42,768 nt of DNA, taken from assembly GCA_018609755.1 (NCBI GenBank), contig JAHENZ010000003.1:1-42768 (forward strand). Reading direction: 5' to 3'. The position numbers and the translations under genes are program-made. The notes below the pieces were generated by a model, which was not told the origin of the DNA, did not search any database, and saw only the letters and a list, made by a program, of their open reading frames with translations. Shown piece by piece: positions 1 to 42,768 of this stretch. The stretch is from Salinivenus sp. GTDB taxonomy: Bacteria; Bacteroidota; Rhodothermia; Rhodothermales; Salinibacteraceae. Every line of letters begins with the position of its first letter. Position 1 is the first letter of the stretch.

Positions 1-104
1 ACCTTCGTGATCGCGGCCGTGAGCGTCGTTTTTCCGTGGTCCACGTGCCCGATCGTTCCTACGTTTACGTGCGGCTTTTCTCGGTCAAAGGCTTCCTTCG
101 CCAT
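1..104 (-). CDS. tuf: Elongation factor Tu, N-terminal fragment cut by the window edge
   Basis: EF-Tu is the GTPase that delivers aminoacyl-tRNA to the ribosome. Only about the first 34 residues lie inside the window. They read [20 protein letters not shown] followed by [14 protein letters not shown], which is the EF-Tu N-terminus with the GHVDHGKT P-loop. The ATG is at 104-102 on the minus strand and the rest of the gene lies to the left of position 1. Four tRNA genes precede it on the same strand, so it is probably co-transcribed with them, as in the classical tRNA-tufB operon. The identification is certain; nothing can be said about the missing part. Confidence 0.97.
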
Positions 105-220
105 GGCGTTTCAGAGAGAAATCTGTTTGTGGAGCGAGAATAGCGAAACGGAGCGGGCGCAGCGGACGGTGCTTCATCGGTCCAGCCCAAGACGCCCAGA
201 TCCGAAGGCATAGAATAATG

Positions 221-292
<72 letters not shown>

Positions 293-320
293 GGGGCTCA
301 CTGTCGAATTACGAGTTTCG

Positions 321-353
321 AGTTGCGAATAGCTCATTCCTTCATTCGCAATT
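321..353. repeat. Inter-tRNA palindrome (GCGAAT/ATTCGC type)
   Basis: AGTTGCGAAT (321-330) and ATTCGCAATT (344-353) are inverted copies with one G/T mismatch, separated by 13 nt, between tRNA-Thr(GGT) and tRNA-Gly. The surrounding 300-375 stretch is built from degenerate CGAATT/CGAGTT units. It may fold in the tRNA precursor and mark a processing site, or be a dispersed intergenic repeat. Confidence 0.6.
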
Positions 354-381
354 CGCCACTCGGAAGTCGAAACTGTCGCAG

Positions 382-453
382 AGCGGGAGACGGGATTCGA
401 ACCCGCGACTTTCACCTTGGAAGGGTGATGCTCTACCCCTGAGCTACTCCCGC
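382..453 (-). tRNA. tRNA-Gly (anticodon TCC)
   Basis: The reverse strand gives acceptor GCGGGAG/CTCCCGC with discriminator T. The anticodon arm TCACC-CTTCCAA-GGTGA reads TCC, and the T-arm contains GGTTCGAATCC. It is 72 nt with no encoded CCA. It lies between tRNA-Tyr and tRNA-Thr(GGT), matching the glyT position of the E. coli tufB operon. Confidence 0.96.
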
Positions 454-463
454 AGAAGCAATG

Positions 464-537
464 GCGAATTTCGAATAGCGAATGCCGAATGAGGTATGAT
501 CGACAGCCCCATTCGCAATTCGACAATCGAAATTCGC
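464..537. repeat. Strong two-tier palindrome between tRNA-Gly and tRNA-Tyr
   Basis: The outer arms GCGAATTTCGA (464-474) and TCGAAATTCGC (527-537) are perfectly complementary over 11 bp. The inner arms GCGAATG (478-484) and CATTCGC (510-516) are perfect over 7 bp. It is the same sequence family as the palindrome in the neighbouring spacer. In the tRNA precursor it would hold the two tRNAs apart in a long hairpin. A processing role is inference. Confidence 0.7.
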
Positions 538-546
538 AACTAAAAG

Positions 547-628
547 TGGGCCGGGAAGGATTTGAACCTTCGAAGGCAGAGCCGCCAGATTTACAGTCTG
601 GTGCGTTTGACCACTTCGCTACCGACCC
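547..628 (-). tRNA. tRNA-Tyr (anticodon GTA)
   Basis: The reverse strand gives acceptor GGGTCGG/CCGGCCC with discriminator A. The anticodon stem CCAGA/TCTGG holds loop CTGTAAA, giving anticodon GTA. A long variable arm makes it 82 nt, as expected for a type II tRNA-Tyr. It sits between tRNA-Thr(TGT) and tRNA-Gly. Confidence 0.96.
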
Positions 629-816
629 AGTATGGAGGACACAACACGAGGCGAAAATCACCGTCCCCCGGATCCGTCTTGCGATTGCTCTTCAAAACTT
701 ACAGGGCGGAAAAGTTGCCCGGGTGGGGGTCGAATTTCAAATGAAGAGCTCTTACGTTCAAGCCGTTACGTTCAATCGACTTCCCCATTACCCTCTTTCT
801 TTCCACTCCCAATCAG

Positions 817-889
817 AGCTGACGAGCGGACTCGAACCGCCAACCTGCTCATTACAAGTGAGCTGCTCTGCCAATTGAGCTACGTCAGC
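817..889 (-). tRNA. tRNA-Thr (anticodon TGT)
   Basis: The reverse strand gives acceptor GCTGACG/CGTCAGC with discriminator T. The anticodon arm GCTCA-CTTGTAA-TGAGC reads TGT, and GGTTCGAGTCC is in the T-arm. It is the first tRNA of the cluster, so the operon promoter should lie in about 890-960. Confidence 0.96.
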
Positions 890-972
890 ATACAGTCTTA
901 CGCCTCTCGATGATACCGGAGGAAATTCACGATTACGACCCCAGATTGTTCGACGATCAGACCACAGTCATC

Positions 973-1251
973 ATGAAACGTTGCCCCAATTGCGGTGCTC
1001 ATCGCGAGGACGATGACGACTACTGTCCCGTCTGCGGCGAAACCTTCCCGGCTCCGCACATCGCTGAAACGTCCGGTCCGTACTGGTACGAGCGGAGAGC
1101 CTACATGGTGACGTACGTGGTTCTCCTCTGGCCCGTGGCCCTCTACGGCCTGTACCAACGCGATGCGTGGGGCCAGAACGCCGACCAGTGGATGCTCATG
1201 GGGTGCCTCACAATGGCCGTTCTCTGGAGTCTCGTTTTGAACGTCGTGTGA
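973..1251 (+). CDS. Small zinc-ribbon membrane protein
   Basis: The predicted protein is 92 residues. It begins MKRCPNCGAHREDDDDYCPVCG, so two CxxC pairs form a zinc ribbon in the first 22 residues. Two hydrophobic segments follow (MVTYVVLLWPVALYGLY and WMLMGCLTMAVLWSLVLNVV), placing the ribbon on one face of the membrane. The frame is open from 910, but 890-960 must also hold the promoter of the divergent tRNA operon, so I prefer the ATG at 973, directly before the zinc ribbon. No specific function can be assigned. Such proteins occur as small zinc-ribbon/DUF families in many bacteria. Confidence 0.7.
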   Translation: MKRCPNCGAHREDDDDYCPVCGETFPAPHIAETSGPYWYERRAYMVTYVVLLWPVALYGLYQRDAWGQNADQWMLMGCLTMAVLWSLVLNVV

Positions 1252-1303
1252 CGCCCCTCGACCGGTCGATCGTCACCAGACCGAGGGCCTCACCAACAGG
1301 AAA

Positions 1304-1339
1304 CCCCGCTCAAGCACCCTCTCGGGCGTTGGAGCGGGG
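1304..1339 (-). terminator. Hairpin downstream of tRNA-Ala, probable terminator
   Basis: CCCCGCTC (1304-1311) and GAGCGGGG (1332-1339) are perfect 8-bp complements around a partly pairing loop. Read on the minus strand, the hairpin follows the tRNA-Ala gene and ends in only three T residues, so it is a weak intrinsic terminator. It could also serve the convergent zinc-ribbon gene. Confidence 0.45.
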
Positions 1340-1360
1340 AAACCAGCCTGTCAGGCGGAG

Positions 1361-1433
1361 TGGAGCTACGGGGATTCGAACCCCGGACCTCTGGAGTGCG
1401 ATTCCAGCGCTCTACCAGCTGAGCTATAGCCCC
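1361..1433 (-). tRNA. tRNA-Ala (anticodon CGC)
   Basis: The reverse strand gives acceptor GGGGCTA/TAGCTCC, in which base 3 is G and base 70 is T. This is the G3:U70 pair that identifies tRNA-Ala. The anticodon arm CTGGA-ATCGCAC-TCCAG reads CGC and the discriminator is A. It is 73 nt and convergent with the zinc-ribbon gene. Confidence 0.96.
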
Positions 1434-1829
1434 AGTGGACACGATTCCAGAGCGAGACTCTGGACTTCCAGAAATTCATCGGCTGCTACGGCCCGATTCG
1501 AGGCGCTGTTCCACCACGGCGAGGCTGTGAAGGGCAGGCGCCGTGAGAACCGTGCAAAGATGTCACTCTGGGGAGCTTGCACAACTGAAACGCGAGACAT
1601 CGCAGATCTCGTGACGTTGTTTCCATCTGCATCTCCTGCGCGGAATATGCTCGGAATCGACCGCTGCCAGCAAACGCTGACGATTGTGGCGTCAGGGGAC
1701 CGACGCTCGAAACCACCAGAGTCGTTGTGCAAGGTCACGAGCCTGTAAGAACCGGTGTCGCAATGGCACACGCAACACAACTCGGCTCGTACGAGACCTG
1801 CGGATCCTGTCCGACCATCAAGTCAAAGC
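1434..1829. other. Gene-free stretch upstream of the DUF2256/cryptochrome pair
   Basis: This 396-bp stretch contains a small hairpin (CCAGAG/CTCTGG, 1447-1463) just upstream of tRNA-Ala on its strand, and copy 1 of the 168-bp mobile element (1571-1738). I see no convincing protein-coding gene. Reading frames across the element are open by chance. Confidence 0.6.
1571..1738 (+). mobile_element. 168-bp MITE-like element, family 1, copy 1
   Basis: This copy shares most bases with copies at 5004, 21690 and 42376. The inner termini are TTGCACAAC (1577-1585) and GTTGTGCAA (1724-1732), a perfect 9-bp inverted repeat. The outer bases are degenerate (GGGAGC instead of GTGGGC) and no TA duplication remains, so it looks like an older insertion. 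It carries an internal TGACG/CGTCA hairpin. It encodes no transposase. Confidence 0.8.
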
Positions 1830-1991
1830 ATGCCACATAACGACCTACCAACCAAAGTCTGTCCCGTTTGCAATCGTGAGTTTGAGTGGCGCAAGAAATG
1901 GGCGGACGACTGGGCAAATGTGAAGTATTGCAGCGAGCGTTGCCGCCGCAACAAGGACCGCGACCACGTCCCCTGGGCGAAAGAGGAGTGA
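1830..1991 (+). CDS. DUF2256 family small zinc protein
   Basis: The 53-residue protein from the ATG at 1830 begins [20 protein letters not shown]. It continues [18 protein letters not shown], the full DUF2256 signature with four cysteines (CPVC and CSERC) that should bind one zinc. DUF2256 genes are often found beside, or fused to, photolyase/cryptochrome genes. Here the next gene is a DASH cryptochrome, whose longer frame overlaps this stop codon. The biochemical role is unknown. The frame is open upstream to 1755, but the added residues are low in information, so the internal ATG is preferred. Confidence 0.85.
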
Positions 1992-2062
1992 ACGTTTCGC
2001 TCCTCGCCCTCCGCCTTCCCGTCCTTGAACACCTCCCTACTCATCACCCAACGCGCAGTCCC

Positions 2063-3520
2063 GTGCCCTCGACCGCAATCGTTTGGATTCGAAACGACCT
2101 CCGCATTCACGACCACGAGCCGCTCCGCTCCGCCGCCGAACACTACGACCGCGTGATCCCGGTCTATTGCTTCGACCCTCGACATTTCGGGACCACGATG
2201 TTCGACCTGCCGAAAACCGGAGCCATCCGTGCTCGCTTCTTGCGCGAAAGCGTGCAGGACCTTCGTGCCTCCCTCCAGGAGCTGGGGAGCGATCTGGTCG
2301 TGCGCCAAGGCCGCCCCGAACGCGTGCTGCCGCCCCTCGTGCGGGACACGAACGCATCCGCTGTGCTCCACTTTCAAGAAGTAGGAACGGAAGAACGCAC
2401 AGTCGAGTCAGCCGTCGCGGACGCCCTCGCCGAGACCGACGCCCAGCCCGGATATTTCTGGGGCAAGACGCTGTACCACGTCGACGATTTGCCCTTTGAC
2501 GGCCCCGAGGACATCCCGGAGGTCTACACAAACTTTCGTAAGGGCGTGGAGAAACAAAGCTCGGTGCGGTCCACCATTGCCCCGCCTGATACCCTCCCCC
2601 CACTGCCGGAGGATCTGTCTCCCGGCCCCATTCCTACGCTCGACGATCTTGGAATCAATGGTGACGGGTCTGTCGATGACCGCAGTGTCCTTCCATTTCG
2701 TGGGGGTGAAACCCGCGGCCTCGACCGCATCGAGGAATACATCTGGCGCGAGGACTGCCTAAGGAAGTACAAGGCGACCCGTAATGGCCTTCTCGGCGCG
2801 AATTACTCGTCGAAGTTCAGCCCGTGGCTCGCCCACGGCTGCATCACACCGCGGCAGATTTATGAAGAGGTGCAGCGTTACGAACAGGAACGGGTCTCGA
2901 ATAAGTCGACCTACTGGATGACCTTCGAGCTCATCTGGCGAGACTTCCACACCTTTGCGGCCGGAAAGGCGGGTTCCGACCTTTTCGCCCCCGGCGGTCC
3001 CGCAAGAAAGGATCCGGACTGGCGCGACCACGACGAGGCCTTCGAGCGATGGGCCCAGGGTACAACGGGTATTCCCTTCGTGGACGCCAACATGCGAGAG
3101 CTCAACCAGACCGGCTTCATGTCGAACCGGGGCCGACAGAACGTGGCCAGCATGCTCTCGATGAGTCTGCAGCAGGACTGGCGGAAGGGGGCAGCGTACT
3201 TCGAGTCCCGCCTCGTGGACTACGATGTGTGCAGCAACTGGGGCAACTGGGCTTACAACAGTGGCGTGGGCCACGACCCGCGCGACCGGTACTTCAACAT
3301 CGTAAAGCAGGCCAAGCGGTACGACAGCGACGGCGAGTACGTACGGTATTGGCTGCCGGAATTGGGCGACGTGCCCGACGAATACGTCCACGCACCGCAC
3401 CGAATGAGTCGAGAGGAGCAAGAGACAGCCGGCTGCATCCTCGGCGCCGACTACCCCGAACCTGTCGTGGATCTGGAGAAAACGTATCAGCGCATCCAGC
3501 GGAAGCGCCAGTCGGGCTGA
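2063..3520 (+). CDS. DASH-type cryptochrome/photolyase
   Basis: This is a FAD-dependent blue-light protein; cryptochrome DASH proteins repair cyclobutane dimers, mostly in single-stranded DNA. From the GTG at 2063 the product is 485 residues, typical for the family. The N-terminus STAIVWIRNDLRIHDHEPL is the Rossmann antenna domain. The FAD-binding domain is clear at about residues 238-258 (ATRNGLLGANYSSKFSPWLA), at STYWMTFELIWRDFHTF, and at about 390-407 (SNWGNWAYNSGVGHDPR). The near-terminal QAKRYDSDGEYVRYWLPEL is also family-typical. The frame stays open back to 1886 through the DUF2256 gene. A second candidate GTG at 1988 overlaps the DUF2256 stop as GTGA and would add 25 residues. I chose 2063 because DASH proteins normally begin a few residues before the VWxRNDLR motif. 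Confidence 0.93.
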   Translation: MPSTAIVWIRNDLRIHDHEPLRSAAEHYDRVIPVYCFDPRHFGTTMFDLPKTGAIRARFLRESVQDLRASLQELGSDLVVRQGRPERVLPPLVRDTNASAVLHFQEVGTEERTVESAVADALAETDAQPGYFWGKTLYHVDDLPFDGPEDIPEVYTNFRKGVEKQSSVRSTIAPPDTLPPLPEDLSPGPIPTLDDLGINGDGSVDDRSVLPFRGGETRGLDRIEEYIWREDCLRKYKATRNGLLGANYSSKFSPWLAHGCITPRQIYEEVQRYEQERVSNKSTYWMTFELIWRDFHTFAAGKAGSDLFAPGGPARKDPDWRDHDEAFERWAQGTTGIPFVDANMRELNQTGFMSNRGRQNVASMLSMSLQQDWRKGAAYFESRLVDYDVCSNWGNWAYNSGVGHDPRDRYFNIVKQAKRYDSDGEYVRYWLPELGDVPDEYVHAPHRMSREEQETAGCILGADYPEPVVDLEKTYQRIQRKRQSG

Positions 3521-3642
3521 TTTTGTGCGATCGGTTTCAGATGTTGAGGGTCAACTGCCTGTGCTCAACACACAGAGGACGGGGGACTACGGATCGAGCG
3601 GTAACCGCCCTTCAACCATCGCCCGAATTCTATACCGTTGCC

Positions 3643-5004
3643 GTGGTTAGCAATCCACTGGTTCCGTTTCTTCTGGGCCTCGTCGCCGTCATCGTTTTCC
3701 TCGTCCTCCTGCGCCTCCCGGCGTTCCTGGGCCTAACCCTCGCAACCATCGTCGTGGGTCTCGCCACACCGGAAGTTCCTTTCGCCGACGTGCCCGCAAA
3801 GATGGCCGCAGCCTTCGGCGACGTGATGGAGGCCGTCGGCATTCCCATCCTCATGGCCGCGATTATTGGGAAGAGTCTGATGGACAGCGGGGCGGCGGAA
3901 CGCATCGTCCGGGCCTTTTTGGCCCGCACCGGCGACGAGCGGTCGGAGGTCGCCCTCCTGGGCAGCAGCTACGTGCTCTCCATCCCGGTCTTCGTGGACA
4001 ACGTGTTCTATCTTTTGGCCCCGCTGGGACGCTCGATGTACGCCCGGACCGGCACCAAGTACGCGCTCTACATTGCCGTATTATCGGCGGGAGCGCTGGC
4101 CACCCACATGCTGGTGCCCCCCACGCCCGGGCCGCTGGCAATGGCCGACACGCTGAACGTAGACCTCGGGACCGCCATGCTGATGGGCGCGCTCGTGGCA
4201 CTGCCCATATCGATGATTGCCGGGCTCGTGTACGGCCATTGGATCGACCGTCGCCTCTCCATTCCGCTGCGAGAAGCGATGGGCTCAACCGCAGAGGTGC
4301 TGGAGAGCAAAGCCACGACGAGTCTCGATGATCTTCCAGGACTCGGGGAAGCCCTCCTCCCCATCGTGCTCCCCGTCGCTTTAATCGGGTCAAATACGGT
4401 CACCGACGCCGTTCTCCCCAACGGAGGCACGGCGGCCGCTACGACCGACTTTCTCGGCTCCTCAACCGTGGCCCTCACGCTCGCGGCGCTCGTCGCGGCG
4501 GCCACGTTCTACCGGACGAGCGACCTCCATGCCTCCACCTTTGGCGATGCCTTGACCGACGCCCTCAAGAGCGGCGGCAACATCATTGCGATTACGGCGG
4601 CGGGTGGTGCCTTCGGAGCACTGCTTCGAACAGCCGGGGTGGGAGAGTACATTGCCGATGCCCTCGCCGCGGCCGGCATCCCGCTACTCATCACCGGATG
4701 GCTCATCGGCGGCGTTATCCGCATTGCCCAGGGCTCCGGTACCGTGGCGGTGCTCACCGGTGCGTCCATGATGGCCCCGCTCACGTCCGGCCTCGACGCC
4801 CACCCGGTCTACATGATGATGTCGGTCGGCACGGGCGCCCTTCTCTTCTCCTGGTACAACGACAGCGGCTTCTGGATCGTAAACGAGGTGGCGGGGCTCA
4901 CGCAGGCGGAAACCCTCAAGACATGGTCGGCCGTCAACACGGTTATGGCGTTTACCGGCCTCGTGGTGGTGCTCCTGTTGGCAACGTTCGTCCCGCTAGC
5001 GTAG
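3643..5004 (+). CDS. GntP-family permease (gluconate/organic acid:H+ symporter)
   Basis: This inner-membrane secondary transporter of about 453 residues consists almost wholly of hydrophobic helices, beginning VVSNPLVPFLLGLVAVIVFL. Family marks include MAAIIGKSLMDSGAAERI, YVLSIPVFVDNVFYLLAPLG, HMLVPPTPGPLAMA, and IRIAQGSGTVAVLTGASMMA near the end. GntP members carry gluconate, idonate, glycerate or related hydroxy acids; the substrate here is not readable from sequence. The frame is open from 3049 inside the cryptochrome gene, so the start is set at the GTG at 3643 directly before the first helix. The stop codon TAG (5002-5004) consists of the target-site TA plus the first G of a MITE, so the insertion sits exactly at the end of the gene. 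Confidence 0.9.
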   Translation: MVSNPLVPFLLGLVAVIVFLVLLRLPAFLGLTLATIVVGLATPEVPFADVPAKMAAAFGDVMEAVGIPILMAAIIGKSLMDSGAAERIVRAFLARTGDERSEVALLGSSYVLSIPVFVDNVFYLLAPLGRSMYARTGTKYALYIAVLSAGALATHMLVPPTPGPLAMADTLNVDLGTAMLMGALVALPISMIAGLVYGHWIDRRLSIPLREAMGSTAEVLESKATTSLDDLPGLGEALLPIVLPVALIGSNTVTDAVLPNGGTAAATTDFLGSSTVALTLAALVAAATFYRTSDLHASTFGDALTDALKSGGNIIAITAAGGAFGALLRTAGVGEYIADALAAAGIPLLITGWLIGGVIRIAQGSGTVAVLTGASMMAPLTSGLDAHPVYMMMSVGTGALLFSWYNDSGFWIVNEVAGLTQAETLKTWSAVNTVMAFTGLVVVLLLATFVPLA

Positions 5005-5170
5005 TGGGCTTGTACAACTGAAATGCGAGAAATCGCAGATCTCGTGACGCTGTTTCCGTCTGTATCTCCTGCGCGGAATCTGCTCGGGATCGCCGCTGCC
5101 AGCAACCGCTGACGATTGTGGCGTCAGGGGACCGACGATCGAAACCGCCAGAGTCGTTGTGCAAGGTCAG
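5004..5170 (+). mobile_element. MITE-like element, family 1, copy 2
   Basis: This copy runs from GTGGGCTTGTACAAC to GTTGTGCAAGGTCAG and is flanked on both sides by TA (5002-5003 and 5171-5172), a clear target duplication. It is 167 bp because one A is missing near 5091 compared with copies 1, 3 and 4. Its first base completes the TAG stop codon of the GntP gene. Confidence 0.88.
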
Positions 5171-5323
5171 TAGTGTCTCATCGCACGTCCTCGCAGCGCG
5201 AACCGTGACGCGTGAACGCCTGCTCGAAAGGCAATGTACTCACACTCCATCCATCACGCATCACGGACAACGCGAAAGGAAGAAAGGATCCAAAAAAGGA
5301 TGGGAAAGAAGCTCGAACGAGAA
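5005..5323. other. Intergenic region between GntP and MFS genes
   Basis: This convergent spacer of 319 bp is filled by MITE copy 2 to 5170. After that come about 150 bp in which I see no gene, and only a purine-rich stretch near 5270-5310. No clear intrinsic terminator for the MFS gene is visible. Confidence 0.6.
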
Positions 5324-6487
5324 TCAAGAAGACACGGCCGGCCGACGCAGCACCGGTCCTGCACTCAGAGAGACGATTCCTGCCAGCACGGCCACCAGTG
5401 CAATGGCCCACGATAGGCTCAGCGCGTCCGCCACGAAGCCGAGAAGCGGTGGCCCGGTGAAGAGACCGACGTAGCCTGCACTCGCCACCGCGGCGATGCT
5501 GGTACCCGGCGCCAGCCCCGGTGTACGCGCAGCGGTGCGGTACAGCACCGGCACCAAAACGGCGAATCCAAGCCCCTGTGTGAAGAATCCAGCGATGCCG
5601 GATAGGGGATGAGCAATGAGCACTCCGCCCCCAAGCCCCACTGCCGCAATAATGGCCCCCGTCTGCACCACTCGGCCCGTGTCGAATCGCTCAAGCACTC
5701 GGTCCCCGTAGAGTCGGCCGACGGCCATGGCGCCCGAAAAGGCAGCGTACCCGAGCCCGGCCACGCCGGCACTCGCTCCCAGCCCTTTCCGCAGGTACAC
5801 GGCACTCCAGTTGGATACGGCCCCCTCTGCAAGAAGTACGCAGAACAGAAGGACGGCAATCCCCACGAGCGCGGGCGGTGGAACGGCGAGTATCCGACTC
5901 GCCTCGCGGGTCGCCGGCCCCGTCAGTAGCGCATCCCGGTGAACCACTACGACAATGACGGCCAGCGTTGCAAGCCCAAGGAAGTGCCAGCCGAACGACA
6001 GCGACACGCTTGCCGCCGCACTGCCAACGCCGGCGCCGACCATACCCCCGATGCTGAAAAAGCCGTGGCACGTCGACATGATGGCCACGTTGCGCCGTTC
6101 TTCCACAGCGTTCGCTCGGGCATTCATCGCCACATTGAGGGTTCCATTCAAGAGCCCGACCCCGAGGAGAACCCCGGCCAACTGTGCAGCACTTTCCGTG
6201 AAGGCGAGGAACAGAAAGGGGAGTCCCTGAACGAGCGCAGCCCCAAACGTTACCGGCCCAGCCCCCCACCTGGGCACCAGCCAGCCGGACAGCGGCATCA
6301 CCAGAAACGTCCCCATCGGCATCCCGAGAAGAACGAGCCCCAGGGTCGCCTCCGAAAGGCCGAGGGCCGACTGCATCTCCGGAATCCGAGCAAACCAGCT
6401 GCCCACGAAGACGCTCACCAGCGAAAAGACGAGCGCGACCGCACGACTCGGTGGATGCGTCCAGACGATGCGAAGTGACGTAATCAT
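5324..6487 (-). CDS. MFS transporter, YbjJ-like
   Basis: This 387-residue inner-membrane carrier has about twelve hydrophobic segments. The N-terminus reads MITSLRIVWTHPPSRAVALV. The stretches FVGSWFARIPEMQSALGLSE, LNVAMNARANAVEERRN and STCHGFFSIGGMVGAGVG are typical of the YbjJ/fucose-permease-like branch of the major facilitator superfamily. The substrate is unknown; sugar or drug export has been suggested for relatives. ATG at 6487-6485. The gene is monocistronic in this window and convergent with the GntP permease. No regulator gene is adjacent. Confidence 0.88.
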   Translation of the reverse strand: MITSLRIVWTHPPSRAVALVFSLVSVFVGSWFARIPEMQSALGLSEATLGLVLLGMPMGTFLVMPLSGWLVPRWGAGPVTFGAALVQGLPFLFLAFTESAAQLAGVLLGVGLLNGTLNVAMNARANAVEERRNVAIMSTCHGFFSIGGMVGAGVGSAAASVSLSFGWHFLGLATLAVIVVVVHRDALLTGPATREASRILAVPPPALVGIAVLLFCVLLAEGAVSNWSAVYLRKGLGASAGVAGLGYAAFSGAMAVGRLYGDRVLERFDTGRVVQTGAIIAAVGLGGGVLIAHPLSGIAGFFTQGLGFAVLVPVLYRTAARTPGLAPGTSIAAVASAGYVGLFTGPPLLGFVADALSLSWAIALVAVLAGIVSLSAGPVLRRPAVSS

Positions 6488-6825
6488 ACCAATCCCTTAC
6501 AGATCTCTCGCGACGGATTCAGGGAGATGCGCTCCTGCGCTCATGCGAATCTGGGCCTCTTGAAGTTTTAGTTTCGCGGGGAACGTCGGAGAAAAAGATC
6601 CACCCAGCACTTCATTCCCTTCCCCAGCCCCAACAATAGCGGTTCGCGTTCCCTCCCCCCACCAAAAGACGTAATGATACGAGAAAAGACGTGGGAGACG
6701 CCGCAAGTCACACACCTGGCCGTGTCAAAACTCCCCCCAATTCCTACACCCCTTCATGCACTAACCCGAAACCTCTCGTTCTTTCTCACCAGCAAAACGC
6801 CTCCACCTCTCTTGCCCATCAACCA
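6488..6825. other. Upstream region of the MFS gene, no clear gene
   Basis: This 338-bp stretch should contain the MFS promoter (minus strand). A minus-strand reading frame at 6497-6715 has no recognisable features and unusual composition, so I do not call it a gene. No repeat or RNA structure stood out. Confidence 0.5.
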
Positions 6826-7050
6826 ATGACTCTCCGCTCGTCCATCATCACCATCACCGAAGAAGGAGAGGCCATCGGCACTCTTCGCCAATTCGCGTCC
6901 AGCCTCAATCTTCCGCTCACACGGCTTCGGGAGCTTCTAGAAACCGACGCCCGCGATTGCGTCATACTCTGTGCGGGCTGGACTCTGGATCGCCTCCTCA
7001 TCCTCGACGGGTGCGGCCTCTCTGCCCTCTTCCTGGACTCTAGAAGCTGA
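6826..7050 (+). CDS. Possible small hypothetical protein
   Basis: A 74-residue frame from the ATG at 6826 begins MTLRSSIITITEEGEAIGTL. It continues with an amphipathic, leucine-rich helix (QFASSLNLPLTRLRELLETD) and ends near LDSRS. The composition resembles real Salinibacter-like proteins (acidic, few rare residues) more than the surrounding noise. However, I recognise no family, there is no conserved neighbour, and the other strand is also open. It could be a remnant. Low confidence. Confidence 0.3.
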   Translation: MTLRSSIITITEEGEAIGTLRQFASSLNLPLTRLRELLETDARDCVILCAGWTLDRLLILDGCGLSALFLDSRS

Positions 7051-7207
7051 TCTAACTTGACCCGTTGCCACCAGGGCGATCTCGGAACGATAACGGATCG
7101 GTTGTTCCCGCTGACTTTCCGCGCTCATTCGCCTCCCCCTAACTTGATAGAGGGCGAGAAGACCGCAACAGAAGCGCACCCAACACAGGGTCAAACACTC
7201 GCGGCTG

Positions 7208-7840
7208 TTACTCTGCACTCACGCGCCCCCCAGCCACGAAGAAGTCGTCCTGTCGCCAGGCACAATCGACATCCGTGAAGCCAGCCCGCTCCATGGCTTT
7301 GAGCTGTGAAAAGAGCGGGAGCGTTCCCACGTGATCTCCGATGATGCAATGCCCCCCCGGCTCCAAGGGCTCTTTGATGCTTCGAAAAAGCAGTTCGTAG
7401 CGCGACTCCGCCTCTGCCTCGCCAACGTCGTGTCCCACGATGGCATGCAGGGCAAGCGACGCGATGACCAAATCGTAGGGGCCCCCGGGGAGTGGCTCCC
7501 CGTCCGTCGGTACGGATACACGCAGCGGCTCCACGTTTCGGGTCAACCGCTCGACCTTCTCGTGGGCAATGGACAACAAATCAGGGTCTTCGTCGAGCAG
7601 GACCAGCTGAATCTGCGGGTACGCGTCCAGCACCGTCGCGGCGGCATTGCCGGTGCCGCAGGCCAAGTCGCCCACCACTGTTCCGGGCGGAAGGGGCGGC
7701 AGTGCCATCGCCATCTCTTCCAGCATCGGAATGGCCTGTGGCATTCGCCGCTCTAGATGAATATCGTACCAGCGCCCATCGTCCCAGTTGCCGCCCTCGC
7801 GGCCCAGATTGGACATCCAACTTGGAAGGCCGTCGCTCAT
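7208..7840 (-). CDS. Class I SAM-dependent methyltransferase
   Basis: This 210-residue protein has the Rossmann-fold SAM site. Motif I is GDLACGTGNAA (about residues 58-68), motif II ends in VLLDEDPDL, and motif IV lies around GPYDLVIASLALHAIVGHD. Late conserved elements are LEPGGHCIIGDHVG and ERAGFTDVDCAW, as in Methyltransf_11/25-type small-molecule methyltransferases. The methyl acceptor is unknown. ATG at 7840-7838. The gene stands between a possible small ORF and the phosphatase genes on the same strand; the 112-bp gap to the phosphatase gene gives no sign of a shared operon. Confidence 0.85.
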   Translation of the reverse strand: MSDGLPSWMSNLGREGGNWDDGRWYDIHLERRMPQAIPMLEEMAMALPPLPPGTVVGDLACGTGNAAATVLDAYPQIQLVLLDEDPDLLSIAHEKVERLTRNVEPLRVSVPTDGEPLPGGPYDLVIASLALHAIVGHDVGEAEAESRYELLFRSIKEPLEPGGHCIIGDHVGTLPLFSQLKAMERAGFTDVDCAWRQDDFFVAGGRVSAE

Positions 7841-7952
7841 CCGTTACAGGCAGTTTTTTGAGTGAGAACCAAACACACCCCTACCAAAACGACGGTTGGC
7901 GCCCTGGTTCCAGACGACCGCAGGCGTCCGAGGTCGGCCTCTTGCTCGTACA

Positions 7953-9026
7953 TTAGGCGGCGTCCGTCCCCGATAGATTGGGCAGCTGCACCGTGTGGTC
8001 GATTCGGGGCTCGTTGTCTTCTCCTCGAATTTCTAGCTGGAGAGTAACGGGACGAGCTCCCCAGTCAATGGTAATGAGGCCAAAGTGCAACACCCGTACG
8101 AGATCCCCGACGCGATGCCGGTTCGGTTCCGGGCCGGCCGGCGCCACGTGGGTGAGGCCGCTGGACGTAAGGTCGTAAAGCGGATACTCGAGAGCCTCGT
8201 CGTGTCGCGAGAGCTCGGCGTGGTGACGATCGCCGCTCAAGAGCACGACGCCGGACGCCCCGGTCCGCCCAATTACGTCAAAGAGGCGCTGACGGGCCTT
8301 CGGAAAGTTGGCCCACTTCTCCCACGGATGCTGGGCGGAAACAGCCTGGATGCTGGTGCCAATGAGGTGGATCTGTGCGTCGCTGGCCCGCAGCTCTCGC
8401 TCCAGCCACGCCCACTGTTCTTCTCCCAGAATGTCGCCCTGAGTGTTCGGATAGTATCGCTGGTCAGAATTGGGGTCACGAGTGATGGGGTCGCGGTGGT
8501 AGCGCGTATCGAGCAAGATCACCTTTACCTGCCGTCCCGGCGGCCCAAACGTGTGTGCACTGTAGACGCCCATTCGCTGCCGACGTGGATCGTCGTCCGG
8601 AACGTCCATAAAGTCTAGGAAGAGAGCCTGGCTGCTGTCGCGCTTCGGGTAGGAGCGGCCGGCATCATTCGCCCCGTAGTCGTGATCGTCCCACGTGCCG
8701 AGGATGCGCGTCTCCTGCCGGAGTGACCGGTAGCCCGGCACGCGCTGCTGACGTGCGTACATCGAATCCATCGCCGCCATGCTCTCGGTGTCGGCGTAAA
8801 TGTTGTCGCCGAGCCAGATCCAGAGGTCGGGATTGGCGGCTCGAATGGGATCCCAGAGCGGCTGGTCTCGGGCTTGGTCGTTGCACGATCCGAAGGCAAT
8901 TCGGGTGAGAACCGAGTCGGAGTGAGACGCCGTCGACTCGATTTCGTCGGGCGAATCCGGACTCGTGCAGCCCATGGCGACGAGGACAGCAAGCAGGACG
9001 GCGAAAGTCGAAGACAAACGATACAC
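7953..9026 (-). CDS. PhoD-like metallophosphatase, exported
   Basis: This is an alkaline phosphatase D/phosphodiesterase-type enzyme acting outside the cytoplasm. From the GTG at 9026 the product is about 357 residues. It starts VYRLSSTFAVLLAVLVAMGC, a signal peptide ending in an imperfect lipobox with Cys20. Metal-site motifs follow in order: IAFGSCNDQ, LWIWLGDNIYAD, ILGTWDDHDYGANDAG, VILLDTRYHRD and VVLLSGDRHHAELS. These are the Asp/His ligands expected of the PhoD family. The frame is open to 9221 upstream, but the added residues are basic and precede the signal peptide, so I reject them. A Tat-exported calcineurin-type phosphoesterase lies 52 bp upstream on the same strand, so the two are probably co-expressed. 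Confidence 0.87.
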   Translation of the reverse strand: MYRLSSTFAVLLAVLVAMGCTSPDSPDEIESTASHSDSVLTRIAFGSCNDQARDQPLWDPIRAANPDLWIWLGDNIYADTESMAAMDSMYARQQRVPGYRSLRQETRILGTWDDHDYGANDAGRSYPKRDSSQALFLDFMDVPDDDPRRQRMGVYSAHTFGPPGRQVKVILLDTRYHRDPITRDPNSDQRYYPNTQGDILGEEQWAWLERELRASDAQIHLIGTSIQAVSAQHPWEKWANFPKARQRLFDVIGRTGASGVVLLSGDRHHAELSRHDEALEYPLYDLTSSGLTHVAPAGPEPNRHRVGDLVRVLHFGLITIDWGARPVTLQLEIRGEDNEPRIDHTVQLPNLSGTDAA

Positions 9027-9078
9027 GGGGGCAGGTAGGGTCAAAACGAGAGTAGACGAGCAAGGCAACTGCGGAACG

Positions 9079-10575
9079 CTATAGCGTCGCGGTGTAGGTC
9101 CGGTCAAACCGATCGGTGGCCTCCACGCGAATCCGGTTGGCCTCGGGATTGAACGGCGCAGAAAAGAGGTGATCGGTCGGCTGCGGCTCCACCCACGTGT
9201 GTTTTTCCGGCAGATCCTCACCAGCGTACAGCTCCTTCGCCATCGGGTCGACCGCAGTTTCTTGTGTCATCTTGCCCGTCCGGACCCCATCTTCGTACCA
9301 GGTCACGGTCCACTCGTCGTCGGCGTCCCACACATTGGCAAGGAGGCGCTCCTCTCCATCCTCCGTCACGCGAGTGAGCCGCATCTGGTGATCGGCGTCG
9401 CGGCCGGTGCTCTTGTAGCGCCACCGGACGGACTCGCCGTTCACCTCGTAGACGGCATAGCCGCGGGGCGTCCCGTCGTAGCAGATGGGGCCGGTCCACC
9501 ACGCCCCGCAGGCCGTGCCCACCACGTGCTCGTGCGGCCCCGCCTCGTATCGATGCTCGTTCTCGTGCACGTGCCCAGTCACAATGTGGGCGTCGAACGG
9601 AGCGAGCAGCTCGTACAGCGCCTCGCGATTGACGATCATGCTCTGAGCCGACGGGCTCGACTCGCCCCGGCGTTCGTAGGCGGTGCTCAACGGCGGGATG
9701 TGAGCGAGAATCACCACGGGACGGCCGTCCTCGACCAGGGCGAGGTCCTGCTTCAGCCAGTGCAGTTGCGTCGCGTCGACGTGGCCGAGGTAGCCGTCGG
9801 TGTCATTCCCGAAGCCGTCGTTGCCGGGCCAGTACACGTTGTCCAGGACGACGTAGTGGACGGCCCCGCGGTCGAACGAGTAGTACTCGGGCCCGAAGTG
9901 TTGTCGGAAGGTGGCCGTGGAGCCGGGATCGGCGGGTGCGTCGAAGTTGAGGTCGTGATTGCCCACCACCTGCACGAAGGGCACCCCCATCTGCCGGACC
10001 GCCTCCTCGTAGCCGGCGAAGAGCGACAGATCGTCAAACACGAGGTCGCCGCCGCCGACGCCGAAGACCGGTCGATCGCCGAGAGTTTTCACCGTCTGTC
10101 GCACGTCCGGCACCGTCTCGGCCTGGAAGGTTTCCATCTCCGCCTCGGTCCGCGTCTGCGGATCCGCGAGGAAGGTGAAGGCGTGGGTTTCGTCGTTGCG
10201 GTCGAGGGACTGAAGCTGGAATTCGGCCTCTACCGTGTCGCCGCTGCCGGGATCGAGCGGTCGGTAGAAGCGGGCCGTGCCATTCTCGTGCGTCGGTAGG
10301 CGGTAATCGGCGGGCACCGTCAGGTAGACGAAGGGCTGCCGGGCCGACGCCTCGAATCGAAAGCGGCCGTCGGCGTCGGTCTGCGTGACGGTCACGCCAT
10401 CCGTAATGGGCACGTCGGCGAGGCCACCGCTCGGGGCCGTCACGCGACCCGTTACCTCTATCGAACGGCCCGACCGCGGCGAACGAGGCGTGCCGGTCGC
10501 AATCCACGGAACGCTGAGGGCGGTGGCCCCGGCAAGGCCGAGGCCTTTTAGGAAGTCGCGTCGGGTGGAGGCCAT
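9079..10575 (-). CDS. Tat-exported calcineurin-like phosphoesterase
   Basis: The product is 498 residues. The N-terminus MASTRRDFLKGLGLAGATAL is a twin-arginine (TRRDFLKG) signal. After it comes a CarboxypepD_reg-like beta domain (VTGRVTAPSGGLADVPITDG). The metallophosphoesterase core runs about residues 125-360, with LADPQT, GGGDLVFDD, QVVGNHDLNFD, VVILAHIPPLS and VTGHVHENEHR. A C-terminal beta domain ends the protein (RYKSTGRDADHQM, DRFDRTYTATL). The three-part layout matches secreted metallophosphoesterase-N/C proteins of Bacteroidota. The substrate is unknown, but a phosphodiester or phosphomonoester outside the cell is likely. Tat export implies folding, perhaps with metals, in the cytoplasm. 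ATG at 10575-10573. Confidence 0.9.
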   Translation of the reverse strand: MASTRRDFLKGLGLAGATALSVPWIATGTPRSPRSGRSIEVTGRVTAPSGGLADVPITDGVTVTQTDADGRFRFEASARQPFVYLTVPADYRLPTHENGTARFYRPLDPGSGDTVEAEFQLQSLDRNDETHAFTFLADPQTRTEAEMETFQAETVPDVRQTVKTLGDRPVFGVGGGDLVFDDLSLFAGYEEAVRQMGVPFVQVVGNHDLNFDAPADPGSTATFRQHFGPEYYSFDRGAVHYVVLDNVYWPGNDGFGNDTDGYLGHVDATQLHWLKQDLALVEDGRPVVILAHIPPLSTAYERRGESSPSAQSMIVNREALYELLAPFDAHIVTGHVHENEHRYEAGPHEHVVGTACGAWWTGPICYDGTPRGYAVYEVNGESVRWRYKSTGRDADHQMRLTRVTEDGEERLLANVWDADDEWTVTWYEDGVRTGKMTQETAVDPMAKELYAGEDLPEKHTWVEPQPTDHLFSAPFNPEANRIRVEATDRFDRTYTATL

Positions 10576-11221
10576 AGCGTGAGGGAAAATCAGGAAACGA
10601 GGATCGACGTAGATACAAAATTCCCTGCTGAGAGGGAGAAAATCATCACCTCAGGGTTACCGTTCTCCTTCATCATTCATACTCTGGGTTTTGCGTTCGA
10701 CCGGAGATCCCGATGTTTCCCCGTTTGAGTCTCTGCTCCATTCTCAATCCCGACCACGCTCCCCCCTTTCCCCTGCCCAGGAACAGCTTCTTCGATAGCA
10801 GGAAATTTCCCAAGCCCTCGGGCCCATCCTCCGCGACCTCAAAATGTTACTCGACATTGTGAGCCTCGACGGACTTCTCCTCAGCGAGTCTCGAGTGCCA
10901 TCTACACAAAGCGGCACCTGGACATCAACGAGCGGTTGTCATACTCACTGGAAAAGCGAAAAGCTCCCCTCCCCTTCTCCTCCTGCAGGTACACGGTGGT
11001 TTCGTCCATCTGCATTTGGAGATCCTCCACGATTTCATCGAGCGATACAGGAAGGGACATGAGGATCGGCTCTGAGTGAAAGGGGCGAGAGTGAGCAATC
11101 TGGAGAATCCCTGCTAGATTCGCAAGCACAGAACTGCGGAACGCTGCCCTCCCGCTGATGTGAGATGAGAGAACACATCCCCCACACACATACGCCCATA
11201 CTCCCAAACGCATTTACGGGC
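10576..11221. other. Gene-poor stretch with coding remnants before recG
   Basis: No intact gene is visible in these 646 bp. A UPF0158-like fragment lies at 10902-11060 (minus). On the plus strand a frame around 10770-10880 reads QEISQALGPILRDLKMLLD, interrupted by an in-frame TAG near 10798, which looks like decayed coding sequence of unknown origin. A CCCATAC-type repeat lies just before recG. Confidence 0.5.
10902..11060 (-). pseudogene. UPF0158-like fragment with internal deletion
   Basis: A 52-codon frame begins MSLPVSLDEIVEDLQMQMDE and continues TTVYLQEEKGRGAFRFSSEY. The first part resembles the start of UPF0158 proteins (an LDELxEAxEMQSDExxxYL pattern). GRGAFR resembles the GKGAFRRF segment that normally lies about 100 residues further on. 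The middle therefore seems deleted and the reading frame decays after GAFR. The function of UPF0158 is unknown. The resemblance is from memory of the family pattern and needs a profile search. Confidence 0.42.
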
Positions 11222-13324
11222 ATGAGCGACGACTTCCTCGAACAAGACGTGCGCTACGTAAAAGGCGTCGGCGAGAAGCGAGCCGACGTGTGGGCCGACG
11301 CCCACGGCGTCCGCACGGTGCGCGACCTCCTTCACTTCTACCCCCGCCGCTACCTCGACCGCTCGACCGTCACGCCGATCGAACAGCTTCAAGAAGACCC
11401 CGACCCGGTGACCGTCGTGGGCACCGTGCAGTCGAGTCGCATCGTGCCGGGGAAGAGTCAGAAGCGATTCGAGCTCATCCTGCAGGGCGAACGGGGCGGA
11501 CGCATGAAGTGCACCTGGTTCCAGGGCATCTGGTGGGTACGCAAGGCCTTCGAGGAAGGCGACCAGCTCGCCGTGCACGGCAAAGTGGACAAGTACGGCC
11601 GCTGGCATTCGATGACGCACCCGGACTTCGACAAGCTCAATGACGAGGGCGCGATTCTCGACACCGGCCGCATCGTCCCCCTCTACCCCGGCGGCGAGGC
11701 GATGGAGAACGTCGGTCTCACGAGCCGGTCCGTCCGCCGCATCCTCTACAATCTTTTTAAGGAGCACGGTCTCAAGCTGCAGGAGACGCTGCCGGACCGC
11801 ATCGTAGAGAACTGCGACCTGATGGAAGGACGCGTGGCGCTGCGGGCCATCCACTTTCCGAAGAGCCAGGCCGAACTCGGGCGGGCAAAGCGGCGCCTCA
11901 AGTTTGAAGAGCTCTTCCTCATCCAGCTCATGCTCGCCCAGATGCGAAAGCAGCAGGATGAAATTGCCGGTCCGGAATTCGGAGAGCCGGGCGAGCACAC
12001 GACGGAATTCGTCCGCGAGGTGCTCCCCTTCGAGCTGACCGGGGCACAGAAGCGCTCCCTGCGCGAGGTGATCGAGGACACGCAGACGGGCGTGCAGATG
12101 AATCGTCTCATTCAGGGGGACGTGGGCAGCGGGAAAACGGTCGTGGCGGTGGCGGCTATGATGCACGCCTACGACAGCGGCTACCAGAGCGCCTTCATGG
12201 CGCCGACGGAGCTCCTGGCGGAGCAGCACTACCAGAACCTGACCGAGTACCTGCGGCCACTGGGGCTGCTGCCCCACCTGCTGGTGGGTGGACAGCGGAA
12301 GTCGGAGCGCGAGGCGATCCTCAAGGACCTGAAGGAGGGGCGCGTGCCTGTGGCCGTCGGCACGCACGCCATCATCCAGGACGAGGTGGAATTCGACAAT
12401 CTAGGCCTTGCCGTGGTCGACGAGCAGCACCGCTTCGGGGTCGCGCAGCGAGCGGAGATGTTCGAGAAAGGGCAACAGCCGCACATGCTCCTGATGACGG
12501 CCACGCCCATCCCCCGCTCCCTGGCCATGACGCTCTACGGCGACCTCGACGTGTCGAAGATCGACGAGATGCCGCCGGGCCGCAAACCGGTGGAGACGCA
12601 GCTCCGGTCCGAGAAGCGTCGGGGCGAGGTCTACGCCTTTCTGCGCGACAAGCTGGAGCAGGGCCAGCAGGCGTACGTCGTGTACCCGCTCGTAGAGGAG
12701 AGCGAAAAGATGGACCTAAAAGACGCCGAGAACGGCTACGAAAATCTGAAAGAGCAATTTCCCGACTACACGGTCGGGCTCGTCCACGGCCAGATGGGCT
12801 CCGACCAGAAAGAGAATGCCATGGCGCGGTTCAAGGAGGGCACCATCGACATCCTGGTTTCAACGACTGTCATCGAGGTAGGGGTCGACGTGCCGAATGC
12901 GACGGTTATGCTCGTGGAGCACGCCGAGCGGTTCGGGCTCAGTCAGTTGCACCAGCTGCGCGGACGGGTGGGCCGGAGCGATCAGCAGAGCTACTGCATC
13001 CTGATGGCCGGATACAAGCGCAGCAACGAGGCCAAGCAGCGCTTGGAGGCGATGGTGCGCACGAACGACGGCTTCGAAATCAGCGAGACCGACCTCAAGA
13101 TTCGGGGCGCGGGCGACTTCTTCGGCACGCGACAGAGCGGCATGCCCGATCTCAAGATCGCCGACATTACGGAGGACACCGACATTCTGGAGGATGCTCG
13201 TGAGGCCGCCTTTTCGCTGATAGAGCGGGACCCACACCTCCGCTCCGAGGAGCATCAGCGGCTGCGGCGGCGCTTCGAGGAGACGTACGCCGCGGAGGGG
13301 CTGGGATTTGCGCGTGTGGGATAA
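11222..13324 (+). CDS. recG: ATP-dependent DNA helicase RecG
   Basis: RecG remodels stalled replication forks and branch-migrates Holliday junctions. The 700-residue product has the family's usual length and layout. The N-terminal wedge/OB region starts MSDDFLEQDVRYVKGVGEKR. Walker A is GDVGSGKT (about 299-306), and the DExH box is VVDEQHRFGVAQR (about 397-409). Motif III is TATPIPRSLAMTLYGDLD (about 425-442), motif VI is QLRGRVGRSDQQSYC (about 578-592), and the C-terminus contains IRGAGDFFGTRQSG. The frame extends to 11165, but the ATG at 11222 opens the conserved protein. A three-copy CCCATAC-type motif lies within 50 bp upstream and may hold its promoter. Confidence 0.97.
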   Translation: MSDDFLEQDVRYVKGVGEKRADVWADAHGVRTVRDLLHFYPRRYLDRSTVTPIEQLQEDPDPVTVVGTVQSSRIVPGKSQKRFELILQGERGGRMKCTWFQGIWWVRKAFEEGDQLAVHGKVDKYGRWHSMTHPDFDKLNDEGAILDTGRIVPLYPGGEAMENVGLTSRSVRRILYNLFKEHGLKLQETLPDRIVENCDLMEGRVALRAIHFPKSQAELGRAKRRLKFEELFLIQLMLAQMRKQQDEIAGPEFGEPGEHTTEFVREVLPFELTGAQKRSLREVIEDTQTGVQMNRLIQGDVGSGKTVVAVAAMMHAYDSGYQSAFMAPTELLAEQHYQNLTEYLRPLGLLPHLLVGGQRKSEREAILKDLKEGRVPVAVGTHAIIQDEVEFDNLGLAVVDEQHRFGVAQRAEMFEKGQQPHMLLMTATPIPRSLAMTLYGDLDVSKIDEMPPGRKPVETQLRSEKRRGEVYAFLRDKLEQGQQAYVVYPLVEESEKMDLKDAENGYENLKEQFPDYTVGLVHGQMGSDQKENAMARFKEGTIDILVSTTVIEVGVDVPNATVMLVEHAERFGLSQLHQLRGRVGRSDQQSYCILMAGYKRSNEAKQRLEAMVRTNDGFEISETDLKIRGAGDFFGTRQSGMPDLKIADITEDTDILEDAREAAFSLIERDPHLRSEEHQRLRRRFEETYAAEGLGFARVG

Positions 13325-13441
13325 ACCCTTTCGAATGTCGAATGACGAGTGTCGAACTGCGGATTGAACGAGCCCTCGGAAATGATCTTCTCCCCACCCT
13401 CCAGCGTTAACTTCAAAAACGGAGTCATCCCTTGATTGGAT

Positions 13442-13771
13442 ATGACTGTCTTGCCGACCGATCTTCAGTCTTTGCTCGCAGACCTCCGCGCGGCCCTGGA
13501 GGATGTGTACGGCGATCGGCTCGCCCGACTCGTGCTGTACGGGTCGCAGGCCCGAGGCGACACCCATGAAGAGTCGGACGTGGACGTACTTGTGGTCCTT
13601 CATGGCGACGTGCAGCCGGGGCGCGAGATTCGTCGGATGGGAGACGTGCGCACCCGGATTGGACTTCGTCACGAGCACGCGCTTTCGCTCCTCCCGGTTT
13701 CCAAAGAGGATTACGAGGAGCAGTCGTCGGGCTGGCTCAAAAATGTTCGAAAGGACGGACAAACGGTATGA
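13442..13771 (+). CDS. MNT-type nucleotidyltransferase (HEPN/MNT antitoxin-like)
   Basis: This 109-residue minimal nucleotidyltransferase carries the pol-beta motif LVLYGSQARGDTHEESDVDVLVV (about residues 33-55), with the GSxARG helix turn and the SDxD metal pair. In HEPN/MNT modules the MNT protein neutralises its HEPN partner, in known cases by AMPylation. Start: the ATG at 13442 is used; a TTG at 13436 would add two residues. The gene overlaps the following HEPN gene by ATGA (13768-13771), so translation is coupled. The C-terminal tail VSKEDYEEQSSGWLKNVRKD is typical of the group. Confidence 0.88.
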   Translation: MTVLPTDLQSLLADLRAALEDVYGDRLARLVLYGSQARGDTHEESDVDVLVVLHGDVQPGREIRRMGDVRTRIGLRHEHALSLLPVSKEDYEEQSSGWLKNVRKDGQTV

Positions 13772-14145
13772 GTGCTGAAGACGCTATTGCACGAGCCAAG
13801 CGCTACCTCGAGACAGCGGAGCTGCTCATCAACGAGGGAGACTACGCCTCATCGGTCTCCCGGTCGTACTACGCCATGTTCTACGTTACCCGTGCACTGC
13901 TGGAACGATCAGGGAGCAAGCCCAACACTCACAGCGGGCTCCGAAATCAGTTCGGGCTTCATTTTGTGAAAGAGGGACCGCTTTCTGAGCAGTTTGCTCA
14001 AATGCTGAACGACGCCGAAGAGATGCGTACCATGGCCGACTACTCCAACGAATTCGTACTCACGATCGAGGATGCCCAAATGACGTTTCGGGATGCCGAG
14101 GCCTTCGTCGATCGAATGAGTGTCCTGCTCCGCGACGAGTCCTGA
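13768..14145 (+). CDS. HEPN-domain protein (putative RNase toxin or partner)
   Basis: This 125-residue alpha-helical protein belongs to the PF05168-type HEPN family. It reads ARAKRYLETAELLINEGDYA, SSVSRSYYAMFYVTRALLER, then THSGLRNQFGLHFVKEGPLS. HEPN toxins usually use an Rx4-6H motif. The only candidate is RNQFGLH (R-x5-H), and it is not certain that this is catalytic; the canonical RX4HXY AMPylation motif of HepT is absent. The start ATG overlaps the stop of the MNT gene. Either a toxin-antitoxin pair or a substrate-binding/nucleotidyltransferase complex is possible. Confidence 0.87.
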   Translation: MSAEDAIARAKRYLETAELLINEGDYASSVSRSYYAMFYVTRALLERSGSKPNTHSGLRNQFGLHFVKEGPLSEQFAQMLNDAEEMRTMADYSNEFVLTIEDAQMTFRDAEAFVDRMSVLLRDES

Positions 14146-14261
14146 CGTCGGACGCCCCCCAGGCCGACACTGCGCGGAATCGTCAAAAACAAAGCGGTCC
14201 CCGCGGGGTTCGAGGAGATGGTGTTTCGACGCCATTGCCACGAATCCAACTGCGGCCCGCC

Positions 14262-14987
14262 ATGATGAATCTGCTGATCAACGTCGATCACGTGGGCACT
14301 CTCCGCAACGCCCGCGAGGAGTCATTTCCGGACCCCGTGCGGGCGGCGGCTCGCTGCGAACAGGCCGGGGCGGACGGGATCGTCTTCCACCTGCGGGAGG
14401 ACCGCCGCCACATCCGGGAGCGCGACGTGCACCTCCTCAGCGAGACCGTAGAGGGCAAACTGGACTTTGAGCTCTCAACCGACGAGGAGGTCGTGTCGAT
14501 CTGCTGCGACGTGGCGCCGGACCTCGCCACTCTCGTGCCGGAACGCCGCGAAGAGGTGACCACCGAGGGCGGGCTCGACGTGGTGTCGGCCTCTACCCGC
14601 CTCACGAACGCCATCGCGCAGTTGTATGATGCCGGCGTAGAACAGGTGAGCCTCTTCGTCGATCCGGTGCAGGAGCAGATCGAGGCGGCCGCCCAAACAG
14701 GGGCCAACTGCGTGGAGCTTCATACTGGCGACTACGCCGATGCTCCCACCGAAGAAGAACGCGAACAGGAAGTGGATCGACTCGCCCACGCGGCGGCGGT
14801 AGCCCACGACGCCGGTCTTCGAGTGCACGCCGGGCATGGCCTCGATTACAACAACTTCCCCCTTTTCCGCGAAAAGGTGCCCCACGTGGCCGAGGTCTCC
14901 ATCGGCTTTTCGGTGATGGCCCGCGCGATGCTCGTGGGGATGGACCAGGCGGTGCGCGACATGCGTGCAACGGTGAAGGGGTACTGA
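14262..14987 (+). CDS. pdxJ: Pyridoxine 5'-phosphate synthase
   Basis: PdxJ condenses 3-amino-2-oxopropyl phosphate with 1-deoxyxylulose 5-phosphate to pyridoxine 5'-phosphate, the ring-closing step of DXP-dependent B6 synthesis. The 241-residue TIM-barrel product shows LLINVDHVGTLRNAR, GADGIVFHLREDRRHI, LDFELSTDEEVVSIC, VSLFVDPVQEQIEAA, CVELHTGDYA and VHAGHGLDYNNFPLF. The start is the first of two adjacent ATGs (14262, 14265); the frame extends to 14235. pdxB of the same pathway lies 1.2 kb downstream on the other strand, with era between them. Confidence 0.96.
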   Translation: MMNLLINVDHVGTLRNAREESFPDPVRAAARCEQAGADGIVFHLREDRRHIRERDVHLLSETVEGKLDFELSTDEEVVSICCDVAPDLATLVPERREEVTTEGGLDVVSASTRLTNAIAQLYDAGVEQVSLFVDPVQEQIEAAAQTGANCVELHTGDYADAPTEEEREQEVDRLAHAAAVAHDAGLRVHAGHGLDYNNFPLFREKVPHVAEVSIGFSVMARAMLVGMDQAVRDMRATVKGY

Positions 14988-15195
14988 CGCCTTTACACCG
15001 TGCAGTTCCATAAATGAGAAAGACTCCTCTGCTTCTACCTCCAGTTCTGCTTGGATGTACGTAAGTATGGGGGTGTGGGCGTTGAACCACGTGCACAGTA
15101 TCGGGCGCGCTCCTTAACAGCCGTCCGCGGTCGGCGGTCTGGACCCTGGGCTCACTCCTTGTTTTTACTCCCAACCTTTTCAACCCACTACGTTC

Positions 15196-16110
15196 ATGGA
15201 AGAACCACCTCCCTTTTTCGAAGATGTCCCGGACGACCACAAGAGCGGCTACGTCGCCATCGTGGGCAAGCCCAACGTGGGCAAGAGCACGCTCATGAAC
15301 GCGATGCTGGGCGAGAAACTGTCCATCGTGACGCGCAAACCGCAGACCACCCGGCACCGCGTCATCGGCATCCACTCTGCCCCCGAGCACCAGGTCATCT
15401 TCCTCGATACACCCGGCATCATCGACCCGCGCTACGGACTTCACGACGCCATGATGGGCCAGGTGAAAGGCGCCATCCGGGACGCCGACCTGCTCCTCTT
15501 CCTCCACGAGGCCACGCAGGCCGAGCCCGACACGCAGAGCCTCCAGCAGATTGGTGACACGCCGGCCTTCCTCGTCCTCACAAAGATGGACCTGATCCCG
15601 CAGGACCAGGCCATTCCGCTCGTGGAGTCGTACACCGACATGCGGGCGTTCGACGAGGTGGTGCCCACCTCCGCCCTTAACGGACGCAACGTCGACAAGC
15701 TCGTCGACCTCGTGGTGGACACGCTGCCGGAAGGGCCGCCCTTCTACCCCAAGGACATGATCAGCGAGCACCCGGAGCGCTTCTTTGTGGCCGAGATCGT
15801 CCGGGAGAAAGCGTTTCAGCACTATCACCAGGAGCTCCCCTACTCCATCCAGGTGAATATTGTGCAGTACGAGGAGCGGGAGGGCACGCAGAAAGACTAC
15901 ATCGACGCGGAGATCGTGGTGATGAGCGAATCGCACAAGGGCATCGTCATCGGCGAGGGCGGACGCGCCCTCAAGAAGGTGGGGACGGAGGCACGGGAGG
16001 ACATCGAATCATTCCTGCGCACGCCGGTCTACCTCAACCTCCACGTGAAGGTGAAAGAAGACTGGCGCGACCGCGAACAGCTCCTCCGCTCGTACGGCTA
16101 TCGGTCGTGA
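15196..16110 (+). CDS. era: GTPase Era
   Basis: Era is an essential GTPase that binds the 3' end of 16S rRNA and assists 30S maturation. The 304-residue product has G1 GKPNVGKST (about 24-32), the effector region KPQTTRHRVIG (about 48-58), G3 DTPGI, G4 TKMD (about 129-132) and the SAL motif TSALNG. The C-terminal KH domain includes IVIGEGGRALKKVG. Most Era proteins have GKGG in this KH loop; here it is GEGG, which fits an acid-rich halophile proteome. The ATG at 15196 follows a 208-bp intergenic region that holds one copy of the GTATGGG repeat. Confidence 0.97.
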   Translation: MEEPPPFFEDVPDDHKSGYVAIVGKPNVGKSTLMNAMLGEKLSIVTRKPQTTRHRVIGIHSAPEHQVIFLDTPGIIDPRYGLHDAMMGQVKGAIRDADLLLFLHEATQAEPDTQSLQQIGDTPAFLVLTKMDLIPQDQAIPLVESYTDMRAFDEVVPTSALNGRNVDKLVDLVVDTLPEGPPFYPKDMISEHPERFFVAEIVREKAFQHYHQELPYSIQVNIVQYEEREGTQKDYIDAEIVVMSESHKGIVIGEGGRALKKVGTEAREDIESFLRTPVYLNLHVKVKEDWRDREQLLRSYGYRS

Positions 16111-16143
16111 GACGGATCGTCTTCAGACGTTCGGCCCCTCCCG

Positions 16144-17322
16144 TCATCGCCACTGCATGGTGAGCCCCTCTGTCACGAGCGCTCGGCGCTCCTCGGGCAC
16201 CGCCGATTTCGAGACGGTATGTTTCTGCATCTCCCGGCGAGTGGGGTAGGTCGCCCGGAGGTGGCTGAAGTACGTGCCTCGTTCGGACGACGGCTGCTCA
16301 AGAAGCTCTCGCATCCGCTCGTCGTCGGCACGAAGATCGTAGGCCTGCCGGGCGAGGTGGTGAAGCCAATCCGTGCGAGGGAGACGCGCATCCGGTGCCT
16401 GACAGCGAAGCGTGTCGGGATCGTCCGGCGCGAGGACCGTCGCCGGATCCCACTCAGGGTCCACATCCAGATGGTCGCAGAGGGCGCTGTAGAGCATCGT
16501 CGTGCCGCGCACCTTGCCGTCATACGCGTACCCGGCAATGTGGGGCGTCGCTACGTCTACGGCTTCTATGAGCGCCGGGTCGGGCGTGGGTTCATTCTCC
16601 CACACGTCCAGCACGGCGGCACCCACGGAACCATCCTCGATCGCTCGAAGCAGCGCCGCATTGTCCACCACCGGACCGCGCGCCGTATTCAGGAGCCACA
16701 CACCTGACGACAGCCGGTCGAGAGCCGTCTCGTCGATGAGGTGGTGTGTCGGATCCGGGCCGTCGGTGGTGAGGGGAACGTGGGTCGTGACGATGTCCGA
16801 TTCCTCGAGCACCGTGTCGAGCGATACGTAGTCGTGTCGACGACCCTCTGCCTCCGCAGCCCGAGCAAGCGGCGGGTCGTTGGGTAGCACTGAAAGCCCG
16901 AGAGCAGAAAGACGACGAGCGACCCGGCTCCCGACGTTTCCACAGCCCACCACGCCGACGGTCTGTCCCTCCAGCCGAACCTCGTGTCGGCGAGCGAGCA
17001 GCAGGCACGCCGCCGTTACGTAGTCCGCCACAGAGTCGGCGTTGGAGGCCGGAGCGTGTGCAAACGCAACGTCCTGATCTTCCAGATACTGCTGGTCCAC
17101 GTGATCCAGCCCGATGGTCGCGGAGCCGACGAAGCGAACCGGACTGTCCGCCAACAACGAGGGGCCAACGGAGGTCACACTTCGCACCAGCAGCACGTCC
17201 GCCGTGGCAACGTGCTCGGGGTCGATGTCCCGTCCTTGAAATCGGTCGATTGTACCCAAATGTCCAAACGCCGCATCCACACAGGGAATGTTGGCATCCG
17301 CCACAATGTGAAGGTCCGACAT
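16144..17322 (-). CDS. pdxB: 4-phosphoerythronate dehydrogenase
   Basis: PdxB oxidises 4-phospho-D-erythronate to 2-oxo-3-hydroxy-4-phosphobutanoate in DXP-dependent vitamin B6 synthesis. The 392-residue protein starts MSDLHIVADANIPCVDAAFG. It has the family block FVGSATIGLDHVD, the Rossmann motif VGVVGCGNVGSRVA (about 122-135), the catalytic loop HVPLTTDGPDPTHHLID, and NTARGPVVD. A C-terminal PdxB dimerisation domain follows HIAGYAYDGKVRGT and distinguishes it from plain D-2-hydroxyacid dehydrogenases. ATG at 17322; the frame extends six codons further. It converges on era with a 33-bp gap. Confidence 0.92.
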   Translation of the reverse strand: MSDLHIVADANIPCVDAAFGHLGTIDRFQGRDIDPEHVATADVLLVRSVTSVGPSLLADSPVRFVGSATIGLDHVDQQYLEDQDVAFAHAPASNADSVADYVTAACLLLARRHEVRLEGQTVGVVGCGNVGSRVARRLSALGLSVLPNDPPLARAAEAEGRRHDYVSLDTVLEESDIVTTHVPLTTDGPDPTHHLIDETALDRLSSGVWLLNTARGPVVDNAALLRAIEDGSVGAAVLDVWENEPTPDPALIEAVDVATPHIAGYAYDGKVRGTTMLYSALCDHLDVDPEWDPATVLAPDDPDTLRCQAPDARLPRTDWLHHLARQAYDLRADDERMRELLEQPSSERGTYFSHLRATYPTRREMQKHTVSKSAVPEERRALVTEGLTMQWR

Positions 17323-17632
17323 AGCGGTTTCGTTACACATGAATCATAAAAGCGCTTCCCATATTCTCACTACAAAAATCAACTTGAAAAATAGTACAGA
17401 GAAGGAGTCAAGGAAGTATAAATCATTGGTCAATACGTAAATAAACGAACGTGAATAAACTACGATAAAGACCTAAACCATTGCCTTTTATAACTTTACG
17501 CCGAAAGGACGTGGAGAAACTAACGATCCCCAGCCAGAGTAGACCGCTCCTAGTCTTTGATGCGGCACTACTTTCTAATGCACTTCTTTTTCAGTGCCTT
17601 TTCGTTGTCCTACGCATAACAGCTAAACCAAT
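17323..17632. other. AT-rich divergent regulatory region
   Basis: These 310 bp lie between divergent pdxB and the hydrolase gene. From about 17340 to 17500 they are strikingly AT-rich compared with the surroundings. No ORF, hairpin or repeat is evident. It must hold both promoters. Such AT-rich islands can bind nucleoid proteins or mark acquired DNA. Confidence 0.6.
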
Positions 17633-18301
17633 ATGAGCAAGCGTGCTTTTATACTCCTAGGGTGTTTTGGGGTCTTACTTTTGCCCGCCGCGAAAGTCAC
17701 GACCGTTCTATCCCCCGCCGGGTCGGACGCTCCCAGTCTGACCACCGAATCGCAAGCGGAGATCCCAATTGAGGTACAGCAGCAAAAACTTGAACTCTTG
17801 AATGCTGCCTACGGCCCCACGACTCCCGCGGTGAAGGAGCCCAGACTCACCGCTGCCACCGTTCAGGAGAGCACGCTTTGGCTCGCCCGAGCCATCTACT
17901 CAGAAACGAAGCTTCCTCACGAGCAGGAGCTGGTCGCTTGGGTCATTCGAAACCGTGTGGAGACCGGATACCGAGGCCAGACGACCTACAAAGAGGTCGT
18001 TTTGGACCCCTACCAGTTCAGTGCATTCAATCCAGGAGATTCCAAACGCTCCTTCTTCTTGAGCCTCACCCCCGAGGTTCAACTCCCCGCCTGGCAGCAG
18101 GCGCTCTGGATTGCTCACTACGTCCGGCACGCCGATCCGATCTACCGGCCGTTCTCCGTCGAGACGCGCCACTTCTATAGCGAGCGCTCAATGGAAGGCC
18201 GCCGACATCCCTACTGGGTGGAGCGACAGCAGTTCGTCTCGCCGGGCTGGGACTATCGGATCAACGACCGTCGCTTCCGCTTCTACAAGGAGATCTCCTA
18301 A
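17633..18301 (+). CDS. Exported SleB-like cell-wall hydrolase
   Basis: This 222-residue protein has an N-terminal signal segment, MSKRAFILLGCFGVLLLPAA. The Hydrolase_2/SleB domain (about 80-222) reads ESTLWLARAIYSETKLPHEQ, ELVAWVIRNRVETGY, YKEVVLDPYQFSAFNPGD, and ends in the typical W-x-Y/F region. SleB-type domains are peptidoglycan lytic transglycosylases or related hydrolases; the early Glu in AIYSETK aligns with the catalytic glutamate of the family. It would act in the periplasm. The gene is followed by a strong bidirectional terminator. The AT-rich upstream region sets it apart from its neighbours. Confidence 0.83.
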   Translation: MSKRAFILLGCFGVLLLPAAKVTTVLSPAGSDAPSLTTESQAEIPIEVQQQKLELLNAAYGPTTPAVKEPRLTAATVQESTLWLARAIYSETKLPHEQELVAWVIRNRVETGYRGQTTYKEVVLDPYQFSAFNPGDSKRSFFLSLTPEVQLPAWQQALWIAHYVRHADPIYRPFSVETRHFYSERSMEGRRHPYWVERQQFVSPGWDYRINDRRFRFYKEIS

Positions 18302-18363
18302 CGACACAGACGCAGGCCGAAAACAAAAGCCTCCAGTGCGTCCCAATCAGGGTGATCTCAACC

Positions 18364-18411
18364 AAAAAAAATGCCCGCCGCTCTTCCACGAGCGACGGGC
18401 GCTTTTTTTTT
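18364..18411. terminator. Bidirectional intrinsic terminator
   Basis: The stem arms GCCCGCCGCTC (18373-18383) and GAGCGACGGGC (18390-18400) pair with one mismatch around loop TTCCAC. They are preceded by a run of A (18364-18371) and followed by nine T (18403-18411). The structure therefore works in both directions, for the plus-strand hydrolase gene and the convergent outer-membrane protein gene. Confidence 0.95.
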
Positions 18412-18441
18412 GGACTGTGATTCCGCCACATGCATTCCCGG

Positions 18442-19065
18442 TTAGAACAGCAGGTTCAGGCGTAGGGCAAATGCACTGAGACGTGGATCTTCCTGCGTGA
18501 ATTCAATATCTCCAACCTCGATCTCTTCGTCGATGTAGTCCGTGGCCCCGTAATCGTAGCGGAGTTCGGGTTGGAGAATTACGGATCCGAGAGAAATGTC
18601 GGCGCCAATTCCAAGGGCAATCGAGTAGGTTACGTCACTGAGGTCATCGTCCAAATCCTCAAAGTCACTTTGGTAAAAGCTCGCCTTGGGCCCTGCCAAA
18701 AAATACGGCTTCACGAGCGGGAGGGCGAGCACATTTACCCGTACGTCGACGGGAACCTCCCAGGCAGCCACGTTCGCGTTGGCCTCCTCAAGGGAGGAGG
18801 GGAGCTGGTAGTCCTGACCCACTTCACGGTAGAAGAGTCCCGGACGAAGGTCGACGGGTCCGAGACCCAGATTATAGACAACGCCGAGATGATATCCAGT
18901 CGAGCTTTCGAGCGTTGCGTCCGAGCTGGTGCTAATGTCTCCCGCGGAGTCGAAATTTAGACCGGCGGCCACGCCGAACTGGGCTTGAGCAGGCGCCGCC
19001 GTTCCGAAAAGAACGAATACAGCGAAGAGGGTGGAAAGGATGAGACGTGTCTGTTTGGTGTACAT
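18442..19065 (-). CDS. Outer-membrane beta-barrel protein (porin-like)
   Basis: The product is 207 residues. It begins with a classical signal peptide, MYTKQTRLILSTLFAVFVLF, ending in APAQAQ (cleavage after AQA). The mature part alternates short beta strands (FGVAAGLNFDSAGDIS, GYHLGVVYNLGLGPVDLRPG, PYFLAGPKASFYQSD, SVILQPELRYDYGATDY) and ends FALRLNLLF, with the terminal Phe used by the BAM machinery. This fits the outer-membrane beta-barrel family PF13568. The mature protein is very acidic. The ligand is unknown. ATG at 19065-19063; a longer upstream frame is rejected because it puts residues before the signal peptide. Confidence 0.85.
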   Translation of the reverse strand: MYTKQTRLILSTLFAVFVLFGTAAPAQAQFGVAAGLNFDSAGDISTSSDATLESSTGYHLGVVYNLGLGPVDLRPGLFYREVGQDYQLPSSLEEANANVAAWEVPVDVRVNVLALPLVKPYFLAGPKASFYQSDFEDLDDDLSDVTYSIALGIGADISLGSVILQPELRYDYGATDYIDEEIEVGDIEFTQEDPRLSAFALRLNLLF

Positions 19066-19417
19066 ATTAGATAAGGGGGTGGTGAGAAAAACTCGGTGAG
19101 ACGCCCGTCTACGTCGAGGCCGGAAAGTGTAGATGCGACGTGGTAGAAAGGGCGCACGGTGGTCTCCGAAAGTAACAGCCGGTATCGCCCCCGTCAACGG
19201 AGAGATGTGACTATGCGTCAATCCTATCGGCCGTTCCGCACCGACGCCCGTGCCTCCCTGGGACTCCTTTCGAAGTCGTTACTGTTTCGAGGTCAAAGCC
19301 CGTTCAAACACAGGGATGCCCTGCAACCTCCTTTCCCCTGGGAAGTTGTGTGTGAACGGTCGTTCTGACCCTTGAAATGATCCGCCCGACCTGCCCTCCC
19401 ATTCACCTCTCGTCCCT
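19066..19417. other. Divergent intergenic region before bshA
   Basis: These 352 bp hold the promoters of the outer-membrane protein gene (minus) and bshA (plus). A plus-strand frame at 19159-19368 shows no protein-like features. I see no repeat or RNA structure. Confidence 0.5.
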
Positions 19418-20566
19418 ATGAAAATCGGCATCACGTGTTATCCCACGTACGGTGGGAGCGGTGTCGTCGCCACAGAGCTCGGCAAAAACCTTGCACAGCG
19501 TGACCACGAGATCCACTTTATCTCGTCCTCGCTTCCCTTCCGGCTCTCGCACGTGGCGGGGAATATCTTCTTCCACGAGGTGAACGTCCAAAGCTACCCG
19601 CTTTTCGACTATCCGCCGTACACGCTGTCGCTGACGAGCAAGATGGTGGACATTGCCAAGCACGCGGGGCTCGACGTGCTCCACGTCCACTACGCCATTC
19701 CGCACGCGACGAGCGCTGTCATGGCCCGCCAGATTCTGGCCGGCGAGGGCTACGCGCTTCCGGTCGTGACCACCCTCCACGGCACCGACATCACACTCAT
19801 CGGGCAGGACCCGTCGTTCGCCCCCGTCGTCACCTGGTCAATTAACGAGTCCGACGGCGTGACGGCCGTGTCCAACTACCTGCGGCAGGAGACCTTCGAT
19901 CATTTCAACGTGAACAACGGGATCGAAGTCATTCCCAACTTCATCGACACCGAGCGCTTCTACCGCCAGGACAAGGAACACTTCAAACAGGCGCTGTGCC
20001 CCAACGGGGAAAAGGTCATCGTGCACGTGTCGAACTTCCGCCCCGTCAAGAACACCAAGCAGGTCGTCGAGATCTTCCATGGCGTTCGCGAGACGCACTC
20101 AGACGTCAAGCTACTGCTGGTGGGCGACGGGCCGGAGCGCGTGCCTACCGAACGGAAAGCCCGGGAGCTGGGGGTCTACGACGACATTCGCTTTCTCGGC
20201 AAGCAGGATCCGATCGAGGAAATTCTGTCGATTGCCGACGTTTTTCTGATGCCGAGTGAGTCGGAAACCTTCGGCCTGGCGGCCCTGGAAGCGATGGCCT
20301 GCAACGTACCAACGGTGGTGAGCGACGTGGGCGGCCTTCCCGAATTGGTGGAGGAGAGCGAAACGGGCTTCCTCTGCCCGGTGGGCGACGTGGAGGCCTT
20401 CACGGAGCGCGTCCGCGCCCTCCTGGGGGAGGAGGACTTGCACACCCGCATGTCGCAGGCCGCCCGGGACCGCGCCGTCGACACGTTCGACATCGACCGC
20501 GTGGTGCCCATGTACGAACGCTACTATGAAGAGGTGCAGGAAAACGCTAGTGCTCAGTCAAGCTGA
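19418..20566 (+). CDS. bshA: N-acetyl-alpha-D-glucosaminyl L-malate synthase (bacillithiol step 1)
   Basis: BshA transfers GlcNAc from UDP-GlcNAc to L-malate, the first step of bacillithiol synthesis. The 382-residue GT4 enzyme starts [20 protein letters not shown]. It continues with the BshA-typical [31 protein letters not shown] and [13 protein letters not shown]. Its C-terminal donor domain carries [40 protein letters not shown] and VGGLPELV. The last codons (after GAAAAC) and the TGA stop lie inside the left end of a family-2 MITE starting at 20547, so the native tail has been replaced by about six element-encoded residues. No bshB or bshC gene is in the window. Confidence 0.94.
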
Positions 20567-20676
20567 GAATGTCGAGTGTCGAATCGTGCTCTGTCTCTGA
20601 AATCTGCTGTCGGATACGACGTTACGGTTCCATGACCAGCACTCAACCCGACACGGAAAACTTGACGCACCACTAG
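20547..20676. mobile_element. Family-2 MITE-like element, copy A
   Basis: This 130-bp element begins CTAGTG-CTCA-GTCAAG and ends TTGACGCACCACTAG. The two ends, read inward, share CTAGTG, GTCAAG and TGTCG with gaps. The last 38 bp match copy B (29832-29869) at 34 positions. It sits between convergent genes: its left end supplies the bshA stop, and its right CTAG contains the TAG stop of the MBL-fold gene (20673-20675). Confidence 0.72.
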
Positions 20677-21368
20677 CGCCCCGCCCCCGTAGGCCCGCGC
20701 CACCCGACGCCCTCGTCCGTCCCGCCGAGCGCCTCTTTTACGAACGGGTTCTGATGGCGCTCCCGCCCGATGGTCGTCTCCGGGCCGTGTCCCGGATAAA
20801 TCCTCATTTCGTCCCCGAGAGGCAGCAGCTTCTCCGTGATGGAGTTGAGCAGCTGCGACCGCGAGGTCTCGGGAAGCCCTTGCGTCCGCCCGATTGAGTT
20901 CTGAAACAGGACATCCCCCGTGACGGCTTGCTGACTGTCGCTGTGGACGAACGAGATGGAGTCGGGCGAGTGGCCCGGCGTGTGGAGCACGTCGAGCGTC
21001 ACTGTGCCGAAGGAGACCGTATCGCCTTCCGCCAAAAACGTCGTGGGCACTGTCGGCGGCTCTACCTCGACGCCAAACGCCTCCGCCTGCTCGTCGGCGC
21101 GCTCAATAAACGGCACGGCGGCTTCGTGGGCTTTGAACGTCATGTCGAACCGCGACTCAAAGAACTGGCAGCCAAAAATGTGGTCCACGTGGGCGTGGGT
21201 GAGAAGCAGATGACGCAGCTCCAGGTCGTTCTCGTCAATCACCCGGAGCACCTCCTGTCGCTCCGCGTCCGATGCACAACTGGCATCGATGAGAACGGCC
21301 TCGCCATCGTCGTAGCAGAGGTAGCAGTTGGTCATGAACGAGTTGAACGTAAACGCCTCGACGTGCAT
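20673..21368 (-). CDS. MBL-fold metallohydrolase (glyoxalase II-like)
   Basis: This 231-residue protein has the metallo-beta-lactamase fold. The metal motif is LLLTHAHVDHIFGCQFF (about 55-71), followed by VTLDVLHTPGHSPDSISFV, VTGDVLFQNSIGRT and IYPGHGPETTIGRER. This is the YcbL/GloB-type arrangement. It begins MHVEAFTFNSFMTNCYLCYD (ATG at 21368); a longer frame to 21575 is not protein-like. The substrate may be a hydroxyacyl-thiol conjugate; proximity to bshA makes a bacillithiol thioester conceivable, but that is inference. Its TAG stop lies in the CTAG end of the neighbouring MITE. Confidence 0.88.
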   Translation of the reverse strand: MHVEAFTFNSFMTNCYLCYDDGEAVLIDASCASDAERQEVLRVIDENDLELRHLLLTHAHVDHIFGCQFFESRFDMTFKAHEAAVPFIERADEQAEAFGVEVEPPTVPTTFLAEGDTVSFGTVTLDVLHTPGHSPDSISFVHSDSQQAVTGDVLFQNSIGRTQGLPETSRSQLLNSITEKLLPLGDEMRIYPGHGPETTIGRERHQNPFVKEALGGTDEGVGWRGPTGAGR

Positions 21369-21923
21369 GGAACGCGAATTGGAGAGTTCGAATGTGAATC
21401 GAAAAGGAAGGCTCAAATGCCTGGCTGACCGACATTTCCGGAGAAAGGCCGAACGCGCGGAGTGTGATCCCAGCGGAATGACGTGGTCGCACACTCGAGG
21501 TACCTGAGCCCACCCCTGGGGGTCCGAAACAGCGTGCAATTCCGGAAAGATCCGTCCGTCTCGATGAACCTGCAATTCGATCTAGGCGTTAGGAAACTGT
21601 TTTGATTTCACGTGCTGGAGACAGGAGGCTCCCGTGACGACTGCGGACTTGGCCTTCGCGTTTGCCTTCCTCGTGGCCTCAGGCCACTAGTGGGCTTGCA
21701 CAACTGAAACGCGAGAAATCGCAGAGATCGTGACGCTGGTTCCGTCTGTATCTCCTGCGCGGAATCTGCTCGGGATCGACCGCTGCCAGCAACCGCTTAC
21801 GATTGTGACGTCAGGGGACCGACGCTCGAAACCCCCAGAGTCGTTGTGCAAGGTCACTAATGGAGAACACGAGAGCGGATTGCCTGCCCTTCTGTCGACT
21901 TTGCTTGTTGCTTCACGCTGCCT
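21369..21923. other. Intergenic region with MITE copy 3
   Basis: These 555 bp lie between the divergent MBL-hydrolase and LptF/LptG-type genes. About 21369-21685 should hold the MBL promoter and shows no gene. MITE copy 3 (21690-21857) ends 66 bp before the permease start and so lies in the permease's probable promoter region. Confidence 0.55.
21690..21857 (+). mobile_element. 168-bp MITE-like element, family 1, copy 3
   Basis: This is the best preserved copy. The termini GTGGGCTTGCACAAC (21690-21704) and GTTGTGCAAGGTCAC (21843-21857) are 15-bp inverted repeats with two mismatches. TA flanks both ends (21688-21689, 21858-21859). It has the same orientation as the other three copies. Confidence 0.9.
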
Positions 21924-23363
21924 ATGCTGCGCCGTCTTCACTGGCTCACCCTGCGTCGGCTCCCCGGCCCCTTCTTTGGCTGGCTGGGCATTCTCATGTT
22001 TCTGCTGCTGATGCAGTTTTTGATCCGGTGGCTGCCCGAAATTGCGGGAAAGGGCATCCCGATCCTCGTCATTGTGGAGCTTATCGTCTATAACCTGGCC
22101 TACATGGTGGTGCTGGCCGTACCCATGTCGGTCCTGCTGGCAGCGCTGATGGCGTTTGGAGGACTGGCCGAGTCGAAGTACTACACGGTCATCAAAAGCA
22201 CAGGCATCTCGTTCCGAGAGATCGTGTGGCCCGCCCTGCTCTGTGCTATCATCGTTGGGAGCGGGCTTCTATACTTCAACACGGTCCTGCTCCCGGAGGC
22301 CAACTACCGCGCTCGTCAACTGTGGAGCGACATTCGAAACAAGCGCCCCGGCTTCGAACTCCAGCCCGGCGTCTTCTACGACGGGCTGGAAAACTATAGC
22401 ATTCTCGTGGAAGAGCGCCCGGCCGGCTCCAACCAGCTCATCGACGTCACCATTTACGACTACACGCAAGGGCGCGAGCAACAGGCAGTCATGAAGGCCG
22501 AGCGAGGCCGCATCCAGTCTAGTGCCAGCGGTACGCGAATGACGCTCATTCTCAAGGACGGGGAAATGCACCGCCCGCTTCCTCCTCCCGATTATGATTC
22601 CGGCCCCCGATATGAGAAACTCCAGTTTGACCGCCACGTCCTACATTTCAACATCTCGGATGCGGTCTTCACCCGCTCCAATGAGGAAAACTCTGCCCGC
22701 TCCACTCGCACAATGCCCCTCTCGGGCCTCCTCGAAACCTCCGACTCGCTCCGTGCCAATCTGAGCACCGACTACGAGAGATTGTACGGGAAAGTCGAAT
22801 CCGAGCTTTTTTCCCAGTCCTCGCCGGACTCTGCTGCCCTCCCGGACTCGGTCAGTGAGCCCGAGGCTCCCCCCCCCGATCGTCCCTTGCTGCAGACCAT
22901 GGCGGGGTTGGACAGCCTGTCGCAGCAGTCGGTGGCGACAATTGCGGCTCAGAACGCCCGCTCCGTGCAGTCGCGAATCGAAAACGCCAAGCGCGACGTC
23001 AAGTGGAAAGATCAGCGCCTCCGAAGCTACCAGGTCGAGATCCACAAAAAGTTTTCGATTGCGGTTGCCTGCCTCATCTTCATGCTCATTGGAGCGCCCC
23101 TTGGCCTGGCCCTTCGCCGCAGCGGATTGGCCACCATTGGCGGCGTGGCCCTGGGCATCTTCATGTTCTACTGGGTCACGCTCGTGCAGGGCGAAAAACT
23201 GTCCGAACGCGGCCTCTTTTCGCCGTGGATCGGGATGTGGATTGCGAACCTTCTGATGTCGGGCGTCGGCCTCTGGCTTCTCCTATACGTCATTCTCGAC
23301 CTGGGCGCGACCCCGCCCCTCCGCACCCGGCTGTGGAAGTGGCTTACCTCGGATTCCTCTTGA
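21924..23363 (+). CDS. LptF/LptG-type (YjgP/YjgQ) permease
   Basis: This is the membrane subunit of the LptB2FG exporter that lifts lipopolysaccharide toward the outer membrane. The 479-residue protein starts MLRRLHWLTLRRLPGPFFGW. Three N-terminal helices follow (ILMFLLLMQFLIRWLPEI, YNLAYMVVLAVPMSVLLAAL, LLCAIIVGSGLLYFNTVLLP). A large periplasmic beta-jellyroll comes next (KRPGFELQPGVFYDG, ILVEERPAGSN, MTLILKDGEMHR). Three C-terminal helices begin with KFSIAVACLIFMLIGAPLGL. About 100 extra acidic and Ser/Pro-rich residues (about 265-365) before the last helices are longer than in E. coli LptF/G. Whether it is LptF or LptG cannot be decided here. Confidence 0.9.
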   Translation: MLRRLHWLTLRRLPGPFFGWLGILMFLLLMQFLIRWLPEIAGKGIPILVIVELIVYNLAYMVVLAVPMSVLLAALMAFGGLAESKYYTVIKSTGISFREIVWPALLCAIIVGSGLLYFNTVLLPEANYRARQLWSDIRNKRPGFELQPGVFYDGLENYSILVEERPAGSNQLIDVTIYDYTQGREQQAVMKAERGRIQSSASGTRMTLILKDGEMHRPLPPPDYDSGPRYEKLQFDRHVLHFNISDAVFTRSNEENSARSTRTMPLSGLLETSDSLRANLSTDYERLYGKVESELFSQSSPDSAALPDSVSEPEAPPPDRPLLQTMAGLDSLSQQSVATIAAQNARSVQSRIENAKRDVKWKDQRLRSYQVEIHKKFSIAVACLIFMLIGAPLGLALRRSGLATIGGVALGIFMFYWVTLVQGEKLSERGLFSPWIGMWIANLLMSGVGLWLLLYVILDLGATPPLRTRLWKWLTSDSS

Positions 23364-23458
23364 CCATGCCTCTATCCCCCCTGGAGGATCCCTGAAATAT
23401 AGACGGTGCCGGCTCCTCCTTCGTTTACGAATGCCCTCGCCCACGCTCCCGCCCTCCC

Positions 23459-24127
23459 GTGCTCTACCTCGTCCCCACCCCCATCGGCAACCTCGGCGAC
23501 ATCACCTATCGCGCCGTGGAGGTGTTGAAGGAGGCCGACCTCATTGCCTGCGAGGATACGCGCACGTCAGGTGTCCTGCTCGACCATTACGACATCGAGA
23601 CGGCAACCACCGCCTACCACGAGCATAACGAGCACGAGAAAACCCCACGGCTCATGAAGCGCCTGCGGGCCGGACACGACCTCGCTCTGGTGACCGACGC
23701 CGGAAGCCCCGGCATCTCGGATCCCGGCTTTTACTTGGCGCGCGCCTGTTGGGAAAATGACGTCGAAGTGCAGGCCCTGCCCGGCCCCACGGCCCTGATC
23801 CCCGCCGTCACCGCCAGCGGCCTGCCCTGCGACCGCTTCGTCTTCGAAGGGTTTTTGCCCAAAAAGAAGGGGCGTCAGACGCGACTGAGAGAACTGACGT
23901 CGGAATCCCGCACCCTGATTCTGTACGAATCGCCCCACCGTCTCCTACGAACGCTGGACGATCTGATCGAACATTTCGGTCCCGATCGGTTGGTGGCCGT
24001 GGCACGGGAGCTCACGAAGAAATACGAGGAAATCGAGCGTGGAACGCTCACGGACGTGCGGGCGTATTTTGCGGAGTACGAAAAATTGCGGGGCGAGTGC
24101 GTTATCGTCGTTGACGGTACGGACTAA
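23459..24127 (+). CDS. rsmI: 16S rRNA (cytidine1402-2'-O)-methyltransferase
   Basis: RsmI methylates the 2'-hydroxyl of C1402 in 16S rRNA. The 222-residue protein has the tetrapyrrole-methylase fold with the RsmI marks LVPTPIGNLGDITYRAVE, ACEDTRTSGVLLDHY, LVTDAGSPGISDPG, LPGPTALIPAVTASGLP and FVFEGFLPKKKGRQ. The late segment LYESPHRLLRTLDDL is also typical. The only sensible start is GTG at 23459, since the nearby ATG at 23431 is in another frame. It is slightly shorter than the about 280-residue E. coli protein because the C-terminal extension is absent, as in many relatives. Confidence 0.93.
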   Translation: MLYLVPTPIGNLGDITYRAVEVLKEADLIACEDTRTSGVLLDHYDIETATTAYHEHNEHEKTPRLMKRLRAGHDLALVTDAGSPGISDPGFYLARACWENDVEVQALPGPTALIPAVTASGLPCDRFVFEGFLPKKKGRQTRLRELTSESRTLILYESPHRLLRTLDDLIEHFGPDRLVAVARELTKKYEEIERGTLTDVRAYFAEYEKLRGECVIVVDGTD

Positions 24128-24211
24128 TCCTCCGGCTCGATACGTTCTGCCGGGTCTCATCGCCCTGCTGTACGTCGCTCACTGGACTCCTGATCGCCTT
24201 CGTCCTCGTGT

Positions 24212-24832
24212 ATGTCTTTGCGGTCCTTACTCTTTGGTCTCTGCCTGCTCGTCACCATTCCTGCTCACGCCCAGCAATCGAGCGAGAACTGTCAGGCCGC
24301 CTCTAGTCTCAGCCTCTCCGCAGATAACGGAGCCGAAACTGCGAGCGCCCCCCGTACCAAACAAACGAAGGTAACGAACCCAAAGCCGGCCGTGTCGGTG
24401 CCCCCCACGACCGACGCGGAGGAATACGTCCAGAACGTCATTCAAAAGGACGGCCTTCACGTAGTGCACTTTTGGGCGCCCTGGTGCCTCAACTCGAAGC
24501 GCGAATTACAAAATGGATGGGCCGATCTCGTGTCCGACAACCCGAACGTCACCTTCACGTTCGTGACCGTCTGGAACGACGGAGAAGACGGGGCCTCCCT
24601 ACTCGACAATAACAACTTGCCGGATCGTGTGACGGAGGTCACACAGCCCGACCTCGGTCCCAGCGATACCGAGTCGAACCGGCGCCAGTCGTTCCTCACC
24701 CACCCCGTCACGTGGATTCCCTCCACGTGGATTTTCCACAATAATGGGGAGCTCGCGTTCGCTATGAACTACGGGGAGATGAAAATGAGCACGATTCAGT
24801 CGCTGCTGGACGCCACCCGAAAGGACTGGTAG
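24212..24832 (+). CDS. Exported thioredoxin-fold protein with a single active-site Cys
   Basis: The product is 206 residues with signal peptide MSLRSLLFGLCLLVTIPAHA (cleavage before Q). After a low-complexity linker, a thioredoxin-like domain begins around residue 68 (DAEEYVQNVIQKDGLHVVHF). The motif WAPWCLNSKREL has the first cysteine, but Ser replaces the second one of CxxC. VTWIPSTWIFHNNGEL carries the cis-Pro region. It is therefore not a normal disulfide oxidoreductase; a monothiol or binding role is more likely. The acidic, polar surface fits a periplasmic location. The gene precedes the DUF2723 gene by 85 bp with a weak terminator-like hairpin between. Confidence 0.8.
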   Translation: MSLRSLLFGLCLLVTIPAHAQQSSENCQAASSLSLSADNGAETASAPRTKQTKVTNPKPAVSVPPTTDAEEYVQNVIQKDGLHVVHFWAPWCLNSKRELQNGWADLVSDNPNVTFTFVTVWNDGEDGASLLDNNNLPDRVTEVTQPDLGPSDTESNRRQSFLTHPVTWIPSTWIFHNNGELAFAMNYGEMKMSTIQSLLDATRKDW

Positions 24833-24850
24833 CGTAGACTCGGAACCCTT

Positions 24851-24889
24851 CCGCCGCCTACATCTTGCCTCCGGCGGGCCTTGTTTTCT
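24851..24889 (+). terminator. Weak terminator-like hairpin
   Basis: CCGCCG (24851-24856) can pair with CGGCGG (24872-24877), followed by a T-rich tract (TTGTTTTCTTTG). The loop is 15 nt, so the structure is marginal. It follows the thioredoxin-fold gene. Confidence 0.35.
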
Positions 24890-24917
24890 TTGATCAATCG
24901 CACGACGACACCATAGC

Positions 24918-27863
24918 ATGAACCGGAAGTGGATCGACCGCCTCACGGCTGGAGCCGTACTTCTCTGGGCCCTGATTCTCTACGTCTCCACGATGGCCCC
25001 GACGGTCTCGTTTTGGGACCCGGGCGAACGCATCGCGAGCGCGTTCAAGCTTCAGGTCATGCACCCTCCAGGGGCGCCCTTCTATCTGCTTCTGGGACGC
25101 TTCTTCTCCATGCTGGCGCCGTCGGAGGAAACGGTGGCACTGGCCGTGAACACGATTTCGGTGTTGGCGAGTGCGGGAACGGTGATGCTCACCCATCTCA
25201 TTATCGTGCGCCTCGTACGACGATGGCAGGGCGATTTCGAGGACGTAACGACGGGCCAGTACGTCATTGCCCTCGCGAGCGGCGTGATCGGCGCGCTGAC
25301 CTACGCCGCCACCGACTCGTTCTGGTTCAACGCGGGCATCGCGGAGGTCTACGCCCTCTCCACCTTCTTTACGGCGCTGGTCGTGTGGCTCGTACTGCGG
25401 TGGAGTAGTGCGGCCCGGAGGGAAGAGGAGATGCTCAAGGGCAAAGGAAGCCACCTCTTCCAGCTCGACGCGAACCGGTACCTCGTCCTCATCGCCGCTC
25501 TCTTCGGAATGGCGATCGGCGTGCACCTGCTGAGTCTGCTCGCCTTCTTCTTCGTGGCCCTCATCGTCTTCTTCACGGAGTTTGAGAAGGACTCGTGGAC
25601 GCATCGACAGCTCTGGACCCGCCTCGTGCTCGCTGGGGCGATCTCCGCCGCGATCTTCCTCGCCATCTATCCGGGCATCGTAAAGGGGCTGCCAAAAGTG
25701 TTCGACGCTACCGGCGCTCCGTTCATCTCGGCGATCGGCATCATCGGCCTCGTGGCGTATGGCCTGTACGCCACGCACAAGCGTCGTATGCCGCGGGCCA
25801 ATCTTGCGTTGCTCTGCTTGGCGGTCATCCTCATCGGGTACGGCTCCTACGCACTCGTCTTTGTTCGAAGCGCCACCGAGCCGTCCATCGACATGAACGA
25901 CCCGGACAACATCGAGCGCTTCATCGACTACATGGAGCGCGAGCAGTACGGCGCCACCCCTCTCCTGAGCGGCGTCTCGTACGACGATCAGTCTGGCCGC
26001 GTGCCTCGCGACGGAGCGTCGACGCTCTTCCCGCGCCGGCACTCCCCCAGCCAGCAGCACTGGAGCGTGTACGACCGCTACGACTCCGATCTGGCGTTCT
26101 TCATCGACTACCAGATCGGCTACATGTACGTGCGCTACTTCCTCTGGAATTTTGCCGGACGCGCGAGTGACGTACAGGGCGCCACCTGGATGACCGGCAT
26201 CCCCGTGCTCGACCAGCACGTGAACAAGACGCAACTCCAGCAGACCCCGAGCCAGAAGGAATCGAGGAATTTCTACTTTGCTTTGCCGCTCCTGCTCGGC
26301 CTCTTCGGGGCCTTCTATCACTTCAACCGGGACTGGCGTCGGGCCTTCAGCGTCTTCATTCTGTTTTTCGTGACGGGCATCGGCATCATCATTTACCTCA
26401 ACCAGACGCCGATGCAACCGCGCGAGCGGGACTATTCCTACGTCGGAAGTTTCCTCGCCTTCAGCCTCTGGATAGGCATCGGGGCCGGCGGAATTCTCCA
26501 AATGGTCTACGAATCCATTAAGGACACGATGGCCTCGATGGCGCAGCTCGGGCCGCTCCTGGGCGCGGGGCTGCTCGTCTTCCTGGCCGTGCCGGGCTGG
26601 ATGACCGTGGAGAACTACGAAGACCACGACCGGTCGGAGAACTACGTGGCGCGGGACTACGCTCACAACATGCTGAGCAGCGTGGCCGAGAACGGCATCG
26701 TCTTTACGAACGGGGACAACGATACTTATCCCCTCTGGTACATGCAGGAGGTAGAAAGCTTCCGCACAGATGTCCGCGTGGTGAATCTTTCTCTGCTCAA
26801 CACCGGGTGGTACATCCGCCAGCTCAAACAGCACGACACCTACGAATCGGACGCCCTGCCCATCTCTCTCTCGGACGATCGGATTGAAGACATCCGGCCC
26901 CGTCGGTGGAAGCCGCGAGACGTGACGTTGCCGGTCCAGACCGACGAGCTCTCCTCCCGCTTCTCGGAATACATGCCGGAGGTATCGGACGACACGACGA
27001 TGCTTCAAAGTCCGATGACCTGGCGCCTGGAGGGGCGTCCCTTCGGCGAAGAGCAACGCCTGCTCCAGGCCGCCGACCTCACGGTCTACAACATGCTTCG
27101 GACGAATGCTCAAAATAACTGGAAGCGGCCCATTTACTTCGCCGTCACGGTGGCCCGCTCCGGGCAGCTCAACCTGAGCAGCTACTTCCAACTGGAGGGG
27201 CAAGCGTACCGGGTGCTCCCCATCCAGCACAACCAGCCGCTCGGCCGCGTCATCCCCGGCCTCACCGACGAGCGGATGTCGGAGTTTCGCTTCACGAACC
27301 TCGCGGATTCCTCGGCCTACTACAACGAGAATGCGCGGCGCATGGTGGACGGATACCGCCTCCACTTCTCGCACGCCTCCGAGCGACTCGCGAAGCAGGG
27401 GTACACCGAGCGCAGCCGCGAACTCCTGGCCAACTTTACGGCGGAGGTCCCCTTCTCGACGATTCCCGGCGACATCCAGACGCTGATGTTTACGGCGCGG
27501 GCGTTCCGTGCCATTGGCGACACCGAGAAGCTCGCCGACGTGCTGCAAGAAGCCCAGCCGGTCGTCTTCAACGAGCTTCAGACTGCCAGCTCACAGCGAC
27601 AGTTCAGCCAGGCGCTCTTTTACGCCGGACGCGTGCGCAAGGCGTTCGTGCAGGCGGACAACCAGGAAGCGCTGAACACCTTCGACGAGAAGTTGGACGC
27701 AGAACTGGCCACAGCACCGTACAGCGTGCCCGACCGCATCCGAAAGGCCTACGGGCTTACGGACGACACGTCGAGTGGAACGCAAGGAACGCCCATGCAA
27801 ATGCCCGGCGGTGCGGGTGCCGGCAGTCCAAGCCCCGCCCCTTCATCTCCACAGGGAAACTGA
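24918..27863 (+). CDS. DUF2723 multi-pass membrane protein (GT-C glycosyltransferase-like)
   Basis: This 981-residue protein starts MNRKWIDRLTAGAVLLWALI. The DUF2723 core reads STMAPTVSFWDPGERIASAF, HPPGAPFYLLLGRFF and ATDSFWFNAGIAEVYALSTF. The first ~560 residues contain about a dozen membrane helices. The acidic DPGE in the first periplasmic loop is in the position of the catalytic Asp/Glu of GT-C enzymes, so a lipid-linked sugar transferase acting outside the membrane is likely, as inferred for Bacteroidota DUF2723 proteins. The last ~400 residues are soluble, include NGDNDTYPLWYMQEVE and a helical-repeat part (ERSRELLANFTAEVPFS), and end in a Met/Gly/Pro-rich tail. Confidence 0.9.
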   Translation: MNRKWIDRLTAGAVLLWALILYVSTMAPTVSFWDPGERIASAFKLQVMHPPGAPFYLLLGRFFSMLAPSEETVALAVNTISVLASAGTVMLTHLIIVRLVRRWQGDFEDVTTGQYVIALASGVIGALTYAATDSFWFNAGIAEVYALSTFFTALVVWLVLRWSSAARREEEMLKGKGSHLFQLDANRYLVLIAALFGMAIGVHLLSLLAFFFVALIVFFTEFEKDSWTHRQLWTRLVLAGAISAAIFLAIYPGIVKGLPKVFDATGAPFISAIGIIGLVAYGLYATHKRRMPRANLALLCLAVILIGYGSYALVFVRSATEPSIDMNDPDNIERFIDYMEREQYGATPLLSGVSYDDQSGRVPRDGASTLFPRRHSPSQQHWSVYDRYDSDLAFFIDYQIGYMYVRYFLWNFAGRASDVQGATWMTGIPVLDQHVNKTQLQQTPSQKESRNFYFALPLLLGLFGAFYHFNRDWRRAFSVFILFFVTGIGIIIYLNQTPMQPRERDYSYVGSFLAFSLWIGIGAGGILQMVYESIKDTMASMAQLGPLLGAGLLVFLAVPGWMTVENYEDHDRSENYVARDYAHNMLSSVAENGIVFTNGDNDTYPLWYMQEVESFRTDVRVVNLSLLNTGWYIRQLKQHDTYESDALPISLSDDRIEDIRPRRWKPRDVTLPVQTDELSSRFSEYMPEVSDDTTMLQSPMTWRLEGRPFGEEQRLLQAADLTVYNMLRTNAQNNWKRPIYFAVTVARSGQLNLSSYFQLEGQAYRVLPIQHNQPLGRVIPGLTDERMSEFRFTNLADSSAYYNENARRMVDGYRLHFSHASERLAKQGYTERSRELLANFTAEVPFSTIPGDIQTLMFTARAFRAIGDTEKLADVLQEAQPVVFNELQTASSQRQFSQALFYAGRVRKAFVQADNQEALNTFDEKLDAELATAPYSVPDRIRKAYGLTDDTSSGTQGTPMQMPGGAGAGSPSPAPSSPQGN

Positions 27864-27901
27864 GGCCAAATCCTACAGCATTGCGTGTATGAGAACCCAA
27901 T

Positions 27902-27934
27902 CAGTAGCGCCGTTGGAGTCCAACGGCGCTGCTG
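27902..27934. repeat. Near-perfect palindrome after the DUF2723 gene
   Basis: AGCGCCGTTGGA (27906-27917) and TCCAACGGCGCT (27919-27930) are perfect 12-bp complements around a single G. Pairing extends outward four more positions with one wobble. It lies 38 bp after the stop. It may be a rho-independent end without a U-tract or an RNA-stabilising 3' hairpin. Confidence 0.75.
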
Positions 27935-28013
27935 AGACCATGTCGCACAGCGATTCAGGGTGACATTTCCCTGTGAAGGATCCTCGCCTCCTCCGATACC
28001 AGACGTCTATTTC

Positions 28014-28079
28014 CGGACTCGGTATGAGGGCAAGTCTGGAGAACGAGGCATGAGGGGGTGTCTAGTAATACCGAGTCCG
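28014..28079. repeat. 12-bp perfect inverted repeat, 42-bp spacer
   Basis: CGGACTCGGTAT (28014-28025) and ATACCGAGTCCG (28068-28079) are exact inverted copies. A CTAG lies just inside the right arm (28062-28065). It may be a tiny mobile element or a regulatory cruciform. No gene lies inside. Confidence 0.6.
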
Positions 28080-28123
28080 CCTGCAAAGTTCAGGATTGCA
28101 AATGTGACGGTACAGATACAAGC

Positions 28124-28171
28124 GTATGGGGCGCACGTACATACCCACACACTCCCATACTCACATACCCA
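28124..28171. repeat. GTATGGG/CCCATAC motif, copy C
   Basis: GTATGGG (28124-28130) and CCCATAC (28154-28160) flank ACATACCCACACACT, followed by CACATACCCA. Very similar strings occur just upstream of recG (about 11175-11206) and era (about 15053-15085). No known element is recognised. Confidence 0.5.
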
Positions 28172-28240
28172 ACGGAGCTTGCTGGGGTTGGTATAAGATG
28201 AGAGGCCCCTCTCGCTCCCCACCCTCCCACGCACAACTGC

Positions 28241-28675
28241 TCACTCCTTCGGCCAGGCACTTTCCTCCGGCAGATCGGCGTCGGGCGGCTGCAGGACGAG
28301 CTCGTCGGGCAGGTCGTTCACCTGATCGTCGGGGTTGACAACGGAGACGAGAGGCATGGCAAGAGCGGTAAAGAATTTGCCCATCGCCGCGATGAGAAAC
28401 TCCTGCTGAAGCTCGATCATGTCTTCTTCCAAGCGTCCGTCGTCGCGGACGTGCCCCTCAATGTCGAGGTACAGCACGCGGGGCCAGTCCGGAAACTCCT
28501 CCTGCGCCTCCGACAGCAGGTCGAAAATGTCATGGGCCGCCGTTTCGAAGTCGTCTCCCTTCCCTACGATGTGATAGAGGGAGACCGTATTGTCGAATTT
28601 CATGTGGATGCCGGGCGCATCCGGTTTGTCGTACTCCGGAACGAACTCTGGCGGATCTTCGCTCGAGGGACTCAT
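28241..28675 (-). CDS. Conserved-looking acidic protein of unknown function
   Basis: This 144-residue protein begins MSPSSEDPPEFVPEYDKPDA. A folded core follows (GIHMKFDNTVSLYHIVGKGD, FETAAHDIFDLLSEAQEEFP, WPRVLYLDIEGHVRDDGRLE, DMIELQQEFLIAAMGKFFTA), with a Pro/Asp-rich tail. The mix of predicted alpha and beta segments and strongly acidic composition look like a genuine cytoplasmic protein. I recognise no family. It follows the chorismate mutase gene on the same strand after an 83-bp gap, so it may share its attenuated transcript. ATG at 28675-28673 is preferred over the upstream frame to 28762. Confidence 0.75.
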   Translation of the reverse strand: MSPSSEDPPEFVPEYDKPDAPGIHMKFDNTVSLYHIVGKGDDFETAAHDIFDLLSEAQEEFPDWPRVLYLDIEGHVRDDGRLEEDMIELQQEFLIAAMGKFFTALAMPLVSVVNPDDQVNDLPDELVLQPPDADLPEESAWPKE

Positions 28676-28758
28676 AGAGCGGCTGGATGATTCGGAAGAC
28701 GTACAGCCTTTGAATGAACGCTCGGGACGAGAGATTCCCCCGATCCGCACCATCACGA

Positions 28759-29130
28759 TCATTCACAGCTTTCGGTGGACTGCCCGTTGGACGTAATGGA
28801 CGCCGCGTTCGCCGGGGAGGACGTAGATCCTTCGTTCGACGAGTCGTTCCGCCGCCTTCGCTGGCGCCGGACCGAATGCGAGAGAATCTCGTCATAGAGC
28901 CGACGGACGAGATCCGGCGAAAGGTCGTTTTCCTCAGCAATCGTTGCGACGTGGTCAAGGAGCTCAGCCTCTCGGTTCGGATCCTTCACGTTGTTTCCGT
29001 CTTCGGCCTTCATCTCGCAGATCTCATCGACGACCGCGTAGCGCTTGGCCAGTAGTTCAACGAAGCGACGGTCAATCTCGTCGATGCGCTCTCGCGCCTC
29101 TTCGAGGGAGGTTATCGTCGTAGTGGACAT
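28759..29130 (-). CDS. Chorismate mutase, AroQ class
   Basis: The enzyme converts chorismate to prephenate, the branch point to Phe and Tyr. The 123-residue protein has the AroQ helical fold: ITSLEEARERIDEIDRRFVE, LLAKRYAVVDEICEMKAEDG, VKDPNREAELLDHVATIAEE, then LVRRLYDEILSHSVRRQ. The conserved Arg (about 14), second-helix Arg and Lys, DPxRE, and final Gln are all visible. A disordered Ser/Asn-rich tail of about 30 residues follows. There is no fused prephenate dehydratase or dehydrogenase domain. ATG at 29130-29128; the longer frame to 29340 is excluded because it runs through the terminator. The gene is preceded by a Phe/Tyr leader peptide and terminator, so it is very probably controlled by attenuation. 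Confidence 0.9.
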   Translation of the reverse strand: MSTTTITSLEEARERIDEIDRRFVELLAKRYAVVDEICEMKAEDGNNVKDPNREAELLDHVATIAEENDLSPDLVRRLYDEILSHSVRRQRRRRNDSSNEGSTSSPANAASITSNGQSTESCE

Positions 29131-29205
29131 GGGCGGTGTCTCCGGTTCGTGGGGAAGGAGTGTGGAGAAGCGTCCGCCGGAAACGGCTCCCTCCGATCCA
29201 CACGC

Positions 29206-29243
29206 AAAAACCCGCCGGGGCCGAAGGGCATCGGGCCGGCGGG
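29206..29243 (-). terminator. Attenuator terminator before chorismate mutase
   Basis: On the minus strand CCCGCCGG (29243-29236) pairs with CCGGCGGG (29218-29211). An inner CCGA/TCGG helix and a 6-nt loop complete the stem, and five T follow (29210-29206). It lies 35 nt after the leader-peptide stop and 75 nt before the gene's ATG, the normal place of an attenuator. Confidence 0.88.
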
Positions 29244-29278
29244 TCGCAGAAACAAGAGTATTGGGTACAGAGCGCGTC

Positions 29279-29419
29279 CTACGTGTCGCCGGCCGAGAGA
29301 TAGAAATAAAAATACGCGTAGCCAAAATACGAAAAGGCAAACGCGCACAGTCCCCCTACGGTCTCGATGGACGCATCGAGCACAAACGGCGCGGCGGATG
29401 TAGGGGCGAGTGCATTCAT
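29279..29419 (-). CDS. Phe/Tyr-rich leader peptide of the chorismate mutase attenuator
   Basis: A 46-codon ORF starts with ATG at 29419-29417 and ends with TAG at 29281-29279. Its first half is ordinary (MNALAPTSAAPF). Residues 27-40 read FAFSYFGYAYFYFY, in which 11 of 14 codons specify Phe or Tyr, followed by LSAGDT and the stop. The cluster sits just before a transcription terminator and upstream of the Phe/Tyr branch-point enzyme, the logic of a ribosome-mediated attenuator. The alternative is a small membrane protein, since the segment is hydrophobic. An internal GTG at codon 13 could give a shorter leader. Confidence 0.8.
   Translation of the reverse strand: MNALAPTSAAPFVLDASIETVGGLCAFAFSYFGYAYFYFYLSAGDT
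29287..29294 (-). promoter_or_regulatory. Antiterminator segment in the leader
   Basis: On the minus strand GGCCGGCG lies in codons 42-45 of the leader, just after the Phe/Tyr run. It is perfectly complementary to CGCCGGCC (29241-29234), the rising arm of the terminator. A ribosome stalled early in the Phe/Tyr codons leaves it free to pair and block termination. A ribosome at the stop codon would cover it. Confidence 0.7.
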
Positions 29420-29427
29420 GACTGCTC

Positions 29428-29458
29428 AGACGGTACGTATCGCCGGTGTAGATGTCAA
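29428..29458 (-). promoter_or_regulatory. Promoter of the chorismate mutase transcript
   Basis: Minus strand: TTGACA (29458-29453), then, counting from TTG, 20 nt to TACCGTCTG (29436-29428). This fits both a -35 hexamer and the Bacteroidota TTG-n19-21-TAnnTTTG pattern imperfectly. The transcript would begin about 5 nt before the leader ATG, almost leaderless. Confidence 0.6.
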
Positions 29459-29501
29459 TGATGCGAGCGCTTTACACAGAATGATCACACTGTAGACGAA
29501 G
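29456..29501. repeat. GAATGATCAC repeat, copy 1
   Basis: This copy shares CGCTTTACACnGAATGATCAC and flanking bases with 31650-31689. It matches 28 of 33 positions, plus GACGAAG after a 6-bp insertion. It overlaps the -35 region of the chorismate mutase promoter. It could be a binding site or a mobile-element remnant. Confidence 0.5.
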
Positions 29502-29743
29502 AACCAGAGCAATGGAAGCGCTTCCCTCCACATCTTCCTCTCAATCTCTTCAATCCTCCTCACTCTCTTCGTATGATTGTGAACTCCGATGCGGTGTGAA
29601 CACATCGACGATGTGACCGCCGAGGACCGCACTTCCCCCCACCTCAGCCGGTGGTTCCGGCAGGCACGCGGAGCACTCAGACCGTACGTCCTATTTCTGC
29701 CTCCCCCAAGTCCGGCAATCTGGTATCGCCATGGAGCTCCACA

Positions 29744-29869
29744 CTAGTCGTCAAACCAAAGGTGTCGGGTGCCGAATTGAATACGCCCACTTGAAATCCA
29801 CTTCAACGACCTGAATCCCATTCACTGATCGGCGCTCTACTCGACATGGAAAACTTGACGCACCACTAG
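29744..29869. mobile_element. Family-2 MITE-like element, copy B
   Basis: This 126-bp element starts CTAGTCGTCAAACC and ends TTGACGCACCACTAG. The ends share CTAGT, CGTCAA and TGTCG in inverted order. The final 38 bp match copy A at 34 positions and the interior aligns patchily (TGAAATC, CCAT, CGACC). It lies in non-coding DNA. Confidence 0.68.
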
Positions 29870-30130
29870 ATTGGTCCCATTCAGATGACCGGCAGCGGGG
29901 AATCGAATCGGAGGTAAAAATCCAGCGGAAGTGACGTTGCGCGTCGACCCTTTTCAACTTAGAGTGCGTCTATGAAGTCGGTTCGGTGGGGATCGCTCCC
30001 TGATTATCCCGATAGGGAACTGCTGAAAATCACGAAGTTGGGGGAGGTACCCTATGAGATTGCTTCTTCCTTCTCGTAGAACCCCCGCTGGACAATCCAG
30101 CCCTGTGAAGGCATCTTCACAGACGGACTC

Positions 30131-31585
30131 TTAGGGCCGTGCCTGCGTCCAACCATCGTCGAGTACCCGCGCCAGACTGTCGACAGTCGTCTGGTACGCG
30201 TCCCGACCCGCCACGTTGACATTTTCTTGCGGATCCGTTCTATGATCATAGAGCTCCCGAGCCCGGATCGCCCCGCTTTCGTGGTCGATCCACTCGACGT
30301 ATCGATAGCGGTCGGTGCGCACGTACCGACCGAGGACCTCCTGTCGCCCGAACTGCCCAAAGACCGCGTCCTTCCAGGGGCGATTTGGGTCCTCAAGCAG
30401 CGGCCCGAAGCTCGTGCCCTGATGTTGTGGGGGTGGGGGAAGACCGGCTAGATCTGTAAGCGTAGGATAAATGTCGACGGTTTCGACGAAACCATCGGTT
30501 CGCTCTCCCGCGGTCTCCATTCCCGGGACTCGCACCATCAGGGGAATGCGGGTGTCGACCTCGAAGTTGGTGTGCTTCGACCAGCTTTTATGCTCCCCAA
30601 TCTTAAATCCGTGATCCCCCCAGAAAACTACGATGGTGTTCTCTCGGAGTCCCTGCCGTTCAAGCGCATGCAGAACCCGGCCGACCTGCGCGTCCACGTA
30701 GCTAACCGCCGCTCGGTACCCGCGAATGAGGGAACGGGCTTTGTCTCGGCTGACCGAGCCACTATCGGGAATGTCGGCGTAGTTGCGAAGCTCTCCGTAG
30801 TTCGTGAGCGCCCACTTCGACGCCTTCTTCGGGGGAAAGTAGTTGTCCGGAAGTTCGATCTCGGGTTTCGGGTAAAGGTCCCAATACTTCTGTGGGGCCA
30901 CAAACGGGAGGTGAGGTTTCTTAAACCCGACGGCCAGAAAAAACGGGGCCTCGTTCTTCAAACGACCAAGTTGCTCGACTGCCCGAGACGCAATTTTTCC
31001 GTCTTCGTAGGCCGTGTCCGGCACGGCCGCCGCTTCGATGGACGGCCCCAGGTCGTGGGTTTCCGATTGCGCGATGGCCGCGTCGGTCACGTATCCTCTC
31101 CCATGCCAGTCTCCGGAGGCCACAATTGGCCCCCGCGTCCACGCCCCCTTCCCATCTTCGGCATTGTGAAACACCTTGCCGCGGATCCCAACAGTCGTGT
31201 AGCCGTGATCCTTGAAGTGCCCGGGCATCGTCACAGCGTCGGGAAGATGCTCCCGAAGCTTTGCCCCCCACCAATCCGCCCCGGTCGAGTCAGGCCGGAG
31301 GCCGGTAAGCAGGCTGATACGGGAGGGCGAACAGACAGCTTGATGTACGTAAGCGCGCTCGAAGGTGAGGCTCGTGGAGGCCAACCGATCCACGTTCGGC
31401 GTGACCACGTCCTCTTTACCGTAGGCCCCCAACTCCGGCCGCAGGTCGTCAACCAGAAGAAAGAGAACGTTGGGCCGCTGGTTGTTTCTCTCTGAGGATG
31501 TCCCTCCCTCCTGTTCACAACCGACCCCACTCAGGAGAAGGAACACGAGCAACCCCCACTGAAGGCGCACAGGTGGACGGAGCAT
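30131..31585 (-). CDS. Exported sulfatase (FGly-dependent, iduronate-sulfatase-like)
   Basis: This type I sulfatase hydrolyses sulfate esters, probably on polysaccharide fragments, outside the cytoplasm. The 484-residue protein starts MLRPPVRLQWGLLVFLLLSG with Cys23 after it (a weak lipobox, GVGC). The metal-binding VLFLLVDDLRPELGAYG (Asp46-Asp47) and the formylglycine motif CSPSR (Cys85 to Arg89) are intact, so the enzyme should be active if a maturase is present. Later motifs are GIRGKVFHN, KPHLPFVAPQKYWDLY and VVFWGDHGFKIGEHKSWSKH, the last giving the iduronate-2-sulfatase branch. It is the last gene of the carbohydrate cluster, 135 bp after the cupin gene. No sulfatase-modifying enzyme gene is visible here. 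Confidence 0.93.
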   Translation of the reverse strand: MLRPPVRLQWGLLVFLLLSGVGCEQEGGTSSERNNQRPNVLFLLVDDLRPELGAYGKEDVVTPNVDRLASTSLTFERAYVHQAVCSPSRISLLTGLRPDSTGADWWGAKLREHLPDAVTMPGHFKDHGYTTVGIRGKVFHNAEDGKGAWTRGPIVASGDWHGRGYVTDAAIAQSETHDLGPSIEAAAVPDTAYEDGKIASRAVEQLGRLKNEAPFFLAVGFKKPHLPFVAPQKYWDLYPKPEIELPDNYFPPKKASKWALTNYGELRNYADIPDSGSVSRDKARSLIRGYRAAVSYVDAQVGRVLHALERQGLRENTIVVFWGDHGFKIGEHKSWSKHTNFEVDTRIPLMVRVPGMETAGERTDGFVETVDIYPTLTDLAGLPPPPQHQGTSFGPLLEDPNRPWKDAVFGQFGRQEVLGRYVRTDRYRYVEWIDHESGAIRARELYDHRTDPQENVNVAGRDAYQTTVDSLARVLDDGWTQARP

Positions 31586-31649
31586 CAGAACAGAGGAGCT
31601 TTGGAAGTGGTCAACTCGGTGACATGCTGAAGGTGGGTCGAGCCCTAAA

Positions 31650-31689
31650 CCATGCTACGAACGCTTTACACGGAATGATCACGACGAAG
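31650..31689. repeat. GAATGATCAC repeat, copy 2
   Basis: This is the second copy of the repeat at 29456-29501, lacking its 6-bp insertion. It lies 65 bp upstream of the sulfatase ATG. The placement before a gene in both cases suggests a regulatory site. Confidence 0.5.
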
Positions 31690-31720
31690 GCTAAGACTCA
31701 GTACACTGGGAGCGGCGCCT

Positions 31721-32083
31721 TCACGTTTTCTTTTTCTTCTTCTCAACCACGAAGTCTTTTTCGTGCCGGTATTCTTCTCTCATTGGGCTGAACACGTCGA
31801 CGATTTTGCAGTCGGTGACGGCCCGTCCGGAATGAGGGATATCGGACGGGATGAGGGCCACCCGGCCGGGCTTCAGCACGTCTGTCTCCCCGTTGAGGAC
31901 CAATTCAAACTCTCCTTCCACCACCATCGAAAACTGCTCGTGGGGGTGCGAGTGTACGGGAACCGTTGCTCCTGCCTCTACCGTCCAGTTTACCACGGTC
32001 ATGTTCTCGGAATGAAGAAACGCGCCGAGGAAGCCGGGCATCTCTTCGGTCTGGTCGAGATCCTCAAAGGAAAAAAAAGGCAT
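31721..32083 (-). CDS. Small cupin-domain protein
   Basis: This 120-residue single cupin begins MPFFSFEDLDQTEEMPGFLG. Metal-binding motif 1 is VPVHSHPHEQFSMVVEGEFE and motif 2 includes IPSDIPHSGRAVTD, giving the usual His/His/Glu/His ligand set. The C-terminus is a run of lysines (EKKKKKT), unusual in an acidic proteome. It lies 13 bp after the DapA-family gene and so is in the same operon. Such cupins in sugar clusters act as isomerases or lyases on keto-sugars, or as sensors. The exact reaction is unknown. Confidence 0.88.
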   Translation of the reverse strand: MPFFSFEDLDQTEEMPGFLGAFLHSENMTVVNWTVEAGATVPVHSHPHEQFSMVVEGEFELVLNGETDVLKPGRVALIPSDIPHSGRAVTDCKIVDVFSPMREEYRHEKDFVVEKKKKKT

Positions 32084-32096
32084 AAGAAGGTAGGGG

Positions 32097-33086
32097 TTAT
32101 GACATCAGGGCGTCGACACGATCGGCAATGTCCCGGAGAATGGAGCGATCGCTCTCCGGTCGTCGTTCACCGTCGGGGTGGGGGGTGTCGCTCTCGATCC
32201 AGCCGCGGATCTCCAAAAATTGGGCGGCGCTGTGCTTGTAGGCAGGCACGGGATCGCGGAAGGCAAAAAAGCCCAGGTAGTGCAGAAGATCGTTCACTTC
32301 GTAGAACGCAGGGTCTCCCTCGGTCCACAGCCGGTCGCGGTGCGCAAAGAGATCCGGCGCAAAGGTGCTCACACCCAGCAGGTAATCGCTGCCGTACGTC
32401 ACCATGTCGATGGCCAGATCGTTGCCCGTGAGCACCAAAAAATCGGACCGCTGCTCGTCCCGGAGCCGGAGCCGTTGCCACTCCAGCTTTCGATCGAGTG
32501 AGGAGTGCTTTGCACCGATGCACTCCGATATCGCCATGAGCTGCTCGTAAATGCCGAGGTCGTAGATCCGACCGAAAGGGGCAAACATCTTTCCCAACTC
32601 AAACGCGATAAACGACGAGCAGTGCTCGGCCATTGTCGCGTACCCCTCAACCACCCGCTCGCCCTCCAACCCCGTGAGCCCGAAGGACTGAAAGATGATC
32701 GGCGTCCCCCCGTACTCCTGAATGCGCTCAATTTCGCGTCGATAGGCCTCAGCGTCGAAGTCCGCACCGGGCTCGTCGTCCACGAAGGCCCCGCCGACGA
32801 AGGAGGCATCCGATCCGAGCACATCTCGGGTGGTCGCCAGCACCTGCTCTCGCGTCTCGTCGTCGATCAGGTTGGCGTAGCCCGTGTCCATGTTCACGGC
32901 GGGCACGAGCCCCGCCTCCGCCGTGCGGGCCAGGTGCGACCGGTAGCTGTCCCAGTCCACCGAACCGTCCGGATGGAACGGGAGTAGCATGGCCGACATG
33001 CCGGTAATTTCCCGCTCCGTACGGATCATATCCGTGGGATGGAACGGGTGATCGGGAGTGGATACTTCGGACGTAGATTCACTCAT
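32097..33086 (-). CDS. DapA/NAL-family class I aldolase or dehydratase
   Basis: This 329-residue TIM-barrel enzyme belongs to the dihydrodipicolinate synthase/N-acetylneuraminate lyase family. It reads [20 protein letters not shown] at the N-terminus, [20 protein letters not shown] in the substrate region, and a Schiff-base Lys in [13 protein letters not shown]. The canonical GTTGE loop is replaced by NMDTGYAN, so it is not a lysine-biosynthesis DapA. Family members in sugar clusters split or dehydrate 2-keto-3-deoxy sugars, and the neighbouring transporter, oxidoreductase and KdgR-like operator fit that. The substrate is inferred only. Confidence 0.85.
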
Positions 33087-33129
33087 CAGATCGAAAATTG
33101 GGGTTCAAGTGTTGAATGACGTTCGCTCG

Positions 33130-34545
33130 TTAGTCAGAGGCAACGACGGTTGTCGTGCGCCGACGGTAGAGAACCGATCCTCCCGTACAGGCGCCCACGA
33201 GCAGCAGAAGCAGCAGGTCCATCCGCACCCCTACAACAGTTTCAGGGAGTACGGTCAATTGGGAGCCCAAAAAGAGCACGAGCCCGACGCCGGTGGCAGC
33301 CACGACCTCGGGGCCCGGCGGTCGGTTTGCCAGCACACCGCTGACCACCATGGGCGCGAGAAGGGCCGTGCCGGCAAAACTGACCCGCGCCAGCAACACG
33401 AGTTGGTCGGAGGCAAGGATCGAGAAGATCAGCGCCGCGATGCCGAAGCCCCACACGGCCATTTGGGTTTTGCGCATGGCCGCCTCTTCTCCCCCCTCAA
33501 AGAGGGACTGGAGCTCGGTACCCAGCGCAAAAATCTGCGAGTCGGCCGTCGACATGGCCGCAGCGAGGAGGCCGACGACCACGATGGCCCCCACGATGTC
33601 CGGCTGGTCGAAGAGGAGCGCATTCGAGAGAAACTCGCGCGTGGTGGCGTCGGGATATTCGAGCGCGCCGTACATCCCGATGGCGACCACCGGAAGCAGA
33701 ATAAGAACGGCAAACACCCCGATCGACACCGCCATGCGGTTCATCGTGGCCCGATCATTCAGGATCATAAGACGGGTGGTGAGCTGGGGTTGCGTGGCGG
33801 GCAGCAAGACGATGGCCAGAAATGAGGCCACCAGGAACTGCCGCGTAAACAGGCCCTCCGGCCCCGGCGCGGAGAGCAGTTCGCTCTCGACCTGCTCGAC
33901 GGCCCCGAACATGGCCCCCACTCCGCCAAAGTCCTGCACGTACGAAAACGCGATGATCCACACCACCACCAGCAGGGTCACCCCCTGCACCACGTCGCTG
34001 TACATGATGGCCCGAAGGCCGCCCACCTCACTGTACACGAGCATGACGGCCACAATCGAGGCCGACCATCCCCAGGCCGGCAGTGCCGCCGGAAATACCG
34101 CCTCCAGAAAGATGGCCAGTCCCCGAATCTGGATGGCGACGTAGGGAATCAGAAAGATAAAAACGCCCGCAAAGTAGACGTACCCTGCCCATTGCGTATT
34201 GAAGAGATCCCCCAACAAGCCGGCGGTGCCTCGGTAGCCTTTCTTCTGCGCCTGTTTGCGGAGGTGATAGCCAAACCAGACGATAAGAAAGATTTGCACC
34301 CCGTCCGAGACGGCCAGAAAGATCCAGGCCCCGACGCCGTGACTTCGAAAGAAGTCCGGCATTCCCATCAGTGTAAACGTACTGAAGAGGGTGGCGGCGT
34401 AGGTAAAAAGCCCGATGATGGCCCCGACGCTCGATCCGGCCAGGATGTAGTCTTCGCCGCCCGTCGTGCGCCGCCAGGCAATGTAGGCCAGTCCAGCAAG
34501 GAGGACCGCGTAGAAACCTCCGATCGTCCAGATCCAAATCGTCAT
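33130..34545 (-). CDS. Sodium:solute symporter (SSS family)
   Basis: This 471-residue inner-membrane symporter has about 13 helices. It starts MTIWIWTIGGFYAVLLAGLA and carries YILAGSSVGAIIGLFTYAAT, YVYFAGVFIFLIPYVAIQIR, YSEVGGLRAIMYSDVVQGV, LPATQPQLTTRLMILND and VGLLAAAMSTADSQIFALGT. The SEVGGLRA and AAxMSTADSQ segments are SSS-family marks. It should couple Na+ entry to uptake of a sugar acid or organic acid, sensible for a halophile. It lies 5 bp after the DUF3311 gene, a common pair. Confidence 0.92.
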   Translation of the reverse strand: MTIWIWTIGGFYAVLLAGLAYIAWRRTTGGEDYILAGSSVGAIIGLFTYAATLFSTFTLMGMPDFFRSHGVGAWIFLAVSDGVQIFLIVWFGYHLRKQAQKKGYRGTAGLLGDLFNTQWAGYVYFAGVFIFLIPYVAIQIRGLAIFLEAVFPAALPAWGWSASIVAVMLVYSEVGGLRAIMYSDVVQGVTLLVVVWIIAFSYVQDFGGVGAMFGAVEQVESELLSAPGPEGLFTRQFLVASFLAIVLLPATQPQLTTRLMILNDRATMNRMAVSIGVFAVLILLPVVAIGMYGALEYPDATTREFLSNALLFDQPDIVGAIVVVGLLAAAMSTADSQIFALGTELQSLFEGGEEAAMRKTQMAVWGFGIAALIFSILASDQLVLLARVSFAGTALLAPMVVSGVLANRPPGPEVVAATGVGLVLFLGSQLTVLPETVVGVRMDLLLLLLVGACTGGSVLYRRRTTTVVASD

Positions 34546-34550
34546 GGGTC

Positions 34551-34763
34551 CTATTGGTCGTTAGTGGGGGGATAAACGCGCGTCGCCACGTAGGTGAGGA
34601 CGACAAAGGCCAGCGCAACGAGAATGCCCGTCCACAGCGTGTAGGGCACGCCCATCACCATAGGCTCGTACGTCCCCAGCGGCAGCACGAGGGGCGTGAA
34701 GGTGAGTACCGATAACACGACGACCGCCATGTAGCAGAGTCGCCAAAGGGCTTGGTCACTCAT
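34551..34763 (-). CDS. DUF3311-type small membrane subunit
   Basis: This 70-residue protein has two helices: LCYMAVVVLSVLTFTPLVLP, a GVPYTLW turn, then TGILVALAFVVLTYVATRVY. This is the layout of DUF3311 (YhdT-like) proteins, which are encoded directly before SSS transporters and presumably assist them. The gap to the symporter start is 5 bp, so expression is coupled. Confidence 0.86.
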   Translation of the reverse strand: MSDQALWRLCYMAVVVLSVLTFTPLVLPLGTYEPMVMGVPYTLWTGILVALAFVVLTYVATRVYPPTNDQ

Positions 34764-34805
34764 GGCCTCTCAGAATTCATTCGGAAGGATTGAGAACGGG
34801 GGCGT

Positions 34806-35963
34806 TCAAGTGAGCGACGGCAGGTCGACGAAGGTGCGTTTCTCGGCGGCCTCGTATCCCTTCTCCGCCAGCTGCACGCCCTTCGCTCCTTCGAGAAGAT
34901 CGTAGGGAAACGGCTCATCCGCCACCACGTGACGCAGGAAGAGCGTCCACTGCGTGCGGAAGGCATTCTCGTACTCCTCCTGTTCGGCCACCGGAATCCA
35001 GTCGTCGTGGAAATCGTGCGTCTGCTTCACGTCGGGATTCCACACGGGCCGCGGCGTGGCACTGTAGGGCTGCATCCAGCAGTCGGTAAGGCCCGCCACC
35101 GCCGAACCCTTCGTCCCGTCCACCTGCAGGGTCAGCAGGTCGTCGCGCCGGACGCGCGTGCACCACGACGAGTTGAACTGGGCCACGACGCCGTTCGCGA
35201 GCTCGAAGATCGCGTAGGCGGCGTCGTCGGCCGTGGCCTCGTACGGCGTGCCGTCCTCCTCCCAGCGCTCGTCAATGTGCGTCTTGGCGACACTGGAAAC
35301 CGACTCGACCTCGCCGAACAGGTTGTCCAACACGTAGCGCCAGTGGCAGAACATGTCCAGAATGATGCCGCCCCCATCCTCTTTTCGGTAGTTCCAGGAG
35401 GGCCGCTGGGGCGGGGAGACGTCGCCCTCGAACACCCAGTAGCCAAAGTCGCCCTTTACGGACAGAATCTCGCCGAAGAAGCCGGTGTCGATCAGCTTCT
35501 GGATTTTCTGAAGCCCTGGTAGCCAGAGCTTGTCCTGCACAATGCCGTGCTTTACGCCGGCCGCCTCCGCCTCCTCGTAGAGCTCCAATGCCTCCTCGGT
35601 GGACAGGGCGGAGGGCTTTTCGGAGTAAATGTGCTTGCCCGCGTCGAGGGCCGCCCGAATGCTCTCGGGCCGCACCTCGGTAATCTGGGCGTCGAAATAA
35701 ATTTGGTTGTCGTCGTCGGCGAGGGCCGAATCGAGATCGGTCGTCCACTTGTCGACGCCGGTTTCGTTCGCCAGCCGCTCCAGCTTCGACGCCGTGCGGC
35801 CGACCAGAATCGGGTCCGGGACGATGACCTCGTCATCGGAAAGGGGAATGCCGCCCTGCTCGACGATCGGCAGAATCGAGCGCTTGAGGTGCTGGTTGGT
35901 CCCCATCCGCCCCGTCACGCCGTTCATAATAATGCCAACCTCGTGGGTCGTCGTACTAGACAT
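34806..35963 (-). CDS. Gfo/Idh/MocA-family oxidoreductase
   Basis: This 385-residue NAD(P)-dependent sugar oxidoreductase opens with a Rossmann motif, VGIIMNGVTGRMGTNQHLKR, unusual in having MNGVTGRMG rather than GxGxxG. The family signature is KHIYSEKPSALSTEEALELY, and the catalytic-domain segment is GGGIILDMFCHWRYVLDNLF with the DxxxH-like motif. Members oxidise the C2/C3 positions of sugars or act by NAD-dependent hydrolysis. With ThuA in the same cluster, a 3-keto-sugar intermediate is plausible. It lies 46 bp after the cupin gene and 42 bp before the DUF3311 gene. Confidence 0.9.
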   Translation of the reverse strand: MSSTTTHEVGIIMNGVTGRMGTNQHLKRSILPIVEQGGIPLSDDEVIVPDPILVGRTASKLERLANETGVDKWTTDLDSALADDDNQIYFDAQITEVRPESIRAALDAGKHIYSEKPSALSTEEALELYEEAEAAGVKHGIVQDKLWLPGLQKIQKLIDTGFFGEILSVKGDFGYWVFEGDVSPPQRPSWNYRKEDGGGIILDMFCHWRYVLDNLFGEVESVSSVAKTHIDERWEEDGTPYEATADDAAYAIFELANGVVAQFNSSWCTRVRRDDLLTLQVDGTKGSAVAGLTDCWMQPYSATPRPVWNPDVKQTHDFHDDWIPVAEQEEYENAFRTQWTLFLRHVVADEPFPYDLLEGAKGVQLAEKGYEAAEKRTFVDLPSLT

Positions 35964-36009
35964 GCAATCTACGGTATTGGTGGTGAAGAGTGGTCTCGGT
36001 AGACGGGTG

Positions 36010-36462
36010 CTACTGGGAGGGGGCCGGGTCGGTGTGCTGCTCCTGCGCCCCGTCCGGAAGCGGCGGGGCCTCCTCCCCCGCCTTCGGCAGCGTACCGTTC
36101 AATTCCTGGCGCCAGTGCGCCACCTCCCCCGCCGGGCCGTAGCAGTACACCATCCGCAGCGGCTCGTCCCCAACGTTCGTGAGCTGGTGGTACTCCCCCG
36201 ACGGGATGTCGACGGCCTGTCCGCCGGTGAGAATTTCCTTTTCGTCGCCCACGCACATCTCGCCCGTCCCCTCCAGAATGAAGTAGACCTCCTCCTGCTC
36301 GTGGTTGTGCCACGGCACCTGCCCCCCGTGGGGCTCCAGGGTAGCCACCCCCATGCAGAAATTCTCCGCTTGAATGGGCGAATCGCCCCCTACTAGATTT
36401 TTCGTCGTGCGACGGGCCGGATAACTTCGTCCGTCGGTGTCGTCCAGATCCGTAATGTCCAT
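36010..36462 (-). CDS. Cupin-domain protein
   Basis: The protein is 150 residues. The single cupin has motif 1 VPWHNHEQEEVYFILEGTGE and motif 2 VDIPSGEYHQLTNVGDEPLR, with all ligands in place. It begins MDITDLDDTDGRSYPARRTT and ends in an acidic Pro/Gln tail. It lies 23 bp after the BNR_4 protein gene. It differs from the second cupin at 31721 in size and sequence, so they are not recent duplicates. It probably acts on a sugar or keto-sugar. Confidence 0.87.
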   Translation of the reverse strand: MDITDLDDTDGRSYPARRTTKNLVGGDSPIQAENFCMGVATLEPHGGQVPWHNHEQEEVYFILEGTGEMCVGDEKEILTGGQAVDIPSGEYHQLTNVGDEPLRMVYCYGPAGEVAHWRQELNGTLPKAGEEAPPLPDGAQEQHTDPAPSQ

Positions 36463-36485
36463 TGCGTTCTGCAGTCGTTCGGATG

Positions 36486-37856
36486 TTAGCGTTCGTCGAT
36501 AATGCCGACGATGTCGGTGTCGTAGTCTGTGTAGGTCTCAAAGTCGCCGCGCTGCCAGAGCACCACGCGACGGTCGCCTCCCCCCTTGGGAATGATGGGC
36601 CGGAGGTTGTCATTGTCGGAATGGGTCGTGACCGGCGTCCAGGTCCAAGAGGCCCCGCCGTCATTCGTCACGCCCCGGAAAATCTCGTAGTGGCGTTCAT
36701 CGTTCGCGTCGCTGACGTTGGGCACTCCCGTACGGGGATGCACGTCGGAGGACACGTAGACCACGTTCGGCGCGTCCGGGTCAATGGCTAGCAGTCCGGT
36801 GTAGTCGGCCTCGCGCGGGTACAACCCGCTGCCGGCGTAGGCCATCTCGTGCACGTGCCACTCCGTCCCGTCGTATCGGGCGTAGTAGTAGCGATGGTCC
36901 CATCCTGGCCCCTCCTCGTAATTGTTCTTGAACGACGCCCCATCCTTCTGCACCGAGAAGCCGAGAACGGGATGCCCCTCCGCGTCGAGGTGCAGATCCG
37001 TGGTCCAGGCCACGTCGTACGGTCCCCCGTCGAAAACCCTGGTCAGGCCCTTCTCGTCCAAGGGACCGTCGTCGAGATCTTGCGCCAGACTGCCGTGCGA
37101 CGTAAAGAGCGAATCGCCCTGCAAGTACCCGTGGTAAATGTTGTTGTCGAACACCCGCGGGTGCCCGTCCGTGGTGGCCAGGTGGATGCGCGACCGGCCG
37201 TCCGACGCATACTTGACGTAGGGCCGATCGGGCCAGTCGAGCAGCTGCCCGCCCCACGTCCACGTCTCCCCGCCGTCGTCGCTGTACATCCAGTTCGGAT
37301 CGAAGCCCTTCACCCGACTGAAGTTGTAGAGCCGCCCCTCTCCCTTATTGGCGTTTGAGAGTCGAAGAAGATTCGTGTACGTGATGCCGGAGGAGAGCTT
37401 TTTCGTTTGCTCGGCCCGCCAGGCCCCAATGTCGCCCGGCTCTTCCGAAATGCGATACCGAAAGAGCTCGTCGGTCCCGTGCGCGCTGTAGGCAGCGACG
37501 TATCGTCCGTCCGGGCGCTCGATGAGTGAGGGCACGTTGTGATCGTCCTGCCCCAACTGATCGTGGAGTTCCGTGGTCGTCCGCTCGCCCGTGTCCAGAT
37601 CGTAGGCCGTCACGTCCACGTCGCCCCCGTCATGGCCAGCCCGCGTCGTGCCCGCAACAGTAGCAAAGACCACCCGATCCTCGTCAAGGATCGCCCGCTC
37701 GTCCTGGAACCAGCACCAGCCCCCGTTCTCCTTGAAGGTGCGGATCTCAGCGGTGTCGGCTCCCTCCTGCGCCCGAACGTCGAGAACGAGGGCAAGACCC
37801 ATCACCGCGAAGCCAATCCCGATTCGTCGAATGTAGCTTCTCCCCCAATTGCTCAT
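36486..37856 (-). CDS. Exported BNR_4 beta-propeller protein (polysaccharide lyase-like)
   Basis: From the ATG at 37856 the product is 456 residues with signal peptide SYIRRIGIGFAVMGLALVLD and cleavage after VRA. The mature start FKENGGWCWFQDERAILDED is the BNR_4 family hallmark. Propeller blades follow, with repeated DGG and Asp-box-like SDDGGETWTW and TNDGGASWTW. Related seven-bladed propellers include PL24/PL25-type ulvan lyases, but many BNR_4 proteins have no assigned activity. With a sulfatase in the cluster, a lyase or hydrolase for a sulfated uronate polymer is the best guess. It lies 49 bp after the ThuA fusion gene. Confidence 0.83.
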   Translation of the reverse strand: MSNWGRSYIRRIGIGFAVMGLALVLDVRAQEGADTAEIRTFKENGGWCWFQDERAILDEDRVVFATVAGTTRAGHDGGDVDVTAYDLDTGERTTTELHDQLGQDDHNVPSLIERPDGRYVAAYSAHGTDELFRYRISEEPGDIGAWRAEQTKKLSSGITYTNLLRLSNANKGEGRLYNFSRVKGFDPNWMYSDDGGETWTWGGQLLDWPDRPYVKYASDGRSRIHLATTDGHPRVFDNNIYHGYLQGDSLFTSHGSLAQDLDDGPLDEKGLTRVFDGGPYDVAWTTDLHLDAEGHPVLGFSVQKDGASFKNNYEEGPGWDHRYYYARYDGTEWHVHEMAYAGSGLYPREADYTGLLAIDPDAPNVVYVSSDVHPRTGVPNVSDANDERHYEIFRGVTNDGGASWTWTPVTTHSDNDNLRPIIPKGGGDRRVVLWQRGDFETYTDYDTDIVGIIDER

Positions 37857-37905
37857 TGCACACGTCGCCTCAAGTCCATGAGTATCAATAACATTCGCAG
37901 CCTGC

Positions 37906-40900
37906 CTACTCCCCGTTCCCCCCTCCCAGCGACCGGATGAATGCAATCAACGAGTTCACTTCGCTCTCCCGCAGCCGCCCCTCGTACGACGGCATGTTGG
38001 CCATGTAGCCCTCCACCACGTCTGCCCTCGGATTCAGAATTGACCGTCGCAGGTATTCCCGATCCGCAACGACGGTCTCGCCCGACGTCAGCGCTCGCTC
38101 CGTCTCGTACAGCCCACGGAAGGACGGTCCGACATTGTCCGATCCATCCAGCGAGTGACAGGTGTTACACCCGACCTCCTGGTAGAGGTGTCGGCCGCGC
38201 TTCGCCGAAACCAGCGTGTCGGCCTCGCTCGGCCCCGCCTGCGCCTGGAGCTCGCTCGCATTCGCCAGATCCGCCTTCCAATCGACCTCGCCCAGTCCGT
38301 GCGCGGCCAGATCGATTGCCCGCGCCTCATTCACCGTCATATAGACCGGTCCATTCAGGGGGCGTCCCTCCGACGTGACGGAGTAGTCCACCTGGAGCTG
38401 CATCACGGGCTGCATGTCCGGCACCACCAAGAGCACCGAGCGCCGATCGTCCGACAGGTGCACGTTTGCCACCGGCAACTGCTCTTCTCCCGGAGTCCCG
38501 TCGGGTTTGTATCGCCCCGATCCGTACTGCTCGGTGCGCTGGTACTCCCAGCGCCGTACAGAGTAACTTCCCGTGAGCGTAGCAGCGGTAGTGTCGAGGG
38601 GCTGCGCAAAGCGGAGGAGCACGCCCTGCTCCCCACTCCGAATCGTGGCCGGCTGCGCACTCTGCTGTCCAGTGTACCGCAACCGAAGGAGACTGCTGAT
38701 CTTCTCCGCCGTGGTCCCCCACACCTGAAAGCCGCTCATGTAGACCTGTCCATCCTGCGGATGCACCGCCCCCTTGCTGGTGGGCACCGTCAGGTCGCCG
38801 CCAATCGGCATAACGCCCCCCTGCCAGGGCGTGGCCGTCGTGTCGGCGTAGACCCGAAACGGGCCGGGCCGCGAGTAGGAAAAGTGCATCAGTTCGTCGT
38901 TGATCGGCCCCATCTGATCGCTGTCCACCCAGAGCTGACCCGCCCCCGAGGGATCGACCTGATGCGGAATCCACGTGAGCGGCTGATCCGGCTCCGGCAG
39001 CGGCGTCGACCGCTGGGTCGTAGCGGGCACGCCGTAGTATTCGCCCTCCTGCACGGCGTAGATGGGCGTGGACGGAACGAAATTGCCCTGCTGGTCGGAA
39101 GCCGTCAGGAATCCCTGCGACGGCCGCGCTCCGATGTACGGCTCGCGAAACCCATCGGCGTAGACGCGGATGCTGTCGCCGTCCGCAGACACCTTCGTGA
39201 CGGTGCCGGCGTGCTGCGATCCCACTCGAAATCCTTCCACGGACTGTTGGCTGACCGGCGAGGGTGGCCCGGCATTCAGTGCCCCACCCATCGACAGGAA
39301 GAAGCCGCCATCGGGGGCAGGCACCATGCCGAGGGGCCACTCCCGCGTCTCCATCGACTGAATAATTTCATTACTGAAATTCTCGTAGTAGTCCGCCTCC
39401 CCGTCGCCGTCCAGGTCTCGAAGCTGGACGATGCCCTCCCGACCGTAGACGTAAATCTGATCGTCGACGACACTGATGCTGAGGGGCTCGTACAGTCCCG
39501 AGGCGTAGCGCGCCCACCGAAGCTCCTCCAACGACTGATCGATGCCGGACACGAGCCACACGTCCCCACTGAAGGTGACGACGGCGGCCCGGCCATCGCT
39601 GAAGAAGCCAACGTCCGCCACGCGAACGTTGCGGCCCCACGGATTGGGCATAGGAAGCGACAGCTCGTCCACGACGAACGCGCTGGTGTCGGGCGCCACC
39701 GTGCCCCGCGTCTGCACGGAGCGCGTCCACTGCTCGGTACTCTCCTCCACGGAGGGCATCTCGATGGGCCCCTCCAACATGTTGCGGAATTGATTCAGTT
39801 GGGATCGCGCCCCCGTCCAAAGCACCAGTTGAAACTGCGATTTGGGCGTGCCCTCGGCCAGCCGCAGGGTCACGTACCGGTCCTGCACCACGTCGACCGA
39901 GGCGCCGTCCGGAAGCCCCACGCCGCCAACGGCCGTCACGCTGTCGGAGGCCGAACCATGCTCGAGAAGTGCGGTGGTACGGTCTCCCTCAACCGACGAT
40001 GCCCCCCGCACCTCCCCAGCGACGAGCATCAGCGGCCCATCGGTGGCTCCCACGTCAAACGTCCGCGTGATTCCCACCTCCTCTCCGACCTGTACGCTGC
40101 TCGGGTGCTCCCGCACGTCCACCCCGCTAACCGAATATGACAACACCACGTCGTCGCCCGCGGTGTAGAGCCCCTTCCACTCGCCCCGCTCGTCGGACAG
40201 CGGCCCGCGTCCCGGATCCTCTGGATTCGGCCCCGACGGACGTGGATCGTCGAACGTCGGCTCTGCCCCGCTCCACCCCGGATACAGTCCCGTGCCGACC
40301 ACCGGTTGCCCCAGCACCCGCGGAATCTCGTTGGACTTGTAGTTGGGACGGTCGTAAGATACCTGCGCCATCGTCGACATCGACACGAAGTCCCCCGTCC
40401 AGCCCGCCGACATGCGCAGCAGATCCGGATCGAAACTGGCGTAGGCCCCATTCCCCAGCTTCATAGCGATGCCCCGCACCGCCACGTTGCGTTGCGGCAT
40501 GAACGGTGCCAGGCCGCCCGCGTCCACGGTCGTCGTAATGAACGGAAAGTCCGGCTCCACGAACGGGGCGAGTCCGCCCGCCGCCCACTCGATGCCCTCC
40601 AGCAGGTGGGTTCGGAAAACCTCCTTCGAAAAGCTTTCTTTCGTGTGGCCGAGTCCCGTGTAGAAGGAGCGCCCTCCATCGTGCTCGTGCATCCAGGCAA
40701 TCGGGTGCTCCTCCCCCATCGTGCCTCCCTCATAGGACGACTCGTCGAGCGTGAGGAGCACATTGACGCTGTCGGTTGGGTTCGACCGGAAGTTGTACCA
40801 CTCATCCGTCCACGACCACGGGGACGGCAGGTGGAGCGTGGACGGATGCGACGCATTTTCCACCCGCACGGTGGCCTCCTGCACCTCCGGATGATCGTCG

Positions 40901-41370
40901 AAGAAGGCCCCCACCAGGTTGCCGTACCACGTCCAATCGTACTCCGTCGCCGCCGCGCCGTGAATGCCCACAAAGCCCCCACCCTGCTGAATGTAGTTCT
41001 CGAAGGCGGCCTGCTGCTGCTCATCAAGCACGTTGCCGCTCGTGCTCAAAAACACGACAGCATCATACGACGAGAGGCGATCAGACGTGAAGACGGACGC
41101 GTCCTCGGTGGCCGTCACGTCGAAGTAGTGCTGCTCCCCGAGCGTCCGAATGGCCTCAATGCCGTCCGGGATCGAGGCGTGCCGATAGCCGGCGGTGTCG
41201 GTCTTCGAAAAGACCAATACCGAAAAGCGAGGCGAGGACGGATCGTCGCCGTCGTCTGCGGACGACCCCGCACACCCGACCGTCCCGAGGAGAACCACTC
41301 CAAAGACCCCGACCACAACGAACGTCCGGAAAGCGCTTACAGCCGCGGATGGATTAGTGTGTGACGACAT
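37906..41370 (-). CDS. ThuA / DUF6797-like / beta-propeller / cytochrome c fusion protein
   Basis: This 1154-residue exported protein has Cys33 in a lipoprotein-like signal (VVLLGTVGC). Domains in order: ThuA-like glutaminase-fold domain (about 48-275: VLVFSKTDTAGYRHASIPDG, GGGFVGIHGAAATEYDWTWY, FYTGLGHTKESF); a DUF6797-like domain (NVAVRGIAMKLGNG, DLLRMSAGWTGDFVSM); a glucose/sorbosone dehydrogenase-like propeller (DVGFFSDGRAAVVTFSGDVW, LRDLDGDGEADYYENFSN); a beta domain; and a c-type cytochrome with CNTCH (about 1068-1072) and Met in MANMPSY. ThuA homologues act on 3-keto-sugars. The heme domain implies that electrons from sugar oxidation go to the respiratory chain. ATG at 41370 is preferred over upstream codons. 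Confidence 0.88.
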   Translation of the reverse strand: MSSHTNPSAAVSAFRTFVVVGVFGVVLLGTVGCAGSSADDGDDPSSPRFSVLVFSKTDTAGYRHASIPDGIEAIRTLGEQHYFDVTATEDASVFTSDRLSSYDAVVFLSTSGNVLDEQQQAAFENYIQQGGGFVGIHGAAATEYDWTWYGNLVGAFFDDHPEVQEATVRVENASHPSTLHLPSPWSWTDEWYNFRSNPTDSVNVLLTLDESSYEGGTMGEEHPIAWMHEHDGGRSFYTGLGHTKESFSKEVFRTHLLEGIEWAAGGLAPFVEPDFPFITTTVDAGGLAPFMPQRNVAVRGIAMKLGNGAYASFDPDLLRMSAGWTGDFVSMSTMAQVSYDRPNYKSNEIPRVLGQPVVGTGLYPGWSGAEPTFDDPRPSGPNPEDPGRGPLSDERGEWKGLYTAGDDVVLSYSVSGVDVREHPSSVQVGEEVGITRTFDVGATDGPLMLVAGEVRGASSVEGDRTTALLEHGSASDSVTAVGGVGLPDGASVDVVQDRYVTLRLAEGTPKSQFQLVLWTGARSQLNQFRNMLEGPIEMPSVEESTEQWTRSVQTRGTVAPDTSAFVVDELSLPMPNPWGRNVRVADVGFFSDGRAAVVTFSGDVWLVSGIDQSLEELRWARYASGLYEPLSISVVDDQIYVYGREGIVQLRDLDGDGEADYYENFSNEIIQSMETREWPLGMVPAPDGGFFLSMGGALNAGPPSPVSQQSVEGFRVGSQHAGTVTKVSADGDSIRVYADGFREPYIGARPSQGFLTASDQQGNFVPSTPIYAVQEGEYYGVPATTQRSTPLPEPDQPLTWIPHQVDPSGAGQLWVDSDQMGPINDELMHFSYSRPGPFRVYADTTATPWQGGVMPIGGDLTVPTSKGAVHPQDGQVYMSGFQVWGTTAEKISSLLRLRYTGQQSAQPATIRSGEQGVLLRFAQPLDTTAATLTGSYSVRRWEYQRTEQYGSGRYKPDGTPGEEQLPVANVHLSDDRRSVLLVVPDMQPVMQLQVDYSVTSEGRPLNGPVYMTVNEARAIDLAAHGLGEVDWKADLANASELQAQAGPSEADTLVSAKRGRHLYQEVGCNTCHSLDGSDNVGPSFRGLYETERALTSGETVVADREYLRRSILNPRADVVEGYMANMPSYEGRLRESEVNSLIAFIRSLGGGNGE

Positions 41371-41488
41371 GCCCATCGGAATCATACCGATACGTGAATA
41401 GATTTCTAAATTTTGTTTTCGCTCATGGCTGAGCACGATCCCCACGAGACTGAGAACTGTCGCTTACAGACGTTCTCACGGATCGGTA

Positions 41489-42292
41489 TTACCGAGAAGA
41501 TGAGAATCCGTGTACAGGCGCCTGATCGCCCAGATACCCCTGCTCCCGCGATAGGTCTGCGGCCGCCTCTCGCACGTGCTCCTTGACCGATGCAATACGC
41601 TCGCCGGTGGCCTGGCCGGACAGAAGCGCCGCGGTAAACGCCGCCAGGGGCCGTCCCGAATCGTCGAGAATGGGCGACGACACGCAGAGAAGGGCCGGAT
41701 TGTACTCACCGTCCACGACAGCCACCCGGGTGTCCCGAATGCGCTGGAGGTGATCGCGAAGGGCGTCGGGACTCGTGGTGGTGTTCTCGTTTACGGCTTC
41801 CAGCGTCTGCTCCCCGAAAAATTGCTCTACCTCCTCGTCGGGCCGAAAGGCCAGAAGCGCAAGGCCCGTCGCTGTACAGTGCACGGGTGCCCGCTGTCCC
41901 AGCTTGCGCACCACCACGGCGGACTTCGGACTCTCCACGCGACGCACGTACACGACCTCGCCGTCGTCCCACACCCCCAGGAAAACACTCTCCCCACACG
42001 CATCTGCCAGCCGCTTCATGTAGTCGGCCGCCGCTTCGTGCAGGTCGGATTGGTCGAGGAACGCATTCCCCAACTCCCACAGCTTCATCCCCAGCCGATA
42101 CGTTTTTTGGTCCTCGTCCCGAATCACACACTCCCGATCTTCAAGCGTCGACAGAATACGGAAGAGGGTACTTTTCGGGATGCCCGTCTCCTCCGTCAAC
42201 TCAGAAAGACGAAGGGCCTCTCCCTGCCGTGCCAAACATTCAAGCACGTCCATCGCCCGATCAATGGCCGTTACGGTATAACCGTTGCTCAC
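41489..42292 (-). CDS. IclR-family transcriptional regulator
   Basis: The product is 267 residues from GTG at 42292. The winged helix spans about 5-75 (YTVTAIDRAMDVLECLARQG, LRLSELTEETGIPKSTLFRI, LSTLEDRECVIRD). The GAF-like effector domain includes ESVFLGVWDDGEVVYVRRVE, VHCTATGLALLAF and VDGEYNPALLCVSSPILDDS, typical of IclR/KdgR. It heads the ten-gene carbohydrate cluster and is the likely local regulator. A KdgR-like 19-nt site overlaps its own -7 element, pointing to autoregulation. The inducer is probably a keto-acid or keto-deoxy sugar. Confidence 0.92.
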   Translation of the reverse strand: MSNGYTVTAIDRAMDVLECLARQGEALRLSELTEETGIPKSTLFRILSTLEDRECVIRDEDQKTYRLGMKLWELGNAFLDQSDLHEAAADYMKRLADACGESVFLGVWDDGEVVYVRRVESPKSAVVVRKLGQRAPVHCTATGLALLAFRPDEEVEQFFGEQTLEAVNENTTTSPDALRDHLQRIRDTRVAVVDGEYNPALLCVSSPILDDSGRPLAAFTAALLSGQATGERIASVKEHVREAAADLSREQGYLGDQAPVHGFSSSR

Positions 42293-42311
42293 GCCGGTCT
42301 TGTCATCGTTT

Positions 42312-42334
42312 CAAATATAAAACACCGTTTCACT
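42312..42334 (-). promoter_or_regulatory. iclR promoter element overlapped by a KdgR-like operator
   Basis: On the minus strand TATATTTG (42319-42312) matches the Bacteroidota -7 element TAnnTTTG exactly. AGTGAAACGGTGTTTTATA (42334-42316) matches the KdgR consensus AATRAAAYRNYRTTTYATT at 17 of 19 positions and overlaps it. Two direct CGTTTCA copies on the plus strand (42307 and 42326) are 19 bp apart. No good -33 TTG was found. Confidence 0.6.
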
Positions 42335-42375
42335 TCATAACCATTTTAACAGTGCCAAATTTGAAATTCAAGCCA

Positions 42376-42543
42376 TTGGGTTTGCACAACTGAAACGCGA
42401 GAAATCGCAGAGATCGTGACGCTGTTTCCGTCTGTATCTCCTGCGCGGAATATGTTCGGTATCGACCGCTGCCGGCAACCGCTGACGTTTGTGGCGTCAG
42501 GTGATCGACGCTCGAAACCGCCAGAGTCGTTGTGCAAGGTCAC
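42376..42543 (+). mobile_element. 168-bp MITE-like element, family 1, copy 4
   Basis: The inner termini TTGCACAAC (42382-42390) and GTTGTGCAA (42529-42537) are perfect. The left outer bases are decayed (TTGGGT) while the right end is GGTCAC followed by TA. It has the same orientation as the other copies and lies about 85 bp upstream of iclR. Confidence 0.82.
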
Positions 42544-42581
42544 TACTGGACCGTTACAGATGAATTTGCGGGTTGAAGCCG

Positions 42582-42761
42582 CGATCTCAAAATTCCCGAA
42601 TTACGGCACGTCATTTCGAGCATGGCAATCTGAGATTGCCTACGTCGAGAAATATTCTTGGCGAAGCTGCTCGCTTCTGGGAGGCTCCTCAATTACACTC
42701 GGAGCGACCTGCCTGGGGAATTTTGAGATCGTTTGGGATTCCAAGACACCAAAATGACGTG
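42582..42761. repeat. Palindromic element with interleaved inverted repeats at the window edge
   Basis: CGATCTCAAAATTCCC (42582-42597) is an exact 16-bp inverted copy of 42716-42731. CACGTCATTT (42607-42616) is an exact inverted copy of 42752-42761. The two pairs interleave rather than nest. A 17-bp palindrome, GGCAATCTGAGATTGCC, lies at 42624-42640. No protein is supported, and the right border may continue beyond the window. Confidence 0.7.
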
Positions 42762-42768
42762 TAACAGA

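Follow-up and report, generated by a model that had tools for sequence, protein, structure and literature searches.

A conserved Phe/Tyr-rich leader element in front of chorismate mutase genes in Salinibacteraceae: a predicted ribosome-mediated attenuator

Introduction

Why does the gene for a stand-alone chorismate mutase in Salinivenus sp. lie behind a short reading frame crowded with phenylalanine and tyrosine codons and a hairpin followed by a run of T? The question is raised by a stretch of 42,768 nucleotides (contig JAHENZ010000003.1 of assembly GCA_018609755.1), here called the window, for which an earlier note made from the sequence had proposed attenuation by a leader peptide. The pheL-pheA and trpL-trpEDCBA systems of Escherichia coli are ribosome-mediated attenuators (reviewed in PMC11802643), and a mixed Phe/Tyr leader, aroR, has been reported in front of the DAHP synthase gene aroF of Corynebacterium glutamicum (Neshat et al. 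2014, as summarized in PMC11802643 and PMC4046766). A survey of Actinobacteria from 2005 reported that operons for Phe or Tyr lacked conserved structures (PMC1262725), and according to a survey from 2010, Proteobacteria and Actinobacteria were the only groups with demonstrated leader-peptide systems until it added its own cases from Firmicutes (PMC2965389). For Bacteroidetes there are only brief hints at leader-peptide attenuation, in Flavobacterium psychrophilum (PMC9723704) and Bacteroides (PMC7366714); the comparative survey by Lopatovskaya et al. (2010), as cited in PMC4833913, may list further cases. Our literature search yielded nothing useful about an element of this kind in Salinibacter, nor about leader-peptide attenuation of chorismate mutase genes in Bacteroidetes.

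Results

The locus comprises the following features.

29430..29458, minus strand: candidate promoter read from the sequence, TTGACA (29458-29453), 17-nt spacer, TACCGT (29435-29430)
29279..29419, minus strand: leader ORF, ATG at 29419, 46 codons plus TAG, peptide MNALAPTSAAPFVLDASIETVGGLCAFAFSYFGYAYFYFYLSAGDT; 18 homologues
about 29300..29342, minus strand: Phe/Tyr codon run, the predicted sensor, 10 Phe/Tyr codons in 14
29286..29295, minus strand: antiterminator segment CGGCCGGCGA, within the leader ORF, 4 nt upstream of its stop codon
29211..29243, minus strand: intrinsic terminator hairpin CCCGCCGGCCCGATGCCCTTCGGCCCCGGCGGG, -23.0 kcal/mol by folding
29206..29210, minus strand: T run of the terminator, TTTTT, read from the sequence
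28759..29130, minus strand: aroQ, stand-alone chorismate mutase of 123 aa, PF01817 (type II, AroQ), E 3e-23
28241..28762, minus strand: ORF of 173 aa overlapping the aroQ stop codon (ATGA), no Pfam match

The succession of promoter, 46-codon ORF, Phe/Tyr run, segment, hairpin with five T and AroQ gene on the minus strand had been described in the earlier note and was confirmed. The PF01817 domain of the aroQ product is full-length and scores 82.2 bits, against a curated cut-off of 27; aroQ is the only copy of a chorismate mutase gene found in the window's genome and starts roughly 75 nt behind the T run. The 173-aa ORF is probably the second gene of the aroQ transcript. A similar ORF is also located downstream of aroQ in genome G018 (locus L006). 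Further away in the window, five tRNA genes lie in a row (221-1433, minus strand). When the window was scanned for consensus terminators and promoters, the attenuator element did not appear in the resulting list. For the promoter, this is probably due to the atypical -10 box, and for the terminator probably to its bulged stem; folding does detect the hairpin, and the missing entry does not speak against the element.

Promoter-like boxes are present in 17 of the 18 homologues, with TTGACA (once TTGATA) as the -35 box, a spacer of 17 nt (once 18) and TAnnnT as the -10 box, followed by the ATG after 9-10 nt. The divergent locus L018 is the sole homologue without a recognisable -35 box. In the window, the leader ATG resides 10 nt past the -10 box and is not preceded by any Shine-Dalgarno-like sequence, i.e., the ORF is near-leaderless. 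Given the usual distance between a -10 box and the start of transcription, the 5' untranslated region of the leader would amount to just a few nucleotides. Near-leaderless leaders have precedent, because work cited in PMC4046766 describes the leader peptide of C. glutamicum ilvBNC as being made without a ribosome binding site.

The aromatic run sets the leader ORF apart from all other reading frames in the window. Among 1047 stop-to-stop frames of 14-120 codons, it reaches 10 Phe/Tyr per 14 codons, while the runner-up reaches 6. Assuming that the leading edge of a ribosome extends 12 nt beyond the start of the A-site codon, stalling at 9 of the 11 Phe/Tyr codons in the window's ORF would leave the antiterminator segment free; in the other homologues, at most two such codons lie too close to it. 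Most of these codons end in T (114 of 154 Phe/Tyr codons in the leaders; for four genes of the window, the figure is 36 of 153), which may make decoding slower or keep the run unstructured. All 18 homologous leaders carry 4-12 Phe/Tyr within their last 25 codons, so the run near the end of the peptide is kept, and this is so even though the peptide itself diverges: the nearest relative shares 85% identity with the window's peptide, the others mostly 23-50%, and insertions and deletions are common. The possibility raised in the earlier note, that the ORF might be maintained for its protein while the aromatic content varies, is thus not borne out.

The segment near the leader stop codon contains the core CGGCCGGCG, and the 5' arm of the terminator is its complement. 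This arm, CCCGCCGGCC, is common to the antiterminator and the terminator helix, and the two structures are mutually exclusive. The segment is located exactly 4 nt before the stop codon and in the same frame in 17 of the 18 homologues, whereas the distance from the stop codon to the hairpin varies between 24 and 37 nt. Such a fixed spacing despite a variable distance to the hairpin is what is required if a ribosome terminating at the stop codon is to mask the segment. A terminator of -16 to -27 kcal/mol is situated between leader ORF and gene in all 18 homologues. Accordingly, there is no homologue that keeps the peptide and has lost the terminator or the complementary segment, a finding that would have spoken against the original proposal. 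A search of the 5.0-Mb genome for the inverted repeat GGCCGGCG-N(20-48)-CGCCGGCC gave a single occurrence, and a reversed control gave none.

The terminator stem is paired in 99% of the cells of the alignment and only one of its pairs has changed on both sides; it covaries little because it is itself too conserved. In the ten pairs of the antiterminator helix, 90% of the cells are paired and changes on both sides are found at four of the ten, for example in L016, where AGCCGATGGG is matched by CCCGTCGGCT, and in L009, where GACC is matched by GGTC. The compensatory changes that the earlier note had asked for are thus present in this helix. Its covariation exceeds that of all 500 shuffles and of every slid register, in a set of 14 distinct rows from related genomes that was aligned by hand on the core and in which the signal is concentrated in those four pairs. 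When compared with dinucleotide-shuffled linkers, the pairing between segment and arm has z values of -1.1 to -3.8. In 16 of 18 species, the antiterminator hairpin has a higher predicted stability than the terminator. In a swap control, segments paired with the arm of their own species at -22.2 kcal/mol compared with -20.6 kcal/mol for arms of other species. This preference is modest because the core is so conserved, and we therefore rely on the pair counts.

Is there also a protector helix corresponding to region 1 of classical attenuators? In the trp/phe design, such a helix enforces termination when the leader is not translated, but attenuators of this kind can do without it. Fold ensembles suggested one, with partners at nt 21-32, and it was discarded after window scans and shuffles had traced it to GC composition. 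The segment can indeed pair with the upstream part of the ORF, but its pairing does not surpass that of shuffled ORFs (mean z -0.4), and the position of the upstream partner is not conserved among the homologues. Window scans and shuffles of the homologous leaders thus revealed no selected region 1, and in this sense, as a statement about the sequence, the earlier remark that the design needs no separate region-1 hairpin may stand. In models of the untranslated full-length RNA, pairing of the segment with the upstream ORF dominates, and GC-rich upstream stretches are predicted to be able to hold the segment. This RNA is predicted to fold into the terminator in 17 of 18 cases, and read-through would therefore depend on co-transcriptional kinetics.

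With the window's protein as the query and an E value limit of 1e-6, 19 of the 27 genomes searched in the family yielded a chorismate mutase, and the complete element precedes it in 18 of these 19. We applied one uniform test to all loci, which asked for a frame with at least 4 Phe/Tyr per 14 codons and, behind it, for a hairpin with a T tract at -12 kcal/mol or lower. It recovered 18 of 18 loci in the element group (two of which had been taken in twice) and none of 49 other chorismate mutase loci from the same class. The latter include the second chorismate mutase gene of G010 as well as loci of the same family in G005, G006, G023, G024 and G025. Neither a terminator nor a convincing leader was seen at 40 genes for bifunctional chorismate mutases from other families of the class. 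A hidden Markov model of the leader peptide retrieved 17 of the 18 leaders and no further convincing match from 245 genomes of the class. The leader ORF always stands in front of a chorismate mutase gene. No leader family of Rfam matched, either at the gathering score or at E values up to 1, which means that the catalogue misses this element.

The enzyme behind the element is not the same in all genomes. In G001, G007 and G002, the element precedes a fusion of chorismate mutase with type I DAHP synthase and in G010 a fusion of chorismate mutase with prephenate dehydratase, the leader of the latter containing 6 Phe and 2 Tyr. A stand-alone chorismate mutase follows in the remaining element-bearing genomes. 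In a phylogenetic tree built from 90 chorismate mutase domains, with few columns and weak inner branches, the leader-bearing domains fall together with a number of fused enzymes (97/89) and are separated from stand-alone mutases linked to tsaD. The simplest reading is that the attenuator once belonged to a bifunctional enzyme and stayed in place when the partner domain was lost. The earlier description of the regulated gene as a stand-alone mutase needs correcting in that the gene, although stand-alone in the window and most element-bearing genomes, apparently descends from a bifunctional fusion. The window's genome yielded no match for a type I DAHP synthase; it harbors only a type II enzyme, elsewhere. 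Immediately behind the chorismate mutase gene of G018, a relic of a type I DAHP synthase is spread over three frames (L006, C19:62204-62746). Apparently, this relic is an intermediate on the way to losing the fusion partner, the alternative being a sequencing error. In many other genomes of the class, belonging to other families, the stand-alone chorismate mutase gene directly follows the apparent end of tsaD; this neighbourhood is fixed and includes no leader (e.g., L106, L108, L110, L112, L115 and L121).

Inspection of further pathway genes in the family uncovered Trp-rich leaders with terminators in front of trpE in many genomes. Loci with this arrangement are L270, L274-L278, L281, L283, L284, L286, L288 and L292. 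The trpE gene of the window's own genome is preceded by the leader L287 (G000, contig C96, upstream of 19996), MISAARTTSQSWRLWWPPSRVWSPCCA, whose tail CGGGTCTGGAGCCC faces GGGCTCTGGACCCG at the terminator. As judged by its sequence, it is a Trp attenuator in the same family as the aroQ element. As in the aroQ leader, a segment near the end of the ORF is complementary to sequence overlapping the 5' side of the terminator, while the amino acid sensed would be Trp instead of Phe and Tyr. L287 has no match in Rfam. A convincing His leader was not found in front of hisG in the family, nor a convincing Phe/Tyr leader in front of the genes for type II DAHP synthase, unfused prephenate dehydratase and other DAHP synthases.

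Discussion

We consider it very probable that aroQ is controlled by ribosome-mediated transcription attenuation and induced by a shortage of Phe or Tyr. The steps from transcription start through leader translation and stalling to read-through and a response to Phe/Tyr are derived from the sequence and would proceed as follows. RNA polymerase would start a few nucleotides before the leader ATG, followed by a ribosome. With ample charged tRNA-Phe and tRNA-Tyr, the ribosome would reach the stop codon and cover the CGGCCGGCG segment, the terminator would form and transcription would stop before aroQ. If Phe or Tyr ran short, the ribosome would stall in the aromatic run and leave the segment free; the segment could then pair with the terminator's 5' arm immediately after the synthesis of this arm, and transcription would continue into aroQ. 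The sensed residues fit the products: Phe and Tyr in front of chorismate mutase or its DAHP synthase fusion, mostly Phe in front of the prephenate dehydratase fusion of G010 and Trp in front of trpE. Prephenate is the common precursor of Phe and Tyr, so the sensor is linked to a real branch point.

In principle, the same anatomy could have other explanations. The ORF might encode a functional small hydrophobic, possibly membrane-bound, peptide, with the hairpin as its own terminator and aroQ being transcribed from a promoter of its own. Its C-terminal half is aromatic and partly hydrophobic, a terminator follows the ORF and the peptide model is specific for the family, all of which would suit such a peptide. 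However, the peptide drops to 23% identity and tolerates insertions and deletions, yet the segment and its complement covary, and the ORF is always found ahead of a chorismate mutase gene; we regard this explanation as very unlikely. Slightly less credible still is that another factor, be it an RNA-binding protein, Rho or translational coupling, acts on the leader and that the aromatic run does nothing but slow translation. Codons that mostly end in T might slow any ribosome and an Rfam match is lacking, both of which would suit this explanation, but the terminator and the antiterminator need no factor to be complete, and the sensor residues fit the pathway, with Trp taking their place in the trpE leaders. 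As regards a chance arrangement in GC-rich intergenic DNA, inverted repeats rich in GC are easily found and the upstream region-1 pairing does not exceed that of shuffled sequences. Nevertheless, we give this explanation next to no weight: conservation of the element in 18 of 18 loci of its group against 0 of 49 elsewhere already refutes it, the repeat is unique in the genome, and the antiterminator helix shows compensatory changes.

Ribosome-mediated attenuation can also be specified further, and here our confidence is considerably lower. The element may be a near-leaderless attenuator of just two helices, free of a region 1, in which the ribosome at the stop codon permits termination, and this module may have stayed with chorismate mutase while the partner domain was exchanged or lost. 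We put this forward tentatively, as a version that we would sooner doubt than accept. If it is true, loss of leader translation would result in read-through and not in super-attenuation.

The element is uncatalogued and conserved in its family, and the kind of switch is well known and not mechanistically foreign. It shares with pheL-pheA and trpL of E. coli a leader rich in the regulated amino acid, alternative hairpins and a gene of the aromatic pathway. It differs in that Phe and Tyr would be sensed together, in the location of the segment inside the leader ORF just before its stop codon, in the lack of a detectable selected region-1 helix, in being near-leaderless and without a Shine-Dalgarno sequence, in its Rhodothermia-like lineage and in having no Rfam match. 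C. glutamicum aroR, as far as described in the sources cited above, likewise has a mixed leader (Phe-Tyr-Phe) at the entry of the aromatic pathway, but it belongs to another phylum, contains three aromatic residues instead of ten and precedes a DAHP synthase and not a chorismate mutase gene. The aroQ element thus adds a sequence-complete attenuator supported by covariation to a lineage in which such leader-peptide systems are barely documented. As one attenuator precedes two types of fusion as well as the stand-alone mutase, it provides a natural series for testing how well the sensor fits the enzyme.

The earlier note had considered a mixed Phe/Tyr sensor on a monofunctional chorismate mutase to be uncommon in this lineage. 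This point needs correcting: The device runs through much of the family, has a Trp counterpart at trpE, and mixed Phe/Tyr leaders exist in Actinobacteria. When 71 loci from other phyla were scanned, FYFYY leaders with strong terminators emerged in front of stand-alone chorismate mutase genes at ten Micromonospora loci, for which we found no published description in the literature covered. Like the aroQ element, these apparent Phe/Tyr attenuators combine a mixed Phe/Tyr leader, a terminator (-24.8 kcal/mol), a stand-alone chorismate mutase and a complementary segment near the end of the ORF, whereas the peptide is unrelated, the terminator and antiterminator sequences are different and the hosts are Actinobacteria. 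From its sequence, the Micromonospora leader looks convergent with the aroQ leader. Loci with the FYFYYGTGSPAAVGRA ORF are L075, L078-L081, L083, L085, L087, L089 and L091, and a variant of this leader, together with a terminator, precedes a stand-alone chorismate mutase gene in Rhizocola (L074). Given the Micromonospora and Rhizocola leaders, a Phe/Tyr sensor has probably become associated with a stand-alone chorismate mutase on at least two occasions.
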